Source: Devosia psychrophila
Lineage (GTDB): Bacteria; Pseudomonadota; Alphaproteobacteria; Rhizobiales; Devosiaceae
Direction of reading: 5' to 3'
Assembly: GCF_000971275.1 (NCBI RefSeq)
Contig: NZ_LAPV01000093.1
Span: 124,001 to 188,000, forward strand
Length of the DNA stretch: 64,000 bases
Below, in pieces: positions 1 through 64,000 of the stretch (position 1 is the first letter of the stretch; each line of letters begins with the position of its first letter). The notes beneath the pieces are model-generated. The model saw only the letters and a program-made list of their open reading frames with translations. It was not told where the DNA came from and did not search any database. The translations under genes and the position numbers were made by a program.

Positions 1-1
1 A

Positions 2-301
2 CCCGCTACCGACTATGCGCATGCCTTTATCGGCGCGGCGCGGGCGCTCGGCATTCCGGCGCGTTATGTGACTGGATATCTGCTGGGCGACGAGGACGAG
101 GCGTCGTGCTTCCATGTCTGGGCGGAGGCTTTTGACGAGGGGCTCGGCTGGATAGGGTTCGATCCGATGCTGCAGCTTTGCCCGACCGACCGGCACGTAC
201 GGCTCGCTGCCGGGCTGGATGCGCTATCGGCCACGCCGCTGCGCGCGGTCCCGGCAGGTGATGGAACGATCGAGGTCAGCCTGAGCGTTACGGTCGAGTA
301 G
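2..301 (+). CDS. Transglutaminase-like protein, C-terminal end (partial)
   Basis: The frame is already open at the window edge, so only the last 99 residues are visible. They fit the end of a transglutaminase-like (papain-fold) core. The helix DYAHAFIGAARALGIPAR follows the catalytic Cys, which lies outside the window. HVWAEAF supplies the catalytic His and WIGFDP the Asp. Alphaproteobacterial proteins of this type often have an N-terminal bacterial transglutaminase domain, which cannot be seen here. Substrate unknown. The gene ends with TAG and the next gene starts about 100 bases later. Confidence 0.8.
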   Translation, partial: PATDYAHAFIGAARALGIPARYVTGYLLGDEDEASCFHVWAEAFDEGLGWIGFDPMLQLCPTDRHVRLAAGLDALSATPLRAVPAGDGTIEVSLSVTVE

Positions 302-351
302 TTTTTCGTCTCGCTTTTTTGGGTAGATCGAGAAAACCGCCCCGACAGAGC

Positions 352-377
352 AACACTTAGCCATTGTACTAAGTGTT
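352..377. promoter_or_regulatory. Perfect 9-bp inverted repeat, likely ArsR-family operator
   Basis: AACACTTAG, an 8-base spacer, then CTAAGTGTT form a perfect inverted repeat 21 bases before the start codon at 398. Imperfect palindromes of this size and position are typical autoregulatory sites of ArsR/SmtB repressors. The sequence shows the palindrome; its binding by the downstream regulator is inference. Confidence 0.6.
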
Positions 378-397
378 CGGATTTGATCCTTAGCTGT

Positions 398-733
398 ATG
401 GCACAGTATCAACAGCTCGATGGCATTTTTCAGGCATTGGCCGATCCGACGCGGCGCGCGGTGATTGGGCGGCTGGGGCGCGGGCCCGCCAGCGTGGGGG
501 AGCTTGCCAAGCCGTTCGAGATGGCCCTGCCCTCGTTCATTAAACACATTCATATGCTCGAAGAGAGCGGGCTGATCCGCACCAGCAAGCTGGGCCGGGT
601 TCGCACTTGTACGATCGAGGCGCAAAGGCTGGCGGCGGTTGGCGGATGGCTCGATGAACAGAGGGCGATCTGGGAGAGCCGGACGGACCGGCTGGAGCAG
701 TTCGTCACCAGCAAGGAGGAGAAACGGAAATGA
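398..733 (+). CDS. ArsR-family winged-helix repressor
   Basis: A 111-residue single-domain regulator. The N-terminus reads IFQALADPTRRAVIGRL, the hallmark opening of ArsR/SmtB proteins. The recognition helix region is VGELAKPFEMALPSFIKHI, followed by the wing SGLIRTSKLGRVRT. No Cys-based metal site is seen, so it belongs with the SRPBCC-linked ArsR subgroup rather than the metal sensors. ATG at 398 is preferred to the in-frame start at 383 because the family begins close to this residue. The stop overlaps the start of the next frame (ATGA at 730-733), the usual ArsR/SRPBCC operon arrangement. A palindrome at 352-377 suggests autoregulation. Confidence 0.85.
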   Translation: MAQYQQLDGIFQALADPTRRAVIGRLGRGPASVGELAKPFEMALPSFIKHIHMLEESGLIRTSKLGRVRTCTIEAQRLAAVGGWLDEQRAIWESRTDRLEQFVTSKEEKRK

Positions 734-819
734 CGCTCGATCCGCTACGCGACCTCGAAATCACCCGCATCATCAAGGCGCCACGGCAGGCAGTGCCGCC
801 AGTCTGGCAGGGCATGTGA
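730..819 (+). pseudogene. SRPBCC/AHSA1-family protein, truncated remnant
   Basis: Translation starts in an ATGA overlap with the ArsR gene and gives a typical SRPBCC N-terminus (DLEITRIIKAPRQAV), where the family normally continues with a VW..W.DP-type segment. Here it reads PPVWQGM and stops after 29 residues; the family is about 140-160 residues. No continuation was found in the following 140 bases in any frame, so most of the gene seems deleted rather than merely frameshifted. A 29-residue product is unlikely to be functional. Confidence 0.65.
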
Positions 820-962
820 TGGCGGTCATCCAAGGCATGTCCACCCTGGCCCGAGATGGGGCAGGACGCGATAAGCTGCTTGGCATCGCCAGGATGGCTA
901 TGGCTGGCTGGCCGCCTGCAGCTTAGCGATTGGGCTACAGGCGGAGGACAGAATGCCGTGGC

Positions 963-1673
963 CTACATATCCACTAGCGGTAAGAACCCGCCATAGATGG
1001 TTCGCTTGCCGTCCCAGACGTCGGGGTTTGGGGCCATCCGCGGATCCTTCATCAGTACGCCCCAAGCAGTGTCGTGTATTTCTTTTGAAGGCCATTCGAT
1101 GAACGAGAAGCTGATGGTCTCTCCATCCTGGCAGTCCACGGCCCGCTGAAAGTCGGTGGTTTTACCGGGGGGCACATCGTCGCCCCAACCGTCCAGCACG
1201 CGCAATGCACCATGCTCGATCAGCAGCGGCGCCTGTTGTTCAGACAGGGTTCTGAAGGCTTCCTTATTCGCCAGCGGAACCGGCGAAATCATGCCGTCGA
1301 CATAGCCGGGCTTCCCATTGCGCCCGGTGTCGTGCAGCGTTTCGAAGCCTCCATAAATCATGCGCTTGGCATCGAATGGCATTTCGCCCATCGCCGCCAT
1401 ATCGGGATCGTCCATCATGGTCTTGGCGGCCTGTTGCCGCGTTGCGCGGTCGGGGTATTCGACCCATGAAAAGACTGGCACTTCGCCATCTTCAAGCTTG
1501 GTGGCACGATAGAAGTCGGTTTGTTCACCATGGGGTACGTCATCGCACCAATTTTCGACCAGTCTGGTTGCGCCCAAGCTCTCGAAATAACCGGCCGCCT
1601 TGCTGGCTTGCTCGCGGTATTTTTCCTTGTTGCCGGCTGGCACTGCAAGCACGAAACCCTCGATATATGACAT
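963..1673 (-). CDS. Tandem DUF1428 protein (two fused YbaA-like domains)
   Basis: 236 residues made of two homologous halves. The first runs from MSYIEGFVLAVPAGNKEKY to KRMIYGGFE and the second from GYVDGMISPVPLANKEAF to KRTIYGGFLP. Both contain a WxDDVPxGxxTDFxRA block and a DPxMA motif. Single DUF1428 proteins are about 120 residues, so this is an internal duplication or fusion. DUF1428 has a ferredoxin-like dimeric alpha/beta barrel fold, and two copies could form that dimer within one chain. Function unknown. ATG at 1673 is chosen because the first domain starts directly there; the in-frame extension upstream is Arg-rich and unlike the family. DUF1428 genes often sit near ArsR-SRPBCC pairs, as here. 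Confidence 0.8.
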   Translation of the reverse strand: MSYIEGFVLAVPAGNKEKYREQASKAAGYFESLGATRLVENWCDDVPHGEQTDFYRATKLEDGEVPVFSWVEYPDRATRQQAAKTMMDDPDMAAMGEMPFDAKRMIYGGFETLHDTGRNGKPGYVDGMISPVPLANKEAFRTLSEQQAPLLIEHGALRVLDGWGDDVPPGKTTDFQRAVDCQDGETISFSFIEWPSKEIHDTAWGVLMKDPRMAPNPDVWDGKRTIYGGFLPLVDM

Positions 1674-1807
1674 GGATCGTCTCCGCTGAATTTCCGTTCT
1701 AACCACACGACGAACGGGACAATGCGGTATCGACACGGGCGGCGCAATTTTTTAGCAAGCTTGTCGCCCGGTCGAAGCCGCCAGTATCCCACCGGAGGTT
1801 GCCTGGC

Positions 1808-2743
1808 TCAGAGGCTGAGCAAATACAGCCACGCTGAAATCGTCAAAGCCGACATCACCGTGGCGATGAGGATGGTGTTGGCGGCGACGCTGGTGCCGCG
1901 ATTGTAGTAGGTGGCGAAGACATAGACGTTGACGCCGGCGGGCATGGCCGAAAGCAGGATGCCGTAGCGAGCGATGTCCATGGGGACATGCAGCACCCAG
2001 ATCATCAGCACATAGGCGATGGCGGGGTGGATGATCAGCTTGATCAGCGAGGCGACCAGCGCCTGCTTCCAATTGTCGGACAGCTTGAATTCATAGAGCG
2101 CGCCGCCGATGCCGAACAGGGCGGCGGGGACGACGGCGGAGCTCATCATGACGAGGAAGGCCTCGGCCGGTTCGATCAATTGCAGGCCGGAAAAGTATCC
2201 GACCATGCCGGCGATAATGCCCCAGATCAGCGGATTGGACAGCACGCGGCGGGCGGCGACGATCAGCGTCTTGCCGAGCGGCTGGCCGTCGCGCTTAACC
2301 AGTTCCATGGTGACCATGCCGATAGTGAGCAGGATGGCGCCATGCAGGCCGATGATCGACAACGTGACCGGCAACGCTTCGGGGCCATAGGCGCGGGACA
2401 TGATGGGCAGGCCGACGAGGACCGTATTGGTGAAGGTGCCGGAAAACCCGACCGAGACGCCCTCGCCCGGGGTGTTCTTGAAAATGCGGATAGCGATGAC
2501 GATGCCGATGGCGAAGCAGATCAGCGCGCCGAGATAGAACGGTCCGATGATCGACAGATTGAAGGCCGAACGTAAATCGGATGTCACAAGGGAGTGAAAC
2601 AGCAGGCACGGCGTGGCAAAGTTGTTCACGAAGGCGATCAGGCTCTTGATGCCTTCCTGCGGGAACAGGCGAAAGCGGACGGCCGAATAGCCGAGCGCCA
2701 TCAGCGCGAAAATGGGCGCGATGATAGTGACAATGGCAAGCAT
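1808..2743 (-). CDS. AEC-family (auxin efflux carrier-like) permease
   Basis: A 311-residue, very hydrophobic protein with about ten predicted membrane segments in two blocks around a more polar stretch (ELVKRDGQPLGKTL). The first block contains GFSGTFTNTVLVGLPI, resembling the AEC/malonate transporter signature. The C-terminal half contains SSAVVPAALFGIGG and LSAMPAGVNVYVFA, also typical of AEC proteins (bacterial MdcF/YfdV-like, organic anion transport). ATG at 2743 is preferred because the hydrophobic N-terminus MLAIVTIIAPIFALMALGY starts there. Substrate unknown. It is divergent from glpD and probably a single-gene unit. Confidence 0.8.
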   Translation of the reverse strand: MLAIVTIIAPIFALMALGYSAVRFRLFPQEGIKSLIAFVNNFATPCLLFHSLVTSDLRSAFNLSIIGPFYLGALICFAIGIVIAIRIFKNTPGEGVSVGFSGTFTNTVLVGLPIMSRAYGPEALPVTLSIIGLHGAILLTIGMVTMELVKRDGQPLGKTLIVAARRVLSNPLIWGIIAGMVGYFSGLQLIEPAEAFLVMMSSAVVPAALFGIGGALYEFKLSDNWKQALVASLIKLIIHPAIAYVLMIWVLHVPMDIARYGILLSAMPAGVNVYVFATYYNRGTSVAANTILIATVMSALTISAWLYLLSL

Positions 2744-2847
2744 GCCGGGATTCCGGAACCAGAAGGGATGTGTTGCCGTAACCCTTTGCCCCGGAGGGGT
2801 CAATCATCACCTTGTATGGTAGATTTGATATGCGGGCGCACCGCTAT

Positions 2848-2897
2848 AACGAAACCAAATAACTTTCAAAACGAAATTGAACCGCGTATAAACGAAA
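2848..2897. promoter_or_regulatory. Three AACGAAA direct repeats upstream of glpD
   Basis: AACGAAA occurs at 2848-2854, 2870-2876 and 2891-2897. Spacing is 22 and 21 bases, about two helical turns, so the copies lie on one face of the DNA. The last copy is 16 bases before the glpD ATG. DeoR-family repressors such as GlpR often use repeated TTTCGTT-type half sites, so a GlpR-like operator is a reasonable inference. No glpR gene is in the window. Confidence 0.45.
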
Positions 2898-2913
2898 CTA
2901 ACAAGGAGCGAGC

Positions 2914-4413
2914 ATGGCGGATAGCGAGAGCGTCGACATTTTTGTCATCGGCGGCGGCATCAATGGCGCGAGCGTGGCGCGGGACGCGGTTGGGCGCGGC
3001 TATACGGTGGCGCTGGCGGAGATGAACGATCTCGCGTCGGGCACGTCGTCGGCGGCGACCAAGCTGGTGCATGGCGGCTTGCGCTATCTTGAGCATTACG
3101 AATTCCGGCTGGTTCATGAAGCGCTGGCCGAGCGCGAAGTGTTGTGGGCGGAAGCGCCGCATATTATCAAGGCGTTGCGCTTCGTGCTGCCGCATCACAA
3201 GGGGCTACGGCCCGCGGTGGTGCTGCGGGCGGGCCTCGCCATGTATGACTATATGGGCGGACGGAGGCTGCTGCCGCCGACCAAGACGCTTGACCTGACC
3301 AAGCACGAGTCCGGCAAGCCGCTGAAGCCGGGCTATCGGCTGGGGTTCGAATATTCGGACTGCTGGGTGGACGACGCGCGCTTCGTGGTGCTCAACGTGC
3401 GCGACGCCGCGGACAAGGGCGCAGCGGTGCATGTGCGCACCAAGGTGACCAGCGTGCGTCGCGATGCTGGCGGCTGGACGGTTGAACTCGACGGCGAGGA
3501 TGGACGGCAGACGGTGCATGCCAGACTGGTGGTCAACGCCGCCGGGCCGTGGGTCGATGATGTGATCACCGGCGCGATGGGCAAGAACGGCGCGCATAAT
3601 GTGCGGCTGGTCAAGGGCAGCCATATCGTGGTGCGGAAACTCTATGAGCACGACCGCTGCTACATGTTCCAGAATGCCGATGGGCGCGTGATTTTCGCCA
3701 TACCCTATGAGGACGACTTCACGCTGATCGGCACTACTGACGAGGATTATGAAGGCGACCCCAGTGATGTCAAAATCTCCGACAAGGAGACGGCTTACCT
3801 GCTGAGCGCGGCGAGCGAGTATTTCGCCAAGCCAGTGACCCGGGACCAGATCCACTGGACCTATTCGGGCGTACGGCCGCTGTTCGACGATGGGGCCAGT
3901 GCGGCACAGGAAGCGACGCGGGACTATGTGCTGAAGGTAGACGGCAATGCGGCGACGGGCGCGGCGATCAATGTGTTTGGCGGCAAGCTGACCACATCGC
4001 GGCGGCTGGCCGAGTCGGTGCTCGAAAAGATCGAGGACGTGCTAGGCAAGAAGGGCGCGCCCTGGACCAAGACCAGCCGTTTGCCGGGTGGCGATTTTGA
4101 GCCACTGGCGTTTGACGCCGAAGTGCGGCGATTGGGGATGGAGTATCCGGGGCTGCCGGCGACGATGGTGCGGCGGTTGCTGCGGCTGTATGGCACGCGG
4201 GCGCGGGTGTTGCTTGGAACGGCGCAGTCGGTGGACGATCTCGGGCAGCATTTCGGCTGGGACCTGTATGCAGCCGAGGTGGATTACCTGGTTGCCAATG
4301 AATGGGCGCGGACGGCACAAGATGTGCTGTGGCGGCGGACCAAGGTCGGCCTGCGGGTAAGCAAGGAAGAGGTTGCGGCGCTGGAAGCGTATCTGGCGGG
4401 CAAGGGGCTTTGA
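2914..4413 (+). CDS. glpD: Glycerol-3-phosphate dehydrogenase, aerobic, FAD-dependent
   Basis: 499 residues, the usual GlpD length. It oxidises sn-glycerol-3-phosphate to dihydroxyacetone phosphate at the inner membrane and passes electrons to quinone. The N-terminus has the FAD dinucleotide-binding motif VIGGGINGASVARDAVGRG. It is followed by the family block SGTSSAATKLVHGGLRYLE and later by FAIPYEDDFTLIGTTDEDY and the C-terminal DAO region. The start has a good ribosome site (AAGGAG, 2901-2906). glpK follows on the same strand after a palindromic repeat, so the two form a glycerol catabolic module. No GlpF facilitator or GlpR is visible nearby. Confidence 0.95.
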   Translation: MADSESVDIFVIGGGINGASVARDAVGRGYTVALAEMNDLASGTSSAATKLVHGGLRYLEHYEFRLVHEALAEREVLWAEAPHIIKALRFVLPHHKGLRPAVVLRAGLAMYDYMGGRRLLPPTKTLDLTKHESGKPLKPGYRLGFEYSDCWVDDARFVVLNVRDAADKGAAVHVRTKVTSVRRDAGGWTVELDGEDGRQTVHARLVVNAAGPWVDDVITGAMGKNGAHNVRLVKGSHIVVRKLYEHDRCYMFQNADGRVIFAIPYEDDFTLIGTTDEDYEGDPSDVKISDKETAYLLSAASEYFAKPVTRDQIHWTYSGVRPLFDDGASAAQEATRDYVLKVDGNAATGAAINVFGGKLTTSRRLAESVLEKIEDVLGKKGAPWTKTSRLPGGDFEPLAFDAEVRRLGMEYPGLPATMVRRLLRLYGTRARVLLGTAQSVDDLGQHFGWDLYAAEVDYLVANEWARTAQDVLWRRTKVGLRVSKEEVAALEAYLAGKGL

Positions 4414-4420
4414 AGCATAA

Positions 4421-4579
4421 GTCGACACCCTCCCCCTTGAGGGGAGGGATCAAGGGAGGGGGTATCTGTTCACGCAGATTGGACTCGTGGAGAGATACCC
4501 CCTCCCGGCTCGATGACGGACCTGGCAAGCGCTAAGTCCTATCTCGCTTTCCCTCCCCTCAACGGGGAGGGTGGTCGAC
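4421..4579. repeat. 159-bp intergenic palindromic repeat with terminal inverted repeats
   Basis: The segment opens with GTCGACACCCTCCCC and closes with GGGGAGGGTGGTCGAC, so its ends are imperfect inverted repeats. Each end can also fold on itself (CTCCCCTTGAGGGGAG-type hairpins). It separates glpD from glpK and may act as an attenuator or RNA-processing site. A partial copy of one end (GTCGACACTCTCCCCCTTG) recurs at 8179-8210, showing that it is a dispersed family. Confidence 0.65.
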
Positions 4580-4611
4580 TGAGAGACCGGTGAACGGTTC
4601 TGGGAGGATGC

Positions 4612-6096
4612 ATGACTTACATTCTGGCGATCGATCAGGGGACGACGTCGAGCCGGGCGATCGTATTTGGCAAGGACCGGACGATTGCCGGGGTGGGGCA
4701 GAAGGAATTTACCCAGCATTTTCCGCAGGATGGCTGGGTGGAGCATGACCCGGAGGAAATCTGGGACTCGGTCGTTTGGGCGGTGAAAAAGGCGATCAAG
4801 GACGCTGGAATCGAGGCTTCGGAGATTGCTGCCATCGGCATTACCAACCAGCGCGAGACGACGCTGATCTGGGACCGAACGACCGGCAAGGCGATCCATA
4901 ATGCCATCGTGTGGCAGGACCGGCGGACGGCTGCCTATTGCGCCAAGCTCAAGAAGGCCGGCCACGAGAAACTGGTGACCAAAAAGACCGGATTGCTGCT
5001 CGACCCGTATTTCAGCGGCACCAAGGTCAGGTGGTTGCTGGACAATGTGAAGGGTGCGCGGAAGCGGGCCGAGGCGGGCGAGTTGGCGTTCGGGACGGTG
5101 GATTCGTTCCTGATCTGGCGGCTGACCGGCGGCAAGAGCCATGTGACCGACGCAACCAATGCCGGACGTACGCTGCTGTTCGATATCGGCAAGAACGCCT
5201 GGGACAAGGGGTTGCTGGCGCTGTTCGACGTGCCGGCGGCACTGCTGCCCGAGGTCAAGGATTGCGCGGACGATTTCGGGGTGACTGAGGCTGGGTGGTT
5301 CGGAGCGGAAATTCCGATCCTCGGCGTCGCCGGGGATCAGCATGCGGCGACTATCGGGCAGGCGTGTTTCCAGCCGGGCATGCTGAAGTCGACCTATGGG
5401 ACGGGGTGTTTTGCGCTGCTCAACACCGGCGCCGACATGGTGCGCAGCAAGAACCGGCTGCTGACGACGATCGCCTATCGGCTGGACGGCAAGACGACTT
5501 ATGCGCTCGAAGGCTCGATCTTTGTTGCCGGGGCCGCGGTGCAGTGGATCCGCGATGGGCTGAAACTGGTCAAGCATGCCAGCGAGACCGGACCCCTGGC
5601 CGAGAGCGCCGATCCGAGCCAAAATGTCTATATGGTGCCAGCCTTTGTGGGACTTGGCGCACCGTGGTGGGACGCCGAGGCGCGCGGTGCGATCTATGGG
5701 CTGACGCGCAATTCGGGGCCGGCGGAGATCGCCAAGGCGGCGCTGGAGGCGGTATGTTACCAGACCCGCGACCTGCTGGAAGCGATGCGCAAGGACTGGA
5801 AAGGCGGCGGCGACACGGTGCTGCGCGTCGATGGCGGCATGGTAGCGTCGGACTGGACCATGCAGTTCTTGGCCGATGTGCTCGATGCGCCGGTTGACCG
5901 GCCGGTGATCCTTGAAACCACGGCTCTGGGCGCGGCGTGGCTCGGGGGAGCGCGGGCGGGGGTGTGGCCGGGCATGGCTGAATTTGCCAGCAGCTGGGCG
6001 AGGGATGCGCAGTTCAAGCCGAAGATGGACGCAGCCGAGAGGAAGCGGAAGATCAAGGGCTGGGATGCGGCGGTGCGGCGGACGCTGACGGTTTAG
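4612..6096 (+). CDS. glpK: Glycerol kinase
   Basis: 494 residues, full length for GlpK. It phosphorylates glycerol with ATP to make the substrate of GlpD. The N-terminus is the FGGY-kinase phosphate-binding segment [46 protein letters not shown] and AIVWQDRR match glycerol kinases; the middle contains [15 protein letters not shown] and the C-terminal domain [16 protein letters not shown]. The GlpK-specific FPQ.GWVEHD segment separates it from other FGGY sugar kinases. A GGGAGG ribosome site lies just before ATG at 4612. Co-oriented with glpD 198 bases upstream. Confidence 0.95.
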
Positions 6097-6118
6097 GGGG
6101 CTGTTGCCGGATCGGTAT

Positions 6119-6209
6119 AGCCGACCTCGTGGTTCGACGGGCTCACCATGAGGTCTACGGAACCGCTGATGCTCGTGACGAGTGGCCCTCGGGTCGAGCC
6201 CGAGGGAGA
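6119..6209. repeat. Imperfect palindromic intergenic sequence after glpK
   Basis: Just after the glpK stop is a non-coding stretch with stem-forming parts, for example CCTCGTGGTTCGACGGGCTC and CCCTCGGGTCGAGCCCGAGG. It resembles the dispersed intergenic palindromes common in high-GC alphaproteobacteria. No other copy was found in this window, so repeat status is inferred from its structure. Confidence 0.4.
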
Positions 6210-6227
6210 AAGAGTCCTTGTTAGGGC

Positions 6228-6342
6228 ACCCCCACCTAGCCTCCCCCTGATGAGGGGGAGGAATCCGATCGAGTCTTTGGCACAATTTCTGTCAACCACC
6301 GGCCAGATTCCCCCCTTTTTCAGGAGGAGGTTAGGTGGGGGT
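6228..6342. repeat. 115-bp miniature repeat with ~20-bp terminal inverted repeats
   Basis: Left end ACCCCCACCTAGCCTCCCC and right end GGAGGAGGTTAGGTGGGGGT are near-perfect inverted repeats. The interior (GATGAGGGGGAGGAATCCGATCGAG...) is clearly homologous to the element at 13376-13488. It is non-coding and lies between the convergent glpK and CAP-lipoprotein genes. Its size and termini suggest a MITE-like or BIME-like element. No obvious target-site duplication is seen. Confidence 0.65.
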
Positions 6343-6404
6343 ATGCTTGCTCGCTACCTTTGCGCACTGCCCTCGCTCGTTACCCTAACTTCCTAGTCCC
6401 CACC

Positions 6405-6929
6405 CTACCCGCGCCAGGCGTCAAAGCTGCCGCCGGCTATCATGGCCCAGTAGAGTTTGCCACCGGTGCCGCGTGAGACGGCGAGGCCGAATTCGGTGAA
6501 GCGGTTGCTGAGGAGCGTGCCGCGGTGGCCGGAGGAGTCCATCCAGCCCTGGATCACGGCCGGCAAACTGGTGTAGCCCTTGCCGACGTTTTCGCCGACG
6601 GCGCCGAGATAGCCGGCCGTGGTGACACGCTGGCGCAGGGTAACGCCGAGGTCGTGGCTCATGGTGTTTTTCTGGGCCATCAGGCGGGCTTGCGAGCGAG
6701 CGGCGTCTTCGAGTTGGGAATTGTAGCTCCATTGCGGCGCGCCGTTTGCTTTGCGGACGGCATTGATGGCGCTGAGGATCTCGGCGTCACTCAGGCTTTC
6801 GGGCGTACTGGAAGCCGATTTTGGCAGCACCGGAATGGTGGTGGAGCAGGCCGCGACGGCAGCGGCGGCGCCCAGGATGATGAAGCCGCGGCGGGTGGTG
6901 GAGAGCATCGGGGCATCCATGGGGTTCAT
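6405..6929 (-). CDS. CAP-domain (SCP/YkwD-like) lipoprotein
   Basis: 174 residues. The N-terminus has an Arg pair and hydrophobic stretch (TTRRGFIILGAAAAVAAC) ending in a lipobox-like VAAC, so it is probably a lipoprotein, perhaps Tat-exported. The rest is a CAP/CRISP-SCP-PR1 domain: NAVRKANGAPQW, ARSQARLMAQKNTMSHD with the conserved His, GENVGKGYTS, and GWMDSSGHRGTLLS with the second His. Bacterial YkwD-type CAP proteins are envelope proteins of mostly unknown activity. Its ATG overlaps the stop of the upstream kinase gene (ATGA, 6926-6929), so the two are co-translated. Confidence 0.85.
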   Translation of the reverse strand: MNPMDAPMLSTTRRGFIILGAAAAVAACSTTIPVLPKSASSTPESLSDAEILSAINAVRKANGAPQWSYNSQLEDAARSQARLMAQKNTMSHDLGVTLRQRVTTAGYLGAVGENVGKGYTSLPAVIQGWMDSSGHRGTLLSNRFTEFGLAVSRGTGGKLYWAMIAGGSFDAWRG

Positions 6930-7813
6930 GCCTGGTCGTAGGCGCTGAGAAGATGTGGCAGGCAGGCGAGTTGGGCGGTTATCGCCTTGCCATCGGCGAG
7001 GGTCCAGCAGGCGGACAGTGCAGCATGGGCAGCGGCCCAGCCGAGAATGCGCTTGCGCGAATAGCCGAGGCGCTGGGCCAGGATATCGACGCGGGCGGCG
7101 ATGCGGCGCGGATCAGCGGCAATGTGGAGAGCGTCGACCGGATTGATGAAGACATTGGCGAGCTCATAGGCCGGATCGCCGATCAGTCCCTTGGGATCGA
7201 TGGCCAACCAGCCGCGATCGGAGCTGAGGATATTGTCGTGGTGCAGGTCCCCATGCAGTGGGATCTGGGCGCTGGGACGGTCGAACATCTTGAACGCAAT
7301 GCCGCTGGCGCGGGCGTAGAGATCGCGGGCGGTGTGGGGCCAGACGCGAACATCGGTATCGAACAGGGTCTGGAACCGGGTGCGCAGCGGCTGCAGGTTT
7401 TCCGGCGCGTCAGGGCGGGGCCGATGCAGACTGGCAACGACGGTGGCGATGGCGATGGTGCCTTCGTCATCCTTGCCGGCGCGGACGGGCTGGCCCAGCG
7501 TGCCGCCATCGAGCCATTCGAGGAAAATGGTATCGCCATGCATGTCGAACACCGTGGCGGCGCCCTCGCCGCCGTACCAGTTGAGCAGCGCAGAGCCGCG
7601 TCGCTTTTCTTCGACGGCAAGCTGCTTCAGGATCTTGAGGGCAGCGAAATTGCGGCCATTCTGCTCGACGCGGAAAATCCAGCTCGTCGCCGTTTCGGCC
7701 ACGGGCGTCGATTTGGTCAGGGACCAACGGATCATGGCGCGGCTGAGCGCGGTTTCGACAGGCGACTGATTCATGGCGTGCATTAGAGCAGAAGCCGCGA
7801 TTTGTTTCGACAT
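6926..7813 (-). CDS. Aminoglycoside phosphotransferase family protein, APH(6)/streptomycin-kinase-like
   Basis: Up to 295 residues with an APH kinase fold. The catalytic loop is LHGDLHHDNILSSDRG; the metal-binding block WLAIDPKGLIGDPAYELANVF is the form seen in APH(6) streptomycin 6-kinases. Upstream, ALKILK carries the ATP-binding Lys and FLEWLDGG the hinge. Sequence cannot tell true resistance from a housekeeping small-molecule kinase. Chromosomal setting and operon with a CAP lipoprotein argue against a recently acquired resistance gene. Start uncertain: Met codons at 7813, 7783 and 7774 are possible and none has a strong ribosome site. Confidence 0.8.
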   Translation of the reverse strand: MSKQIAASALMHAMNQSPVETALSRAMIRWSLTKSTPVAETATSWIFRVEQNGRNFAALKILKQLAVEEKRRGSALLNWYGGEGAATVFDMHGDTIFLEWLDGGTLGQPVRAGKDDEGTIAIATVVASLHRPRPDAPENLQPLRTRFQTLFDTDVRVWPHTARDLYARASGIAFKMFDRPSAQIPLHGDLHHDNILSSDRGWLAIDPKGLIGDPAYELANVFINPVDALHIAADPRRIAARVDILAQRLGYSRKRILGWAAAHAALSACWTLADGKAITAQLACLPHLLSAYDQA

Positions 7814-7990
7814 CCACAGCCACGTGACTGGTAAACTTGCTGAAATGTTGGCGGTAACCGGAAGGTAAGGCTGTCGGTTGGCAGATTTGCAACCCTAAGA
7901 GCAGGAAGCCTCTGCGCTGAAAGAGTTCGTTACTTTTACGGGCGCAGCATGAGGATCAAGCGAAACGCGAACCTGACAGGGAGGCTTCCG

Positions 7991-8167
7991 ATGACGCATC
8001 AACCTTATGACGACCGCCGTGAACCGAGCCGGCTCGCCGACATCATTGCACGTGACGAGGCGCATCCGAGCGTCGGGCGGCAGGTGATGAACGGGCTGAG
8101 CGGACTGCTGGTGCTGATGGTCACCGGCGTGGTCATTGTGTTGCTGGTGCTGTGGAAGTCGCCGTAG
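7991..8167 (+). CDS. Small single-pass membrane protein, unknown
   Basis: 58 residues. A polar N-terminus (MTHQPYDDRREPSRLADII) is followed by one clear membrane helix (GLLVLMVTGVVIVLLVLW) ending three residues before the stop. A GGGAGG ribosome site precedes ATG at 7991, which is why this start is preferred to 7949. A strong hairpin follows at 8183-8209 and may end the transcript. No family recognised. Confidence 0.6.
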   Translation: MTHQPYDDRREPSRLADIIARDEAHPSVGRQVMNGLSGLLVLMVTGVVIVLLVLWKSP

Positions 8168-8178
8168 GGGCGTTTCAG

Positions 8179-8210
8179 TCGACACTCTCCCCCTTGAGGG
8201 GGAGGGTAAG
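8179..8210. repeat. Hairpin; partial copy of the 4421 repeat, possible terminator
   Basis: GTCGACACTCTCCCCCTTG followed by AGGGGGAGGGT forms a strong stem (CTCCCCCTTGAGGGGGAG) and matches the left end of the element at 4421-4579. It lies between two convergent genes. There is no T-run, so any terminator role is uncertain. Confidence 0.5.
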
Positions 8211-8231
8211 TAAGCAAGCAAGCGAGTTAGC

Positions 8232-9638
8232 CTACTTGATCTTATATGCATCCTTTGCTGCCTGGTAGCTTAGGTGTTTGGCGACATCCCTTGCCGTGGA
8301 TTTCGTGATCCGATTTTCGCCGACCCAGCGGCCGAGGAAACCGCAGACTTCGCGGCGCCAGACGTCGTGGCGAGCCGGGATGGAGAGCAGGGCGCGGGTG
8401 TCATCGTTGAAGCCGGCGAGATTGTAAAAGCCGGCGCTTTCGACGACTTGGTCGAGATAGCGGCGGATGCCCTGCGGGCTATCGTGGAACCACCAGGGCG
8501 GGCCCACCATCAGGCTGGGCCAATAGCCCGCCATGGGTGCCAGTTCACGGGCATAGGTGGTTTCGTCGAGCACGAACATGATGAGGCGCAGGTTGGGCTC
8601 GTTGCCGGCGCGGCCAAGCAGGGCGCGCAGGCCATTGACGTAGTCGGTGGTGCCGGGAATGTCGGCGCCAAGATCGGTGCCACGTTCGGCCATCAGCAGC
8701 GGATCAGTATTGCGGCGGGAGCCGGCATGCATTTGCATGACCATGCCGTCTTCGACCGACAGCAGCGCCATTTCGGTCATCATCTGAGCGCGAAACAGTT
8801 CGGCATCGGCGGCGTCATGCTTGCCGGACAACACCCTGTCGAGCAGGGACTGCCGTTCCGGCGCGGCCAGATCGGCGGTGTTGGCGTTGGGTACGCCATG
8901 GTCGGTGGCGACGGCGCCGAAGCGGCGGAAATATTCGCGGCGATTGCGATGGGCGTTGATCAGCCCGGACCAGGTGGAAATGTTCTCCCCGGTGATCTCG
9001 CCGAACTTTTCGAGGTTTTCGACGATGGCCAGCCGGCCTGGATCGGTCACGTCGTCGGGGCGATAGGTGGTGCGGACGCGACCGATGGTGCCATTGGCCT
9101 CCATCTTCTGGTGATGGACCAGCGGATCGAGGGCAAATTCAGTAGTGGCGATGACTTCCACCCTGGCGCGGTCGAGCAGCGCGTGGGGCAGCAGTCCGGG
9201 CGTCGCTAGGGCCGCGTCGATGGTGTCGTAGATGGCGTCTGCGGTTTCGGCCGAGAGCTCGTCTTTGATGCCGAAGGCCCAATCGAGGGAGTGATCGACC
9301 CAGGTCTTGGACGGGGTGCCGGCAAACAGATGATAGTTAGCGGCGAACAGACGCCAGGCGGCACGTGCCTCGGCTACCGGCTTGCCATCCTTGCGAGGGA
9401 CGCCGAGGTCGTCATAGCCGAGGCCACGGCTGCGCAGCATGCGAAGCACGTAATGATCGGGCGTGAGAAACAGCGCCGCCGGATTGGTAAAGCGCTGGTT
9501 ATCGGCAAACCAGGACGGATCGGTATGCCCATGCGGGCAGATCAGCGGCAGGTCGCGAACTTCGGGATAGAGCTCGCTCGCAACGGATTTGGCGGGCTCG
9601 GAAGCGGGGAACAGGCGGTCTGGGTGCAAGTGGGTCAT
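8232..9638 (-). CDS. uxaC: Glucuronate/galacturonate isomerase
   Basis: 468 residues, standard for UxaC. It converts D-glucuronate to D-fructuronate and D-galacturonate to D-tagaturonate at the start of uronate breakdown. The metal-binding amidohydrolase-like motif LICPHGHTDPSWFA is near the N-terminus. KTWVDHSLDWAFGI, MVMQMHAGSRRNTDP, MVGPPWWFHDSPQGIRRYL and the C-terminal GFNDDTRALLSIPARHDVWRR match the family. ATG at 9638 (MTHLHPDRLFPA) is chosen over 9677 because homologues begin with this segment. No other uronate gene is nearby, so it is an orphan here. The upstream AT-rich stretch near 9690-9720 probably holds the promoter. Confidence 0.93.
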   Translation of the reverse strand: MTHLHPDRLFPASEPAKSVASELYPEVRDLPLICPHGHTDPSWFADNQRFTNPAALFLTPDHYVLRMLRSRGLGYDDLGVPRKDGKPVAEARAAWRLFAANYHLFAGTPSKTWVDHSLDWAFGIKDELSAETADAIYDTIDAALATPGLLPHALLDRARVEVIATTEFALDPLVHHQKMEANGTIGRVRTTYRPDDVTDPGRLAIVENLEKFGEITGENISTWSGLINAHRNRREYFRRFGAVATDHGVPNANTADLAAPERQSLLDRVLSGKHDAADAELFRAQMMTEMALLSVEDGMVMQMHAGSRRNTDPLLMAERGTDLGADIPGTTDYVNGLRALLGRAGNEPNLRLIMFVLDETTYARELAPMAGYWPSLMVGPPWWFHDSPQGIRRYLDQVVESAGFYNLAGFNDDTRALLSIPARHDVWRREVCGFLGRWVGENRITKSTARDVAKHLSYQAAKDAYKIK

Positions 9639-9855
9639 GAAGCGGTTTTGCCATGATCCGAAGCGCAGATCAATCATCTTCCATACAAGATAGCAGCCTA
9701 TGGCATTTTATGTAAATTAACCGCGACTGCAGGTTTGCATTCGTGGCTGAGGCAAGCGGGATTAGCTTGCCCTGACGGGTGAGAACCAGCGCAATGCGGC
9801 TGCCCAAAGGTCTGGCAATGGATGATTTTCGGCCGGCGACCAAGGGATAATCCGA

Positions 9856-10020
9856 ATGGCAATTGTTGACACGGACGAGGATGGCACGATCGAAGCGGTT
9901 CGGCAAAATGCCCGGCTGACAGGCCATGTGCAGAATGCCCAGGTGATGCTTGTGGCCGCAGGAATAGCGGCCTTTAGCATTGTGGCGGTGGCGACAGCCA
10001 TGCTTGCGACGATGCTTTAG
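9856..10020 (+). CDS. Small membrane protein of 54 residues, unknown
   Basis: A short frame with an acidic N-terminus (MAIVDTDEDGTIEAVRQNAR) and a C-terminal hydrophobic segment (VAAGIAAFSIVAVATAML) that could span the membrane once. It fills the gap between uxaC and the response regulator. The ribosome site is weak (AAGGGA 13 bases before ATG). Coding is supported mainly by amphipathic/hydrophobic organisation and codon pattern. Confidence 0.45.
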   Translation: MAIVDTDEDGTIEAVRQNARLTGHVQNAQVMLVAAGIAAFSIVAVATAMLATML

Positions 10021-10071
10021 ACAGGGACGCCTTATAGCTCTAGGGTGCGCCGGGGAGAACACCGGCCGCCC

Positions 10072-10743
10072 ATGCGAATCCTGCTCGTCGAAGACAATGA
10101 AGACCTGGGCGAGGCGATAGAAAAACGCCTGCGCAACGCTGGCCATTCGGTGGAATGGGTGCGCGACGGCAATGACGTTGTATCGGCTGCCGAAGGTGAC
10201 GATTTCGATGCGGTGGCGCTCGACCTGATGCTGCCCAATCGCGATGGTATCGGGCTGATCGCGGAACTGCGCCGGCGCAAGTTCAATGCGCCTATTCTCG
10301 TCATCACCGCCCGTTCCGAAATCGACGACAAGGTAAGCCTGCTCGATCTTGGTGCGGATGATTATCTGGTCAAGCCGTTCGACCTGCGCGAGTTGGAAGC
10401 GCGGCTGCGGGCGCTGATCCGGCGGACGGGCGGGCAGACGTCTAGCTTGCTGGCAGTGGGCAATCTCGAAATGGATCTGGCCGGGCTCAATGCGAGCGTC
10501 GCAGGCAAGTCGCTGGAACTGGGGCGGCGAGAATTCCGGCTGCTGGAAATATTGGTGACCAATGTGGGCAAGGTGGTGCCAAAGGAGCGGCTGATGAACC
10601 AGCTGTTCAACTTCGACGAGGCGGTGTCGGTGAACGCACTAGAGCTTCACATCTCGCGGCTACGCAAGAAGCTTGAAGCGGCGAGCGTGGAAATCGGCAC
10701 CGTGCGCGGGGTTGGCTATGTGGTGCGGGTGCCGCATGGGTAG
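10072..10743 (+). CDS. OmpR/PhoB-family response regulator (TctD-like)
   Basis: 223 residues: receiver (about 1-115) and winged-helix DNA-binding domain (about 125-220). The receiver has the acidic pair in LLVEDNED, the phospho-accepting Asp in VALDLMLPNRDG, Thr in VITARS and Lys in DYLVKPFDLREL. The output domain has LELGRREFRLLEILVTN and the C-terminal RLRKKLE...TVRGVGYVV wing. ATG at 10072 starts at MRILLVED. The cognate kinase lies about 150 bases downstream across a repeat. The nearby tctCBA operon suggests it controls uptake of a carboxylate, as TctD does in other bacteria; this is inference. Confidence 0.92.
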   Translation: MRILLVEDNEDLGEAIEKRLRNAGHSVEWVRDGNDVVSAAEGDDFDAVALDLMLPNRDGIGLIAELRRRKFNAPILVITARSEIDDKVSLLDLGADDYLVKPFDLRELEARLRALIRRTGGQTSSLLAVGNLEMDLAGLNASVAGKSLELGRREFRLLEILVTNVGKVVPKERLMNQLFNFDEAVSVNALELHISRLRKKLEAASVEIGTVRGVGYVVRVPHG

Positions 10744-10770
10744 GATCGATAGTGCCGCATACACCGCGCG

Positions 10771-10875
10771 GCACCTCCCCCTCGACGGGGGAGGCTGGGT
10801 GGGTGTGCGGAAGCTTCTATTGATATTGTGCGCAGCCGTCCCCCTCCTCAGCCCTCCCAGCAAGGGGGAGGGTGC
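10771..10875. repeat. Intergenic palindromic repeat between regulator and kinase
   Basis: Begins with the stem CCTCCCCCTCGACGGGGGAGG and ends near GCAAGGGGGAGGGTGCTGATCGAG. Same C-rich palindromic style as the elements at 4421 and 6228. It lies inside the two-component operon and could uncouple expression of regulator and kinase. It also supplies a spurious Shine-Dalgarno-like AGGGGGAGG beside the GTG at 10872. Confidence 0.5.
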
Positions 10876-10898
10876 TGATCGAGTTCTTGGCGGGTGCC

Positions 10899-13361
10899 GT
10901 GGCTAACTCGTTCTCCATCAAGCGGCGGATTCTGGCGCTGGCGCTGGCGTTGTTGCTGGCGGCGGCGGTGGTGCTGATCATCTTTATTCGCGACTATTCG
11001 GAGCGAGCGGCGGACCGGGCGTTTGACCGGCTTCTGGCGGCGTCGGCGCTGACCATTGCCGGCGCGGTGCAGGTGGAAGACGACACGGTGATCGTCGAGC
11101 TGCCTTTCGCTTCGTTCGGAATGTTTTCGGGGCGGGACCGGGTGTTCTATGCGGTGGAAAGTCCCGGCGGCGGGGCGGTGACGGGCTATGAGGACCTGTC
11201 GCGCGTGTTGCCGGAAATGACCTCGGCGGGACCGATCTTCCGGGATGCGACCTATCGCGGGGAGTTGGTGCGGGTGGCCAGCGTGGGGCGGCTGACCTCA
11301 TCGGGAAGCGATACCGACTGGGTAACCATTCATGTGGCGGAGACCCAGAGTGAGCGCGAGGCACTGGCGTGGGAAATTCTTAGTAATGCCATCGTGCCGG
11401 TGGTGGCGCTGACGCTGCTGGCGATTGCGCTGGTGTGGTTCGGCATCGGGCGGACGTTTGCGCCACTGGTCCAGCTTGAGCAGGAATTGCGTGGACGGGC
11501 GCCCGATGACCTGTCGCCGCTGGATGTGCCGGTGCCTATGGAGGTGAGCCATCTGGTGTCGGCGTTGAACGGGTTCATGGCGCGGCTGGGCAGTGCGGTG
11601 GAGCGGATGACCGGCCTGGTTGCCGAGGCAGCACATGAGGTGCGCACGCCGCTAGCGTCGTTGCGGGCGCAGGCGGAAGTGGCGATGGACGAGCAGGACC
11701 CAGAGGCGCTGCGGCGGCGGGTGGGGCGCATTCATCAAGGCGCGGCGCAGGCGAGCCAATTGGTGACGCAATTGCTGATGGAAGCGACGATCTCGCACCG
11801 GCTGGAAAACCAGGAGACGGATACTTCGGCGCTTGGGGCGGTGGTGGAGGATGTGCGACAGCGGCTGGACCCGGACCAGGCCGGGCGGCTGATGGTGGAG
11901 CTGCCGGAGGCGGTGAGCGAGGCGCAAATTCGCGGTGATCGGGTGGCGCTGCGGGAGATGGTGCGGAACGTGGTGGATAATGCGCTGGTGTATTCGGAAG
12001 GGCCGGTGGAGATCGGCGGTGTGGTTACCGACGGCGTAGTGACCATGGCGGTAAGCGACCGGGGACCGGGTATTGTCGAGGCTGAAAAGCCGGTGGTGCT
12101 GGAGCGGTTCAAGCGTGGAGCGACCAGTAGCGCCAAGATCGGTTCGGGGCTCGGCCTGTCCATCGTCAAGCGTGTAGCCGAGGCGCATCGCGGGGCGCTG
12201 CGATTGAAGGATAGGGACGGCGGCGGGCTGGTGGTGGAGATCGATCTGCCGCTGCTGGGACGGACCAACAAGGTGGAACAGCTGCGGCGAGCGCTGGGTT
12301 CGCTGTCGGCGCTGGTGCTGTGCCTGTTGCTGGTCGGGTCGCAGGACACCCAGGCGGCGTCGACCAGCTATCCGGCGCCGAATGGCAGCAGCGATACGGT
12401 GCTGACTATTGTGGGGGTGACCGACACGCCGCTGTTTGCGCAGTTCATTGCAGGCTTCCAGACGGTGCGGCCGGATGTGACGGTGATCTACGAGGAGACG
12501 GATTCGCGGCCGCTGTATGACCGGTATCTCGCCGGCGACATGGTGCCGAGGCCCGACCTGCTGGTGAGTTCGGCATCGGATTTGCAGATCAAACTGGCCA
12601 ATGACGGATATGCCATGGCGTATGACAGCCCGTTTCTCGGCGGCCTGCCAGAGTGGGCGCATTGGCGCAACGAGGTGTTTGGCTTCACCTTCGAGCCAGC
12701 GGTGATCATTTATAATCCGGATCGGATCTCAGCCGCAGAAGTGCCGCGCACGCATCTGACGCTGGCAGAAATGCTGGAGACGCAAACCGAGCGGTTTCGC
12801 GGTACGATTGCTACCTATGACATTGCGCTATCGGGCGTGGGCTATCTGCTGGCGTCGCAGGACCAGGTGATTTCATCGAACTTCTGGCGGCTGGCGGCGG
12901 CGTTCGGGCGGGTCAATGCGCAGTTCTCGGGGTCGAGCCCGGCCATTCTCAACGGCGTAGCCGACGGATCGCTGGCGCTTGGATATAATGTGCTGGGTTC
13001 CTATGCCTTTGCGCGCAAGGCGGCGGGGGCCAATATCGAAATCGTGGTGCCGGACGACTACGTGCTGGTGCTGACGCGCTCGATGCTGATCCCGCGCGAT
13101 GCGCCCTACCCTGAGTTGGGCAAGGCGTTCGTCGATTTTGCGCTGTCGCCGCCGGGACAGGCGATTGCGGCGGGACCCACGGCGCTGGGGTCGGTGGTGA
13201 ATGGGACCGTCGGGGAGTGGACCAGCGAGGCGATTGCGGCACGAGGCCGCGGCGTTTTGCAGCCAATAGGGCTGGGACCGGCATTGATGGTGTCGCTGGA
13301 CCAGCAGCGGCGGAAGCGGTTTCTGGATAGCTGGGGCGAGATCGTTTCGCCAAAGCCTTGA
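10899..13361 (+). CDS. Sensor histidine kinase fused to a C-terminal periplasmic solute-binding domain
   Basis: About 820 residues. N-terminal TM helix (RRILALALALLL...), periplasmic sensor region, second TM helix (IVPVVALTLLAIALVWFGI), HAMP-like linker, HisKA with phospho-His in AAHEVRTPLASLRAQ, then HATPase with N box (VRNVVDNALVYSEG), G1 (VSDRGPGI), F box and G2 (GSGLGLSIVKR). This is TctE-like. After the kinase a hydrophobic segment (ALGSLSALVLCLLLVGS) ending TQAAS resembles a signal peptide. It is followed by about 340 residues of a family-1 (Fe3+/AfuA-like) solute-binding protein: TIVGVTDTPLFAQF, RPDLLVSSASDLQ, VIIYNPDRIS. The topology (kinase inside, binding domain outside) is self-consistent. 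An in-frame GTG at 12273 might start the binding protein alone. GTG at 10899 is preferred because the one at 10872 lies in a repeat. Confidence 0.85.
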   Translation: MANSFSIKRRILALALALLLAAAVVLIIFIRDYSERAADRAFDRLLAASALTIAGAVQVEDDTVIVELPFASFGMFSGRDRVFYAVESPGGGAVTGYEDLSRVLPEMTSAGPIFRDATYRGELVRVASVGRLTSSGSDTDWVTIHVAETQSEREALAWEILSNAIVPVVALTLLAIALVWFGIGRTFAPLVQLEQELRGRAPDDLSPLDVPVPMEVSHLVSALNGFMARLGSAVERMTGLVAEAAHEVRTPLASLRAQAEVAMDEQDPEALRRRVGRIHQGAAQASQLVTQLLMEATISHRLENQETDTSALGAVVEDVRQRLDPDQAGRLMVELPEAVSEAQIRGDRVALREMVRNVVDNALVYSEGPVEIGGVVTDGVVTMAVSDRGPGIVEAEKPVVLERFKRGATSSAKIGSGLGLSIVKRVAEAHRGALRLKDRDGGGLVVEIDLPLLGRTNKVEQLRRALGSLSALVLCLLLVGSQDTQAASTSYPAPNGSSDTVLTIVGVTDTPLFAQFIAGFQTVRPDVTVIYEETDSRPLYDRYLAGDMVPRPDLLVSSASDLQIKLANDGYAMAYDSPFLGGLPEWAHWRNEVFGFTFEPAVIIYNPDRISAAEVPRTHLTLAEMLETQTERFRGTIATYDIALSGVGYLLASQDQVISSNFWRLAAAFGRVNAQFSGSSPAILNGVADGSLALGYNVLGSYAFARKAAGANIEIVVPDDYVLVLTRSMLIPRDAPYPELGKAFVDFALSPPGQAIAAGPTALGSVVNGTVGEWTSEAIAARGRGVLQPIGLGPALMVSLDQQRRKRFLDSWGEIVSPKP

Positions 13362-13375
13362 GGAAAGTCCTTTTG

Positions 13376-13488
13376 GGGGTACTCCCACCTCGCCTTCCCT
13401 TGATGAAGAGGAGGAATTCTATCGAGTATTGGGCACCATCCCCCATTCACCGGTCAGGTTCCTTCCTCTTTTCAGGGAGACTGCGTGA
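13376..13488. repeat. Second copy of the 6228 miniature repeat
   Basis: From GGGGGTACTCCCACCTCGCC to about 13488 the sequence aligns base by base with 6228-6342, sharing the GATGA.G.GGAGGAATTC.ATCGAGT..TGGGCAC and CACCGG.CAGGTTCCT segments. The terminal inverted repeats are more decayed here. It follows the kinase/binding-protein gene. The rest of 13489-13720 shows no supportable gene. Confidence 0.6.
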
Positions 13489-13720
13489 GTATTCTTTCTT
13501 TGCTTTCGCACTACGCAGCCATGCGATTAATGCATGGATTCTACGTTCGTCGCATGATTGTCACCTATTTTCGCCATGGAGCGCACTTACCACCCGCTCA
13601 ATTGCACCCACCGCATAGCTGTGGTGCCCTTTTACCCCTACCGGAACCGACGGTATGAGCCCATTTGTCTAGTCATGAAAGCGACCCGGCAATTCGGTTG
13701 GGTCTTTAGAGGAACTGGCC

Positions 13721-13891
13721 ATGAGCACCCCCCGCAAATCTTTTTTTGCAACCCTGAACACCTTCGTTGAAGTCTTCGGCAGCGCTGCTGCCGTGTCCAA
13801 CGCGGTCGAAGGCGGGCGCGCTCCAAAGGCCAAGCACCTCAAGGCCCTCGGTATCGATGCAGTCGCTTTCCGTTCGATCGGCCGGGTTTAA
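13721..13891 (+). CDS. Small basic protein of 56 residues, unknown
   Basis: Reads MSTPRKSFFATLNTFVEVFG..., then an Ala/Val-rich helix, and ends HLKALGIDAVAFRSIGRV. A good ribosome site (AGAGGAAC) lies just upstream and an intrinsic terminator follows at 13952-13991, so it looks like a free-standing short transcription unit. The LKALGID.VAFRSIGR end looks conserved in style, similar to short rhizobial proteins of the DUF1127 type, but assignment is not secure. Confidence 0.6.
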   Translation: MSTPRKSFFATLNTFVEVFGSAAAVSNAVEGGRAPKAKHLKALGIDAVAFRSIGRV

Positions 13892-13951
13892 CCCGACCCG
13901 GCGTCGCGCTTTCCTCCCTGTGGGCGTGGCGCCGATCAGCCGATTGACGTG

Positions 13952-13991
13952 AAAAAGCCCGGATGCCCTGAAAGGGGCGTCCGGGCTTTTT
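13952..13991. terminator. Bidirectional intrinsic terminator
   Basis: AAAAAGCCCGGATGCCCTG and GGGGCGTCCGGGCTTTTT form a long GC-rich stem with an A-run before and a T-run after. It can end the small gene at 13721 on the plus strand and the tctCBA operon on the minus strand. Confidence 0.85.
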
Positions 13992-14005
13992 GCTTTTCCA
14001 GGATA

Positions 14006-15553
14006 TCAGTCTTCGTCGCTCGCCATCTGGGACAGGACGGCGCCCTTGCCGCGAAGGCGGAAGTAGAGCGGGATCAGGACGGCGGCGGCGGCCACGATGT
14101 AAAGCGTGATGGCGATGGGCGTGTGGACCAGAACCATCGGATCGCCCTGGCTGATGGCCAGTGCCCGACGCAATTGCTGTTCGGCCAGCGGGCCCAGGAT
14201 CAGGCCAATGACCACGGGGGCGATCGGGTAACCGAAGCGGCGGAGGCCATAGCCCAGGATGCCGAAAGCCAGCAAGATCAGCAGTTCGAACGAGAACGGG
14301 ATGGGCCCCAGCCGGCCGGACATGGCGCCATTGGCGCCCAGAGTTCCCAGCGTGGCAAAGGTCAGGATGCCAGCATAGAGCCAGGGTCGAGGCACGGTCA
14401 GCAGCTTTACCCAGAGGCCGATCAGCGGCAGGTTGAGCACCAGCAGCATGAAATTGGCGACCAAGAGGCTAGCGATCAGCGACCAGACCAGCGGCGCATT
14501 GTTGGCGAACAACAGCGGCCCGGGCTGCAGGCCGAACTGCTGGAAGCCGGCCAGCATGATGGCGGCGGTGGCGGATGTGGGAAGACCCAGCGTCAGCAAG
14601 GGAACCAGCGTGCCGGCAGCGGAGGCATTGTTGGCGGCTTCGGGGCCGGCGACGCCCTCGATGGCGCCGTGACCGAATTCCTCAGGATGTTTCGCGAGGC
14701 GGCGCTCGGCTGCATAGGAAAAGAAAGTGCCGATTTCGGCGCCACCGGCGGGCATGGCGCCAATTGGGAAGCCGATCAGCGTGCCACGCAGCCAAGGGCC
14801 CCAGGAGCGTTTCCAGTCTTCCAGGGTCATCCACACCGACCCTTTGACGGCCAAGACCTCTTCCTTCATCTGGGTGCGGGACGAGGCGATCGACAGTGTT
14901 TCGCCGATGGCGAACAGCGCGACGGCCAGCGTGGTCACCTCGATGCCGTCGAGCAGATCGGGGATGCCGAAAACCAGACGCGCCTGGCCGGTTTGCAGGT
15001 CGATGCCGATGACGCCAAGGCCGAGGCCGATGAACAAGGCGGTGACGCCGCGCAGCGGGCTATCGCCGAACGCCGCCGAAACGGTGATGAAGGCAAGCAC
15101 CATCAGCGCGAAATAGTCGGCTGGGCCGAAGGATAGCGCGACCTTGACGACCCAGGGGGCGAGAAATGCCAGAGCGATGGTGGCGATCAGGCCGGCGACG
15201 AAGGAGCCGATGGCGGCCGTGGCCAGTGCGGGACCGCCCCTACCCTTGCGGGCCATCTTATTGCCTTCCAGCGCGGTAACGATGGAGGCGCTTTCCCCCG
15301 GCGTATTGAGCAGGATGGAGGTGGTCGAGCCGCCATACATGCCGCCATAGTAGATGCCGGCGAACATGATCAGCGAGCCGGTGGGATCGAGCCGATAGGT
15401 GACGGGCAGCAATAGCGCCACGGTCAGCGCCGGTCCGATGCCGGGCAGCACGCCCACGGCGGTGCCAAGGGTGACGCCCAGCAGCGCATAGAGCAGGTTC
15501 TGCCACTGCAGCGCCGCAACCAGGCCATTGGCCAAAAGACCGAAGGTATCCAT
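14006..15553 (-). CDS. tctA: Tripartite tricarboxylate transporter, large membrane subunit
   Basis: 515 residues with about a dozen membrane segments, matching the TctA length. It opens with [20 protein letters not shown] and contains the conserved [35 protein letters not shown] and [20 protein letters not shown]-type segments typical of TctA. It forms the transport channel of the TTT secondary transporter, working with TctB and the periplasmic TctC to import tri- or dicarboxylates. ATG at 15553 is chosen because the upstream in-frame extension overlaps tctB and is Ser/Cys-rich. Last gene of the tctC-tctB-tctA operon. Confidence 0.93.
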
Positions 15554-15569
15554 TACACGCGTCTTTCGA

Positions 15570-16055
15570 TCAGGGAATGAGCCGCTCGAGGGGGCCCATG
15601 GGCAGGGCGAGCTGCAGGCCGCGCGAGAAGATGAACCAGATGACAAAGGCCAGCACGAAGCCGATGGGAATGGTCTGCCACAGCGGGCCACGACCGAAGG
15701 CCTTGGCCGTGAAGGCGAAGAGAATAGCCGTGCCGATGGAGAAACCCGCCCAGCCGAGCAGCAGCATCTGCGCTACCAGCCCCCCGATGATCCACAGCAT
15801 TGGACCGTAATTGTCTTTTTCACGCGCCGGGAACTGGCCACGCCAGGCCGAGAGCGCAGTGCCGATCGACAACAGGACCAGGCCGCCGGCGATCACATAG
15901 GGGAATACCTGCGGGCCAACCTTAGCCTGGATCGGCGGCACCCGCATCATCGAGGTCTGCCAGATGATGACAGCGGCAATCACCGCCAGCACCAGCGCTA
16001 TAAAAAGCGCCGCCCCATCGGGGCGACGCGAGAGATTGGGTTCGCCTAGGCTCAT
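15570..16055 (-). CDS. tctB: Tripartite tricarboxylate transporter, small membrane subunit
   Basis: 161 residues with four hydrophobic segments, the usual TctB design; the family is poorly conserved in sequence. It starts [20 protein letters not shown] and contains [20 protein letters not shown], reminiscent of the TctB G..FFP...g..l motif. Its start overlaps the tctC stop by four bases (ATGA) and tctA begins 16 bases after its end, so all three are one operon. Confidence 0.88.
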
Positions 16056-16996
16056 TGCACCAAGCCGATTTCTTTCAGAATGGCGGAGGTCGCCTCGGTA
16101 TCGGCCGCGAGCTGCGCGTCGAAATCGGTGCCGCCGAGATACATGTCCTGCCAGCCCTTGGTTGCCAGCGTCTGCTTCCAGGTCGCCGAGCTCACCAGCT
16201 TTTCGATATCGGCGCCAATAGCAGTCTTCTGCTCGTCGGTGATGCCGGGTGCTGCCGCAACCATGCGCCAGTTCTCGACGACGAGATCAACACCCGCTTC
16301 GCCCAGGGTCGGAATCTCCGAACCTTCGAGGCGGGCCGAGCCGGTCGTTGCCAGAGCGCGCAGGTCGCCCGACTTGATCTGGGCATCGAATTCACCGAGG
16401 CCTGAAATGCCGACGGTCACCTGACCACCAAGCACGGCTGCAAGCGCTTCGCCGCCGCCGGAGAAAGCGATATAGTTGACGGTGGTTGGATCGACGCCGA
16501 CGGTCTTGGCAAACAGGCCAGCCGCGATGTGATCGACGCCGCCAGCCGAACCGCCAGCCCAGGAAACCGAGCCGGGATCAGCCTTCAGCTTGGCAATCAG
16601 ATCATCGACAGTCTTGAGTTCGGAAGCGGCCGGCACGACGATGACGTCAGATTCGCCGGTGAGACGGGCGATCGGGGTCACGTTGGCCAGCGAAACGGGC
16701 GAAGCATTGGTCAGCACGGCGCCGACCATCACATAGCCACCGACGATCAGCGCATTGGGATTGGCATTGAACTGGTTGACGAACTGGGCGAGGCCAATAG
16801 TGCCACCGGCGCCAGGAACGTTGGTAACCTGTACATTGCCCGAAATGCCTTCAGCCTGGAGGGCTTCCTGCATCGAGCGGGCAGTCTGGTCCCAACCGCC
16901 GCCGGGGGCAGCGGGGGCCATGATGGTGTAGTCGGCAGCAAAAGCGGGAACAGCAATAGCGCTCGAAATCAGCGCAGCCAAAAGCAGCTTGTTCAT
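16052..16996 (-). CDS. tctC: Tripartite tricarboxylate transporter, periplasmic solute-binding protein
   Basis: 314 residues with a Sec signal peptide ([20 protein letters not shown], cleaved after AFA). The mature protein has the Bug/TctC hallmarks: [53 protein letters not shown] and [17 protein letters not shown]. It captures a carboxylate in the periplasm for TctAB. ATG at 16996 is preceded by GGGAGGA. First gene of the operon; the regulator/kinase pair at 10.1-13.4 kb is the likely controller. Confidence 0.94.
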
Positions 16997-17165
16997 AAGT
17001 CCTCCCATGTCATATTCGGAACGTCTCTGCGTTCGTGACACGGACAATAGGCTTCGTCCCTGTCACCGTCCTGTCAGCAAGGCAGATGGGCCGCGTAATC
17101 GGGTTCGACTGAATAATGCCAGCCAGATTGCTCCTGCAGGCCGCCAATTGCAACGGGGCAGACAA

Positions 17166-19028
17166 TCAGTCCATGCGACGGAGCTGGTCGCCATTGGCGT
17201 CGGGCGCGGGGTTGGGGGCAATGCGCTGGGAAAACATCGATAGCAGATGCGTGGTGTCGGCAAACGATCCCGGACGCGCGAACAGATAGCCCTGCCCCAT
17301 GCTGCAACCGAGTTCAGAGAGGATGCTGGCTTGCGACGCCGATTCTATGCCTTCGGCCACCAGCTTGATGTCGAGCTTCCTGGCAATATCGATGATGGAG
17401 CCAACCACGACGTCGCTGGCGCGATCGGCGCCGAGGCGATCGATGAAGGACTTGTCGATTTTGATGACATCGACGGGGAAGCTCAGCAGATGGGTCAATG
17501 AGGCAAAGCCGGTGCCGAAGTCATCGAGCGCGACAAGTAGGCCGCGCTGGCGCAAGTCACTGACCGCCTTGGGCACCATCTGGTCGCTGCCGGCCATGTA
17601 GACCGACTCGTTGACCTCGAGGATGAGGTGCTTGAGCGGAACGTTGGTCCTTTCAAACGTCTCGACGATTCGCGATTCGAGATCGCCGCGCTGGAAATCG
17701 CCGGTAGTGACATTGATGCCGACATGCTGGAAGGGAATGCTCAGGTCGAGCCACTGTCGGATGTCCGCCGCGATCTGCGTCAGCATCTGGCCTGTCAACT
17801 GCCAGGCAATGCGCGGATCGGCCAGCGCGGCGTGGAATTCGCCGGCTGCGGCGATGCGGCCATCGGGCATGCGCATCCGCGCCAGGGCTTCGAGGCCGAC
17901 GATCTCTGCAGTGTCGAGTCGGACGATGGGCTGGTAGTGCACCAGCATCCGCCTGTCGGCGAGGGCCTGATCGACATTACGCACCATCGTGGCGCGCTCC
18001 ATCATTGCCGTGCGCATGCCGGGCGTGAAGCGGACATAGCCGCCGCGACGGATTTCCTTGGCATGATAGAGCGCAAAATCGGCGTTCTGGCTGAGAGAGG
18101 CTTCGTCGTCGCCATCAGGACCGAAAAGTGCGCCACCAATGGTGATGTGGGGGTCGATGGTCTGGTCGTCCATCTGGATTAGACCGCTCACCGCATTGAG
18201 CATGCGGTTCGCTGCGTCCCGCAGGGCGTGGTCGGAATGGCAATCGGACACCAGGATGGCAAACTCGTCGCCGCCGAGGCGGCAGGCGGTCAGCGAGGGG
18301 TGGCAGTTGGCCAATCGCTCGGCCACCGTGCGGATCAGCATGTCGCCAAAGGCGTGGCCGACGGTGTCGTTGACCAGCTTGAGATGATCAATATCGACCA
18401 ACATCAGGCCAAAGGGCACCTGCAGGCGGATGGCGCGACCCAGCAATTCGTTGAAGCGACCGCGATTGGGCAGGCCGGTCAGCGCATCATAATAGGCCAG
18501 GCGATGACTACGCTCGCGGACGATCTCGTTGTCGATGGCGATGGAGCAGAGATGCACGCAGGTCTCGACGATGCTGCGCTCGAGATCATCGGGCCCACGG
18601 GCGGTGCGGTAGTAGAAGGCGAACGTCGCCACGACCTGATTGGCGCTGTTGCGGATGGGGCTGGACCAGCAGGCGCGGAGGCCAAGCGGTTCGGCCAGAC
18701 TGCGGAAACCGTCCCATAGTGGGTCAGTGGCAATATCGGTGACCATGACCGCCTCGTTACGAAACGCCGCGGTGCCGCAGGAGCCAACCTTGTCGCCGAT
18801 GGCCACGCCATCGATGGCGCTGGAAAAGGACAGCGGGAGAGATGGCGCTGCAAGCGGACGCAGGCGGCTCTCCGCATCGACCATCAAAATGGAGCAGATC
18901 GCGTCGGAAGCCAGCTCCTGCGCACGGCGGCACAGCAGATCGGCAACCGACACCAGCGGCTCGCCACGAGCGACCGCTTCCAAAACTTCCGTCTGCAGTC
19001 GCAGCAGCAGAGCGCTATCGGTGACCAT
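17166..19028 (-). CDS. GAF-GGDEF-EAL cyclic-di-GMP signalling protein
   Basis: 620 residues with no membrane segment, so cytoplasmic. GAF domain (about 20-165; GDKVGSCGTAAFRNEAVMVTDI). GGDEF domain (about 185-345) with an intact signature in CRLGGDEFAILV. EAL domain (about 365-610) with VGLEALARMRMP, LILEVNESVYM, LVALDDFGTGFASLTHL, VIKIDKSFI and LVAEGIES, so the phosphodiesterase residues look intact. No RxxD inhibitory site precedes GGDEF. Probably a GAF-controlled c-di-GMP phosphodiesterase that may also be a cyclase. ATG at 19028 is preferred to 19061. Single-gene unit. Confidence 0.92.
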   Translation of the reverse strand: MVTDSALLLRLQTEVLEAVARGEPLVSVADLLCRRAQELASDAICSILMVDAESRLRPLAAPSLPLSFSSAIDGVAIGDKVGSCGTAAFRNEAVMVTDIATDPLWDGFRSLAEPLGLRACWSSPIRNSANQVVATFAFYYRTARGPDDLERSIVETCVHLCSIAIDNEIVRERSHRLAYYDALTGLPNRGRFNELLGRAIRLQVPFGLMLVDIDHLKLVNDTVGHAFGDMLIRTVAERLANCHPSLTACRLGGDEFAILVSDCHSDHALRDAANRMLNAVSGLIQMDDQTIDPHITIGGALFGPDGDDEASLSQNADFALYHAKEIRRGGYVRFTPGMRTAMMERATMVRNVDQALADRRMLVHYQPIVRLDTAEIVGLEALARMRMPDGRIAAAGEFHAALADPRIAWQLTGQMLTQIAADIRQWLDLSIPFQHVGINVTTGDFQRGDLESRIVETFERTNVPLKHLILEVNESVYMAGSDQMVPKAVSDLRQRGLLVALDDFGTGFASLTHLLSFPVDVIKIDKSFIDRLGADRASDVVVGSIIDIARKLDIKLVAEGIESASQASILSELGCSMGQGYLFARPGSFADTTHLLSMFSQRIAPNPAPDANGDQLRRMD

Positions 19029-19275
19029 CAATTCAACCTCAACCCGGATGCACTCTAACAAGAGCCAATGAAGCGGCGGTTCCGACGGTGACGGGAATTG
19101 CGCAGGCGAAGATCAGGAAGAATTAAGTAAGACCAACTGCTTCAGGGCACAGGTTTTAATGCGTGGCAGCCGCCGTAGGGAAAGGCCGTTGTCCCGCGCG
19201 ACGCATTTTGCAGGCGACATATCGGGGCAGAAACCGTAAGCGGAAACTGGAGCGCCCAAGGGCAAGGAGACCGGC

Positions 19276-19947
19276 ATGCTGCCATGGATTAAACTGGATC
19301 GCGCCGTGGTGCCCGGCGGCGGCGGCGAACTGCAGTTGATGCAGCGCGGCACGGAATTCTCGATCATGGCGGGCGGCAACGGGTTGATGAACAGCCGGCT
19401 GAGCGGCTCGGAAGAGGCGTTGGCGACGCTGTCGGCCGAACGCGTCGGCATGCGCAAGAGCCCCAAGGTACTGATCGGCGGGCTTGGCATGGGGTTTACC
19501 CTGCGAGCGGCGCTGGCGAGCTTTCCGGCCGACAGCCGGATCATCGTGGCTGAGCTGGTGCCCGAGATCATCGCCTGGGCGCGGGGGCCGCTGGCATTCC
19601 TGCATGGCACCAGCCTCGATGACCCGCGCGTGACACTTTATGAAGGCGATGTCGGCGCGGCGATCACCGACGGCAAGCCGTATGACGCGATCCTGCTCGA
19701 TGTCGATAATGGCCCGGAAGGGCTGTCGCGGCCGAGCAATGACCGGCTCTACACTGCGTCTGGCATTTCGACGGCCAAGCTGGCGCTGGCTATGGGCGGA
19801 CACCTGGCGGTGTGGTCCTCGGCTCGCGATGCGCCGTTCACCAAGCGGCTCAATCAATCGGGAATGCAGACCGAAGAAATTACCGTACGGGCCAATGGCA
19901 AGCGTGGCGGTGCGCGGCACACGATCTGGTTCGCGACGCGGCGGTAG
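19276..19947 (+). CDS. Spermidine-synthase-like methyltransferase-fold protein
   Basis: 223 residues with a Rossmann-like core. SPKVLIGGLGMGFTLRAAL is the nucleotide-binding Gly motif, VAELVPEIIAWARGPLAF the acidic strand end, and YDAILLDVDNGPEGLSRP corresponds to the DxxD region of spermidine synthases. It lacks the full N-terminal beta domain of true polyamine synthases, as do many SpeE-like proteins of unknown activity. ATG at 19276 is preceded by AAGGAGA. It converges with nikE 6 bases downstream. Confidence 0.75.
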   Translation: MLPWIKLDRAVVPGGGGELQLMQRGTEFSIMAGGNGLMNSRLSGSEEALATLSAERVGMRKSPKVLIGGLGMGFTLRAALASFPADSRIIVAELVPEIIAWARGPLAFLHGTSLDDPRVTLYEGDVGAAITDGKPYDAILLDVDNGPEGLSRPSNDRLYTASGISTAKLALAMGGHLAVWSSARDAPFTKRLNQSGMQTEEITVRANGKRGGARHTIWFATRR

Positions 19948-19953
19948 AGCCGC

Positions 19954-20556
19954 TTAGCGCAGTTGGCCACTCGACAGGGTATGGCGTTGTGGCGCTATGC
20001 GCGCCAGCAGGGGCGCGTCGTGGCTGATGGCGAGAATGCCGAGGCCGACCGCGCAGCGGGTCAGCAGGAAGCGCCAGATTTCGGCCTGGGTGATGGGATC
20101 GAGCATGGCGGTGATCTCGTCGGCGATGAGGTAGCGGGTCTGGGGTGAGAGGGCCCGGAGTAGCGTGACCCGTTGCAGCTCGCCGCCCGAGATTTCGTGC
20201 GGGTAGCGGTCATACCAGGCGCGGGAGACGCCGAGGGCTTTGCGGGTGGCTTCGTCGGGCTGCCAGTCTTCTTCGACGATGCGGCCGATGCGCCAGCGGG
20301 GGTCCACCGCAAAAATAGATGATTGGTGGAGATATTGGACGGAGGACCGGCCGCTGGTGGTGGTGGCGCCGTCGATGGCTACGACGCCCCTGCCCGGCTG
20401 GAGATAGCCGGCCATGATGCGGCCGAGCGTGGATTTTCCGCTGCCGGAGCGCCCGGCAAGGCCGATGATCTGGCTCGGCGCCAGTGAGAGGGAGACACCG
20501 GACAGAACTGGCGCTTGCTGGCGATAGGCAAAGTGGATGTCGCGGGCTTCAAGCAT
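19954..20556 (-). CDS. nikE: Nickel ABC transporter ATP-binding protein NikE
   Basis: 200 residues, compact for an ABC ATPase of the Dpp/Opp/Nik group. Walker A is GLAGRSGSGKSTLGRI, signature motif EISGGELQRVTLLRAL and Walker B RYLIADEITAMLD, followed by the His switch (ISHD). It starts at MLEARDIHFAYRQQ and overlaps the end of nikD by eight bases. Nickel specificity is inferred from the operon with an adjacent nikR and NikR operator. It lacks the C-terminal extension of DppF/OppF, as is normal for NikE. Confidence 0.88.
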   Translation of the reverse strand: MLEARDIHFAYRQQAPVLSGVSLSLAPSQIIGLAGRSGSGKSTLGRIMAGYLQPGRGVVAIDGATTTSGRSSVQYLHQSSIFAVDPRWRIGRIVEEDWQPDEATRKALGVSRAWYDRYPHEISGGELQRVTLLRALSPQTRYLIADEITAMLDPITQAEIWRFLLTRCAVGLGILAISHDAPLLARIAPQRHTLSSGQLR

Positions 20557-21349
20557 GGGCGGGATCCGCGCTGAAGTGGTTTTCCGGCATGGAGTGCCAG
20601 AGGGCGCGGGCGTAAGCGGACTGCAGGGCAGCGCCGTTTCCGGAGAAGGCTGATGCCGGCTCAACATCGACTAGCTTGCCGTGCTGCAGGATGGCGACGC
20701 GATTGGCGAAGGGCAGAGCCTGGGCGAGATCGTGGGTGATCAGGAGGACGCCGTTGCCTGCATCGGCAAGCTGGCGGAGGTGCGTGAGGACCGCGATTGC
20801 ATTGCTGGGATCGAGGCCGCTGGTTGGCTCGTCGGCTACGATCAGGTCGGGCTGGCCGATAGTGGCGATGGCCAGCATCAGGCGACGGGCCATGCCGCCG
20901 GACAGCTGGTGGGGAAAGGCGTGGGCGGTGGAGGCATCAAGGCCGAAGCGGGCTAGTGTTTGGTTCAGCGCAGCCTTGCCGACCTTGCGACCGCTGCGCC
21001 GCGCGGCCCAGGCGAGTTGCTTGGCACAGCGGGTCAGGGGATCGAGGTGGCTGGCGGATTGTGGGACAAGGCCGATGCGGCGGCCGCGATGGGCCGGCCA
21101 GTTGCTGCGCTCGAGTTTTACTCCATCGAGCAGGAGTTGGCCCGCAGTGATGGCGTTGGGTGGCAGAATGTCGAAGAGGGCATGGGCCAGCAGGCTCTTT
21201 CCGGCGCCGGATGCGCCAACAATTGCTAGAACCTCGCCGCGGTCGAGACCAAAGCTCAGGCCTTGCAGCGCCAGTACAATGCGCTGGTGCAGCAGGCCAT
21301 CATAGCGCCGGAAACCAACCGAGAAGTCTTGCACCGAAAGCAGCATCAT
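20549..21349 (-). CDS. nikD: Nickel ABC transporter ATP-binding protein NikD
   Basis: 266 residues. Walker A is IVGASGAGKSLLAHA, the Q loop lies in GLVPQSASHLDPL, the signature is QLSGGMARRLMLAI, Walker B is LIVADEPTSGLDP and the switch is ITHDL. Start ATG at 21349 sits in an ATGA overlap with nikC. Partner of NikE in powering the NikB-NikC channel. Confidence 0.9.
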   Translation of the reverse strand: MMLLSVQDFSVGFRRYDGLLHQRIVLALQGLSFGLDRGEVLAIVGASGAGKSLLAHALFDILPPNAITAGQLLLDGVKLERSNWPAHRGRRIGLVPQSASHLDPLTRCAKQLAWAARRSGRKVGKAALNQTLARFGLDASTAHAFPHQLSGGMARRLMLAIATIGQPDLIVADEPTSGLDPSNAIAVLTHLRQLADAGNGVLLITHDLAQALPFANRVAILQHGKLVDVEPASAFSGNGAALQSAYARALWHSMPENHFSADPAHA

Positions 21350-22209
21350 ACCTGCTCCTGTCGCGGGTCGGCCAGTAGGCGAAGACCATTGCCGATGGCG
21401 TCGAAGCACAGCACGAGTGTCAACAGGCAGAGGCCGGGGAACAGGCCCAGCCACCATTTTCCGGCCACCAGGTAGCGCATGGAATCCGACAGCAGCACGC
21501 CGATGGCGGGCTTTGAGGGTTCGAGGCCAAAGCCGATGAAAGTGAGGCCTGCCTCATGCAGGATGGCGTGGGGAAACAGCAGGACGAGGCCGACCAGCAG
21601 TTGTGGCCAGAGATGGGGCAGGAAGTGATGGCGGCCGATATAAGCCCATGACTTGCCCATGCGGCGCGAGGCGATGATGAAATCGGCATGGCGGAGCTGG
21701 AGGGTCTCGGCGCGCAGGATGCGCGTCAGGCGCGGCCAGTGGGTGACGGCGACTGCAATGATGACCGCTGTGGTGCCGCCGCCCAGGGCGAAGGAAATCA
21801 GGATCAGCAGGACCAGATGCGGCAGGCCCATGGCGGCATCGACCAGGAACGCTACTAGCGCGTCAGCCCAGCGGCCGCAGGTGATGGCGAAGATGGCGAG
21901 CAGCGTGGCGATGACCACGGATATCGAGGCGGCGACGAGCCCGACCCAGAGACTGACATTAAGGCCGTGAATGGTGCGGGCCATCATGTCGTGGCCGAGC
22001 TGGTCGGTGCCGAACCAATGCGCGAGGGATGGCGGCGCGAGGCGCGTGGTGAAGTCAGCGTCAATACCGAAGCCGCCGAGCAGGATGGAGGCCAGAACCA
22101 CGCCGGCAATAATCAGCGCGCCGACCAACGCTGAGAGTATGGTCAGCGTTCTATTGTTGGGCCAGCGGTTGCGCGATGCTGCCGCCGGAATATCGATGGC
22201 CTGGCTCAT
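21346..22209 (-). CDS. nikC: Nickel ABC transporter permease NikC
   Basis: 287 residues, about six TM segments, DppC/NikC type. The N-terminal helix region (TLTILSALVGALIIAGVVLA) is followed by HWFGTDQLGHDMMARTIHG, the family block before the core permease. The EAA-like loop for ATPase contact is near ASRRMGKSWAYIGRHHFLP. It overlaps nikB by four bases. Pairs with NikB. Confidence 0.91.
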   Translation of the reverse strand: MSQAIDIPAAASRNRWPNNRTLTILSALVGALIIAGVVLASILLGGFGIDADFTTRLAPPSLAHWFGTDQLGHDMMARTIHGLNVSLWVGLVAASISVVIATLLAIFAITCGRWADALVAFLVDAAMGLPHLVLLILISFALGGGTTAVIIAVAVTHWPRLTRILRAETLQLRHADFIIASRRMGKSWAYIGRHHFLPHLWPQLLVGLVLLFPHAILHEAGLTFIGFGLEPSKPAIGVLLSDSMRYLVAGKWWLGLFPGLCLLTLVLCFDAIGNGLRLLADPRQEQV

Positions 22210-23192
22210 CGGGCCGGCTCCCCGTGCATGCGCGGATCGACAACGCGGTAGAGCAGATCGGCGATGGAATTGCCGATGAAGACGAAGACGGTGAGGAACA
22301 GCGCCAGCGCCAGCAGCAGCGGTACGTCGCCGCGCGTGCCGGCCTCGACCGTGGCGCTGCCTAGGCCGGGATAGGCGAAGACCTGTTCGGCCAGAACCGA
22401 GCCGCCGAACAGCTCGCCGAGCGAGGCGAAAAGGACGGTGATGGCCGGCAGTGCCGCATTGCGGGCGCCGTGAAGGAGCGCGATTTCCAGCTGGGACGCG
22501 CCCTGCGCCCTGGCGTAGAGCGCGTAGTCGGACTGCATGATTTCGACCAGCTTGGCGCGGGTGTGCAAGGCGATCTGGGCGACGCCGAGCACGGTGAGGG
22601 CGATCAGCGGCAGGATCATGTGGTGAAGGAACTGCAGCGTCGTCACGTTGCCCGGCAGCATGCCGATTGGGGCGGCGCAGCAGACAGGGGTCCAGCGCAG
22701 GCTGACCGAGAACACCATCAGCAGCAGGATGGCGATCCAGAATGTGGGCGCGGAGGCCAGCACGTAGGAATAGAGCCGCACCGAGCGATCAAGCCAGGTG
22801 CCGGGAAAGGCACCTGCCACCACACCGAGGGCAAAGCCGAATATGCCGGAGAGCAACCAGGCCAGTCCCATCAGCGGCAGGGAGGTCTTGAAGCGCGCGG
22901 CCAGCACATCGGCGACGGGCGCGTTGTAGGTCATGGAATACCCGAGGTCGCCGCCGAGGAGGTTGCCCAACCATTTGCCGAACTGAACCTGTGGCGGCAG
23001 GTCGAGACCCCATTTTTCGGCGATCAGTTCGCGTTGTTCTGGACCGACCCGGGCGATATCGGCGCCAAGATAGGCATTGACCGGATCGACCGGCGATAGT
23101 TTCGCCAGCGCGAAAGCGACCACGGCTACCGCGACCAGCACCAGGGCCAGCCGCACTACGCTCACTGCGATCAATGTGGTCCAGTTGGTCAT
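22206..23192 (-). CDS. nikB: Nickel ABC transporter permease NikB
   Basis: 328 residues, DppB/NikB type, about six TM helices. The N-terminal helix is followed by LAKLSPVDPVNAYLGAD, the typical DppB segment, and the core contains the loop RAQGASQLEIALLHGARNA that contacts the ATPase. The C-terminal part includes GELFGGSVLAEQVFAYPGLG, a highly conserved DppB/NikB block. Starts 7 bases after the nikA stop. Confidence 0.92.
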   Translation of the reverse strand: MTNWTTLIAVSVVRLALVLVAVAVVAFALAKLSPVDPVNAYLGADIARVGPEQRELIAEKWGLDLPPQVQFGKWLGNLLGGDLGYSMTYNAPVADVLAARFKTSLPLMGLAWLLSGIFGFALGVVAGAFPGTWLDRSVRLYSYVLASAPTFWIAILLLMVFSVSLRWTPVCCAAPIGMLPGNVTTLQFLHHMILPLIALTVLGVAQIALHTRAKLVEIMQSDYALYARAQGASQLEIALLHGARNAALPAITVLFASLGELFGGSVLAEQVFAYPGLGSATVEAGTRGDVPLLLALALFLTVFVFIGNSIADLLYRVVDPRMHGEPAR

Positions 23193-23199
23193 GGCGTGG

Positions 23200-24462
23200 C
23201 TATTCGCAGGTCCATTTCCAGTTCTGGATCAAGGCGGTGATCGGCCAGCCGTGACCGTGTGGCTCGGTTTGGGTGGGGCCGATATCGAGGCACCGATTGA
23301 CGTAGTAGATGTGATCGAGATTGACCAACCAGGCCCAGCCCGCATCGCCCTCGGGGCCGAAACCCGTAGTGCCGTCCCACTCAGCAAGTTGCCAATCAGG
23401 ATAGGAGGCTTCGAGGCTTTCGGCAGCTTGTGCGGCGGCGAAATGGGCATCGACGGCAGCGTTGGAAAAGTAACCGGCGTTGTAATAGTCGACGCCGCCC
23501 AGCGCGGTGTCATAGAGGCTGTAGACTTCGAGCGGAGTGTGGCTGCCCCAGCCGAACATCACGGGCTCGGAATGCATGACGCGGTCGATGTCGTCCCAGC
23601 TCTTGCCCGCAGCCGTGGCTTGGATGCCTAGTGGTTTGAGCAGTTCGGCTAGCGTCGCTGCGAGGGCCTGGCGGGTGGAGTCCGAGGCCGGATAGTTGAT
23701 GGGGAAGGCCGCGCGAATGCCGTTTTTGATGCGGATGCCATCGGAGCCGGTGACCCAGCCCGCGGCAGGCACGGCCACCATGTCGACCTGTCCCGCCTGG
23801 GCGGCGGCGAGGCTGGTATCCTCGTCAGTGAAAAGGAAGGTGATTTTTTCGAAGGCGGCTTTAGCTCCGTAATAGTTCGGGTTTACCTCGACGATCAGTT
23901 GTTCACCCTGGGTCCAGGCGACCAGCTTGTATGGTCCCGAGCCTATGGGGTTGCGGGCATAGCCTTCGCCGTAACTAGCAGCCGGGACGATGCCCAGCGC
24001 GAAGAAATTCTCGGTGAAGGTGATCCAGGGTTGCTTGAGTTTGATCTGGATCGTGGCGTTATCTACGGCAGTGGCGCTGTCCAGCACCGTCAGGTCGAGC
24101 GCACCGCCTGCCTTGGCGCCTTCAGTGAAGGTGAAGGCCACGTCGGCAGCAGTGAGCGCCGTGCCATCCGAGAATTTGGCATCGGTGCGCAGCTTGATCG
24201 TCCAGATCAGGCGATCGTCGGACAGAGTCCATGCTGTCGCAAGATCGGGCTGGGCAACGAAGTCGGCATCGCGGGTCAACAGGGTCGACTGAAATAGCGG
24301 ATGGCCATAACGGCCCCAGCCTAGAAGGGGGTCATAGCCGGTGTCTGGCTCGCCGCCGATAGCCAGCACCAGATCGGGTTTCGGGGCGGCGAAAGCCGTA
24401 ACGCTCGTGAGCATGGCGGCCAAAATGGCGACAACGGCAGCACGGCGAATTGCCTTGCTCAT
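23200..24462 (-). CDS. nikA: Nickel ABC transporter substrate-binding protein NikA-like, probably with internal deletion
   Basis: 420 residues with a Sec signal peptide (MSKAIRRAAVVAILAAMLTS... cleaved near AFA). Family-5 (DppA/NikA) binding-protein motifs include WTIKLRTDAKFSDGTALTA, NPIGSGPYKLVAW and a conserved tail LVNLDHIYYVNRCLDIG ... HGHGWPI. Family-5 proteins are normally about 500-540 residues. Here the N-lobe passes directly into WVTGSDGIRIKNGIRAAF at about residue 233-236. Relatives normally have some 90-100 residues before this point, including the hinge and the FD..VR.A...AIDR block. This suggests an in-frame deletion near 23755-23770. The protein may not bind ligand normally. 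First gene of the operon, under the NikR palindrome. Confidence 0.85.
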   Translation of the reverse strand: MSKAIRRAAVVAILAAMLTSVTAFAAPKPDLVLAIGGEPDTGYDPLLGWGRYGHPLFQSTLLTRDADFVAQPDLATAWTLSDDRLIWTIKLRTDAKFSDGTALTAADVAFTFTEGAKAGGALDLTVLDSATAVDNATIQIKLKQPWITFTENFFALGIVPAASYGEGYARNPIGSGPYKLVAWTQGEQLIVEVNPNYYGAKAAFEKITFLFTDEDTSLAAAQAGQVDMVAVPAAGWVTGSDGIRIKNGIRAAFPINYPASDSTRQALAATLAELLKPLGIQATAAGKSWDDIDRVMHSEPVMFGWGSHTPLEVYSLYDTALGGVDYYNAGYFSNAAVDAHFAAAQAAESLEASYPDWQLAEWDGTTGFGPEGDAGWAWLVNLDHIYYVNRCLDIGPTQTEPHGHGWPITALIQNWKWTCE

Positions 24463-24541
24463 GAATCCAGCCCCATGTCACGATTGCACCATCGCGTTTA
24501 GGTCAGGGCTCCTGACCCAAGATAAGACTAGGCATCGGAAA

Positions 24542-24569
24542 GTATGATGTCCAGCCCGAAACATCATAC
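24542..24569. promoter_or_regulatory. NikR operator palindrome
   Basis: GTATGAT-N14-ATCATAC, total 28 bases. The E. coli NikR operator is GTATGA-N16-TCATAC, also 28 bases, so half-site sequence and spacing match exactly. It lies between divergent nikA and nikR, 12 bases before the nikR ATG and 80 bases before the nikA ATG, and could control both. Confidence 0.9.
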
Positions 24570-24580
24570 TGGAGCTGTGC

Positions 24581-25027
24581 ATGCAGCGTGTAACCGTAAC
24601 GCTTGACGATGACCTGATGGACGAACTGGATGCGCTGATCGCCATTCGCGGCTACCAGAACCGTTCCGAAGCCATCCGCGACCTGGCGCGTGCCGGCCTC
24701 AAGCAGGCGGCGCAGGAGACTGGATCGGACCAGAATTGCGTCGGGGTGCTGAGCTATGTCTATAACCACGCGGCGCGCGACCTGGCCAAGCGGCTGACTT
24801 CGACATTCCATACGCACCACGACCTGACCATTGCCAGCCTGCATGTGCATCTCGACGCCGAAAGTTGTCTCGAAGTGGGCATTCTCAAGGGGCCGATGGG
24901 CGTGGTGCAGCATTTCGCCGACCATGTGATTTCAGAGCGGTGCGTTCGCCACGGTAGCCTGCATCTGGTGCCAACCACGGAGTTGGCGCCCGCAAACTCC
25001 GCTTTTCCCCATAGCCACGAGCACTAG
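24581..25027 (+). CDS. nikR: Nickel-responsive repressor NikR
   Basis: 148 residues. N-terminal ribbon-helix-helix (about 1-45): [19 protein letters not shown] and the helix [15 protein letters not shown]-terminal ACT-like nickel domain with square-planar ligands visible: His in [17 protein letters not shown] and Cys in [11 protein letters not shown]. The tail (FPHSHEH) is His-rich. It represses nik transport genes when Ni is sufficient. ATG at 24581 is preceded by GGAG, and the matching operator is directly upstream, implying autoregulation as well as control of nikABCDE. Confidence 0.96.
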
Positions 25028-25041
25028 GCCAGGGCGGCAAC

Positions 25042-25070
25042 AAAAACCCGACTTCCAAGGAAGCCGGGTT
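25042..25070 (-). terminator. Intrinsic terminator downstream of the glsB-type gene
   Basis: AACCCGACTT, a 6-base loop, then AAGCCGGGTT. Read on the minus strand the stem is followed by TTTTTG, so it best serves the gene at 25119-25370; it could also slow transcription from nikR. Confidence 0.7.
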
Positions 25071-25118
25071 AGATTAGCTGCAGGCTTGGGTGACTTGGCA
25101 CCCTGCGTTCAAAGCGGA

Positions 25119-25370
25119 TTAGCGACGACGGGCAACGAGGCCCCAAACGAACAGTACGATGACTGCACCGACAACGGCGCCAATCAGCCCGGCGCCTTCG
25201 CCAGGTGCGTACCAGCCGAGTGCCTGGCCAAGATAAGAGGCAACAAAAGCGCCAACAATGCCCAGGATGGTGGTCAGGATGAAGCCAGATGGCTCATTAC
25301 CGCCAGGCATGATGAATTTGGCGATGATGCCAGCGATGAAACCGATTATGATTGTCCAGATAATGCCCAT
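25119..25370 (-). CDS. GlsB/YeaQ/YmgE-family small membrane protein
   Basis: 83 residues with three hydrophobic segments and Gly-rich helices (MGIIWTIIIGFIAGIIAKF, GFILTTILGIVGAFVASYLG, GLIGAVVGAVIVLFVWGLV), the typical transglycosylase-associated/GlsB layout. Members are linked to general stress responses; molecular role unknown. The MGIIWTIIIGF start at 25370 is the family start, so the MESV extension to 25382 is rejected. Confidence 0.9.
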   Translation of the reverse strand: MGIIWTIIIGFIAGIIAKFIMPGGNEPSGFILTTILGIVGAFVASYLGQALGWYAPGEGAGLIGAVVGAVIVLFVWGLVARRR

Positions 25371-25553
25371 GACGCTCTCCATGATGTAAGTGCCGGATCA
25401 ACGTTGCAGAAACCCGCCGGGTTCCCCGGGTTCCATCCAACCTATTTAACCACCCAGCAGTGCTTTTGTCTGCATATGGCATTGGTGGGATCGATAGTGC
25501 CATCCGTAGATTATCGCGGCAGTGTCGCAATCGATCACCAAGGAGCGACGCAT

Positions 25554-25919
25554 ATGACCCGCGGTATTTCAGTCCTCGTCGTCGAAGACGAAGCCCTAAT
25601 CATGCTGGACATCGCTGACCAGCTAGAGGCCGAGGGCTTTACGATATACCAAGCCCACAATGCCGACGTCGCCATCGAGCTGTTAGCGGCTCACCCCGAC
25701 ATCCGTTTGCTATATACGGACATAGACATGCCGGGCTCGATGGACGGACTTAAGCTCGCGGCAGCGGTTCGCCACCGCTGGCCACCGGTAAAGATCATCG
25801 TGACCTCAGGTCACCGGGCCGTGGAGACTACCGACATGCCGAACGGCAGCGTATTTTTCAGCAAGCCGTACAACCACCATGCCGTGACTGCCTCAATGCG
25901 CGAGCTGCTGGAAATCTGA
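25554..25919 (+). CDS. Single-domain response regulator (receiver only)
   Basis: 121 residues, one CheY-like receiver. Acidic residues in VLVVEDEAL, phospho-accepting Asp in LYTDIDMPGSMDG, Thr/Ser in IVTSGH and Lys in VFFSKPYNHHAV. The PxxFxxKPY-like end resembles the receivers found with HWE/HisKA_2 kinases in Rhizobiales. AAGGAG precedes ATG at 25554. The HWE kinase gene starts 148 bases downstream on the same strand, so they probably act together. With no output domain it may act as a phosphate sink or work by protein contact. Confidence 0.9.
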   Translation: MTRGISVLVVEDEALIMLDIADQLEAEGFTIYQAHNADVAIELLAAHPDIRLLYTDIDMPGSMDGLKLAAAVRHRWPPVKIIVTSGHRAVETTDMPNGSVFFSKPYNHHAVTASMRELLEI

Positions 25920-26067
25920 CTGGCGGGTGACAAGGGCAAGACAATTTTAACCAGGTGAAATAGGGACGCAAAGCAGGTAGCATCAGGATCGATCTATTGG
26001 CATACAAGGGGTACAGCGCGCTTTGTCAGGGGGACAGTGCAAGTTGCCGCGCCTATCAGGATGACCC

Positions 26068-27069
26068 ATGCCCCTCCCCGACGCCTCCCACCCACTTTGG
26101 GAACCCAACCACCTTCGCCGGGCCTTACATGCCGCCGGAGTCTCACTTTGGTCCTGGAACGTCGAAAGCGACGCTTTTTCCATGGACCAGCATGGCTTTG
26201 CTCTGTGGGGCATCGAGCCCACCCCAACCGTAAACTTTGAAGATTTGTCGGCGAAGATCCATCCCGCAGACAGAGATCGTGTTCGAGAAGCCTTCAATGC
26301 GACGCGCGCGCTCGTCGGCGCCTATGAGATCGACTTCCGCATCCTGCTCGGTGACGAGGTTCGATGGGTCTCGGCCCGGGGTGTTGGCAGTGATGAGGGA
26401 TTATATAATGGCCGGATGGCCGGGGTATTTCTTGATGTAACCGGACGCAAACAGGCTGAAGAAGGCCATGAACTCCTGGCTGGCGAAATGAGCCACCGGG
26501 TCAAAAATTTACTGGCGATTGCAGCTGGGCTGACCAACCTTACGTCCCGCTCCACCACGACAGCAAAGGAAATGGCCGAGGAATTGACGGCGCGTCTGGC
26601 GGCACTGGGCCGAGCTCATGACGTGGTGCGCCCCTTGCCTGGTCACCAGGGACGCGCTGCATTGCTCGGAGACCTGATCAGTGTCCTGTTGGCCCCTTAC
26701 GACGACACCGCAGCATTCAGCGGGCGCATTCGCGTCGCTGTACCGAGAATGGGGGTCGGCGAACAGGCCGCAACCACCCTCGCGTTAGTGGTCCATGAAC
26801 TGGCGACCAATTCGCTGAAATATGGTGCGTTGTCTGCCGAAAAAGGCACTTTGGATATATCGGGCGTCGCTGACGAAGATTTGGTCTGCATAACCTGGAC
26901 TGAACGCGGCGGCCCCGCTGTCGATGTTCAGGGCCAGGGGGAAGGCTACGGCAGCAAGCTACTGAACCGTGGCGTATCCGGGCAGTTGGGTGGTTCGATA
27001 TCAACGGAATGGTTTGAAGAAGGAATTGTGGTTTCCCTGAAAATAGACCCGGCCCGCCTGTCAGCCTGA
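26068..27069 (+). CDS. PAS-HWE-family sensor histidine kinase, soluble
   Basis: 333 residues, no membrane segment. PAS domain (about 15-125; AAGVSLWSWNVESDAF, FDEDLS-like KIHPADRDRVREAF, DFRILLGDEVRWVSARG). HWE dimerisation/phosphoacceptor region at MSHRVKNLLAIAAGLTNLT with the phospho-His. The ATPase domain contains LVVHELATNSLKYGAL and ITWTERGGP with the HWE-family Trp-Glu. The end (GYGSKLLNRGVSGQLGGSI) fits the group. HWE kinases are largely alphaproteobacterial and often feed general stress or light signalling. Flanked by two receiver-only proteins. Confidence 0.92.
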   Translation: MPLPDASHPLWEPNHLRRALHAAGVSLWSWNVESDAFSMDQHGFALWGIEPTPTVNFEDLSAKIHPADRDRVREAFNATRALVGAYEIDFRILLGDEVRWVSARGVGSDEGLYNGRMAGVFLDVTGRKQAEEGHELLAGEMSHRVKNLLAIAAGLTNLTSRSTTTAKEMAEELTARLAALGRAHDVVRPLPGHQGRAALLGDLISVLLAPYDDTAAFSGRIRVAVPRMGVGEQAATTLALVVHELATNSLKYGALSAEKGTLDISGVADEDLVCITWTERGGPAVDVQGQGEGYGSKLLNRGVSGQLGGSISTEWFEEGIVVSLKIDPARLSA

Positions 27070-27086
27070 TACCGATTTACTTCAAG

Positions 27087-27434
27087 TTATGCCGACAGGC
27101 GAAGAACGGCCGTGTTCACTTCATCTTCCGCTAGCGGCTTTCCGATGCTGGAGCGGGTGCCGATGAAACCGGGCGTGCCCAAGTTCATCGATGTGGTGAT
27201 GATGACGGGTACGTCCTGCTTCTCGCATTCCTCCAGCACCGCTTCGCAGGTTTCCGAACCAAGGTGAGTATCGACGAAGGCGAAATCGGGGCGTTCACGC
27301 CAGAGGATTTCGAGCGCACTGGAGCAGTCTGGTGCCGGTCCAAGAACCTTGTGGCCGTTACGCTCAAGAATGCGCTTGAGCTCGACACCGTGGTCGGCTT
27401 CGTCCTCGACGATGAGTATTTTTGAGCCGGTCAT
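27087..27434 (-). CDS. Single-domain response regulator (receiver only)
   Basis: 115 residues: KILIVEDEADHGVELKRIL with the acidic pair, FAFVDTHLGSETCEAV with the phospho-Asp, VIITTSMN and the Lys in SIGKPLAEDEV. The start ATG at 27434 lies in an ATGA overlap with the gene at 27431-27688, so the two are co-translated. It converges on the HWE kinase gene. Confidence 0.88.
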   Translation of the reverse strand: MTGSKILIVEDEADHGVELKRILERNGHKVLGPAPDCSSALEILWRERPDFAFVDTHLGSETCEAVLEECEKQDVPVIITTSMNLGTPGFIGTRSSIGKPLAEDEVNTAVLRLSA

Positions 27435-27688
27435 GCCCAAGACCCCCGAATTCGGTCGATGATCTGCGAGAGCATAAGCTGCCCCGCGTCGGTGAGGCGC
27501 AGCCGGTCTTCGTGCTGGGTTGCGAGGTCTGCGCCAACCAATTCAGCGACGGCGGCTGGATCGGCCTTGTGACCGCTTTTGTCATTTGAGACAAGACTGG
27601 AAACGAGGTCGCCACTCTCAAGCTGGTGGTACGCAGCAAAGGCGAACACCGCCAATGCCTTGTCACTGAGATCATTGGGTGTCGTCAT
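27431..27688 (-). CDS. Hypothetical protein, possibly helical/winged-helix-like, co-translated with a receiver
   Basis: 85 residues, not recognised. Mostly helical: SDKALAVFAFAAYHQLESG, VSSLVSNDKSGHKADPAAV and EHEDRLRLTDAGQLMLSQII-like segments. The RLTDAGQLML phrase is what one sees at the end of winged-helix domains, so a small DNA-binding or partner protein is possible. Coupled to the downstream receiver by ATGA. ATG at 27688. Confidence 0.65.
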   Translation of the reverse strand: MTTPNDLSDKALAVFAFAAYHQLESGDLVSSLVSNDKSGHKADPAAVAELVGADLATQHEDRLRLTDAGQLMLSQIIDRIRGSWA

Positions 27689-27763
27689 GGTTCAGCACTC
27701 CTCTCTCAAGGCAACGGTATCGATCGGCAGTCGTTCCCTAAACTGAAACGGGAGAGACTCGAA

Positions 27764-28072
27764 ATGAACACCGCAAATCTTCAGCTTGAAGGCTTGGTTA
27801 TGGTCATGGCTGGCATTAACCAGGCGCTAGTCGCCAAGGGGCTGTTTTCAACGGCGGAGCTAGACCGGGTGCTGGCTGTTTCGGAACAGACCGCAATGGG
27901 TGACGACAGGGTGGCGGAGGATTTGTCACCGTCTAACCGCGACGCGATCGTATTCCCGATTCGCTTGTTGAGGCTGGCCAATAACATGGCAGATGGCGCG
28001 GGCGTGCCATCGTTTAGCGAGCTTGCGCGCATGGTCGGCCAAAGTAAGGGTCCGCATAACGATCAACTGTAG
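27764..28072 (+). CDS. Hypothetical protein, 102 residues
   Basis: Starts MNTANLQLEGLVMVMAGIN after a GGGAGAG ribosome site. Mainly helical and soluble, with QALVAKGLFSTAELDRVLA and a later segment VFPIRLLRLANNMADG. Not recognised. Its 3' 147 bases overlap the antisense frame ending at 27926, so one of the two 3' ends is probably not conserved. Confidence 0.6.
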   Translation: MNTANLQLEGLVMVMAGINQALVAKGLFSTAELDRVLAVSEQTAMGDDRVAEDLSPSNRDAIVFPIRLLRLANNMADGAGVPSFSELARMVGQSKGPHNDQL

Positions 28073-28315
28073 GCGGCTATCTGGATCGTTTTGATCCGCG
28101 CGCGGCCCCGCCACTGGCATTACGGTCAGGAGAATGGCCCCGACCATCCCGCCGATGGCTAGCAAACCGACCGGCGTGATTTCGGCGTCAACCTGGAAAC
28201 GCGCGCTTCGCCAGGTCAAGCGGATGGAAGCGCGGACCGGGCGATTGGCGTGCTGCAGCTTTGCGGGCAATCCGTCATTGCGCGTATCGTCCAGCGCGTC
28301 GCCTTCAGAGCTCAT
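27926..28315 (-). CDS. Hypothetical single-pass membrane protein, last gene of a small-protein operon
   Basis: 129 residues by frame. The N-terminal 45 residues are polar; one membrane helix follows (PVGLLAIGGMVGAILLTVM); the remainder is basic. The ATG at 28315 overlaps the previous gene of the operon by 11 bases. The C-terminal part is antisense to 27764-28072 and looks less natural, so the original stop may have been lost. Function unknown. Confidence 0.45.
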   Translation of the reverse strand: MSSEGDALDDTRNDGLPAKLQHANRPVRASIRLTWRSARFQVDAEITPVGLLAIGGMVGAILLTVMPVAGPRADQNDPDSRLQLIVMRTLTLADHARKLAKRWHARAICHVIGQPQQANREYDRVAVRR

Positions 28316-28523
28316 GTTTTGGTACCCGAGCCGCCGTTAGTGCGGGTGTGATGCTATCCGGGTCGTTTGGCAGGGGCACATACCCCTGTCCCATCAGCCA
28401 GTCCCGGACGACAACGTTGATCGCATCTTCGTGGGTCATCTTGCCACGCGGCGGCTCGTTTCGATCATCGATGAACTGCTCAAGGCCATCGAGAAGCTCA
28501 TCGTCGATGTGAACGGTCATCAT
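28305..28523 (-). CDS. Small ribbon-helix-helix-like protein, unknown
   Basis: 72 residues. A short N-terminal strand-like segment (MMTVHIDDELLDGLEQFID) followed by THEDAINVVVRDWLMGQGYV recalls ribbon-helix-helix proteins, where the second helix carries EA...V.RDWL. It could be a DNA-binding antitoxin-like protein, but no toxin is seen beside it. The ATG overlaps the upstream stop (ATGA, 28520-28523). Confidence 0.55.
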   Translation of the reverse strand: MMTVHIDDELLDGLEQFIDDRNEPPRGKMTHEDAINVVVRDWLMGQGYVPLPNDPDSITPALTAARVPKHEL

Positions 28524-28738
28524 TGTGGACCCGATCCCCTGTTTTTTGGGCGCGGCGGCGCCGTGAAGTTATGGGTGTAGGAGTTTGGCCCGATGTCAGG
28601 TCCTTTGCGGGGCTTTACTCCGCCAGGACGCGGGATCTTGTCATAGTCCTCTTCGGCCGAGGGGTGGGGGTCGGCAACGTCATTGCGGACACCGCGCTGC
28701 TCACCTGTCGGCAGACCATCGTGGCTCTCGCGGCTCAT
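28520..28738 (-). CDS. Small Pro/Gly-rich, probably disordered protein
   Basis: 72 residues rich in Pro, Gly, Asp and Arg (RNDVADPHPSAEEDYDKIP, PGGVKPRKGPDIGPNSYTH). No fold is apparent. It starts in an ATGA overlap with the DUF3606 gene and overlaps the next gene in the same way, which is good evidence for real translation. Function unknown. Confidence 0.55.
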   Translation of the reverse strand: MSRESHDGLPTGEQRGVRNDVADPHPSAEEDYDKIPRPGGVKPRKGPDIGPNSYTHNFTAPPRPKNRGSGPQ

Positions 28739-28899
28739 TTCGAAGTCAGCTTCTTTTCAACGGCACTGCGGCTGCTGCCGGCGGACTTCAGTGCGTCTTT
28801 CACGTCGGATTTGGTCGCACCAGTTTTGCCAGCCTCGTATTTGACTTCGTGGTCCTGTCCACCGGCCACTTTCGAGCGATCCTGCTTGGTGTTCGACAT
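28735..28899 (-). CDS. DUF3606 family protein, first gene of a small-protein operon
   Basis: 54 residues. EVKYEAGKTGATKSDVKDAL followed by KSAGSSRSAVEKKL matches the DUF3606 pattern (EVxYWxxKxGVSxxxLxxAVxxVGxSxxAVxxxL). DUF3606 proteins are short, charged and common in Rhizobiales, often near stress genes; role unknown. It begins a chain of four genes joined by overlaps of 4, 4 and 11 bases. Confidence 0.75.
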   Translation of the reverse strand: MSNTKQDRSKVAGGQDHEVKYEAGKTGATKSDVKDALKSAGSSRSAVEKKLTSK

Positions 28900-29026
28900 G
28901 GGTTTTCCCTCTGGTTGTCGTTAAGCCCAACGCTGAGCGGGCGCGAAGGTTCACCGTCGGCTTCGGTCAGGCGGAACGCTTTAGCGCACCGAACATTCAG
29001 CAGGGGTCTGGCCTGGGAGGATGGTT

Positions 29027-29269
29027 ATGGGTGCGATCAAGCGCTTCTCTCGCGGCAATGAGCTGATCCTTGCTTTGGTGGCCGTGTTTCAGCCCACTCC
29101 CAGCAGGATCGAATATCGGGGCCAAGCGCGGCTGTGGTTCGAACCCTTCCAAAATTGGCAGTCCGAGTTCGTATCGACAGCGGTCATCGAAGTGCTGTCC
29201 ATCGTTCGACACCAGGGCTCGCCTGAATCCGCGCCGGTGGCGGCTCCCCACTCAGACACTGGTCACTAA
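29027..29269 (+). CDS. Hypothetical small protein upstream of treZ
   Basis: 80 residues starting MGAIKRFSRGNELILALVAV, with a strong GGGAGG six bases before ATG at 29027. The rest (ARLWFEPFQNWQSEFVSTAV) is not recognised. An antisense frame covers the same region, so coding is uncertain. The remainder of 28900-29282 shows no other gene. Confidence 0.35.
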   Translation: MGAIKRFSRGNELILALVAVFQPTPSRIEYRGQARLWFEPFQNWQSEFVSTAVIEVLSIVRHQGSPESAPVAAPHSDTGH

Positions 29270-29282
29270 CCCGAGTTTTCCT

Positions 29283-31121
29283 ATGTTGCGTCATACCTCC
29301 CAAATGATTTCGCGTAGCCATAAAATGCGCTTTGGAGCGGAGCCCCGTGACGGCGGCACCCGCTTCAAGATATGGGCCCCAAAGTGCAAGTCGATGCGAC
29401 TCAAGATCAAGGGACGTCGAACGCTGCTGGAACTCGAAGCCCAGGACGACGGGTGGCACCGCCTTGATGTCGATGGCGTCGAGCCCGGCGCGCTCTACAA
29501 ATATGTGCTTCCGGATGACTCCGAAATGCCCGACCCAGCGTCGCGTCATCAGCCCGATGACATCCATAGCTATAGCGAAGTTATCCAGCCCCGGGACTAC
29601 GTCTGGACAGACGCACAATGGGAAGGGCGGCCTTGGGAAGAGGCCATCATTTATGAACTCCACATTGGCACTTTTACCGAGGAAGGAACTTTCCTGGCGG
29701 CGATCGACAAACTCGACCACTTGGCGACGCTGGGCATAACAGCGATCCAGATCATGCCGCTGGCCGAGTTCCACGGGAGGTTCAACTGGGGCTATGACGG
29801 CGCCATGTGGTTCGCACCAGATTCGACCTATGGCCGCCCGGAAGACCTCAAGGCCTTCATCGATGCGGCTCATGGCCAGTCGATCATGGTGTTCCTCGAC
29901 GTGGTCTACAATCACTTCGGACCGCATGGAAACTATCTGCCGGCGATTGCTCCAATCTTCACCAAAAAGCACAAAAGCCCCTGGGGCGAGGCCATCAACT
30001 ACGATGGGGCGGATGCTGCTGTGGTGCGGGAGTTCACCATCGAAAGCGCCCTCTACTGGATCATAGAGTTCAATTTCGACGGCCTTCGCTTTGATGCGGT
30101 TCAAGCTATTGCGGACGACAGCCCGACCCATATCCTTGAGCAGCTTGCATCAAGAATTCGCGCAGCGCGCTCGCACCGCCACACCCACCTGATTTTGGAG
30201 AACGCAGCGAACCAGGAGACCTGGCTTCGGCGGAACAGCGACTTGGAGCCAGTTCATTACACGGCTCAATGGAATGACGACGTTCATCACCTGCTGCATG
30301 CGGCCGCAACGGGCGAGAATACGGGATACTATGCTGATTTCGATAACTTGGAAGAACGCTGCGACAAGCTGGGCCGTGCGCTCGCGGAAGGGTTTGCCTA
30401 TCAGGGGGAGCTAAAACCGCATGAAGGGATGAAGCGCGGTCACGCCAGTGCCGGGCTGCCCTCGACTTCGTTCGTGGTTTACATGCAGGACCACGACCAG
30501 ATCGGCAATCGCATCAAAGGCGACCGCATCACCGAACTGGCCAATGAGGATGCTATCAAGGCGCTGAGTGCGGTCTATCTGCTTTCACCGCAGATACCGA
30601 TGCTGTTCATGGGTGAGGAGTGGGCGAGTGCAGCGCCGTTTCCCTTTTTCTCGGATCTCCCAGTAAAGCTTCGAGACGTCGTTCGCAAAGGACGTCAGGA
30701 GGACCTGAAGGGCACTCCGGAGTACGAGGATCCTGGGAAGCCGAACGTCGAAGAGGCAGTCGATCCGACAAGCCCCAAGACCTTCGCATCTGCCAAGCTG
30801 GACTGGCAAAATCTTGCGAGCGAACACCATGCGTCATGGCTCGCCCACTATCGCGCGTTGATCGATATTCGAAAGATGGAAGTCATACCCCGCCTTGTTG
30901 GGCAAGAGGGCTTCGCATCTCGGTATGAAATCCTTGGGCCGAATGCCGTCTTGGTCAGCTGGAACATGGGCGATGGCTCGGTTCTCCGGCTTTACGCCAA
31001 TCTCGACAATGATGCCAAAGGTGACATCCCCGCTGTGCTGGGACGCCCCGTTCATCTGGAAGGGTTTGCCGATCAGGGCCGGCTGGGACCGTGGAGCGTT
31101 TTATGGACGGTTGAAGTGTGA
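29283..31121 (+). CDS. treZ: Malto-oligosyltrehalose trehalohydrolase
   Basis: Up to 612 residues, GH13 family. It releases trehalose from maltooligosyltrehalose in the TreY-TreZ route. An N-terminal early-set domain (RFKIWAPKCKSMRLKIKG) precedes the barrel. Region I is VFLDVVYNHFGPHGNY; the nucleophile is the Asp in GLRFDAVQAIAD (about residue 271), the acid/base Glu is in LILENAANQ, and the third carboxylate is in YMQDHDQIGNR. The TreZ-specific IYELHIGTFTEEGTF is present. ATG at 29325 (MRFGAEPRDGG) is an equally plausible start. The partner TreY is not in the window; treZ is followed by a YihY fragment and then glgX. Confidence 0.93.
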   Translation: MLRHTSQMISRSHKMRFGAEPRDGGTRFKIWAPKCKSMRLKIKGRRTLLELEAQDDGWHRLDVDGVEPGALYKYVLPDDSEMPDPASRHQPDDIHSYSEVIQPRDYVWTDAQWEGRPWEEAIIYELHIGTFTEEGTFLAAIDKLDHLATLGITAIQIMPLAEFHGRFNWGYDGAMWFAPDSTYGRPEDLKAFIDAAHGQSIMVFLDVVYNHFGPHGNYLPAIAPIFTKKHKSPWGEAINYDGADAAVVREFTIESALYWIIEFNFDGLRFDAVQAIADDSPTHILEQLASRIRAARSHRHTHLILENAANQETWLRRNSDLEPVHYTAQWNDDVHHLLHAAATGENTGYYADFDNLEERCDKLGRALAEGFAYQGELKPHEGMKRGHASAGLPSTSFVVYMQDHDQIGNRIKGDRITELANEDAIKALSAVYLLSPQIPMLFMGEEWASAAPFPFFSDLPVKLRDVVRKGRQEDLKGTPEYEDPGKPNVEEAVDPTSPKTFASAKLDWQNLASEHHASWLAHYRALIDIRKMEVIPRLVGQEGFASRYEILGPNAVLVSWNMGDGSVLRLYANLDNDAKGDIPAVLGRPVHLEGFADQGRLGPWSVLWTVEV

Positions 31122-31145
31122 TGGGTGCCGCCCACAAGATCCAGG

Positions 31146-31799
31146 ATGCCGCTGAATAGGCAGAATTCGCGGGGAACAGAGTGGCGCTTTGATCATTCAG
31201 CCCGCCTAGGCTTGGACCTACCTATCGTTGTCGTCATGCCGTTTTTAATCGGCGCCCTGCAGGGGGCCAGCGGTCTGGAGTGGACGGTAGGGGTGGCTTC
31301 GTATCTGGCAATGCTTGTGGTGGTGTCAGGCTTGGCGGCGCTCTACCGTTGGGGACCAGGTCGCCGGAACGCCAAGTGGCGCTGGATAACGCCGGGAACG
31401 GTGCTGTCGGTTGTGGCACTAGGCATCACATCGATCCTTTTCTCCTGGTATGTGTCCAATTTCAGCGATGACAATGCCACCTATGGATCCCTCGGCGCCG
31501 TAATCGGCCTGATGTCATGGCTCTGGATCTCGGTAACCCTGGTTGTTATCGGCGCCGAACTCAACTCCGAAATCGAGCATCAGACGGCTCGCGATTCAAC
31601 CACGGGGCCAGACAAGCCGCGCGGCGCGCGTGGCGCCAAAATGGCCGACACCGTCGGCAGGGCCTGGCCGTTGGACCGTGAAAAAGTTGAAGCTGAACCC
31701 GCTAACCCGCTACGCAAGAAACGGCTCTCTCTCGGTGCGCTGGCATTTGCACTGCCTGCTGCAGCCGCTCTTCGTTACGCGGCGCGAAGACGTCGCTAA
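31146..31799 (+). pseudogene. YihY/BrkB-family membrane protein, N-terminally truncated
   Basis: The frame matches the C-terminal half of YihY/BrkB proteins: LAALYRWGPGRRNAKWRWITP, LFSWYVSNFSDDNATYGSLG, WISVTLVVIGAELNSEIEHQ and the closing ARDSTTGPDKPRGARGAKMAD. Full members are about 280-350 residues with six TM segments; the first two or so and the N-terminal domain are missing, replaced by an unrelated polar start. It lies 24 bases after treZ. Most likely a remnant of a rearrangement that brought treZ upstream. Confidence 0.7.
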
Positions 31800-32000
31800 C
31801 CGCCCCGTACCTTCTGAAACGGAGCGATTGGCAGTTCGCAATCATCGACGCCTCGATGTCTGGGGCGCGCATCGCGGCCATTAAGCCGCAACTGGCCCTC
31901 GTCGATAAGATTATCAGAGTTCAATTCTCAATCGGACTGGGTGCGTGTGCAACTGGCGCGGGCCAGGCTCGTTTCTGCGGTGCAACAACACGGAATACCT

Positions 32001-34085
32001 ATGTCCAGCATCATTAGCTCCTCACCTTCGATCCTCCCCGGCGACTACACTGTTTTGGGCGCCAACTGGGATGGCGAAGGCACCAACTTCGCGCTGTTCT
32101 CCGCCTATGCCAGCCGGGTTGAGCTGTGCCTGTTCGATGAAGCCAGCGGCGCCGAAGTCGAACGGATCACCCTGCCCGAATATACCAACGAGATCTGGCA
32201 CGGATATCTGCCCGACGTCGGACCAGGGACATTGTACGGCTATCGTGTGCATGGCCCGTTCGAGCCAAGCCAGGGCCATCGCTTCAATCCCAACAAGCTG
32301 TTGCTAGACCCCTATGCGCGCGAATTGGTGGGCGATGTGCAATGGTCTCCCGCCCATTTCGGCTATAACGCCGATGCGGAGGAAAAGGACCTTTCGTTCA
32401 ACGAGCAGGACAGCGCCTCAGTCACGCCCAAGGCGCGGGTGGTCGATCCGCGCGCCTATGACTGGTCGGGCGACAGCAAGCCCAATCTCGACTGGGCCAA
32501 GACGATTTTTTACGAAACCCACGTCAAGGGCTTTACCCAGTTGCACCCCGCCGTGCCGCAAGAATTGCGCGGCACTTTCGAGGGTTTGGCGCAGCGTGAG
32601 GTGATCGACTACATCAAGTCGACTGGCGTCACCTCGGTGGAGCTGTTGCCGATCCACGCTTTTCCCGATGATGACTTTCTGCTGCAGAAAGGCCTGCGGA
32701 ACTATTGGGGCTACAACACGCTGGGCTTCTTTGCGCCGGCCAGCCGCTATTATGGGCCCAACGGCATGAACGGGTTGCGCAACACGGTGCGCGCCTTCCA
32801 CGATGCCGGGCTCGAGGTGATCATGGACGTGGTCTACAACCACACCGCCGAAGGTAACGAAATGGGCCCGACGCTGTCCTGGAAGGGCATCGACAACTTC
32901 TCCTACTACCGCACCATGCCCGGCGATGCGCGCTACTACATCAACGACACCGGCACCGGCAACACGGTCAATACCAGCCATCCGCGCGTCATGCAGATGA
33001 TCACCGACAGCCTGCGCTATTGGTCGGAAGACATGCATATCGACGGCTTCCGCTTCGATCTCGGCACTATTCTCGGTCGCGAGCCGGAAGGCTTCGACCA
33101 GCGCGGTGGATTCTTCGATGCGGTTGGGCAGGATCCTGTTCTGGCCAAGGTCAAGCTGGTGGGCGAACCGTGGGACATCGGCCCCGGCGGCTATCAGGTC
33201 GGCGGCTTTCCGCCCGGCTGGGCCGAGTGGAACGACAAGTATCGCGACACTGTCCGCGACTACTGGAAGAACACCGATCACACCTCAGGCGACTTCGCCG
33301 CGCGCTTCACCGGCTCGGGCGATGTCTATGACAAGCGCGGCCGCCGACCCTGGGCGGGGGTCAACTTCCTCACCGCGCATGACGGCTTCACCCTGCATGA
33401 CGTGGTGTCGTACAGCGAGAAGCACAATGACGCGAACGGCGAGGACAACAACGACGGGCACAACGATAACCGCAGCTTCAATTACGGCGCCGAAGGCGAG
33501 ACCGACGATGAAAACATCGTGGCCACCCGCGAACGCCAGAAGCGCAATTTCCTCGCCACACTTTTCCTGTCACACGGCACGCCGATGCTGCTGGCCGGCG
33601 ACGAATTTAGCCGCACTCAGGGCGGCAACAACAATGGCTATGCCCAGGACAGCGAGATCAGCTGGATCAATTGGGACTTCAACGACAATGCCAAGGCGCT
33701 GACCGAGTTCGTCCGCAAGCTGGTGGCCATCCGCAATGCCCAGCCGCTGATCCACCGCGACAACTGGCGCGATATGATGAGCGTCACCTGGTACAATCCG
33801 GGCGGCGGCGAGCAGCAGGCCGCCCACTGGCTCGATGCCGGCGCAACGACGCTGGGTATCCGCCTGTCGCGCGATGACCTCAAAGGCCAGGACGGCATCT
33901 GGTGGGAGCTGGTCGTGCTGTTCAACCCACACGACGGCGAGGTGGATTTCGTCGTCCCTGCGCGCGCCGATGATGAATCGTGGACCGTGGAGATCGACAC
34001 AGCGTCCCCGGAGCATTCCGAGCGCTCGGTGAAGGGCGGCGAGGCTATCAAAATGGCGCCGCGGTCACTGTTGCTGATGCGGTAA
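32001..34085 (+). CDS. glgX: Glycogen debranching enzyme (isoamylase type)
   Basis: 694 residues, GH13_11. It hydrolyses alpha-1,6 branches of phosphorylase-limited glycogen. N-terminal CBM48 domain (LGANWDGEGTNFALFSAYA, YGYRVHGPFEPSQGHRFNP). Barrel motifs: VIMDVVYNHTAEG, DGFRFDLGTILGR with the nucleophile Asp, VKLVGEPWDIGPGGYQVG with the acid/base Glu, and NFLTAHDGFTLHDVVSY with the third Asp. The FYETHVKGFTQLHP block is a GlgX/TreX signature. ATG at 32001 is chosen at MSSIISS; further upstream the frame looks unrelated. With treZ it points to glycogen-to-trehalose metabolism. Confidence 0.95.
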   Translation: MSSIISSSPSILPGDYTVLGANWDGEGTNFALFSAYASRVELCLFDEASGAEVERITLPEYTNEIWHGYLPDVGPGTLYGYRVHGPFEPSQGHRFNPNKLLLDPYARELVGDVQWSPAHFGYNADAEEKDLSFNEQDSASVTPKARVVDPRAYDWSGDSKPNLDWAKTIFYETHVKGFTQLHPAVPQELRGTFEGLAQREVIDYIKSTGVTSVELLPIHAFPDDDFLLQKGLRNYWGYNTLGFFAPASRYYGPNGMNGLRNTVRAFHDAGLEVIMDVVYNHTAEGNEMGPTLSWKGIDNFSYYRTMPGDARYYINDTGTGNTVNTSHPRVMQMITDSLRYWSEDMHIDGFRFDLGTILGREPEGFDQRGGFFDAVGQDPVLAKVKLVGEPWDIGPGGYQVGGFPPGWAEWNDKYRDTVRDYWKNTDHTSGDFAARFTGSGDVYDKRGRRPWAGVNFLTAHDGFTLHDVVSYSEKHNDANGEDNNDGHNDNRSFNYGAEGETDDENIVATRERQKRNFLATLFLSHGTPMLLAGDEFSRTQGGNNNGYAQDSEISWINWDFNDNAKALTEFVRKLVAIRNAQPLIHRDNWRDMMSVTWYNPGGGEQQAAHWLDAGATTLGIRLSRDDLKGQDGIWWELVVLFNPHDGEVDFVVPARADDESWTVEIDTASPEHSERSVKGGEAIKMAPRSLLLMR

Positions 34086-34160
34086 CGGGACGCCGGCCGC
34101 TCGTGTCCCTAGCGGTCGGCAATACCTTCGCGAACGACGGCTGTTGCTGCCGTACAGCGT

Positions 34161-35618
34161 TCAGCCGCAGTCTCCTGCGCGGTGCGCAACGCAGATTGCC
34201 TGTGACATAGGATGATTGAAACACACCGAATCCATATATGGCGCGGGGGGCGGTGTCCCGTCATCCACATAGTGCAAATAGTTGAATTCCGGCGACGCTA
34301 GCGAAGCCTCGCCTACGCCGGTTTGGGCAAAGGGTACATCGCGGTGCAGATAGACATAGCCTGCCGTATACCAGATTAACTCGGACGTGATCACGCCGCA
34401 AAGATCATCCTGCTGAGCCAAATAGCGCATCGCAGCGATCTCATTGTCTTCCTGCTGCTGGAACAGAATTTGAAATCTGGCCTGGTTCGGTATCGCGATG
34501 ACGGCGCAGACCAGAACTGGAAATAGTGTCCCGATCCATGCCAGCCCACGCGGCTGGATATCCGTCGCGATGCTGCGAGCGAGATAGGCAACGGCCCAGG
34601 CCATCGCTATGGTCATCAGCAACGTGGCTGGAAAGTAAAAGCGGTATTCTTTGTGCCCGATAAAAGAAAAGGCCAACACCACCAGTATCGCCGGCAAGGT
34701 TAGCCGCCAGTGCTGCCTTATCGTCACCAGCACGATGCCGGCCCCGACGCCACCGGCCACCGCTCCCCAATTAAACACCATGGACTCGAGATAGGTGTAC
34801 CAGGGACTGGTGCCGAAGGTCGCTGCCACGCCATCGAAGATATTGCGCCACAGGTTCAACCACACATGCTGAAACGGCCATAGACCGGTCGCCATGTCGA
34901 ACACCGCAACCACCAGCAGCCAGAGGCCGACAAAGATCAGGCTGAGTTTTTTGTCGCGTGCGCTCATCAAAACCCAGGCAGAAATCGCGATCACCGCCAG
35001 CGCCGGCGCCAGGTGAAACCGCAGGCTGAATGTCAGCACCAGCAGCCCCGTCCAGACCACCAAAGAACGCCACGACCAGCGAATTGCAAAAGGCAAGATG
35101 GCGCACAACCCCAGAAATGGCGCCGAAATGCTGTCCGAGAGCGTATTACTTGAGAGGGCGATGTTCTCGTACCAGAACATCGGAATGGCACAACTTAGCG
35201 CGGCGATGAGCCCCCCGAAGCGCCTGCTTAGAACCACGAACAGATACGGGAAGGGCAGAACCGAAATTGCCGCCACCATAATGTGGATCGCAGGCATATA
35301 GACATCTGGTCCGCCCCCAAACCATGACGCCACCCGCATCGGCAGCGACAGGAAAAGCGGCAGGCCCCACCATCTGATACCTTCCACATATTCCCATGGC
35401 ACAAGGCCATAGCCGAACACCACGCGGTGGCTTTGCTCGATGGTCTGGAAAATCTCGTCGGGGTGGTGGATGAACTGCCCGCCCAGCGCGATGCCGACGC
35501 GGACTGCAAGCGCTACAGCGAACAGGATCCAAAACAAAAAAGTCCCCAGAGTCGTTGTCCGCCTCTGCGCACTCCCGGACACCACCGGCGCCCTCGTGCC
35601 ACTTTCCCCACCCGCCAT
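34161..35618 (-). CDS. Multi-pass membrane mannosyltransferase-like protein (GT22/Alg9-PIG-B-like)
   Basis: 485 residues with roughly ten TM helices. Near the N-terminus ALGGQFIHHPDEIFQTIEQ carries the acidic HPDE motif typical of dolichol-phosphate-mannose-dependent GT-C enzymes. The later HKEYRFYFPATL matches the conserved HKE.RF motif of GT22. A soluble C-terminal part follows the last helix. Bacterial members probably use a polyprenyl-phosphate sugar donor on the periplasmic face; acceptor unknown. ATG at 35618 is preferred to GTG at 35633. It is the last gene before the tRNA-Phe island. Confidence 0.82.
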   Translation of the reverse strand: MAGGESGTRAPVVSGSAQRRTTTLGTFLFWILFAVALAVRVGIALGGQFIHHPDEIFQTIEQSHRVVFGYGLVPWEYVEGIRWWGLPLFLSLPMRVASWFGGGPDVYMPAIHIMVAAISVLPFPYLFVVLSRRFGGLIAALSCAIPMFWYENIALSSNTLSDSISAPFLGLCAILPFAIRWSWRSLVVWTGLLVLTFSLRFHLAPALAVIAISAWVLMSARDKKLSLIFVGLWLLVVAVFDMATGLWPFQHVWLNLWRNIFDGVAATFGTSPWYTYLESMVFNWGAVAGGVGAGIVLVTIRQHWRLTLPAILVVLAFSFIGHKEYRFYFPATLLMTIAMAWAVAYLARSIATDIQPRGLAWIGTLFPVLVCAVIAIPNQARFQILFQQQEDNEIAAMRYLAQQDDLCGVITSELIWYTAGYVYLHRDVPFAQTGVGEASLASPEFNYLHYVDDGTPPPAPYMDSVCFNHPMSQAICVAHRAGDCG

Positions 35619-36159
35619 TTGCCCGCCCGCCACGCCACAGACCCAAAATCTGGCGTGAACCTAGCATCACTTCGATAACAATCGTTTTGCAGAGCAGAGG
35701 TCTAGCTAATGCTTACCGCGAGTTTCATCTCGCGGCACGGCACTTCGAGATTCAGGCTCTCCAAAAGCCACACTTCCAGACGTGCAGACTTATGGTTTAC
35801 GGAGGTTATGGAGAAAGCCGCGAATGTTGGGGAACGCGTTCAACATGACTGCGTCAAGAGAAGCATGTGCATCACACACACGCGCTATCTAACGTCTGGA
35901 GCTATTGACGAGTTAGATGGTGCCCGGGACCGGCGACGATTGTCAAAATCGAACCAGTCAAAAAACCAATTATATCCAACGTCATCAACGATTTAATAGA
36001 GTGCTATCTTCCTCTACAAAATTCGCAGCGTGTGCCTGACGTGCTGCGATTGTGTGCCCGTGATAACGGGACTAACGACATGATGCAAGGTGCCAAGATC
36101 ATACGATCGAACAGCCCAATAACTATATACCCAGGATTTGGAAGCGATTAGCTGCCGCG
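35619..36159. other. Gene-free stretch at the left edge of the island
   Basis: Composition shifts here from GC-rich to AT-richer sequence. The left attachment repeat lies at 35917-35933. Short frames are present but none has a ribosome site and a convincing protein. The promoter of the downstream TIR operon should lie between about 35960 and 36150, which contains several AT-rich hexamers; no clear -35/-10 pair is asserted. Confidence 0.5.
35917..35933. repeat. Left attachment repeat (attL) of the tRNA-Phe island
   Basis: ATGGTGCCCGGGACCGG, identical to 47690-47706, the 3' end of tRNA-Phe. The next T-arm segment AATCGAACCAGT is also found, at 35947-35958, after a 13-base insertion absent from the tRNA. 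The left site is therefore a partial tRNA copy interrupted by 13 bases. Confidence 0.85.
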
Positions 36160-36294
36160 ATGAGCAGTGAGGCGTGGGATGCAGTGTTCAATGAGTTGTT
36201 AGTAGAATGGAAAAGAAATGGCCGTTCCATTGCGCTCTCTGATTTGCACCGATTTCTTGCGGATATGCACATCGGAGTTTCAAATGGACGTTAA
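36160..36294 (+). CDS. Small 44-residue ORF overlapping the TIR-TPR gene
   Basis: Reads MSSEAWDAVFNELLVEWKRN then IALSDLHRFLADMHIG, an amphipathic helical pattern. Its last 11 bases overlap the start of the TIR gene, which suggests translational coupling. The ribosome site is weak, and the open frame runs upstream to 36076 without a start, so it may be the tail of a lost gene rather than a real partner. Confidence 0.35.
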   Translation: MSSEAWDAVFNELLVEWKRNGRSIALSDLHRFLADMHIGVSNGR

Positions 36295-38260
36295 GGCATT
36301 TGTTGGCCACAGCTTCACTCCCGATGACGCGGACCTAATAAGACAGTTCACTGATTACTTCACCCAAGTTGCAAACATGGGTGATGGTTTTTCTTGGCAC
36401 CATGCTGAGCCCGCCGAACCCGCTGAACTAAAGCAAAAAGTCATTCGCATCTTTGATCAATGCAACACCTTCATTGGGATTTGCTCTCAAAAAGAGTACG
36501 CGTTTTCCCCGTCAAAAAGAGCAAAAGCGCCGTTCCAACCATCGAAGTCATTTGTGAAAAATGACGATCTATCTTGGAAGACTTCCGACTGGGTAATCCA
36601 AGAGATTGGGTACGCGGTAGGCAAAGGTATGAAGGTAATCATCCTTCTTGAGGAAGGGGTTCGTCCGCCGGGCGGTCTGCAAGGCAATGTCGAGTACATT
36701 TCGTTCAATCGAGCATCACCAGAGAAGTCGTTTGGAAAATTTTTGGAAATGCTCAAGGCGCTGCGAAGCCCTGATGATAAGGCGCCTAGCTCAGCACTAA
36801 CTGTGGTGCCAACCAGCATCGCCGCCGACGTGGTCGCGATTGACGACACTAACAGGAACGTGCGGGAAGAGCATTGGCTGGATGGCCCAATCTCCGCAGA
36901 TTGGGACTTGGACAAGTATCGCTTTGCCGTTCGAATTGGTGGGTATGAGAAGGACATGCTGCGGATTGATGAACTGGTGAGTTCTTTTTCCGGCATGTCA
37001 CACACGAAGAAAGACAAAGCGATTTTCGACGCGATTGTCTTGAGTGCGCGAATGGAAAACGGTCTCGGAGGGACCCTGTCCGAGCTAAGGACAATTAGCG
37101 ATGAAAACCCGGGCGCAACAGAGATTGCAGCAATATTGGCGAGATCACTAGCGCATTTTGGAGAAGATCACGAGGCCGCCAAAATATTCACAGCCGCCTC
37201 CCAAGACGCATCGCAGGATTTGCTTAGCACGCTCGAAATGATTAGAGGCGCCGGGTATCATTTTGCTAAGGCTGGAAACGCCAACGAAGCATGGTCCGCT
37301 ATTGATCGGCTAAGAACACTAGCGCCTACAGAAGGGTACGAAGAGCAGACTTTAGTTGCTGGCGCTATCCGCGATGTAGCAGAGATTTTAGAGATAAAGC
37401 CACTTTACCTAGCTTCACTTGAACGCCTAGCAACATTGGCCCCGGACAACGAAGACACCCGCTTCCAATTGGCATACCAGCATTCGATGAATGGAAACGA
37501 AGATCTTGCACTTGTAAATTATGTGCGCATTTCTCCCGCCGACAGAGGCTCAATGACTTGGAACAACTTGGGTGTTGCGTATGGTCATCTAGATTTAGAG
37601 ACGTTAGCCGTCGATGCTTATCAAACTGCCCACAATATGGGTGAGACCTTAGCTACCAGTAATCTAGGCAATCAGTATTTAAAGGGCGGCTTTGCGAAGA
37701 TCGCCCGTGAACTCAGCGTCACGGCTCTTCAAAATAAACATCCCCATGCCAACCTAATAGACACACTCTCGCGGGCAGAAAAAGCACAAAAAAACGAAGA
37801 GGCTACGGTAATACGAGCAGTTGAGCATGCGGCTCAGAAGGCGTCCTTCTTTAAAGAACTCGGCACTTCGATAGTCTCCAAAAGTTCAGATGTTAGCAAG
37901 TCGCACTGGATCGGTGAGAAATACTCCCTAACTTTGGCTTCACAGGATAGCAGATTTTCCGCCAGTGGAAGTTATGAGACAGAAGCGACTAGCGGCCTCT
38001 CGGGTTTGATGATCAGTTCACCAACTCAGAAAGTCCTTCATAAGGTGACTATAAAGGGTTCCGTTTATGGTCGATCGGTTGTCGCCAAAAGAAGCGTTGA
38101 GAATGATCGTAAGTCGCAGTCGCTTTTTACGGATAACGTCAGCAAACAAAATGTGATCCTATACTTCAATGAAGCACAGGATGTAATTAAGCTTATGACT
38201 TGGGCGGGAGAGGTGGTGGAAACATTTAAACGGGTTATTGCGTCTGAGCTTGAGGGGTAA
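36284..38260 (+). CDS. TIR-domain protein with TPR repeats and beta-rich C-terminus; putative defence effector
   Basis: 658 residues. N-terminal TIR-like domain (about 1-160): a strand KAFVGHSF, a central strand FIGICSQKEYAF, then DWVIQEIGYAVGKGMKVIIL. In the last, E107 aligns with the catalytic Glu of NADase TIRs (consensus W...E...A). A linker and helical repeat region (about 230-520) follows with TPR-like units such as WNNLGVAYGHLDLETLAVDAY and TRFQLAYQHSMNGNEDLALV. The last ~120 residues are predicted beta-rich (GEKYSLTLASQDSRFSASG) and not recognised. TIR proteins in bacterial defence commonly deplete NAD+ or make cyclic ADP-ribose signals after phage sensing; here TPR plus C-terminus could be the sensor. 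ATG at 36284 has GGAG six bases upstream. AT-richer than its neighbours, so acquired. Confidence 0.78.
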   Translation: MDVKAFVGHSFTPDDADLIRQFTDYFTQVANMGDGFSWHHAEPAEPAELKQKVIRIFDQCNTFIGICSQKEYAFSPSKRAKAPFQPSKSFVKNDDLSWKTSDWVIQEIGYAVGKGMKVIILLEEGVRPPGGLQGNVEYISFNRASPEKSFGKFLEMLKALRSPDDKAPSSALTVVPTSIAADVVAIDDTNRNVREEHWLDGPISADWDLDKYRFAVRIGGYEKDMLRIDELVSSFSGMSHTKKDKAIFDAIVLSARMENGLGGTLSELRTISDENPGATEIAAILARSLAHFGEDHEAAKIFTAASQDASQDLLSTLEMIRGAGYHFAKAGNANEAWSAIDRLRTLAPTEGYEEQTLVAGAIRDVAEILEIKPLYLASLERLATLAPDNEDTRFQLAYQHSMNGNEDLALVNYVRISPADRGSMTWNNLGVAYGHLDLETLAVDAYQTAHNMGETLATSNLGNQYLKGGFAKIARELSVTALQNKHPHANLIDTLSRAEKAQKNEEATVIRAVEHAAQKASFFKELGTSIVSKSSDVSKSHWIGEKYSLTLASQDSRFSASGSYETEATSGLSGLMISSPTQKVLHKVTIKGSVYGRSVVAKRSVENDRKSQSLFTDNVSKQNVILYFNEAQDVIKLMTWAGEVVETFKRVIASELEG

Positions 38261-38363
38261 TCGGAGTACGAGCGACAGGGCCTAAAAATGACCCAAAAAT
38301 GTGAAGGGCCGAACTCGACGGTCGTTGAGCCCCGCACCCCCCCCCCCGGCGGTCCCGTTCACC

Positions 38364-38519
38364 TCACCATTGGAGGCAGACGATGAAACTGCCTTGGCTT
38401 TTGAAGTCGGGCCAGACTTCGGGGTCTTGGCACACGGTCCTGCCACCCTGTTGAACAGTGTACCCGTACCCTTGCAGCACTCCATTGGTATTCACGCTGG
38501 CGGCTACTTGGGCCAGCAC
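38364..38519 (-). CDS. Possible small protein (51 residues), antisense side of the island
   Basis: GTG start at 38519 with a GGAG-like site just upstream. The protein reads VLAQVAASVNTNGVLQGYGY then TVCQDPEVWPDFKSQGSFIV and ends CLQW. Composition looks protein-like, but no family is recognised. It overlaps the frame 38504-38632 by 16 bases. Confidence 0.3.
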   Translation of the reverse strand: MLAQVAASVNTNGVLQGYGYTVQQGGRTVCQDPEVWPDFKSQGSFIVCLQW

Positions 38520-38632
38520 CCCGCCTGCTCCGGCATCATCAGGCCACAGACCATCCAGAATGCAAACTTACTCAGCTTGCTCCCTGTGAGTAAGTTGCGG
38601 CTTGTGCGGATTATCTCGGTCAATGCAATCAC
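38504..38632 (-). CDS. Possible small hydrophobic protein (42 residues)
   Basis: GTG start at 38632 preceded by AAGGGG. Reads VIALTEIIRTSRNLLTG, then a hydrophobic stretch SKFAFWMVCGLMM. Overlaps the start of the following small frame. Short membrane protein plus overlapping frame recalls phage lysis accessory genes, but nothing beyond layout supports that. The remainder of 38261-38727 has an 11-base C-run at 38337-38347 and no other gene. Confidence 0.25.
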   Translation of the reverse strand: MIALTEIIRTSRNLLTGSKLSKFAFWMVCGLMMPEQAGCWPK

Positions 38633-38727
38633 TCCATGCCCCTTCTTGTCATGCACAACGAACGTTGACATTAGACAAGCTCGCCGTTATTGCTCATGTC
38701 ATACACAACGCCATTGGATGACAAGCC

Positions 38728-39396
38728 GTGAAGCAGTACGTCACATACACGAGGGTTAGCACTGCTGAGCAGGGCCGCTCCGGGCTGGGCCTTGAGGCTC
38801 AACAGCGAGACATAGACATTTTCCTCACTCAGTTCTCAGCGGTGCCGTTTGAAGTCATTGGGTCTTTCCAAGACACTCTCTCCGGCGCGACGGATGATCG
38901 CCCGGAGCTACAAAAGGCACTCAAGCTAGTGCGTGACACGGGGTCGGAACTGCTGGTGGCAAAGCTCGACCGCCTGAGCCGCAAGGTGTCGTTCATCGCT
39001 GCCGTTATGGATGACCCCAAGGTGAGCTTGCGGGTGGCACAAATGCCCCAGGCGGACAAGTTTCAACTGCATATCTATGCCGCACTTGCTGAGCAGGAGC
39101 GGGACTTCATATCGGCCCGCACCAAGGCGGCATTGCAGGCGGCAAAAGCGCGGGGGCAGAAGCTCGGCGGCTTACGTGACAAGACCATGAAGCGGAACGC
39201 TGCTTTGCTTGCCCAGACCATTCAAGGCGACAAGCGGGTGTTGAAGATCATTGCGCCGCTACAGGTGGCGGGAAAGAACCTCTCGCAGATTGCTAGCTTA
39301 CTCAACGAAATGAACGTGGCAACGGCGCGGGGTGGGACTTGGACGGCGAAGCAGGTGTCGCGCATACTAGAGAGAGTGAACGGGGAGCCCGCATGA
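38728..39396 (+). CDS. Serine recombinase (resolvase/invertase family)
   Basis: 222 residues. The catalytic Ser is in VTYTRVSTAEQGRSGLGLE, the conserved Arg pair in LVAKLDRLSRKV, and the E helix in LAEQERDFISARTKAALQAA. A C-terminal HTH region follows (LSQIASLLNEMNVATARGG). Small resolvase type, not a large serine integrase. GTG start at 38728. It could resolve cointegrates or invert a segment; no res-type repeat was identified. Its stop overlaps the start of a 26-residue frame. Confidence 0.9.
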   Translation: MKQYVTYTRVSTAEQGRSGLGLEAQQRDIDIFLTQFSAVPFEVIGSFQDTLSGATDDRPELQKALKLVRDTGSELLVAKLDRLSRKVSFIAAVMDDPKVSLRVAQMPQADKFQLHIYAALAEQERDFISARTKAALQAAKARGQKLGGLRDKTMKRNAALLAQTIQGDKRVLKIIAPLQVAGKNLSQIASLLNEMNVATARGGTWTAKQVSRILERVNGEPA

Positions 39397-39473
39397 TGGA
39401 GATTGTCCATTGGGGCTATATCGCATTCGCCTCCATTATTGGGGCGGTCTCAGTCATTCGGGCGCTTCTCTAA
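39393..39473 (+). CDS. 26-residue hydrophobic micro-protein coupled to the recombinase
   Basis: ATGA overlap with the recombinase stop. Reads MMEIVHWGYIAFASIIGAV and ends SVIRALL, a single hydrophobic helix. The coupling suggests translation; function unknown. Confidence 0.4.
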   Translation: MMEIVHWGYIAFASIIGAVSVIRALL

Positions 39474-39492
39474 ATAAATCAACCCAATATAT

Positions 39493-39603
39493 GTCACTGC
39501 CGAGTGACAAATCCGATTGTTATTGCCGCAAAAGGCGCGGGCTTTACCGGGCAAATATTGGCACCATTCGGTGACATTGTCAGAATTGTCGCCATACGGT
39601 GAC
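39493..39603. promoter_or_regulatory. Three operator-like 16-bp sites
   Basis: GTCACTGCCGAGTGAC (39493-39508), GGCACCATTCGGTGAC (39560-39575) and GTCGCCATACGGTGAC (39588-39603) share a partly palindromic CACC-N4-GGTGAC plan. Three related palindromes upstream of a phage-type operon resemble repressor operator clusters. The binding protein is not known; the HTH protein at 42402 is one candidate. Confidence 0.5.
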
Positions 39604-39680
39604 GTTATAGTTGTTGCATGACGTGACTTCATCGCATCAATAGGCACCGGACCCCATTATCGGGGACGGAGCATAGTATC

Positions 39681-39986
39681 ATGACTTCCCATGAGGCCCC
39701 CTGCCTCGACCACTTCGTTGCCGCTTCGGATGCGCTCAAAGCTGCCTCCCACGCCGCAGCCCTACCTCTCTCCGCATTCAACGCCGTTGCCGACCTCCGC
39801 AATGTCGGTGAGCTTCTGTTTCAAGCGGCATTCGCCATTGTCGACACGGGCGGGATCGAGGATCGCCAGACCCTAGACCCTTACCGCTGGGGGCTCATGC
39901 TGCTCCTCGAACTCACCGCTTCACTCCCTGAGGAGGCCGCAGCCCTGCCCGCCCGGTGGGCCTCTGTCACAACGGGGGGCCGCTGA
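39681..39986 (+). CDS. Hypothetical protein before the internal integrase
   Basis: 101 residues, Ala/Leu-rich and helical: HFVAASDALKAASHAAALPL, LRNVGELLFQAAFAIVDTG, WGLMLLLELTASLPEEAAAL. Not recognised. It stops one base before the integrase ATG at 39988, so it is co-transcribed and might be an excisionase-like or regulatory partner. Downstream of the three operator-like sites. Confidence 0.6.
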   Translation: MTSHEAPCLDHFVAASDALKAASHAAALPLSAFNAVADLRNVGELLFQAAFAIVDTGGIEDRQTLDPYRWGLMLLLELTASLPEEAAALPARWASVTTGGR

Positions 39987-39987
39987 C

Positions 39988-41007
39988 ATGGCGCGGTTGC
40001 GTGGGAAGCGCTGGCAGGCGGACGTGCGGGATGCGGACGGGTTTCGGCTCCGGCCCACTTTTGGGACTGAGGAGGAGGCCATTGCGTGGGAGGACGGGGC
40101 TAGGTGGGCGGTAGAGGCGGGGAGCCCGTTGCCCCCAACGCGCAACCTTACACGCCCCAACGGCGCCCGTGACCTGTCCCTGCTAGGCAACTGTTTCGAC
40201 CACGTATGGCGCACCGATTGGGCGAACCTCAAGTCGGCCAAGACGGCTGGCATTAATGCGAAAACCATCGTGGAGCATTACGGGCGGCATAAGCGGCTTG
40301 CTGAGATCACGGCGGCGGACATTGCCGAACTCAAGATCGACCTGGCTGAGACCGGATTGTCCTCTGCGACGGTCAACCGCAAGGTGGCGGCGCTCTCCAA
40401 GCTGCTCAAGGTCGCCCACGAGGCGGGAGCTATCCCGGCTATGCCTGCCATCCGCTGGAACCGCGAGGAAAAGACAAAGTACCGCTATCTCGACACGACC
40501 GAGGAGCGGGTCCTGCTCAACTACTGGATTGCCTCAGGCCACGAGGACATGCACGACCTCACAGCCCTGTTAATCGACACCGGAGCCCGGTGCTGGTCGG
40601 AGATGCGCCCGGTCCGCTGGGACGCCTTCGGTCCAAACTTCTCCTCGATCACGTTCTGGCTGACCAAGACGGGCAAGCCGCGCACTGTGCCACTCACCAA
40701 GCGGTCACGGGCAATCCTAGCCCAGCGCAAGAAGCTCATGCCGGGCACCTTGGGACCCTTCGCGGGGCTCCACCGGAGTACGATGGTCGAGCGTTGGCGG
40801 CAGATGAAGGGCGTCCTGAGCTACGAGGACGTGAACCCGCACACCCTGCGGCACACTTGCTGCACTCGCTTGGTGCTTGGCGGCGTGGACGTGAAGCGCG
40901 TTATGGAATGGATGGGTCATAGCTCGATCAATACCACCATGCGCTACATGCAGTTGAAGCCTAGCGGGCTGGAGGACGTGCTTCATGTCCTGGAGAATGC
41001 TGGCTGA
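39988..41007 (+). CDS. Tyrosine recombinase/integrase (second in the island)
   Basis: 339 residues. N-terminal Arm-type region, SAM-like core-binding domain (about 60-150; TVNRKVAALSKLLKVAHEAG) and catalytic domain. Catalytic residues: Arg in TGARCWSEMRPVRW, HxxR in HTLRHTCCTRL, His in MEWMGHSSINTTMRY and the nucleophile Tyr in the same segment. All are present, so it is potentially active. It is not beside an attachment site, which suggests an older or nested element. Confidence 0.92.
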   Translation: MARLRGKRWQADVRDADGFRLRPTFGTEEEAIAWEDGARWAVEAGSPLPPTRNLTRPNGARDLSLLGNCFDHVWRTDWANLKSAKTAGINAKTIVEHYGRHKRLAEITAADIAELKIDLAETGLSSATVNRKVAALSKLLKVAHEAGAIPAMPAIRWNREEKTKYRYLDTTEERVLLNYWIASGHEDMHDLTALLIDTGARCWSEMRPVRWDAFGPNFSSITFWLTKTGKPRTVPLTKRSRAILAQRKKLMPGTLGPFAGLHRSTMVERWRQMKGVLSYEDVNPHTLRHTCCTRLVLGGVDVKRVMEWMGHSSINTTMRYMQLKPSGLEDVLHVLENAG

Positions 41008-41871
41008 CCAGCGTCCCGGTTGCCGACATGCAGGTAGTTGGCGACTATGTGGGCGTTCTAGCGGAGGTCAGACCTCGGCTAAAAAGCGCGGTCGCCGCTA
41101 CTACTGCATTTTCTTTAGGTCACAAATCACCGGTGTGGGTCACAGTTGGGAAGCTAAGTCCTTGGTGGGACTGGCTGGGTTGTGGATATATATCTAGTGA
41201 CCTGAATTTAAAGCGCTTTTTGAGGGATTGACCGATTGGCTGCGGCCCTTCATACACGGTCATCGAATGCAATCAGCGTTCGTATTGCGCCTCGGTGATG
41301 TGGTCCCACCACGACACAAGCCGGTGTTGAAATCTTCGACACCTCTCCAGTCCAGCCAGTAGCCCGCGACCCATCTCATAGGCCCCGCCTGTGATGCATC
41401 CGGTCGCCCACGGCTCCACCACCCGCGCCATCCCCCAAGCCTACCCTGCGGCATCCCCGCAAGACGCCTTTGGCTCACGCCGATGGGGTCGGTTCTTTGA
41501 CATTGTGAATATGAAAGTCCCTGCCGTGAGGTGGGGAGCCGGTCAAGTGTGCCTCCCGGTAGCAGCATGTGTTGCGATGACAAGAAGGCTCAGACTTCAC
41601 CGTACGTCACTGGTCCGATTGATGGGCCGTCGCGTGTAATTACTCCATCAAACCAGTCCGGAACGGGTTGCACACTAGGACGCTCCATTGCGGACTTATC
41701 TGTTTCTGACGCCTCTAGCTTCCACCCAAATCACCATCAGCAAGCCCTCACGGCCACCGCTAACAGCCCAGCGGAGCCTTTTTGCTGATCACCACAGGAA
41801 ACCAATGATGACCATAACAAAACAGCTACAGCCAACCCCAACCCTCTCCCCCGACCTACTCAGGAATATCA
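41008..41871. other. 864-bp stretch without a supportable gene
   Basis: No frame has both a ribosome site and a plausible protein. A 26-codon frame at 41805-41885 (MMTITKQLQPTPTLSP...) has a fair ribosome site and overlaps the next gene by 14 bases, so a leader peptide is possible. The position, after the internal integrase and before the phage-like gene block, is where a second attachment site might lie, but no repeat with the island ends was seen. Confidence 0.4.
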
Positions 41872-42402
41872 ATGCGAACACCTAATCCCGCCGCTATGAC
41901 CCGCGACGAGGCAGACGCTTTCTACAGGCTCGACGGCCCGTACAACTTCGCGAAAAACACGTCCTACATAGGCGCGATGCTCTCTACCGCGTTGGCAGGT
42001 GGGCGAAATGCTGACCCCAACGTAAGTGTCGCTATGGACCGCGTTGAGGAGCTTGAACGGAGGCTTGTGGCGCTGTTCGTGGTCCGGGCCATGTCTCCGG
42101 CACCAACGCCTGAAACGCCCCGTACCGCGCCCCCTAGCCACGACATGAAGGCCCTGTTGTCAGATGCGGGGAAAGATGCGCGATACGTCAAGCGTCTACT
42201 CCAGAACGGTGCAGCCATGTCGCTCAGAAACGTCCCCGAGACACTTCGCATAGTTCAGGCGCTCCGTCCGAAGCTAGCGGCGATTTGGGCTATCTACGAC
42301 ACCACTGACAAGCCTGAGCGGATTGAGTTCACACCGGACACGCAGGTTGAGTTCTGGCGCAGACTTGAAGCTGGCATGAGCGAGGCGGACGCCCTGCGCT
42401 AA
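41872..42402 (+). CDS. Hypothetical phage-type protein
   Basis: 176 residues, soluble and helical. Segments include MTRDEADAFYRLDGPYNFA, VAMDRVEELERRLVALFVV and a Pro-rich break (SPAPTPETPRTAPPSHD). The final RRLEAGMSEADALR recalls the end of phage regulatory or small packaging proteins, but no family is recognised. It overlaps the next ATG by one base (TAATG). Confidence 0.6.
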   Translation: MRTPNPAAMTRDEADAFYRLDGPYNFAKNTSYIGAMLSTALAGGRNADPNVSVAMDRVEELERRLVALFVVRAMSPAPTPETPRTAPPSHDMKALLSDAGKDARYVKRLLQNGAAMSLRNVPETLRIVQALRPKLAAIWAIYDTTDKPERIEFTPDTQVEFWRRLEAGMSEADALR

Positions 42403-42965
42403 TGGAGTATTTTCAAGACGCCATTGACCGCACCAATGGGGACATTCTCCGGGTCAGCGTCGGGGAGTGGATAACGATCTCCGAACTGGCGAAGTCCAAA
42501 GGGGTCGGGCCACGGCAGACCCGTGCCATCCTTGTTGAAATGGGTTTCCTTGCCTCCGAGGGACAAGACCGTGACCTAAAGCTTCGCCTCGCCTCATGGG
42601 TCACTGATTGCGGATGGGGACGACGACAACGCTCGTTCAAGGGCATCCAGTTCGACGTGATCGGGCCTGACGCCCATCACTGGATTAATGATCGGTGGGA
42701 CAACGCCGTAGGAGAGTTCGCCAGCCTGTCCAACTTAGGGCAAACCGCACGGGACCACTTGCGGGCCTTTCTAGATCGCCGCATTGACCCTGATATGGCC
42801 GTGCAGGAACAAGTCTGTTGGCTGGTCGATTTCTACCCGGCGCTGTCACAGTCTGACAAGGCGAGGATCATCGGCGTCACACAGCAGGTGGTCAGCAAAT
42901 ATGAAAAGGTTCGCCGGGTTCAGATTGACCGGCGCATCTCTAAGCGCAACGCCATCCTGCACTAA
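42402..42965 (+). CDS. Helix-turn-helix protein of the phage-like block
   Basis: 187 residues. An N-terminal winged-helix-like segment (WITISELAKSKGVGPRQTRA) and a C-terminal helix-turn-helix (ALSQSDKARIIGVTQQVVSK) frame a central part with WVTDCGWGRRQRSFKG. Two DNA-binding-type motifs suggest a regulator, replication-linked protein or excisionase. Not assigned further. Translationally linked to the preceding gene. Confidence 0.6.
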   Translation: MEYFQDAIDRTNGDILRVSVGEWITISELAKSKGVGPRQTRAILVEMGFLASEGQDRDLKLRLASWVTDCGWGRRQRSFKGIQFDVIGPDAHHWINDRWDNAVGEFASLSNLGQTARDHLRAFLDRRIDPDMAVQEQVCWLVDFYPALSQSDKARIIGVTQQVVSKYEKVRRVQIDRRISKRNAILH

Positions 42966-43051
42966 TGGGGTCTTCGCTACCTACACCATGTTCTGTGGTG
43001 GGTAGATTACGGAAGCCCACAACCAACCCAAAACACACAGGGGAAGACCGC

Positions 43052-43573
43052 ATGAGCGCGTCTGACAACAGCATTTCTTTGCCTACGACCTACACAGACT
43101 ACTCCATCTACACAGACGGCGCTTGCTCGGGTAATCCGGGTCCTGGGGGTTGGGGAGCCGTCATCCTTTATTGGCACGGCAACAGCGTAAATCACCGGCT
43201 GTACGAGTTCGGAGGACAACCAGTCACCACCAACAACCGAATGGAGCTTGCCGCCGCCATCAACGGGATTTCGGTCCTCAAGGCCAGCGACGGGTTTGAT
43301 CCTGCATTGCCAATCAAGCTCTACAGCGACAGCCAGTATCTGATCCTCGGCATGTCGGGGCGACTGACAAAGTGGAAGGCAGACGGGTGGCGGACGAGCG
43401 CCAAACAGCCCGTCAAGAACCGCGAGATATGGGAGAAGCTGTGCGAAGTAGCGCAGGGGCTCAATATCGATTGGCAATGGGTCAAAGCCCACTCTGGCAA
43501 TCCACTAAACGAACGGGCCGATGCACTAGCCAATGAAGGCATGACACCGTTTCGACTGAGCGCTGCCGCCTAA
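43052..43573 (+). CDS. rnhA: Ribonuclease HI, phage-borne
   Basis: 173 residues. The DEDD catalytic set is visible: Asp in YTDGACSGNPGPGGWG, Glu in NNRMELAAAI, Asp in LYSDSQYLI, and the His/Asp loop in VKAHSGNPLNERADALA. It degrades RNA in RNA-DNA hybrids, for example primers in phage replication. ATG at 43052 follows GGGAAGACC and begins a short extension before the family start. Carried beside HTH and virion-type genes rather than in a housekeeping locus, so an accessory copy. Confidence 0.93.
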   Translation: MSASDNSISLPTTYTDYSIYTDGACSGNPGPGGWGAVILYWHGNSVNHRLYEFGGQPVTTNNRMELAAAINGISVLKASDGFDPALPIKLYSDSQYLILGMSGRLTKWKADGWRTSAKQPVKNREIWEKLCEVAQGLNIDWQWVKAHSGNPLNERADALANEGMTPFRLSAAA

Positions 43574-43602
43574 GCTCCTGCCACACCCAAACACCGTCCC
43601 AT

Positions 43603-43638
43603 GGCCCCTGAGGTTGTCTCTCGGGGGCCTTTCTTTTT
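43603..43638 (+). terminator. Intrinsic terminator after rnhA
   Basis: GGCCCCTGAG, a short loop, CTCGGGGGCC, then TTTCTTTTT. It isolates the rnhA operon from the large virion-type gene that starts 24 bases later. Confidence 0.75.
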
Positions 43639-43661
43639 CAACCACACAGGATCACCAACAA

Positions 43662-46100
43662 ATGGCCGATGGCCTATTCGGAACTAACGTCGCAGCGTCC
43701 CAACTAGGGCAAGCCGCTCTCAAGCCTGCTGGCATTCCCGGCAGCACCTTTATCCAGCCGCGTCAGGTCGAGACCGGGGGCAACTTACGCGCCCTCGCGT
43801 CCGCCTTAGGTGGGCTTAACACCGCCCTACAAGGCTACGGCCAGCGACAAGAAGCAAAGCAGGCGGACCCCGCTTCCGACATGAACCGTGATTGGGTTGC
43901 CCGCCGTGAGCAGATGACGATGGGTGAGCTAAAGGAGGAGGCCCGGCTGGGCACCCCTGATGGCATTCGGGCTCGGCAGGATGCGCTCGATGCGCTGCTT
44001 GGTGAACGGGCCAACGACGACTTCCGCACCGGCTGGACCACCTTCTACAACACCGAGTTCGAAAAGGTCGGTGGGAACATGAACGCCGAATACGAGCGGA
44101 TGCGTGGTGAGTACGCTGCCGCCATGCCGAGCGAGATTTCCAAGGGCAACTTCTACCGCCTCACCGGCAATCACTTCTCGCAGTGGCAGGCCACCGACAC
44201 CGAGCAGAAGGTCGGCTTCGTCAAGGAGCAGATCGCTACCACCGTGGTCGCCAGCTTCCGCAATGCAAGCGACGACATGGAGGCTGCGGGCAAGACCGCC
44301 AACGAACGCGCTCAGGCCATCTTCGGGGCTTCGGCCTCCAACCGTACCTTCCTCGAAATGTCCGGCCAAGAGCAGAACGACACGCTCTATGCGCTGGCTG
44401 CTGAGTACGCCGTGAAGGGCGATAAGGACATGGTGCGGGAACTCCTCCAGGGCACCCGCGTGGGCGCTAACGGGGCACCGCTGCCGTCCCTAGTGTCCAT
44501 CCCTAAGTTCGCCGTGGATGGCCTCAAGATGGTCGAGACCGCGCAAGGAGTTTGGGAGGACAACGCCAAGGCAAATAGTCTGGAGGCTCAAGTCGAAGCT
44601 GATGCATTGATTGTGAGCGGGGCCTTCACCGCCGACGAGGCTTTTAAGCGAGACGGGCTGGGGATTTGGGACGACGCTGAACTGGCTAACATGGTCCAAC
44701 GGTCCACCGGCATTCGTACCACAGAGGCCGCAAGGTTCGCCACCGAGGACGTCAAGCGACAGCAGCGTTTTCAATCCGGTCAAGCGGAACAGCGAGCATC
44801 GGTGGAGACCCTTGGCATGCTCACCCGGTACGGCGGCAGCACCCGCATCAAAGATGTGGAGATTATCGCCAATGAAGGCACAGGGACCCGCACGGTGTCC
44901 TCTACGCAGTTGATCGAGCAGGCCGTGGTTTTGTTCGAGACCGACATGACCAACCGGGAGGCCAAGATGGTCGAGAACGGCACCGACCCCGCGCGGGCAG
45001 CCTCCTATATCCGGGGCAAGAAGCTGGCCTTCTACGCCGGAAACAAGCTCCCTAACACCGAGTGGGCTGACACCTTCAACGGTCTCGCCATGCGGGCCAC
45101 GGTGGAGACCCTAGTGGAGCGCGGTGATGTGCAGCAGCAGATGCTAGACAGCGCCGAACTCTACCGGGAAATCGCCACGGCCAACCCCGCCTACGCCTCC
45201 ACCTTGTTGACCGATCCAAAGTCCAAAGAGTTCCTTGAGGTCTACGCGCTCGGCGTCACCAACCGCCGAATGCCCCCCGCTGATGCACTTCACTTCGCTG
45301 CTCAACGGGTCGCCATGCCGGAGACCGAAAGGGCTCGAAACCTCCTCAATGCCGACACGACGCAAGAGATTGCCCGCGACGTGTTGCGCGGCCTGAATAT
45401 GGATGACGACCGGGGCTCAAACTACGGCTACGTGGTGTCGCGCATCCAAGACATGGCGCTCGGTAGCTCGAATGAGCGGGAAATCCGGGATCAGATCAAG
45501 GCTGAGATCGAGAACACGTCCGTCGAGATCAACGGGCTCCTCGTGCCGGACCATGCGGACCTTCCTCAGGACTTTCCGGTTCTAATGGATGCTGAATTGA
45601 AGGCTGCCTTTGACACGTTCAAGGACGCCTACGGATTGGAGAGCCCTGACGACTTGAGCATCCGGCCAGCTGGTCCAAACCAGAACAAATGGTTTGTCAT
45701 CAACAAGGCTACCGGGCTCCCTGTGCGCTCCGGCTACGTGACCCCTCAGTCCCTCAACGTCCACCGCACACAGGCAGCCCGAGCGCATGACGCAATGGTC
45801 CTGGAGATGGTGCAGGGGAAGGACGCCGACCGGGTAGCCGGGCAGGCCCGCTACGACGCCTCCATCGCAGACATGGAAGCGAACATCGCCAAGTTCCGTG
45901 GCCGCTCCGGCAAGATGAGCCCCGGCATTGCGGACTACCTACAGGGTGTCCTAGACGACCGCCTTGAGCGAGATGAACTGCTCCGCAACATGACCCCTGA
46001 AAAGGTCCAAGAGGAGCTTGCGCGGGTTCGGGCAGCGGCAGAGGAGCGAGACCTCAACGGCAACGTGGGCTGGAGCCCGATAGCTGCTCCCCCGATGTAA
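43662..46100 (+). CDS. Large phage protein resembling the T7 gp15-type internal virion protein
   Basis: 812 residues, no signal peptide or TM helices. The N-terminus is Gly/Ala-rich, followed by GNLRALASALGGLNTALQGY and a QRQEAKQA/MNRDWVARREQMTMGELKEE segment. This layout recalls T7 gp15 (747 residues), which has a short leader, an ADMYTAKEQRARDLADERSN-type helix and a TPEQRREALNNG-type turn. Further parallels are YREIATANPAYASTLLTD (gp15 RRIRNADPQLIAALYPDQ) and, near the end, NKWFVINKATGLPVRSG (gp15 SIYLMDTTGQVRVR). gp15 is part of the ejected core of podoviruses. Homology is proposed from reading only. It is set apart by terminators on both sides, with no other virion gene recognised. Confidence 0.6.
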   Translation: MADGLFGTNVAASQLGQAALKPAGIPGSTFIQPRQVETGGNLRALASALGGLNTALQGYGQRQEAKQADPASDMNRDWVARREQMTMGELKEEARLGTPDGIRARQDALDALLGERANDDFRTGWTTFYNTEFEKVGGNMNAEYERMRGEYAAAMPSEISKGNFYRLTGNHFSQWQATDTEQKVGFVKEQIATTVVASFRNASDDMEAAGKTANERAQAIFGASASNRTFLEMSGQEQNDTLYALAAEYAVKGDKDMVRELLQGTRVGANGAPLPSLVSIPKFAVDGLKMVETAQGVWEDNAKANSLEAQVEADALIVSGAFTADEAFKRDGLGIWDDAELANMVQRSTGIRTTEAARFATEDVKRQQRFQSGQAEQRASVETLGMLTRYGGSTRIKDVEIIANEGTGTRTVSSTQLIEQAVVLFETDMTNREAKMVENGTDPARAASYIRGKKLAFYAGNKLPNTEWADTFNGLAMRATVETLVERGDVQQQMLDSAELYREIATANPAYASTLLTDPKSKEFLEVYALGVTNRRMPPADALHFAAQRVAMPETERARNLLNADTTQEIARDVLRGLNMDDDRGSNYGYVVSRIQDMALGSSNEREIRDQIKAEIENTSVEINGLLVPDHADLPQDFPVLMDAELKAAFDTFKDAYGLESPDDLSIRPAGPNQNKWFVINKATGLPVRSGYVTPQSLNVHRTQAARAHDAMVLEMVQGKDADRVAGQARYDASIADMEANIAKFRGRSGKMSPGIADYLQGVLDDRLERDELLRNMTPEKVQEELARVRAAAEERDLNGNVGWSPIAAPPM

Positions 46101-46107
46101 TTGAGCA

Positions 46108-46151
46108 GGCCCCGCTGGTGTCCCTATGTGGAGGCTAGTGGGGCCCTTTTT
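46108..46151 (+). terminator. Intrinsic terminator after the virion-type gene
   Basis: GGCCCCGCT, a long loop, AGTGGGGCC, then CTTTTTGT. It separates the gene from the convergent integrase. Confidence 0.7.
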
Positions 46152-46158
46152 GTCTAGT

Positions 46159-47604
46159 CTAGTGGCGATCACCGTGGGTATCTGCGCCGCCCCTATCGGC
46201 GTCGGTCAGTGGTATTCCCATTGCCCGCTTCATCGCCCGCGTCGTCACTCGAAGTGCCCGCGTGTCACCGCCATACACCCGGTCCCCAACGCCGCCCAGC
46301 GACCAACCCATAATCAGATTTCGGTCGAGCGCCCCGACTTCGGCAAGGTCGAGGTTATCTTTCATATTGTGGCGGAGAGAATGCACCACGTGTTTCCGGT
46401 TCTGCGTCACGCGCCGCACATGTTTCATCAAAGCCGCAGAAGCAGTGTCAGAGCCCCTTTGTCGGCCATAGGCCTGAAACACCATGTGGGCCTCACGGGG
46501 GAGCTTCAAGGCTGATCGGGCGGCATCCAGAGCAGCGCCCACAAGGGGAACGTGCCGAAGGGACGCACGGGTCTTGACCCGACGATCCTCGTGCCACATG
46601 ACTTTGACATGGGGGAATGCGGCCCCCAACTGGCCGTCTAGAACAATGTCTTGCACCCGCAAGCCTGCAATCTCAGCAAGGCGGCACCCCGTGCCTTCGA
46701 GTATTTGCCAGATCAGGGCGAGTTCAGGATTTGAGTGCGCGACTACGCGGGAGCGTACGTCTTTGAGAATGTCAGGTGGAAGCGGAAGGCGTTTCTCCGC
46801 ATCCGACATAAACTGATCGCCATTGCCCACCGAAAGATCGTTAAATGGGTTCTGAAACGTCCCTAGCAATCCCATCTCTTTTTTGGCGAAAGAGACTACG
46901 GCCTTAATGTCGTTTAGCTCTCTCGCAACGGATGCTGCTGCTATTTTTTCGCCGTTGACCTTGAGACGCGCCAGCATGTGGTCTCGAACCTTGCGGGCAT
47001 CATCCCGCGTCAACCCCGCCACAACAGGATTGCGCCCGAGAGCCTCCGCAACCATGCCAATTACCCGGTCAACACGCCCACTCGCGCGAGTATCGTCGGC
47101 CCACCCGGCCTCCTTCGACTTCTCAGCAATGTAAAGTCGCTTGGCGTCTTCGAGGGTGACTTCTGGTGCCGGGTACGTTCCCGCCCTATTCCGCAGCAGG
47201 TTTATGGTGTGCGTATCAATTGGATTAGCGCCAACGGGGTCGCCGGTCTCTGGATCACGCCGATACCGATCCATCATGCTATCGGCAGCAACGTCAAGCG
47301 CATCGGCGGACGTGGCAGCGGCCTCTAGTGCGGCCACGCGCTCCATGGCTGCTAGATAAGCTTCGCGGTCCGTCGTAATGCCGGAACCGGCGGCACGGGT
47401 AAGGCTACGTTGGGCGTCGGCAATCTCGCGCTCGACCTGCGCATTGTATCGCGGCCAAGCTGCCAAAGCTGACCGCTCTGTCTCCCCCAGCAGTTGCTTA
47501 AACTCGAGCTTGAGGATGACATTGGCGACCTCTTTGGGCACCCTTCGGCGGTACTGAAATGCGCCCGCTGGCGTTCTTACAACGTACTTCAAGACGAGCC
47601 CCAT
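46159..47604 (-). CDS. Tyrosine integrase of the tRNA-Phe island
   Basis: 481 residues. The N-terminal part is a DUF6538-like region (VVRTPAGAFQYRRRVPKEV) seen in many alphaproteobacterial integrases, followed by a core-binding domain (REIADAQRSL... AASVARELNDIKAVVSFAKK). Catalytic residues: Arg in LEGTGCRLAEIAGL, HxxR in HVVHSLRHNMKDNL, and Tyr in GGVGDRVYGG. Its start is 86 bases from the tRNA-Phe 3' end, the standard position for an integrase targeting that tRNA, so it probably mobilises 35917-47706. Confidence 0.93.
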   Translation of the reverse strand: MGLVLKYVVRTPAGAFQYRRRVPKEVANVILKLEFKQLLGETERSALAAWPRYNAQVEREIADAQRSLTRAAGSGITTDREAYLAAMERVAALEAAATSADALDVAADSMMDRYRRDPETGDPVGANPIDTHTINLLRNRAGTYPAPEVTLEDAKRLYIAEKSKEAGWADDTRASGRVDRVIGMVAEALGRNPVVAGLTRDDARKVRDHMLARLKVNGEKIAAASVARELNDIKAVVSFAKKEMGLLGTFQNPFNDLSVGNGDQFMSDAEKRLPLPPDILKDVRSRVVAHSNPELALIWQILEGTGCRLAEIAGLRVQDIVLDGQLGAAFPHVKVMWHEDRRVKTRASLRHVPLVGAALDAARSALKLPREAHMVFQAYGRQRGSDTASAALMKHVRRVTQNRKHVVHSLRHNMKDNLDLAEVGALDRNLIMGWSLGGVGDRVYGGDTRALRVTTRAMKRAMGIPLTDADRGGADTHGDRH

Positions 47605-47689
47605 GTGTTCTCCGTGTGTACCGCATTGTGTACCGGAAGGAACAGCATCTCTATGAAATCATTGATTTTATTGCGCTTCTTGGAAGCGA

Positions 47690-47706
47690 ATGGTGCCCGG
47701 GACCGG
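47690..47706. repeat. Right attachment repeat (attR) overlapping tRNA-Phe
   Basis: ATGGTGCCCGGGACCGG, identical to 35917-35933. It is the last 16 bases of tRNA-Phe plus one base, read on the plus strand. Integration regenerates an intact tRNA on this side. Confidence 0.88.
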
Positions 47707-47766
47707 AATCGAACCAGTGACACGCGGATTTTCAATCCGCTGCTCTACCAACTGAGCTACCCGGGC
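47691..47766 (-). tRNA. tRNA-Phe (GAA)
   Basis: 76 nt on the minus strand, from GCCCGGGTAGCTCAGTTGG to CCCGGGCACCA. Acceptor stem GCCCGGG/CCCGGGC, D arm AGCTCAGTTGGTAGAGC, anticodon loop with GAA, and T arm GGTTCGATTCC. CCA is encoded. Its 3' end is the integration site of the island. Confidence 0.97.
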
Positions 47767-47929
47767 AACGGGGCGGATCAACCGCCCGGCTTCAAGCCAT
47801 GGGCCTTATAGGGGATGGGTTTTTGCCGCGCAAGCGGGAAAAGGACTTGTGGAAAAGGAGTTTGCTGCGGGGCGGCTTATCATGACGAAACCCGGGATTT
47901 GCAGGCTCATCGTCAGGTGTTTTCGCCGC

Positions 47930-47975
47930 AATCTCAGGATGGGTCCCGGCCTTCGCCGGGATGACATCGCGGGTG
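47930..47975. repeat. Short intergenic palindrome
   Basis: Contains TCCCGGCCTTCGCCGGGA, a stem flanked by ATGGG and TGACATCGCGGG, the style of dispersed rhizobial intergenic palindromes. The rest of 47767-48065 between tRNA-Phe and yacG shows no gene. Confidence 0.45.
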
Positions 47976-48065
47976 TGAATTCCATGTTGGCCCTACGACC
48001 TTGCAGGCTGTCTTGGCCTTGCGGTCCTCTCGCTTCATCGCTCTGGCCCAAGGCCAGCCCATGCC

Positions 48066-48263
48066 TCAAATATTATCATCCTCGTCGTAGTCGGGGATGG
48101 AGTTGTCGCCCTCGCTTTGGGGTTCGTCGTCTCTCGCTGGGATAACGTAGGCGCCGGTTAGCCAGCGGTTTAGGTCGACGTCGGCGCAGCGCTTGGAGCA
48201 GAAGGGTTTGAAGGCTTCAGAGGCGGCTTTTTTACAGATCGGGCATTTTCGTTCGGTGGCCAT
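48066..48263 (-). CDS. yacG: DNA gyrase inhibitor YacG
   Basis: 65 residues. A zinc ribbon is formed by CPICKK and FCSKRCADVDLNRWL (four Cys), with the family's acidic, disordered tail (DDEPQSEGDNSIPDYDED). YacG binds GyrB and blocks its DNA binding. Start codon overlaps the maf stop by one base (TGATG), so the genes are co-translated. Confidence 0.93.
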   Translation of the reverse strand: MATERKCPICKKAASEAFKPFCSKRCADVDLNRWLTGAYVIPARDDEPQSEGDNSIPDYDEDDNI

Positions 48264-48901
48264 CAGACGCCGGACAGGGTGGACTGGTTGAGCCAGTTGA
48301 AATGCACCGGGTAGCCTTCGCCAGCGAGGAGCTGGGCGGTTTCCATCAGGGGCAGGCCGACGACGCCGGTGTATGAACCGGAGAGCTTGACTACGAAGGC
48401 GCCGGCGATGCCCTGGATGGCGTAGCCGCCGGCCTTGTCACGCCATTCGGCACTGGCGAGGTAGGATTCCATTTCGCGGGTGGACAGGCGCTTGAAACGC
48501 ACGCGGGTTTCGACCAGGCGCTGGCGCTTGGCGCCGGAGGGCGTCAGCACGGTCAGTGCGGTATAGACGCGATGCGCCCGGCCCGAGAGCAGGCGAAGGC
48601 ACTCGGTTGCCTCCTCCATGGTCTCGGCCTTGGGCAGGATGCGACGGCCTACCGCGACCACCGTATCGGCGGCAAGCACCAGCGCGCCCTGGCCAAAGCC
48701 GGCAGAGCGGGCTTTGTGCTGAGCGGTCAGTGCCTTCAGATCAGCGAGACGCGCCGCAAGCTTGCGCGGCAACTCACCCTTTTCGGGGGTTTCATCGACA
48801 TGGGCCGGAACCAGATGCTCGGGCTCGATGCCGATCTGGTTGAGCAGCGCCAGCCGACGCGGCGAGGCGGAGGCCAGGATCAAATCCGGACGACTGGCCA
48901 T
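48263..48901 (-). CDS. maf: Maf-family nucleoside triphosphate pyrophosphatase
   Basis: 212 residues. Substrate motif [18 protein letters not shown] at the N-terminus, then [29 protein letters not shown] with the catalytic Asp, the QxG-like [17 protein letters not shown] block, and [11 protein letters not shown]. Maf proteins hydrolyse non-canonical or modified NTPs and are linked to septum control. Eleven bases downstream of infA's end and overlapping yacG. Confidence 0.95.
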
Positions 48902-48911
48902 GACTCAAGCC

Positions 48912-49130
48912 TTACTTGAAGCGATATGTGATGCGACCCTTGGTCAGGTCATATGGCGTCATTTCGCACAGGACCTTGTCGCCAGCCAGCACGCGGATGC
49001 GGTTTTTGCGCATGCGGCCAGCGGTGTGTGCAATGATCTCATGTTCGTTTTCCAACTTGACGCGGAACGTCGCATTGGGGAGCAATTCAACCACTACGCC
49101 CGGAAATTCGAGCACTTCTTCCTTCGCCAT
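48912..49130 (-). CDS. infA: Translation initiation factor IF-1
   Basis: 72 residues, the canonical IF-1 size, one OB fold: [57 protein letters not shown] and [10 protein letters not shown]. It occupies the ribosomal A site during initiation. A ribosome site (AGGAGA) precedes ATG at 49130. Confidence 0.98.
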
Positions 49131-49255
49131 ACTGTCTCCTGATAGACCCATAGGGGCATAGCTCGCCGGCCACGGGTCGGAAAGTGGCCTCTACCTACTT
49201 CAATTCAATGGGTTTGTGAACCTCTTGCGCCACGTCCGCTGCGCGGCGGCGCAAG

Positions 49256-50254
49256 TCACTGTTGGTCGCCGTTCCGAACCATAAAACTGGTGTCCACTTT
49301 TGCTGGAAGCGTTCGGGAAACCAGTGGCTCAAGCCGATCGCGAACGCGCTTGCGCAGACTGTCGCGCAGATCGCGATAAGCCCCCAGGACCAGCTCGCGA
49401 TTGCCCTCGACGAGGGACGGATCAGGCACCTGCCAGGACTCGATGACGCCGGCCTCGAGACCCTTACGGGAAACGGCATCCAAAGCGTCGTCGGAGAGGG
49501 TGATGACGAGATCGAAGCGGTTGGCAACAAGCTCATCGAGGATATGGGGCGTGTGGACGCTCATATCAATGCCGATCTCTTCCATGACCTCGTGCACGAA
49601 CTGATCGGCCTTGCCGCCATTGACGCCGACCGAGCGGGCGATGATGCGACCGGGGAACGACTGGCGCGCCAGAGCCGCGGCAATCGGCGAGCGCACCGAA
49701 TTCATCGAGCAGACGAACAACACAGTGGGCAGTTCGCTTTTGCTCTCGTCGATGCGGCTGGCATAGGGCTGCACGGCGCAGATCAGCGTGAACAGGCGCC
49801 GGGCGGTATTGAGATCGATGATGATCTTGTTGGTCAGCCGGGTGTGCAGCAGTTCGGCGGCGTCGTTATGCAGGCCGCGCCGCGCCATGTCGACGGTTTC
49901 GATCTGGAACGGCTGCGCCGAACGGATGGCTTCGTAATAGGCATCGCGGATGCGGAAATAGTCGCGGATCAGCCGGCGGAACGGGGTCAGCGATAGATAA
50001 TGTGCGGCGATGGGCTGGAAGGTTTCAGGGTGGCGCACGTCGAGCACGATGGAATTGCCGACGATCGACATATGCAGCGCGAACGGCCCCTTGGCCGTAA
50101 CGCGGGCCGGGCGAAAGCGGTTGTCTTCGAGCAGGTCATAAATGGCAATGCGCCACTCATGCACCACATCAGGATCGATCGAGGTGATGGTATTGGGGTC
50201 AAGCGTGACGGTGACCAGGCGGTCCGTATCGGTGGGTTTGGCCTGGCTTTCCAT
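49256..50254 (-). CDS. UPF0262 domain fused to a low-molecular-weight protein tyrosine phosphatase/arsenate-reductase-like domain
   Basis: 332 residues. Residues about 1-165 are UPF0262 (VTLDPNTITSIDPDVVHEW, ALHMSIVGNSIVLDVRH, RRLIRDYFRIRDAYYEAI, ARRGLHNDAAELL). Residues about 175-330 are an LMW-PTP/ArsC-like domain with the P-loop VLFVCSMNSVRSPIAAALA (C-x5-R-S) and the general acid in SWQVPDPSLVEG. In most Rhizobiales these are two adjacent genes after hisD; here they are one frame joined by the linker YASRIDESKSELP. ATG at 50254 (MESQAKPTDTDR) is preferred because the longer frame overlaps hisD. Confidence 0.88.
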   Translation of the reverse strand: MESQAKPTDTDRLVTVTLDPNTITSIDPDVVHEWRIAIYDLLEDNRFRPARVTAKGPFALHMSIVGNSIVLDVRHPETFQPIAAHYLSLTPFRRLIRDYFRIRDAYYEAIRSAQPFQIETVDMARRGLHNDAAELLHTRLTNKIIIDLNTARRLFTLICAVQPYASRIDESKSELPTVLFVCSMNSVRSPIAAALARQSFPGRIIARSVGVNGGKADQFVHEVMEEIGIDMSVHTPHILDELVANRFDLVITLSDDALDAVSRKGLEAGVIESWQVPDPSLVEGNRELVLGAYRDLRDSLRKRVRDRLEPLVSRTLPAKVDTSFMVRNGDQQ

Positions 50255-50262
50255 CGTGATGC

Positions 50263-51558
50263 TCAACGGTTGAGCCTTATCGATACCGAGCGGCCATGGC
50301 CGTCGAGACCTTCGACTTCCGCCAGCGTGATCGCCGCAGCGCTGAGCGCGGCCAGCGAGGACGGATCGCAACCAAGGATCGAGGTGCGCTTCATGAAATC
50401 CAGCACGCCAAGGCCGGAGGTGAAGCGGGCGGTGCCGGCGGTGGGCAGAACGTGATTGGAGCCGCCGACATAATCGCCGATGGCCTCGGGGGTGTGGTGA
50501 CCGAGGAAAATCGCGCCGGCATGGCGAATGGAGCCGAGGATCGACTGTGGATCGTCCAGCGCCAGCTCGATGTGTTCCGAGGCGATGCGATTGGCCAGCA
50601 GCACGGCTTCGGCCAGCGAAGCGACGGTGATGATGGCGCTGTGTTCTTCCCAGCCTTCGCGCGCGTGGGTCGGATTGGGCAGCGTATCGATCTGGCGAGT
50701 GACTTCGGCGGCGACGGCGTCGGCCAGACCCTTTTCGGTCGTTACCAGAATGGAGCGAGCCCCTGCCCCGTGTTCGGCCTGGGCAATCAGGTCTGCGGCG
50801 ACCCAGGCCGGATTGGCCGAGCCATCGGCGATGACCAGCACTTCGGATGGGCCGGCGATCATGTCGATGCCGACCTTGCCGAACACCTGCCGCTTGGCAG
50901 CCGCAACGAAGGCATTGCCGGGACCGACAACTTTGTCGACAGGGGCAATGGTGGCCGTGCCATAGGCCAGTGCGGCCACAGCCTGCGCGCCGCCGATGCG
51001 GTAGATTTCGGTGACGCCAGCGATCTTGGCCGCCAGCAGGATCGGCGCGGCGATTTGGCCATCGGGCGTTGGCACCACCATGGCAATGCGCGAGACACCG
51101 GCCACCTTGGCGGGCACGGCGTTCATCAGCACGGAGGACGGGTAATTGGCGAGGCCGCCCGGCACATAGATGCCAACGGCATCGACCGGCGTCCAGACCG
51201 TGCCCAGCGTCACGCCGAGGTGGTCGGTATAGATCTGGTTTTCCGGCTTCTGCTTTTCGTGATGGCTCTTGATGCGATCATGCGCCGTCTGCAGCGCCGC
51301 GCGCACTTCGGGGGTGACGCTGGCCGCAGCCGCATCGATCTCGGCTTCAGAAATGCGCAAGTCTGCCGCCGATGCAAAATGCGTGCGGTCGAACCTGTTG
51401 GTCAGCTCCAGCACCGCCACGTCACCACGCTTGCGTACATCGGCGACAATCCCGGCGACGATGTCGCTGACATCCTGGCTGGATTCGCGTTTGCCATCGA
51501 GCAGCTGCTGGAAAAGCGGCTCGAAATCCGTGTCGGCGCTGTCGATGCGGAGCGTCAT
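50263..51558 (-). CDS. hisD: Histidinol dehydrogenase
   Basis: 431 residues, full length. It oxidises L-histidinol to L-histidine with NAD+ in the last two steps of histidine synthesis and needs Zn. Signature regions: VPGGLANYPSSVLMNAVPA, GGAQAVAALAYGTATIAPV, VGPGNAFVAAAKRQVFGKV, IDMIAGPSEVLVIADGSA and LIAQAEHGAGARSILVT with the catalytic His. The C-terminal FTSGLGVLDFMKRTS also fits. In the murA-DUF2948-hisD cluster typical of Rhizobiales. Confidence 0.97.
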   Translation of the reverse strand: MTLRIDSADTDFEPLFQQLLDGKRESSQDVSDIVAGIVADVRKRGDVAVLELTNRFDRTHFASAADLRISEAEIDAAAASVTPEVRAALQTAHDRIKSHHEKQKPENQIYTDHLGVTLGTVWTPVDAVGIYVPGGLANYPSSVLMNAVPAKVAGVSRIAMVVPTPDGQIAAPILLAAKIAGVTEIYRIGGAQAVAALAYGTATIAPVDKVVGPGNAFVAAAKRQVFGKVGIDMIAGPSEVLVIADGSANPAWVAADLIAQAEHGAGARSILVTTEKGLADAVAAEVTRQIDTLPNPTHAREGWEEHSAIITVASLAEAVLLANRIASEHIELALDDPQSILGSIRHAGAIFLGHHTPEAIGDYVGGSNHVLPTAGTARFTSGLGVLDFMKRTSILGCDPSSLAALSAAAITLAEVEGLDGHGRSVSIRLNR

Positions 51559-51567
51559 GGCAAATCC

Positions 51568-52002
51568 TTAGTCGAGAGAGTGGGCGGGCGTGGCGCTGGC
51601 AGCCCAGGCGGCACCAAGATCGGACAGGCGGGCTTCGAGGCATTCGACGCCAAGGCGCACCGTGCCACCGCCGGCAAAGCTAAGCTCGATAATGCCGGCT
51701 GGGCCATCGACGGTGTGAAAGCTGATGGCGAGCAGGTTCAGCACGCCTTCGGGTGCAGCGGGATCAAAGCCATTGGTTGCAACGGACTGGACGCCATCGA
51801 AATGCAGCGCGGCGCGCTTGCGCAGGCCCTTGTCGCGGCGGCCTTGCCCCGACTCCCAATCGAAACGATTCATAAGGAGCGCGAAACGGCGATCGCCGCG
51901 GGCATAGCCCATGTCGGCCACGCGGACGACGGCATCCTGCACGTGGGCGGAGAGGACTTCGAGGTCTTCGGAATCAAGCGCAATCAGCTTGAGGTCGGTC
52001 AT
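51568..52002 (-). CDS. DUF2948 family protein
   Basis: 144 residues. LKLIALDSEDLEVLSAHVQD at the N-terminus, FALLMNRFDWESGQGRRDKG in the middle and ELSFAGGGTVRLGVECLEA near the end are the DUF2948 conserved blocks. The family is almost restricted to alphaproteobacteria and sits between murA and hisD. Function unknown. Nine bases upstream of the hisD start. Confidence 0.92.
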   Translation of the reverse strand: MTDLKLIALDSEDLEVLSAHVQDAVVRVADMGYARGDRRFALLMNRFDWESGQGRRDKGLRKRAALHFDGVQSVATNGFDPAAPEGVLNLLAISFHTVDGPAGIIELSFAGGGTVRLGVECLEARLSDLGAAWAASATPAHSLD

Positions 52003-52282
52003 GATGTGGTCGGCCCCTTGGATGAGACGTTAAAGCACTCATCTGGTCACGTTCCTTCCGATCTACAAGTTTGAGCGCCAGCGGGCAATGTGGGCGTGCG
52101 GAAAAGACGTCATGCGGCGGGATTTCCGGAGATACGGGGAACGGATTTAGCGTCGAACCGGTTGGCGCGACTGATGGCATCAGGAAATTACGTGATCGGC
52201 ACTGCTGGCTGGAGCGTGCTGCGCACTGCTCAGGCGCCGCCATCGGCGACGCCCTTTGGCTGCGCGGTAAGATCGGTGTCCC

Positions 52283-53575
52283 TTAGCCGGCCAGGCGTTC
52301 GATTTCAGCGCCGCAAGCGCTGAGTTTTTCCTCGAGGCGTTCGAAGCCGCGGTCGAGGTGATAAATGCGGTTGACCACCGTTTCGCCCTTGGCGGCGAGG
52401 CCGGCGATGACCAGAGAGACCGAGGCCCGCAGATCGGTCGCCATCACCTGGGCACCGCGGAGCTGGGACTTGCCGCGAATCGTGGCGAGCTGGCCATCGA
52501 CCGAAATATCGGCGCCGAAGCGGGCCAGTTCGGCGACATGCATGTAGCGGTTCTCAAAAATCGTCTCGCGAATATGGCTGGTGCCCGACGACATGGTCAT
52601 CAAGGCCATGAACTGGGCCTGCAGGTCGGTCGGAAAGCCGGGGAACGGATCGGTCTCGGCATCGACAGCCGTGATGCCCTGGCCATTGCGCTGCACGCGC
52701 AGGCCATTGGCCTCGACGGTCAGATTGACGCCGGTGCGGCCCAGGATATCCAGCGCCGACTGCAGGTGTTCGGGCCGGGCGCCCTTGAGCAGCACATTGC
52801 CGCCGGTCATCGCCGCAGCCATGGCAAAAGTGCCGGTTTCGATGCGATCCGGGATCACATCGACGGTGGCGCCGTGCAGTCTATCGACGCCCTCGATGGT
52901 CAGCGTGCGCGTGCCGATGCCGGAGATTTTCGCGCCCATGGCGACGAGGCATTCGGCAACATTGGTTATTTCGGGCTCCTGGGCAGCATTTTCCAGAATC
53001 GTGGTGCCGCGCGCCAAAGTCGCCGCCATCAGCAGCGTGTGCGTGGCGCCCACGGAGACTTTTGGAAACTTTATATGGGCGCCGACGAGGCCACCCTTGG
53101 GCGCCTTGGCGACAACATAGCCATCATCGATATCGATCTCGGCGCCAAGCTCCTTGAGGCCGATGAGAAACAGATCGACCGGCCGGGTACCAATGGCGCA
53201 GCCGCCGGGCAGCGAAACGCGGGCTTCATGGCAGCGGGCCAGTAGCGGCCCGATGACCCAGAAGCTGGCGCGCATCTTGGAGACCAGCTCATAGGGCGCG
53301 GTGGTGTCGACGATGTCTGCGGCATGGAAGGTCATGCGCTGGCCGACGCCCTCGTCCTCGCCGCGACGGCGGCCATGCACGGCGATATCGACGCCGTGAT
53401 TTTCGAGGATGCGTTCGAGTTGCTTGACGTCGGCGAGGCGCGGCACATTTTGCAACACCAGCGGCTCATCAGTCAGCAGCGAAGCGATCATCAATGGCAG
53501 CGCGGCATTCTTGGCGCCCGAAATGGTGATGTCACCATTGAGCTCATTGCCACCGATCAAACGGATACGGTCCAT
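52283..53575 (-). CDS. murA: UDP-N-acetylglucosamine 1-carboxyvinyltransferase
   Basis: 430 residues. It transfers enolpyruvyl from PEP to UDP-GlcNAc, the first committed step of peptidoglycan synthesis. N-terminal [22 protein letters not shown]-binding loop [20 protein letters not shown] contains the catalytic Cys (the fosfomycin-target Cys); [14 protein letters not shown] and [14 protein letters not shown] follow. Because the loop residue is Cys, fosfomycin sensitivity would be predicted unless transport is lacking. A 280-base gap to DUF2948 contains no recognised gene. Confidence 0.97.
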
Positions 53576-53846
53576 AGTCTTGTCCTATATGGCGGGCATA
53601 GATGCCCATCTACCTGGGGATGGAGGTAGGCCAAGTCCTAGTTGCCACGTAAGCCAGACTTGCCGTTCCGAAGCTGATACTCGATCTTCTCGCCAGGTTG
53701 GGCTGCAAAGCGCGACTTCCTGCGCTTCCGGTGCTCACGTACCCGATGTACGTTGCGCTCCGGTTCTCGGAAATCACCATTTTCGCCTCACCCTGACAAG
53801 AGTCTCTTCGCATCAGTAGTGTTCTCGATATTCACCCGAAACTGGT

Positions 53847-54011
53847 TTACGGTTTATTGACCGTATCGGCTTCGGGGGCCGGCTGGAGTTCAGGCGACTG
53901 CCGCTCCGAATCGGCGCGTGCCTTGGCCTGCCCCTTCCGGCGCTTGAGGTTCTCGCGGAGCTTTGCGGCCAATCTTTGCTCGCGCGAAGCGGCCTCTACT
54001 GATTTGCTCAT
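53847..54011 (-). CDS. Small conserved basic protein upstream of murA
   Basis: 54 residues: MSKSVEAASREQRLAAKLRE, then NLKRRKGQAKARADSERQS and an acidic/Pro tail. The RLAAKLRENLKRRKGQARA-type core is one I associate with a short protein encoded next to murA in Rhizobiales; function unknown. Basic helix, possibly nucleic-acid-binding. It lies 271 bases before the murA start and is too short for many gene finders. Confidence 0.7.
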   Translation of the reverse strand: MSKSVEAASREQRLAAKLRENLKRRKGQAKARADSERQSPELQPAPEADTVNKP

Positions 54012-54176
54012 TGGCCCTGTCGGGAAAGTAGGTTGCAGGAATCGTGTTCTGCTTGACGCGGTTGATAGGCGCTTTTTAGTCTTGCGTCGAGATTAGGCCT
54101 ATGGCAAAGGAGCCCCCGTCGTGCCGGGCATACGCTCCGCGACAAACCAGCGCTCCGCCACCCGGCGCGCCCGGAT

Positions 54177-54251
54177 GCTGCCGTAGCTCAGTGGTAGAGC
54201 ACCCCATTGGTAATGGGGAGGCCGACAGTTCAATCCTGTCCGGCAGCACCA
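54177..54251 (+). tRNA. tRNA-Thr (GGT)
   Basis: 75 nt from GCTGCCGTAGCTCAGTGG to CGGCAGCACCA. Acceptor stem GCTGCCG/CGGCAGC, anticodon stem CCCCA/TGGGG with loop TTGGTAA (anticodon GGT), T arm with CAGTTCAATCCTG. Immediately followed by an integrase remnant. Confidence 0.97.
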
Positions 54252-54343
54252 GAATTTCCCGTTGAATTCCCAGAAGTCTCTGGTTTTGTTATGTAATTTG
54301 GAACTGCCGGTGATACACACAGGTAGTCCACATGGTCCTTTCA

Positions 54344-54868
54344 ATGCCCCGTCCCTATAAGCACCCGAAGACCGGCGTGTACTGGTATCGCCAACGCACC
54401 CCAGCGGTGATTAGGGCGGTAGCGGCGGGCAAGTCCGTGATCATCACAATAGATGGCCGCATATCGCAGCCCAAGATCGGTGCGACAGTGCAGGTGTCGC
54501 TGGGCACAAAGGACGTAGCGGAGGCCAAGCGGCTCGCTGGCGAAGCGCAGTCGCAGTTTGAGCAAGTCTGGCTGAGCTTCAGCAATGCCCCAGTCAAGCT
54601 GAGCCTCAGGCAGATTGTCGCCTTGGCTGGCGAAGTCTACCGCGCCTGGAAGCTGATGCTTGAGGATGAGCCCGGCAGCGCCATCGAATGGGCAGCAAAG
54701 CGGGAACGGCGCGAGAGATGGGACGGCAAGCCGCCACCGTCACCGACACAACGAGCGCTCATGTTTGACCCACCTCGCACACTGCGAGAGCAATGGGGCT
54801 CATGGGTAGACGGGGCCCTGGTTGAACATCACCTCACCGTCGATACTGAGACCTACAGCGCCTCCTAG
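54344..54868 (+). pseudogene. Integrase N-terminal fragment beside tRNA-Thr
   Basis: 174 residues from MPRPYKHPKTGVYWYRQRTP, the DUF6538-like start of alphaproteobacterial integrases, through KDVAEAKRLAGEAQSQFEQV. It ends after GSWVDGALVEHHLTVD, where a core-binding domain should begin. The whole catalytic domain is missing. It marks an old insertion into tRNA-Thr that has largely been deleted. Compare the intact integrase at 46159-47604. Confidence 0.8.
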
Positions 54869-54906
54869 TGGAGTTCGATTGAGCACTCAGGGACGTATTT
54901 GATCTA

Positions 54907-55323
54907 TTGGAAAGGCGGGCGAACGGCGACTATATCCGTGACGCTATGGCGGAGGCTGGACTGGAGTTCTCCGCCGAGCCCTGCTGCTGGAACTGGGAGC
55001 CATCGCAAGGTTATAAACTGACGCGCAGGCTGCTCAAGTCACAGCGGCCGCGCGCGCTGCTATGCCTAAATGACCGAATGGCCTTTGGTGCCTATCAGGC
55101 CCTTGCCGAGGCAGATATGGACGTGCCCGATGCGGTTGCCGTTGTATCCTTCGACAATGACGAATTGGCCTCCTACATGCGTCCCGGTCTCACGACCATC
55201 GGCCTACCACACGAGGCAATGGGCGGTCGGGCGGTCGAAATGCTGCTGGCCCGCCAGGGTGAGGGCGATTCTGTGATGCCCATGCCACCGGTGATCCGCA
55301 GTTTCCTGCGCACTGCCAGCTAG
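54907..55323 (+). pseudogene. LacI-family regulator, C-terminal fragment
   Basis: About 138 residues of the periplasmic-binding-like effector domain: RRLLKSQRPRALLCLNDRMA, DVPDAVAVVSFDNDELASYM, PGLTTIGLPHEAMGGRAVEM and a final VIRSFLRTAS. The DNA-binding domain and first half are absent and only a TTG could start the frame. A fragment, probably left by the deletion that also cut the integrase. Confidence 0.8.
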
Positions 55324-55685
55324 GGTCAGAACCCATTAATTTGTTGAATTGAGGTCTTTTGGGTAATTCAAGTGGCAGGAGGATGCGGGCGTGAGTGATA
55401 AGTCGCAAGCCTCAGTGACTTTCGACTACAAACTGCTGCATTTTGAGCTTTGGCAGGCAAGCCACGAAGGATTGAATTTGGATCGGAAGCTGCTTGGGGT
55501 GCGGAGGCATCATGGCAGCTCTCCACGCCCACTATCACAGGCCGCCGGCCTGACACCGGCACCAAACGGACTTGAAGTCCCTCTTGCTGCGCCGATATCT
55601 GGGAATGGCAGCAATTCGCCAGACAATACACCTAGCCGTTCAATGAGAGTTCACGAATCTGCGCTGATTGTGCAATGAAGATTCG
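55324..55685. other. 362-bp stretch without a supportable gene
   Basis: A frame at 55391-55678 begins SDKSQASVTFDYKLLHFELW but becomes Pro/Ser-rich and has no ribosome site, so it is not called. The promoter of the TetR gene should lie in the last 100 bases. Confidence 0.4.
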
Positions 55686-56303
55686 ATGAAATCCGGCCCC
55701 TCCCATGAGCACTTGGCGCCGCACCTGGAAAAGGTGTTTTATGATCATGGCTATGAGCAGCTGAACATGACTGGCCTGGCGAAGGCCTGCGGGTTTACAC
55801 GGCGGGCCCTGTACCACCATTTTTCCAATAAGGAAGATGCGTTCCGCTACATGCTGCTGTGGCGCGGCGAGCTCAATATAGCGGCGGGCATGGCGGCCGG
55901 GCGCACAGCGCTGGAGCAGGGTGGCAGCACCATAGACATCATCACGGAGGTGATGGATGCCCGCTATGGTGATACGCGCCGGTCATTGAGCCTTTCCCCG
56001 CATGCCCTGGAACTCAACGACCAGGCTTTCCGCCGGGCGCGCGACATCATGGTAGAGGCCGCCACTGACTTCCAGACCAAGCTGGCCGAGCTGCTGACGG
56101 AGCTGGATCGCCGGGGATTGATGCGGTTTAAAGCCGATACGACTGTCGAGGGGCTGGCCCAGGTTTTGTGTGATGGCGCGCGCGGCACCAATCAGTCCCT
56201 GCCGGCGATTGTGCCTGTCGAGCTCAAATCCCGCTACCGCACGATCATCGCAGCTATTCTTTTCGGCACGGCCACGCCTGGCAAGCGATCGGCGCGGCCA
56301 TGA
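55686..56303 (+). CDS. TetR-family transcriptional regulator
   Basis: 205 residues. N-terminal TetR helix-turn-helix: LEKVFYDHGYEQLNMTGLA, then KACGFTRRALYHHFSNKEDA with the YHHF core. The C-terminal ligand domain is helical. The C-terminal TLLVDGALRG-like segment here is AQVLCDGARGTNQSLPAIV. ATG at 55686 is preferred to TTG at 55668. Its stop overlaps the start of a broken MFS transporter (ATGA), so it probably once regulated that gene. Confidence 0.88.
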   Translation: MKSGPSHEHLAPHLEKVFYDHGYEQLNMTGLAKACGFTRRALYHHFSNKEDAFRYMLLWRGELNIAAGMAAGRTALEQGGSTIDIITEVMDARYGDTRRSLSLSPHALELNDQAFRRARDIMVEAATDFQTKLAELLTELDRRGLMRFKADTTVEGLAQVLCDGARGTNQSLPAIVPVELKSRYRTIIAAILFGTATPGKRSARP

Positions 56304-56954
56304 GCCTGCAAGATATCGCAGCGCGGCTTGACCGGTTGCCCCTCACCCGGCTGCATATTGCCGTGGCGGCGCTGTGCGCCATCGCCTGTTCGTCGATGTG
56401 GCCGAATTAGCATTGGGCGCGGCTTTCTCCGCGATTTTCGCTTCGCCGCCGCACAGTTTTGACTCGACGCAATTGGGCTTGCTGCTCGCATCGGTATTCG
56501 TCGGCGGCGCCATTGGCTCGCCAGCGTTCGGCTGGCTTTCAGACAGGTATGGCCGGCGGCTGGCGCTGCAGCTTTCGATGCTGCTGGTCGCCGCACCCTC
56601 CATCGGGGCCGCGCTGAGCTCGGACGCCAGTTCGCTGATTGCATTCCGGCTGCTGTCGGGCATGGCGCTGGGCGCATAGCCGCTTTCAACTTCCTCGTGG
56701 CGATCTATGGGCCGCTACTCTCGATCTATGCGTCAAAGATATTTCCCACCAGCATTCGCGCTTCCGCCACCGCCACGGCATGGTCGGCAAATCGCGTCGG
56801 CTCCGCCTTCGCTCCGCTGGCGCTACTGCCGCTGCTGCACAGCTACGGCCCGCTGGTCGTGCTCGCTACAATCGCAGCCACCCTGATCTTAAACTTTGCG
56901 CTTATCCAGATCTTTGGCCCAAAGGGGCTCGCGGGAAAGCCACTCACTGCCTGA
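56300..56954 (+). pseudogene. MFS transporter, frameshifted and internally deleted
   Basis: Three frames each carry MFS pieces. First: MSLQDIAARLDRLPLTRLHI ending at a stop at 56408-56410. Second: ELALGAAFSAIFASPPHSFD ... GWLSDRYGRRLALQLSML, the cytoplasmic-loop signature, ending near 56679. Third: ASKIFPTSIRASATATAWSA ... ALIQIFGPKGLAGK, a C-terminal MFS block. The pieces total about 220 residues, about half a normal MFS protein, so there are at least two frame breaks plus a deletion of the middle. Confidence 0.85.
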
Positions 56955-56971
56955 CGGGTGTCGGCAATCGT

Positions 56972-57000
56972 AAAAAACCGGCGCCGCTTAGGACGCCGGT
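56972..57000 (-). terminator. Intrinsic terminator for the PRC-barrel gene
   Basis: ACCGGCG and CGCCGGT form the stem. A six-A run on the plus-strand side gives the U-tract on the minus strand, 36 bases after the PRC-barrel stop. Confidence 0.75.
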
Positions 57001-57036
57001 GTCGTATCAACTGGAACTGCAGTCGTGTAAGGGCGG

Positions 57037-57423
57037 TCAGATCCAGTATGGTGCCACGCCGTAGTAATCGTAAACGCGACGACCGTTGTCTGCGGTCCAG
57101 AAGCTGTCGTCATTGTCATACTTTGGAGCTCCGTCAAGCTGCTCCCGGGTGACGTCAACGCGATAGCCGCCGAGACTTTCGTCATAATTCAGCTTGGTCC
57201 AAGGCAACGGGTAGTGATCGTTGCCAATGCCCAAAAAGCCGCCAAAGCTCAGCACGGCGTAGGAAACCTTGCCGCTGCGCTTCTCGAGCAGAACGCGTTC
57301 GATAGAGCCGATATGCTCGCCGTCCGGATCATATACCTTAGTGCCTTCGACCTTGTCGGAGGCGATGAGATCGTGGGTTTCCTTGACGTCTGCATTGGTC
57401 TTGCTGGTGTCATCGTAAGCCAT
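57037..57423 (-). CDS. PRC-barrel domain protein
   Basis: 128 residues. The PRC-barrel core is LIASDKVEGTKVYDPDGEHIG followed here by SIERVLLEKRSGKVSYAVLS, FGGFLGIGNDHYPLPWTKLN and YRVDVTREQLDGAPKYD. Such stand-alone barrels are common in Rhizobiales and associated with stress or envelope functions; partners unknown. A ribosome site (AGAGGAG) precedes ATG at 57423. Single-gene unit with its own terminator. Confidence 0.9.
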   Translation of the reverse strand: MAYDDTSKTNADVKETHDLIASDKVEGTKVYDPDGEHIGSIERVLLEKRSGKVSYAVLSFGGFLGIGNDHYPLPWTKLNYDESLGGYRVDVTREQLDGAPKYDNDDSFWTADNGRRVYDYYGVAPYWI

Positions 57424-57591
57424 TTTCGAACTCCTCTTTGGTTGGCATCTGCAAGGTCAACGTAGCCCGCTGCGTGCAGTTCCGATTTTGTGCGGGGTGA
57501 TTTGTCGGAGCGGGCTGGTAACGCCGGAACCCCAAGCCTTACGGTGCATTTGTTGTCTCGAGGGTCGTTGGACCCATCAAGGAGACGCGCC

Positions 57592-57846
57592 ATGTTTGAC
57601 AGCCTCCGCGACCGCATGGGCGGCGATAACAAAATTTCGCCCATGAACATCGCCCATAACAGCCTGTTTACCGCCAAGGAAAAGATCGACCTGCTCAATC
57701 AGCTTAAGTCGGACGCGACGGCGGCGGGCAAAGAGGGTCGTGAGTTGGGCTTTGATGCCGAAGAAATCGATCAGGCCCTCGCCGAGGTGCACCAGGGCGT
57801 GCAGGACGGCGTCGGCACCGAAACTGTGCTCAAGGGAGATTTCTGA
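57592..57846 (+). CDS. Hypothetical small soluble protein
   Basis: 84 residues: MFDSLRDRMGGDNKISPMN, LFTAKEKIDLLNQLKSDATA, LGFDAEEIDQALAEVHQGVQ. Helical and acidic. AAGGAG precedes ATG at 57592. It overlaps the following gene by one base (TGATG), so the two form an operon. No family recognised. Confidence 0.7.
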   Translation: MFDSLRDRMGGDNKISPMNIAHNSLFTAKEKIDLLNQLKSDATAAGKEGRELGFDAEEIDQALAEVHQGVQDGVGTETVLKGDF

Positions 57847-58178
57847 TGGCTACCGTACCTAAAACGCCTACCCCCACCGTTGCCAGCGTTGATAACCTGA
57901 TCGACGAAAACGGGTCGCGCATCGACGTGCCCGATGGCTCGCCGCTCAAGGTGGCGGGTGAGCATGAGGCCACTGTGGGGGCGACAGGCCCCACCAACTG
58001 GTGGCTCTACGGCGTGTTCGGCCTTGGCATCGTCATCGCGGTGCTGTTCCTGATGCAGATGTTCCAGGGCGCTCCAGCGACAGATGTGCAACCCGGCACG
58101 CCGACCTCTGAAAGCGTAGTTGCGCCCGCCAGTGGTCCTGCCGTTCCGGTGGCAGTGCCCGTGGTCCCGACGCCGTAA
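57846..58178 (+). CDS. Hypothetical single-pass membrane protein
   Basis: 110 residues. Hydrophilic N-terminus (NLIDENGSRIDVPDGSPLKV), one membrane helix (WWLYGVFGLGIVIAVLFLM), and a Pro/Val/Ala-rich periplasmic tail (ASGPAVPVAVPVVPTP). Co-translated with the preceding gene. Function unknown. Confidence 0.65.
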   Translation: MATVPKTPTPTVASVDNLIDENGSRIDVPDGSPLKVAGEHEATVGATGPTNWWLYGVFGLGIVIAVLFLMQMFQGAPATDVQPGTPTSESVVAPASGPAVPVAVPVVPTP

Positions 58179-58200
58179 TTTGGAAATCCAGACAACAGAA

Positions 58201-58229
58201 AGGCGCGCCCCGAGGGACGCGCCTTTTTC
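58201..58229 (+). terminator. Intrinsic terminator between convergent genes
   Basis: AGGCGCG and CGCGCCT form the stem, followed by TTTTTC. It ends the plus-strand pair; the stem may also help the OmpA-like gene on the other strand. Confidence 0.8.
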
Positions 58230-58245
58230 ATTTCCGACAATCAGA

Positions 58246-58908
58246 TCAGCCGTTGATCGGCGCGATCTGGATCTCGACGCGGCGGTTCTGGGCGCGACCG
58301 GCTTCGGTGGTGTTCGACGCAATTGGAGAAGTCTCGCCCTTGCCTTCAATGTAGAAGCGGCGCTGGTCGATGCCCTGGTTTGCAAGGATGGTGGCGACCG
58401 AGACGGCGCGGCGCTGGCTGAGAGCCAGGTTATAGGCGTCGTCGCCCTGGCTATCGGTGTTGCCGTAGACATCGACGATCGACTTGTCGAACTTCTTGAG
58501 CACCAGCGCGACCGAAACTAGGGTCGAATTGAATGCCGGCTGCACAGTCGACTGGTCAGTCGCGAAAGTAATGTTGGATGGCATGTTCAGAATGATGTTC
58601 TGCCCAACACGGGTCACCGAAACGCCGGTGCCCTGAAGCTGGGCACGAAGCTCGGCTTCCTGCTGATCCATGTACGAACCAATGGCGCCGCCGGTCAGCC
58701 CGCCAACACCCGCGCCGATCAAGGCGCCAACGCGCGGATCGCCGCCCACGGCAGCACCGACGAGTGCGCCGGCAATAGCGCCGCCGCCAACACCGATCAT
58801 GGCGCCGCCAGCGGTGTTCGAAAGCTGCTGCTGGCCGGTGTAGGCATTGGTGGTGCAGGCAGTAAGCGCGAGCGTCGCCGCAAGTGCGACCAAAATCTTC
58901 GACTTCAT
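58246..58908 (-). CDS. OmpA-family lipoprotein with glycine-zipper region (YiaD-like)
   Basis: 220 residues. Lipoprotein signal peptide MKSKILVALAATLALTAC with lipobox LTAC. A glycine-zipper hairpin follows (GGAIAGALVGAAVGGDPRVG, GAGVGGLTGGAIGSY). The OmpA C-terminal peptidoglycan-binding domain runs from about residue 110: FDKSIVDVYGNTDSQGDDAY, NLALSQRRAVSVATILANQG and AQNRRVEIQI. It links outer membrane and cell wall. ATG at 58908 is the natural start; the longer upstream frame is non-coding. Confidence 0.93.
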   Translation of the reverse strand: MKSKILVALAATLALTACTTNAYTGQQQLSNTAGGAMIGVGGGAIAGALVGAAVGGDPRVGALIGAGVGGLTGGAIGSYMDQQEAELRAQLQGTGVSVTRVGQNIILNMPSNITFATDQSTVQPAFNSTLVSVALVLKKFDKSIVDVYGNTDSQGDDAYNLALSQRRAVSVATILANQGIDQRRFYIEGKGETSPIASNTTEAGRAQNRRVEIQIAPING

Positions 58909-59228
58909 AAGTATCCCCCTGAAGGATTCGGTAGTGACCTGTTGGTGATCACTGAATACGGCAGCATGGTGGTGAAGCATAGTGCCTGAACAGCGGATGA
59001 ACGCCAGGGCGAATGGTGGCCTGTCCAAAGACCATCGACCGGTCCTGGCAGTTACCTTGCCGCCGGATCGCCCGCGCCCAGGAAACCCCATCACGAAACT
59101 GAGACATTGGTAAATACGTGCGCGGTGACGCATTGGCAGGCGGGCTGCCACACTTTAGAATGCCTCTCATGTTGAAGCGTCGCTGCCAGTTGCGAAAGCG
59201 CCTCCACAACCCCAACGCGCGCGTCGAA

Positions 59229-59242
59229 TTGACCTATGTCAA
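59229..59242. promoter_or_regulatory. FNR/FixK-type palindrome upstream of hemA
   Basis: TTGACCTATGTCAA matches the TTGA-N6-TCAA core of FNR/FixK/FnrL boxes and lies 80 bases before the hemA ATG. Oxygen-linked control of hemA by FnrL or FixK is known in other alphaproteobacteria. Regulation here is inferred from the motif. Confidence 0.55.
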
Positions 59243-59321
59243 AGAGGCGGACGCGGATCTAGGTATGGCTTGTTCGCCGGCAGCTTCGTTCGCCGACGGT
59301 AGAGCACAGAAGGACGTTTCG

Positions 59322-60602
59322 ATGGACTATCGCGGCATATTCGAAGATGCGGTGGATACCTTGCGCACCGAAAAGCGCTACCGCGTGTTCGCCGACCTTG
59401 AACGGATTGCCGGCCAGTTTCCGCGGGCCATCTATCGCGACGATGCTGACAACCAGCGCGAAATCACCATCTGGTGCTCCAACGATTATCTGGGCATGGG
59501 CCAGCACGCCAAGGTCATCGGCGCCATGCAGGAGACAGCCGGCAAACTCGGCGTCGGCTCGGGTGGTACGCGCAATATTTCGGGCACCAACCGGCCACTG
59601 GTGGAACTAGAACGCTCCCTGGCCGACCTGCACCGCAAGGAAGGCGCGCTGGTCTTCACCTCAGGTTTCGTCTCCAACGAAGCAGCGATCGCCACCATTG
59701 CGCGGCTGCTACCGGATTGCATCATTTTCTCGGATCAGCTCAACCACGCCTCGATGATCCAGGGCGTGCGCCAGTCGGGCATGGAAAAGAAGATTTTCCG
59801 GCACAACGACGTGGCCCACTTGCGCGATCTCCTCGCTGCAGTGGACCGCAAGCGGCCCAAGCTGATCTGCTTTGAATCGATCTATTCGATGGATGGCGAC
59901 ATTGCCCCCATCAAAGAAATCTGCGATCTGGCCGAAGAGTTTGGCGCGCTGACTTATATCGACGAAGTCCATGCCGTTGGCATGTACGGGCCGCGCGGCG
60001 GCGGCATTGCCGAGCGCGACGGCTTGATGGATCGCATCGACATCGTCGAAGGCACGCTGGCCAAGGGCTTTGGCACGATGGGCGGCTATATCGCGGCCAA
60101 CAAGGCGATCATCGACGCGGTGCGCTCCTACGCCCCCGAGTTCATCTTCACCACCTCGCTACCCCCGGCGCTTTGCGCAGCAGCACGCGCCTCGATCGAG
60201 CATCTCAAGGGCTCGAACCACGAGCGCATCATGCACCAGCGGCAGGCGCGCCTGACCAAGGCGATCCTCGCCGATGCCGGCCTGCCGGTGATGGAAACCG
60301 ACACTCATATCGTGCCGCTGATCGTGGGCGACGCGCGTGCGGTCAAGGCCGCCAGCGACATGCTGCTCGACAGGTACAATATCTACATCCAGCCGATCAA
60401 TTACCCGACGGTTCCCAAGGGAACCGAGCGCCTGCGCATCACGCCGACGCCGTTGCACAGCGACGAGATGATCTTCGCCCTGCGCCATGCACTGGTCAGC
60501 GTGTGGACCAGCCTCGAGCTGCCGCGCGAAGCCGCCGATGCCAAGATCACGGCGCGCAAACTGACCTCGGGCGACCTCACTCTGCCAACCATCGGCGGCT
60601 AA
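59322..60602 (+). CDS. hemA: 5-aminolevulinate synthase
   Basis: 426 residues. It condenses glycine with succinyl-CoA (Shemin/C4 pathway), the alphaproteobacterial route to haem. Motifs: [80 protein letters not shown], and [16 protein letters not shown] with the PLP Lys at residue 248. [20 protein letters not shown] closes the family set. ATG at 59322 ([11 protein letters not shown]) is chosen because ALAS proteins begin there. A TTGA-N6-TCAA box lies upstream. Confidence 0.98.
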
Positions 60603-60825
60603 GGGCTTGTTTGCAACAACAGGTAGCGCCTGTGCGCACCAATTCAACCATCTAGTAGACTTTAGCTGCGTTCAAGAAGCGGAGAACGCAGCGCCCTAAG
60701 TGGGCTGCTGAACTTTTCCTTGTGCAAGGTCGGCAGCGGAATAGTTTGCCCTGAGGGCATCTCCAGCGAAGGCTATGCACCCAACGGCCACCGGAATGAA
60801 TTTTCCTCTTGAGGCTTGTGTCAGC

Positions 60826-63021
60826 TCAGGCGGTCTCGCGCACCGGTGGCTGGGAGCGAAGCAGAATTGTATCCAATGTCGCGGGCCGCACGGGGCGCGA
60901 CAGCAAATATCCTTGTAGCTGGTCACAACCGATGTCGTTCAAGATGACGCGTTGAGCTTCTGTCTCGACACCTTCGGCCGTGACCGCCATGTGCATCGCC
61001 CGGCCGAGGTCGATGATGGATCGGACTATGCTGTCGATCTCATGGTCCTGGCCCAGCTGAGCGGTGTAGGACTGGTCGATTTTGAGCTTATCGATACCGT
61101 GAGACCTGAGATAGCTTATCGAGGAGTAGCCGGTCCCGAAATCATCAAGAGCGACGCGTATCCCTCGCGCCCGTAGACGCATTAGAGTGGACCGGGTGAG
61201 CTGCGAGTTCTGGAGCAATAGCCCCTCTGTAATCTCTATTTCCAAGCGTCGAGCCTGGAGCCCCGTGGCTTCCAGTATTGCAAAGACACGGTCAGCAAAT
61301 TTTTCATCCCGGAATTGGATGGGCGACGCGTTTACCGCTACCCAGGGCACGCTGGAAGAAGCGGCGTAGGTGCATGCCTGGCGCAAGACCCACAGGCCGA
61401 GTTCGTCGATAAGCCCCCGCTCTTCGGCGAGACCAATGAAAGTCACGGGTGATAACGGGCCGCGCTTTGGATGCTCCCATCTCACCAATGCCTCGGCGCC
61501 GGCAATTGTGCCGTCGCTGGCACTGAATATCGGCTGATAGACCAACGTTAGCCCTGGGGTGCCACTCAGTGCCTGCCTGAGCTCCATTTCAAGCTCGCGA
61601 CGTTCCCTTACTGCAGCATTGAGTTTGCCATCATACGCCTGATACCTGCCCTTACCCGCGTTCTTAGCCTCATAGAGGGCCAGGTCGGCCTGGTGCATAA
61701 TGTCCTCTATCGGCGTTGATGGATCCGTGACGACGCTCACACCGACACTCGCGCCGATCTTACCTTCGTGACCAGACAGACCAAACGGCTGGGAAAATGC
61801 ATCTACGATTGTTCGGCTCAGCGATAGCGCAGCAGCGCCATCCTCTGCATGAAACTGAATGACGGCGAATTCGTCGCCGCCCAGTCTGGCCGCAGTGTCG
61901 ACATCGGTGATCAGAGCCGTCAAGCGCGCGGCCGCCTGGCGCAAGAGCTCGTCTCCAGCCGCATGGCCCAGCGTATCGTTAACGCGCTTGAAATTGTCGA
62001 GATCGATATAGTGCAGGGCGACTTGAGAGGCGCCGGTGCGCATGTTGGCCAGCGCCTGTCCCAGTCTGTCTTCGAACAGGGCCCTGTTTGCCAGGCGGGT
62101 CATCGGATCATGAAATGCAAGGAATGAAGCTTGCGCTTTTGTGTCTTCCAACTGCGCTGAGGTTCGCTTCAGCCTTCTCAGCAGCAAGAACATCACAAGG
62201 GCTACAAGCACAAGTCCGATGGTGATGGCGGGCATTGTCTGGCGGACCAGGTCGTAAGCGGGCTCTTCGGGTATCCATGTAAAAAAGCCAACGGAACGGC
62301 CACGACCGTTCAATATGGGCGAGGATATCCGTTCGCCGTCGTCCGCTGCGTCTTCCTGAAACAGCAAGCCGGGAATTTCGTATCGCTGACTGATCTCCTG
62401 TGCGACGGACTTGTTGATAAGCCGCACCGAAATGTGGAGAAATTCCGTCCCCGGAGCTTGGGAAACAGCGTCCGTGCTTGGAACGATTGGCCTGACGCTG
62501 ACAATCGCGGGCACGCCATCAGCCAGAGCGACCAAGTCCTCCACGCCTAGCCCAGTGACTTCCGCCGTTGAGTCAGGGAGCCCGTCGGAGACCTTAGCCA
62601 TCCGTGCTCGGAGATCTTCCACCAGTGGCCGAAGAGCACTCGCGTCATCGTAATAAAGCTCGTTGCCAACGAGCTTCCCCTCTGAAACGACGCGTACGGG
62701 CAGATCGCGGGCATCCAGGAGGTAGACGCGGTCGTGGCCAAAATACTCGCTTATCCATTCGGCTAGATTCTCCGCGATCCAAGCCGGGTTCCCAGCTCTG
62801 AGGTTAACGACGGAATCGTCCCAGATGGCGGAGCTGTCCTGCTCTATGGGCATCCGCTCCATAATATCGGTGAGACCGTGCTGAACCGCTCTCGCCTGGC
62901 GAGCCATGGATCGATCGTCGATGCTTGAGGCTGCCCACCAACCGAACGATCCTAACACGGTCACCAAAACCGTAGCGAAGGCGAAGATCAGGTGGCTGAT
63001 TTGGCGGGATAGCGATGTCAT
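60826..63021 (-). CDS. CHASE4-GGDEF-EAL membrane c-di-GMP signalling protein
   Basis: 731 residues. TM1 (about 9-30), a periplasmic CHASE4-type sensor (QDSSAIWDDSVVNLRAG near its start), TM2 (about 268-290, AITIGLVLVALVMFLLLRRL), then GGDEF (about 310-465; signature ARLGGDEFAVI, DNFKRVNDTLGHAAGDELL) and EAL (about 480-725). The EAL catalytic set is intact: GAEALVRWEHPKRGPL, LEIEITEGLLL, VALDDFGTGYSSISYL, KLKIDQSY and TAEGVETEA. It probably turns a periplasmic signal into c-di-GMP breakdown, possibly also synthesis. Single-gene unit; 60603-60825 holds no gene. Confidence 0.92.
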   Translation of the reverse strand: MTSLSRQISHLIFAFATVLVTVLGSFGWWAASSIDDRSMARQARAVQHGLTDIMERMPIEQDSSAIWDDSVVNLRAGNPAWIAENLAEWISEYFGHDRVYLLDARDLPVRVVSEGKLVGNELYYDDASALRPLVEDLRARMAKVSDGLPDSTAEVTGLGVEDLVALADGVPAIVSVRPIVPSTDAVSQAPGTEFLHISVRLINKSVAQEISQRYEIPGLLFQEDAADDGERISSPILNGRGRSVGFFTWIPEEPAYDLVRQTMPAITIGLVLVALVMFLLLRRLKRTSAQLEDTKAQASFLAFHDPMTRLANRALFEDRLGQALANMRTGASQVALHYIDLDNFKRVNDTLGHAAGDELLRQAAARLTALITDVDTAARLGGDEFAVIQFHAEDGAAALSLSRTIVDAFSQPFGLSGHEGKIGASVGVSVVTDPSTPIEDIMHQADLALYEAKNAGKGRYQAYDGKLNAAVRERRELEMELRQALSGTPGLTLVYQPIFSASDGTIAGAEALVRWEHPKRGPLSPVTFIGLAEERGLIDELGLWVLRQACTYAASSSVPWVAVNASPIQFRDEKFADRVFAILEATGLQARRLEIEITEGLLLQNSQLTRSTLMRLRARGIRVALDDFGTGYSSISYLRSHGIDKLKIDQSYTAQLGQDHEIDSIVRSIIDLGRAMHMAVTAEGVETEAQRVILNDIGCDQLQGYLLSRPVRPATLDTILLRSQPPVRETA

Positions 63022-63240
63022 TTCTTGCGCCTTGGGGGCAGGAACAGACCATTGACACTAGTGGTCAACCCCTAAGGAACCATGGAATGGAAGCGATAAT
63101 TTGCAATCGTGAAGTCTGAACCGTCCAAATCTGCTAATCGAACAACAGCAGCCGCCGGGCCATCAGCCGCTGAAAATCACACCACGGCGAGCTCCGCACG
63201 AGATGCCTGCTTCAGGTGTTGGACCGGCTCCGGTTGTTCC

Positions 63241-63876
63241 TCAGCCCGCCAGCACAATCCGCATCAGGTCGGCCGTGTTGCGGGCGCCGAGTTTTTCCAT
63301 GACGCGCGCCCGGTGCACTTCTATGGTGCGCGGGGAAATGCCCAGTTCGCGACCGGCTTCCTTGTTGGACTGACCGTTGGTGATCAGTTGCAAGACCTGG
63401 CGTTCACGCGGGGTCAGCTCGGAAAAACCCCGTAGTTCGACGGAGCGTCTGCCTGCTTGCGTAACGTCCAAATTCGCATCGAGACGCACAGCATCGCGCA
63501 GCACGCTGAGCAGATAGTCGGTGTCGATCGGCTTGGAGACGACATCGGTGGTGCCCAGCTTCATCGCCGTAACCGCTGACGAAATTTGCTGCGCGTCGGT
63601 CAGCATGATCACCGGGATGCCGACCCGCATCGCCTTGATGCGGCGCAACAGGCCCAGCCCGCTCTCGCCGCTGACCAGCATGTTGATAACGAAGGCGTCG
63701 GGCCGGCGGCGCTCGAGGTTCAGGAAAAACTGCTCGATATCGACCGAAAACGAGGTCTGGAAGCCCTCCAGGCGGAACAATACGCTCAGCGCCTCGCAGG
63801 TCGGCAAGTCACCATCGACGATATGAACCATCCGATCCCTATTGAGAAATGAATGGTAGTAGATCTCTTCGCTCAT
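63241..63876 (-). CDS. FixJ/NarL-type regulator with atypical receiver lacking the phospho-Asp
   Basis: 211 residues: receiver-like domain (about 15-125) plus LuxR-type HTH (about 145-205; ELTPRERQVLQLITNGQSNK, EAGRELGISPRTIEVHRARV). The DNA-binding half is a canonical FixJ-type output. In the receiver the Asp strand reads FVINMLVSGESGLG, so Asn65 replaces the phospho-accepting Asp. The acidic pocket is reduced to VDGD, while Thr/Ala in MLTDAQ and Lys in VSKPIDTDYL remain. It may act independently of phosphorylation or by partner binding. ATG at 63876 is preferred; the only longer start is TTG at 63906. The flanks 63022-63240 and 63877-64000 show no gene. Confidence 0.9.
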   Translation of the reverse strand: MSEEIYYHSFLNRDRMVHIVDGDLPTCEALSVLFRLEGFQTSFSVDIEQFFLNLERRRPDAFVINMLVSGESGLGLLRRIKAMRVGIPVIMLTDAQQISSAVTAMKLGTTDVVSKPIDTDYLLSVLRDAVRLDANLDVTQAGRRSVELRGFSELTPRERQVLQLITNGQSNKEAGRELGISPRTIEVHRARVMEKLGARNTADLMRIVLAG

Positions 63877-64000
63877 TTTGCCCGTCCCCTCGGCAAGTTC
63901 GCTCAAGTCAAACTACTCGCGCGATGGCCGAGATACTTGCAATGCAATCACTGCGTCAAGGACTCGGGAACCATCGCGAGGATAGTCTGCACTAAGTGTT

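Follow-up and report, generated by a model that had tools for sequence, protein, structure and literature searches.

A TctE-like sensor kinase and an MctA-related solute-binding protein encoded in one reading frame beside tctCBA in Devosia psychrophila, with a predicted signal peptidase site at their junction

TorT/TorS, LuxP/LuxQ and XylFII/LytS are pairs of a solute-binding protein (SBP) and a sensor kinase, encoded by separate genes that lie side by side. The Devosia psychrophila locus described here resembles them in that a free periplasmic SBP would be the ligand receptor of the sensor, and its split relatives share the adjacent layout; it differs in that kinase and SBP occupy one reading frame. 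Ten of 11 characterized SBP-kinase pairs are reported to be encoded adjacent to or very near each other, and neighbouring SBP and kinase genes are reported not always to be functionally linked (PMC11113362). In Bordetella, citrate-loaded BctC is described as acting through BctE on bctCBA (PMC5812351, PMC9602780). That system resembles ours in having a TctD/TctE-like pair beside tctCBA, with a periplasmic binding protein probably serving as co-sensor (PMC5812351). BctC, as described there, is a separate protein of the TctC family and the transporter's own receptor. In Devosia, by contrast, a second, MctA-like receptor is encoded in the kinase frame, and tctC is also present. BvgS and EvgS carry their SBP domains before the kinase. 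In both, the SBP fold and the kinase are reported to lie within one polypeptide, the former as periplasmic Venus-flytrap domains (PMC8534201). In these kinases the periplasmic sensor is itself built of SBP domains, whereas the SBP of the Devosia protein follows the catalytic domain and lies behind a predicted cleavage site.

A precursor that yields two proteins is exemplified by Bradyrhizobium FbcH, in which cytochromes b and c1 are made as one chain and cut apart; the two products are respiratory-complex subunits rather than a receptor and its partner. LtaS is described as being cut by the signal peptidase SpsB at a point that separates its membrane portion from its outer domain (PMC11898559). 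The Devosia protein is likewise predicted to be cut by signal peptidase between a membrane-embedded part and the exported domain that follows it, although LtaS is one enzyme and not two partners. In Table 3 of an Azospirillum survey, classical kinases of three of four strains are listed with an SBP_bac_1 input domain (PMC4618731). One of these three strains, A. lipoferum 4B, carries the fused gene, so the domain pair has probably already been counted in print, and the Azospirillum SBP_bac_1 kinases probably have the same architecture. The part of the survey that contains this table says nothing on the order, topology or processing of the SBP_bac_1 kinase (PMC4618731). SBP-driven kinases are known, as are proteins cut internally by signal peptidase; we did not find the combination. 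A search of the open-access literature returned no kinase-SBP precursor cut by signal peptidase and nothing on the topology or processing of a kinase-SBP fusion.

The window, the whole stretch of 64,000 nucleotides that was analysed (contig NZ_LAPV01000093.1, positions 124,001 to 188,000, from an assembly of 239 contigs), contains on its forward strand a stop-free frame that ends at a TGA at 13359-13361. Translation could begin at GTG 10872 or GTG 10899, giving 829 or 820 residues, respectively. We prefer the latter (feature 10899-13361), because several relatives have an ATG 0-5 codons before the matching stretch, but the choice is not settled. Open reading frame analysis, Pfam and a search of the genus agree on a TctE-like sensor kinase, a predicted signal peptide and an SBP in succession. 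In 829-residue numbering, Pfam places 2CSK_N at residues 28-169 (E 6.6e-34), HisKA at 247-307, HATPase_c at 355-461, and SBP_bac_8, SBP_bac_11, SBP_bac_1 and SBP_bac_6 after the kinase at about 519-775 (SBP_bac_8, E 9.7e-12). The 2CSK_N region (10953-11378, forward strand) comprises the first transmembrane helix and the periplasmic sensor, and the catalytic core (11610-12254, forward strand) carries H246 within HisKA. With all three kinase domains present, the N-terminal part classifies by Pfam as a TctE-like 2CSK_N sensor histidine kinase. H246, N357, N361, D387, G389, G391, F404, G415, G417 and G419 (820-residue numbering, used hereafter) are invariant among 33 aligned fused proteins; we take these residues to be the phospho-acceptor and the ATP-site motifs.

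After the kinase come, on the same strand, a positively charged cytoplasmic linker that may act as an n-region and varies in length among relatives (residues 453-464; 12255-12290), the hydrophobic core of a predicted internal signal peptide (residues 465-480; 12291-12338), and a c-region, S-Q-D-T-Q-A (12339-12356). On the basis of Ala conservation at position -1, signal peptidase I is predicted to cut after A486 (12354-12356). Residues 487-820 (12357-13358, forward strand) would form the mature periplasmic SBP, which is MctA/3c9h-like by phmmer and structure modelling. The frame and Pfam thus bear out the first-pass annotation, which had read a kinase, a hydrophobic segment ending in TQA/AS (the slash marks the predicted cut) and a complete binding domain in one open frame. 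An AlphaFold model of the whole chain, built with 33 close sequences, has a mean pLDDT of 59 and a pTM of 0.32 and places a helix at residues 457-478. A repeat scan of 9600-17200 gave only short GC-rich matches at the junction, and a promoter scan of 9900-17300 gave no sigma-70-like site.

The binding domain had been labelled family-1, and SBP_bac_1 is indeed among its Pfam matches; comparison with known structures refines the label to a closest relationship with MctA and 3c9h. In phmmer searches, 3c9h, from Agrobacterium, scores E 1.9e-68 and the 7f6x series E 3e-42 to 1e-40. A model of the binding domain from 25 sequences has a pLDDT of 79, with residues 157-167 and the last 32 poorly modelled. 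It aligns with the MctA structures (7f6e-7f6u) at Z 34.5-35.2 and an rmsd of 2.6-2.7 over 314-315 residues with 32% identity, and with 3c9h at Z 34.8. The next protein, which is ferric-binding, reaches Z 27.9, and the AfuA sugar-phosphate binders reach 27.1. Foldseek ranks 3c9h first and MctA next. Structure alignment and phmmer therefore agree on an MctA-like fold and sequence, and the modelled domain is nearest to MctA and 3c9h and farther from the ferric-binding proteins.

The MctA structures are titled as those of a metal-citrate-binding protein. Their mutants S79A, S164A, T199A, Y221A and Y221F are titled apo, whereas S26A and D28A are titled bound; we set the MctA numbering from these mutant names. 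When mapped by eye on the alignment, ligand-site residues D28, S79, S164 and Y221 are identical in the fused protein (D509, S558, S645 and Y702), T199 corresponds to S680, and S26 to V507, so that one of six positions differs and one is a change from T to S. The four identical residues are still invariant once Halomonas and Chitinimonas sequences are added, whereas S680 is not (that alignment is numbered 491 lower). Among relatives, the Azospirillum thermophilum gene has citrate lyase citCDEF and malic enzyme as neighbours, the Bradyrhizobium gene a 2-hydroxycarboxylate transporter, and the Bosea gene aconitase and an isocitrate/isopropylmalate dehydrogenase. Our guess is that the ligand is citrate, metal-citrate or another tricarboxylate. 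A literature search with the codes 3C9H, 7F6E, 7F6N and 7F6O returned no related paper. MctA is titled as an ABC transporter protein. The sole ABC transporter among the Pfam-scanned genes of the window (parts of 1808-27069) lies at 19954-24462 and has its own SBP_bac_5 (family-5) receptor, which leaves the fused SBP no evident nearby partner for transport.

Upstream of the fused gene, an OmpR-family, TctD-like response regulator with Response_reg and Trans_reg_C domains (10072-10743, forward strand) is the probable partner of the kinase. Its best NCBIfam model is TctD (NF012023), at 197 bits against a cut-off of 337 bits, which places it below the TctD equivalog level. Of the 36 named fused loci, 33 have a relative of this regulator upstream and three are cut by contig ends. 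Downstream, and convergent with the fused gene on the opposite strand from 14006 to about 16996, is the TctCBA operon that the first-pass annotation had placed beside it. It comprises tctA, the large membrane subunit (14006-15553, reverse strand; Pfam TctA, E 4.8e-151; start inferred, frame open from 15691), tctB, the small membrane subunit (15570-16055, reverse strand; Pfam TctB, E 1e-19), and tctC, the transporter's own solute receptor (16052-16996, reverse strand; Pfam TctC, E 1.9e-26; start inferred, frame open from 17047). tctA is near the fused gene in 25 of the 36 named loci. It was not seen in the other 11, four of which (L045, L056, L061 and L065) are short or run out shortly beyond the fused gene. 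Half of the distant fusions have it (8 of 16; not seen in the other 8), as do five of six plasmid loci by annotation. In several distant relatives (for example, L093, L094, L131, L135 and L143-L147), the regulator-kinase-SBP set is divergent from a tctC whose product is just 28-37% identical to that of the window. Since the set is kept beside tctC at such identities, the association of cassette and transporter is apparently an old one. Adjacency suggests that the kinase regulates tctCBA.

Matches to the fused protein at E ≤ 1e-40 occur in 63 of 75 Devosia genomes, and a single unbroken frame covers nearly the whole query in 53 of the 75 (own genome included); of these 53 frames, those other than the window's own are 69-88% identical to it. 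The gene is cut by a contig end in G056 and ends at a contig end in G066, and G058 and G065 have two separate genes. The first-pass annotation had considered that relatives might always carry two genes with a stop at this junction; the 53 full fusions show otherwise, and we reject the two-gene arrangement as the ordinary one in Devosia. They also argue that the fusion is not a sequencing error. Two genus genomes, G013 and G052, do have frame breaks, as a decaying gene might, but these lie away from the junction, and the catalytic residues and most ligand-site positions are conserved. We give an assembly error or a pseudogene next to no credence and reject it on the evidence of the shared open frame. 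Outside the genus, Pelagibacterium carries the fusion (L057, 73% identity), and more distant fusions occur in G110, G111, G112, G119 and G122, with second copies in G024 and G060. Further examples were found at the level of the order (G179, G252, G253, G281, G327, G380 and G498) and the class (G756 and G835), and on plasmids of Peteryoungia, Azospirillum, Palleronia and Salipiger. At E ≤ 1e-80, at least 30 of 397 order genomes and at least 3 of 385 class genomes match (own included), some by the kinase only. In a phylum sample, at least 43 of 398 genomes match at E ≤ 1e-60; among the matches listed, only the window's own genome matches across both halves. Having kinase and SBP as two genes is thus the general state: among the sampled genomes, fusions are confined to the Alphaproteobacteria, and elsewhere in Pseudomonadota just two-gene forms were seen.

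The split relatives suggest how the fusion arose. We compared 25 pairs in which kinase and SBP follow each other on the same strand, taking candidate codons, rather than mapped starts, as the SBP starts. These starts overlap the kinase end in 23 of the 25, by 4 nt (ATGA or GTGA, in frame with the SBP) in 18 and by more in 5. In the other two, L143 and L145, a single in-frame TGA separates the genes, and the candidate start codon follows closely. Left out of this set were the annotated plasmid pairs of Bosea (4-nt overlap) and Bradyrhizobium (59-nt gap by annotation), L075 and L098 (one broken fused gene represented twice), L132 (a kinase fragment), L076, L091 and L092 (reversed order; L076 and L092 are the same place), and L077 and L099 (divergent). 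Because split pairs overlap or stand one TGA apart, fusion would require just a small frame change or the loss of one stop. An origin by loss of a stop codon between two genes, as the first-pass annotation had raised, or by a small frame change, is therefore supported by sequence comparison, and the fusion may stand in for the usual tight coupling of the two genes by an ATGA overlap. On quick kinase trees without bootstrap (68 and 72 rows, with the long branches L077, L078, L079 and L099 dropped from the second), the fused or split state needs seven changes, at least five of them forced by well-supported branches; L151 and L155, near which no SBP was found, were scored as neither. In G058 and G065 (L091 and L092), the order is regulator-SBP-kinase, the SBP gene having moved upstream. 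Both fall inside the clade of fused Devosia genes, where the nested branches have SH-aLRT values of 87, 94 and 96, so the likeliest history is a renewed split of the gene in these two genomes. The SBPs that they encode have an N-terminal signal peptide ending in VMA/AST or ATA/ATT, and their kinases have no hydrophobic tail.

The frame, its conservation, the cleavage motif, the homologies and the gene neighbourhood are observed features of this locus. Cleavage, contact between receptor and kinase, the ligand and the regulated operon are what we infer in the following proposal. We think it probable that the protein is a precursor from which signal peptidase I releases an MctA-related receptor into the periplasm as a free protein, separate from the kinase, and that the two together control the adjacent TctCBA. 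The N-terminal 2CSK_N kinase would insert via two transmembrane helices, and the internal Sec signal peptide after the ATPase domain would carry the C-terminal domain into the periplasm. Cleavage after A486 would yield a kinase that possibly retains the signal-peptide helix as a third membrane segment, together with free soluble receptors of the metal-citrate-binding MctA type, equal in number to the kinases. The ligand-loaded receptor would then bind the 2CSK_N sensor of its own kinase, which would phosphorylate the TctD-like regulator and so control the tctCBA uptake operon.

The junction bears on whether the chain is cut. Across 57 orthologous junctions, position -1 is Ala in 57, position -3 is A in 43, V in 5, T in 5, P in 2, S in 1 and I in 1, and position -2 holds 13 different residues. 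These frames were picked for having both halves in one open frame, so we draw nothing from the lack of a stop among them and rely on the genus count of 53 of 75 instead. When 33 proteins are aligned separately, a set in which many rows are the same loci under their own names, A486 is the sole invariant column between P451 and Y491. The spacing from A486 to Y491 is five in 56 of the 57 junctions, whereas the linker before A486 varies freely in length. The core run free of charged or polar residues has a median of 15 residues in relatives (range 9-21). The junction fits the pattern of signal peptidase I substrates: its n-region is positive, its core is of the expected length (about 10-16 residues), and small residues occupy -1 and -3, apart from the two of 57 that have Pro at -3. 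In 22 of 22 distant fusions, [AVSTGIL]xA directly follows the hydrophobic core, at a site first chosen by eye; the motif is weak by itself, an AxA-like motif also occurring in 65% of 16-residue windows drawn at random from these proteins and in 16 of 22 windows after the strongest transmembrane helix. The best 19-residue Kyte-Doolittle mean at the junction is 1.76 in the window, 1.33-2.32 among orthologues (median 1.86; 56 distinct) and 1.48-2.38 among distant fusions (median 1.77; n = 16). The kinase's own helices score higher (TM1, 2.88-3.40, median 3.17; TM2, 2.30-2.66, median 2.52; n = 53 each), and the signal peptides of split SBPs, which are rough guesses, score lower (-0.25 to 2.16, median 1.40; n = 28); the orthologue top of 2.32 touches the TM2 floor of 2.30.

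These values leave some room for the tethered receptor proposed in the first-pass annotation, in which an uncut chain crosses the membrane three times and holds the binding domain beside the sensor. The most hydrophobic junctions, at 2.32 in Devosia and 2.38 in distant fusions, could suffice for membrane retention, and the lipobox-like SBPs of two split relatives indicate that a receptor bound to the membrane can be accommodated somewhere; one chain is also kept through most of the genus. An invariant Ala at -1 amid a variable segment is unexpected for an uncut anchor, however, and a tether is not needed in the two-gene relatives or in the two apparently re-split Devosia, all of which have separate SBP genes. 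We regard the tether as rather unlikely. The invariant Ala, a helix weaker than those of the kinase and the same kind of site in the re-split Devosia instead favour a cleavable signal peptide over a membrane anchor, as far as sequence can indicate, and with it release at TQA/AS, which the same annotation had offered as an alternative. Because junction hydropathy lies between that of the guessed signal peptides and that of the transmembrane helices and its range touches TM2, cleavage could be slow or partial. An uncut sensing form would then coexist with a cut form, their ratio setting the signal, much as the signal peptidase cut of Staphylococcus LtaS by SpsB is proposed to be regulatory (PMC11898559). 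The sole disfavoured c-region residue is the Pro at -3 in two junctions, which speaks against such regulation, and we consider partial cleavage an improbable but live rival. We hold the same doubt about an incomplete or controlled cut in which a kinase whose catalytic domain is held to the membrane at either end, by TM2 and by the junction helix, coexists with the cut form; were it real, cutting at the junction would belong to the signalling mechanism and give the two-component receptor a third regulated state.

Free binding protein could also arise from an internal start, the fusion then being incidental. Some ATG, GTG or TTG occurs in the linker of 55 of the 57 junctions, and split relatives begin their SBP gene at roughly the same place. 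No in-frame start position is conserved, however; two junctions have no start codon between the kinase end and the hydrophobic core, and only 18 of 57 pair a start codon with a Shine-Dalgarno-like 4-mer. The GTG at 12273-12275 (forward strand), from which the first-pass annotation had suggested release, is not conserved, and like the other two GTG candidates of the window it has no such 4-mer. We therefore reject an internal start as the main reading and consider it very unlikely.

Processing by signal peptidase I remains our preferred reading. It suggests that this soil bacterium makes a sensor and its probable citrate receptor as one chain and then apparently separates them, an unusual route to a receptor pair. 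SBP-kinase contact is described as hard to establish and gene adjacency as misleading in some cases (PMC11113362). A lineage that makes both on one chain names the co-produced partners and provides natural sequence pairs with which to study the action of a binding protein on a 2CSK_N kinase. Confirmation of the cleavage would make this a polyprotein route to a bacterial two-component receptor. All six of the fused plasmid genes that we looked at are annotated just as 'extracellular solute-binding protein'. Named for the binding protein alone, they hide a kinase, and the annotation of fused genes can be corrected to include that half.

Two split relatives, loci L143 and L145 from genomes G371 and G289, respectively, have the kinase and the solute-binding protein (SBP) in one frame, separated by a single TGA. 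Because the start of the SBP in these loci resembles a lipobox (LAGC/LAAC), their receptor may, as judged from sequence, be a lipoprotein. A divergent group of fused genes (L083, L084, L088, and L089) represents a second fusion type, which occurs as a second copy in genomes G024 and G060. The SBP of this group is weakly similar to that of the window, and tctA was not found in the flanks examined. This second type possibly recognizes another ligand. In Devosia loci L060, L062, L063, L064, and L066, the fused gene is present and tctCBA was not found in the flanks examined; the same is true of L046 and L055. Given these flanks, the operon regulated in all seven loci may be different or located elsewhere.

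The gap between the TctD-like regulator and the fused gene contains a GC-rich, palindrome-like repeat (10852-10872). Two further copies lie near 4.5 kb (4428-4448 and 4551-4571). The repeat has the sequence CCCTCCCAGCAAGGGGGAGGG, with variants that differ at 2-3 positions; three matches were found, whereas 0.01 are expected. This element resembles a repeat dispersed among intergenic regions. The six relatives on plasmids have, instead of this repeat-bearing gap, an overlap between regulator and fused gene. Between the convergent fused gene and tctA lies an inverted repeat (13952-13991; 17-nt arms, 94%) edged by A/T runs; this inverted repeat is a possible terminator and is absent from the output of the consensus scan.

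Elsewhere in the window, a minus-strand gene at 6926-7813 matches APH_6_hur (E = 2.8e-58) and is predicted to encode an environmental relative of streptomycin phosphotransferases. In many Devosia loci, the APH_6_hur gene adjoins a CAP-domain gene and uxaC. A peptide-type ABC transporter, also on the minus strand (19954-24462), looks complete, comprising two ABC ATPases, two permeases, and an SBP_bac_5 receptor.
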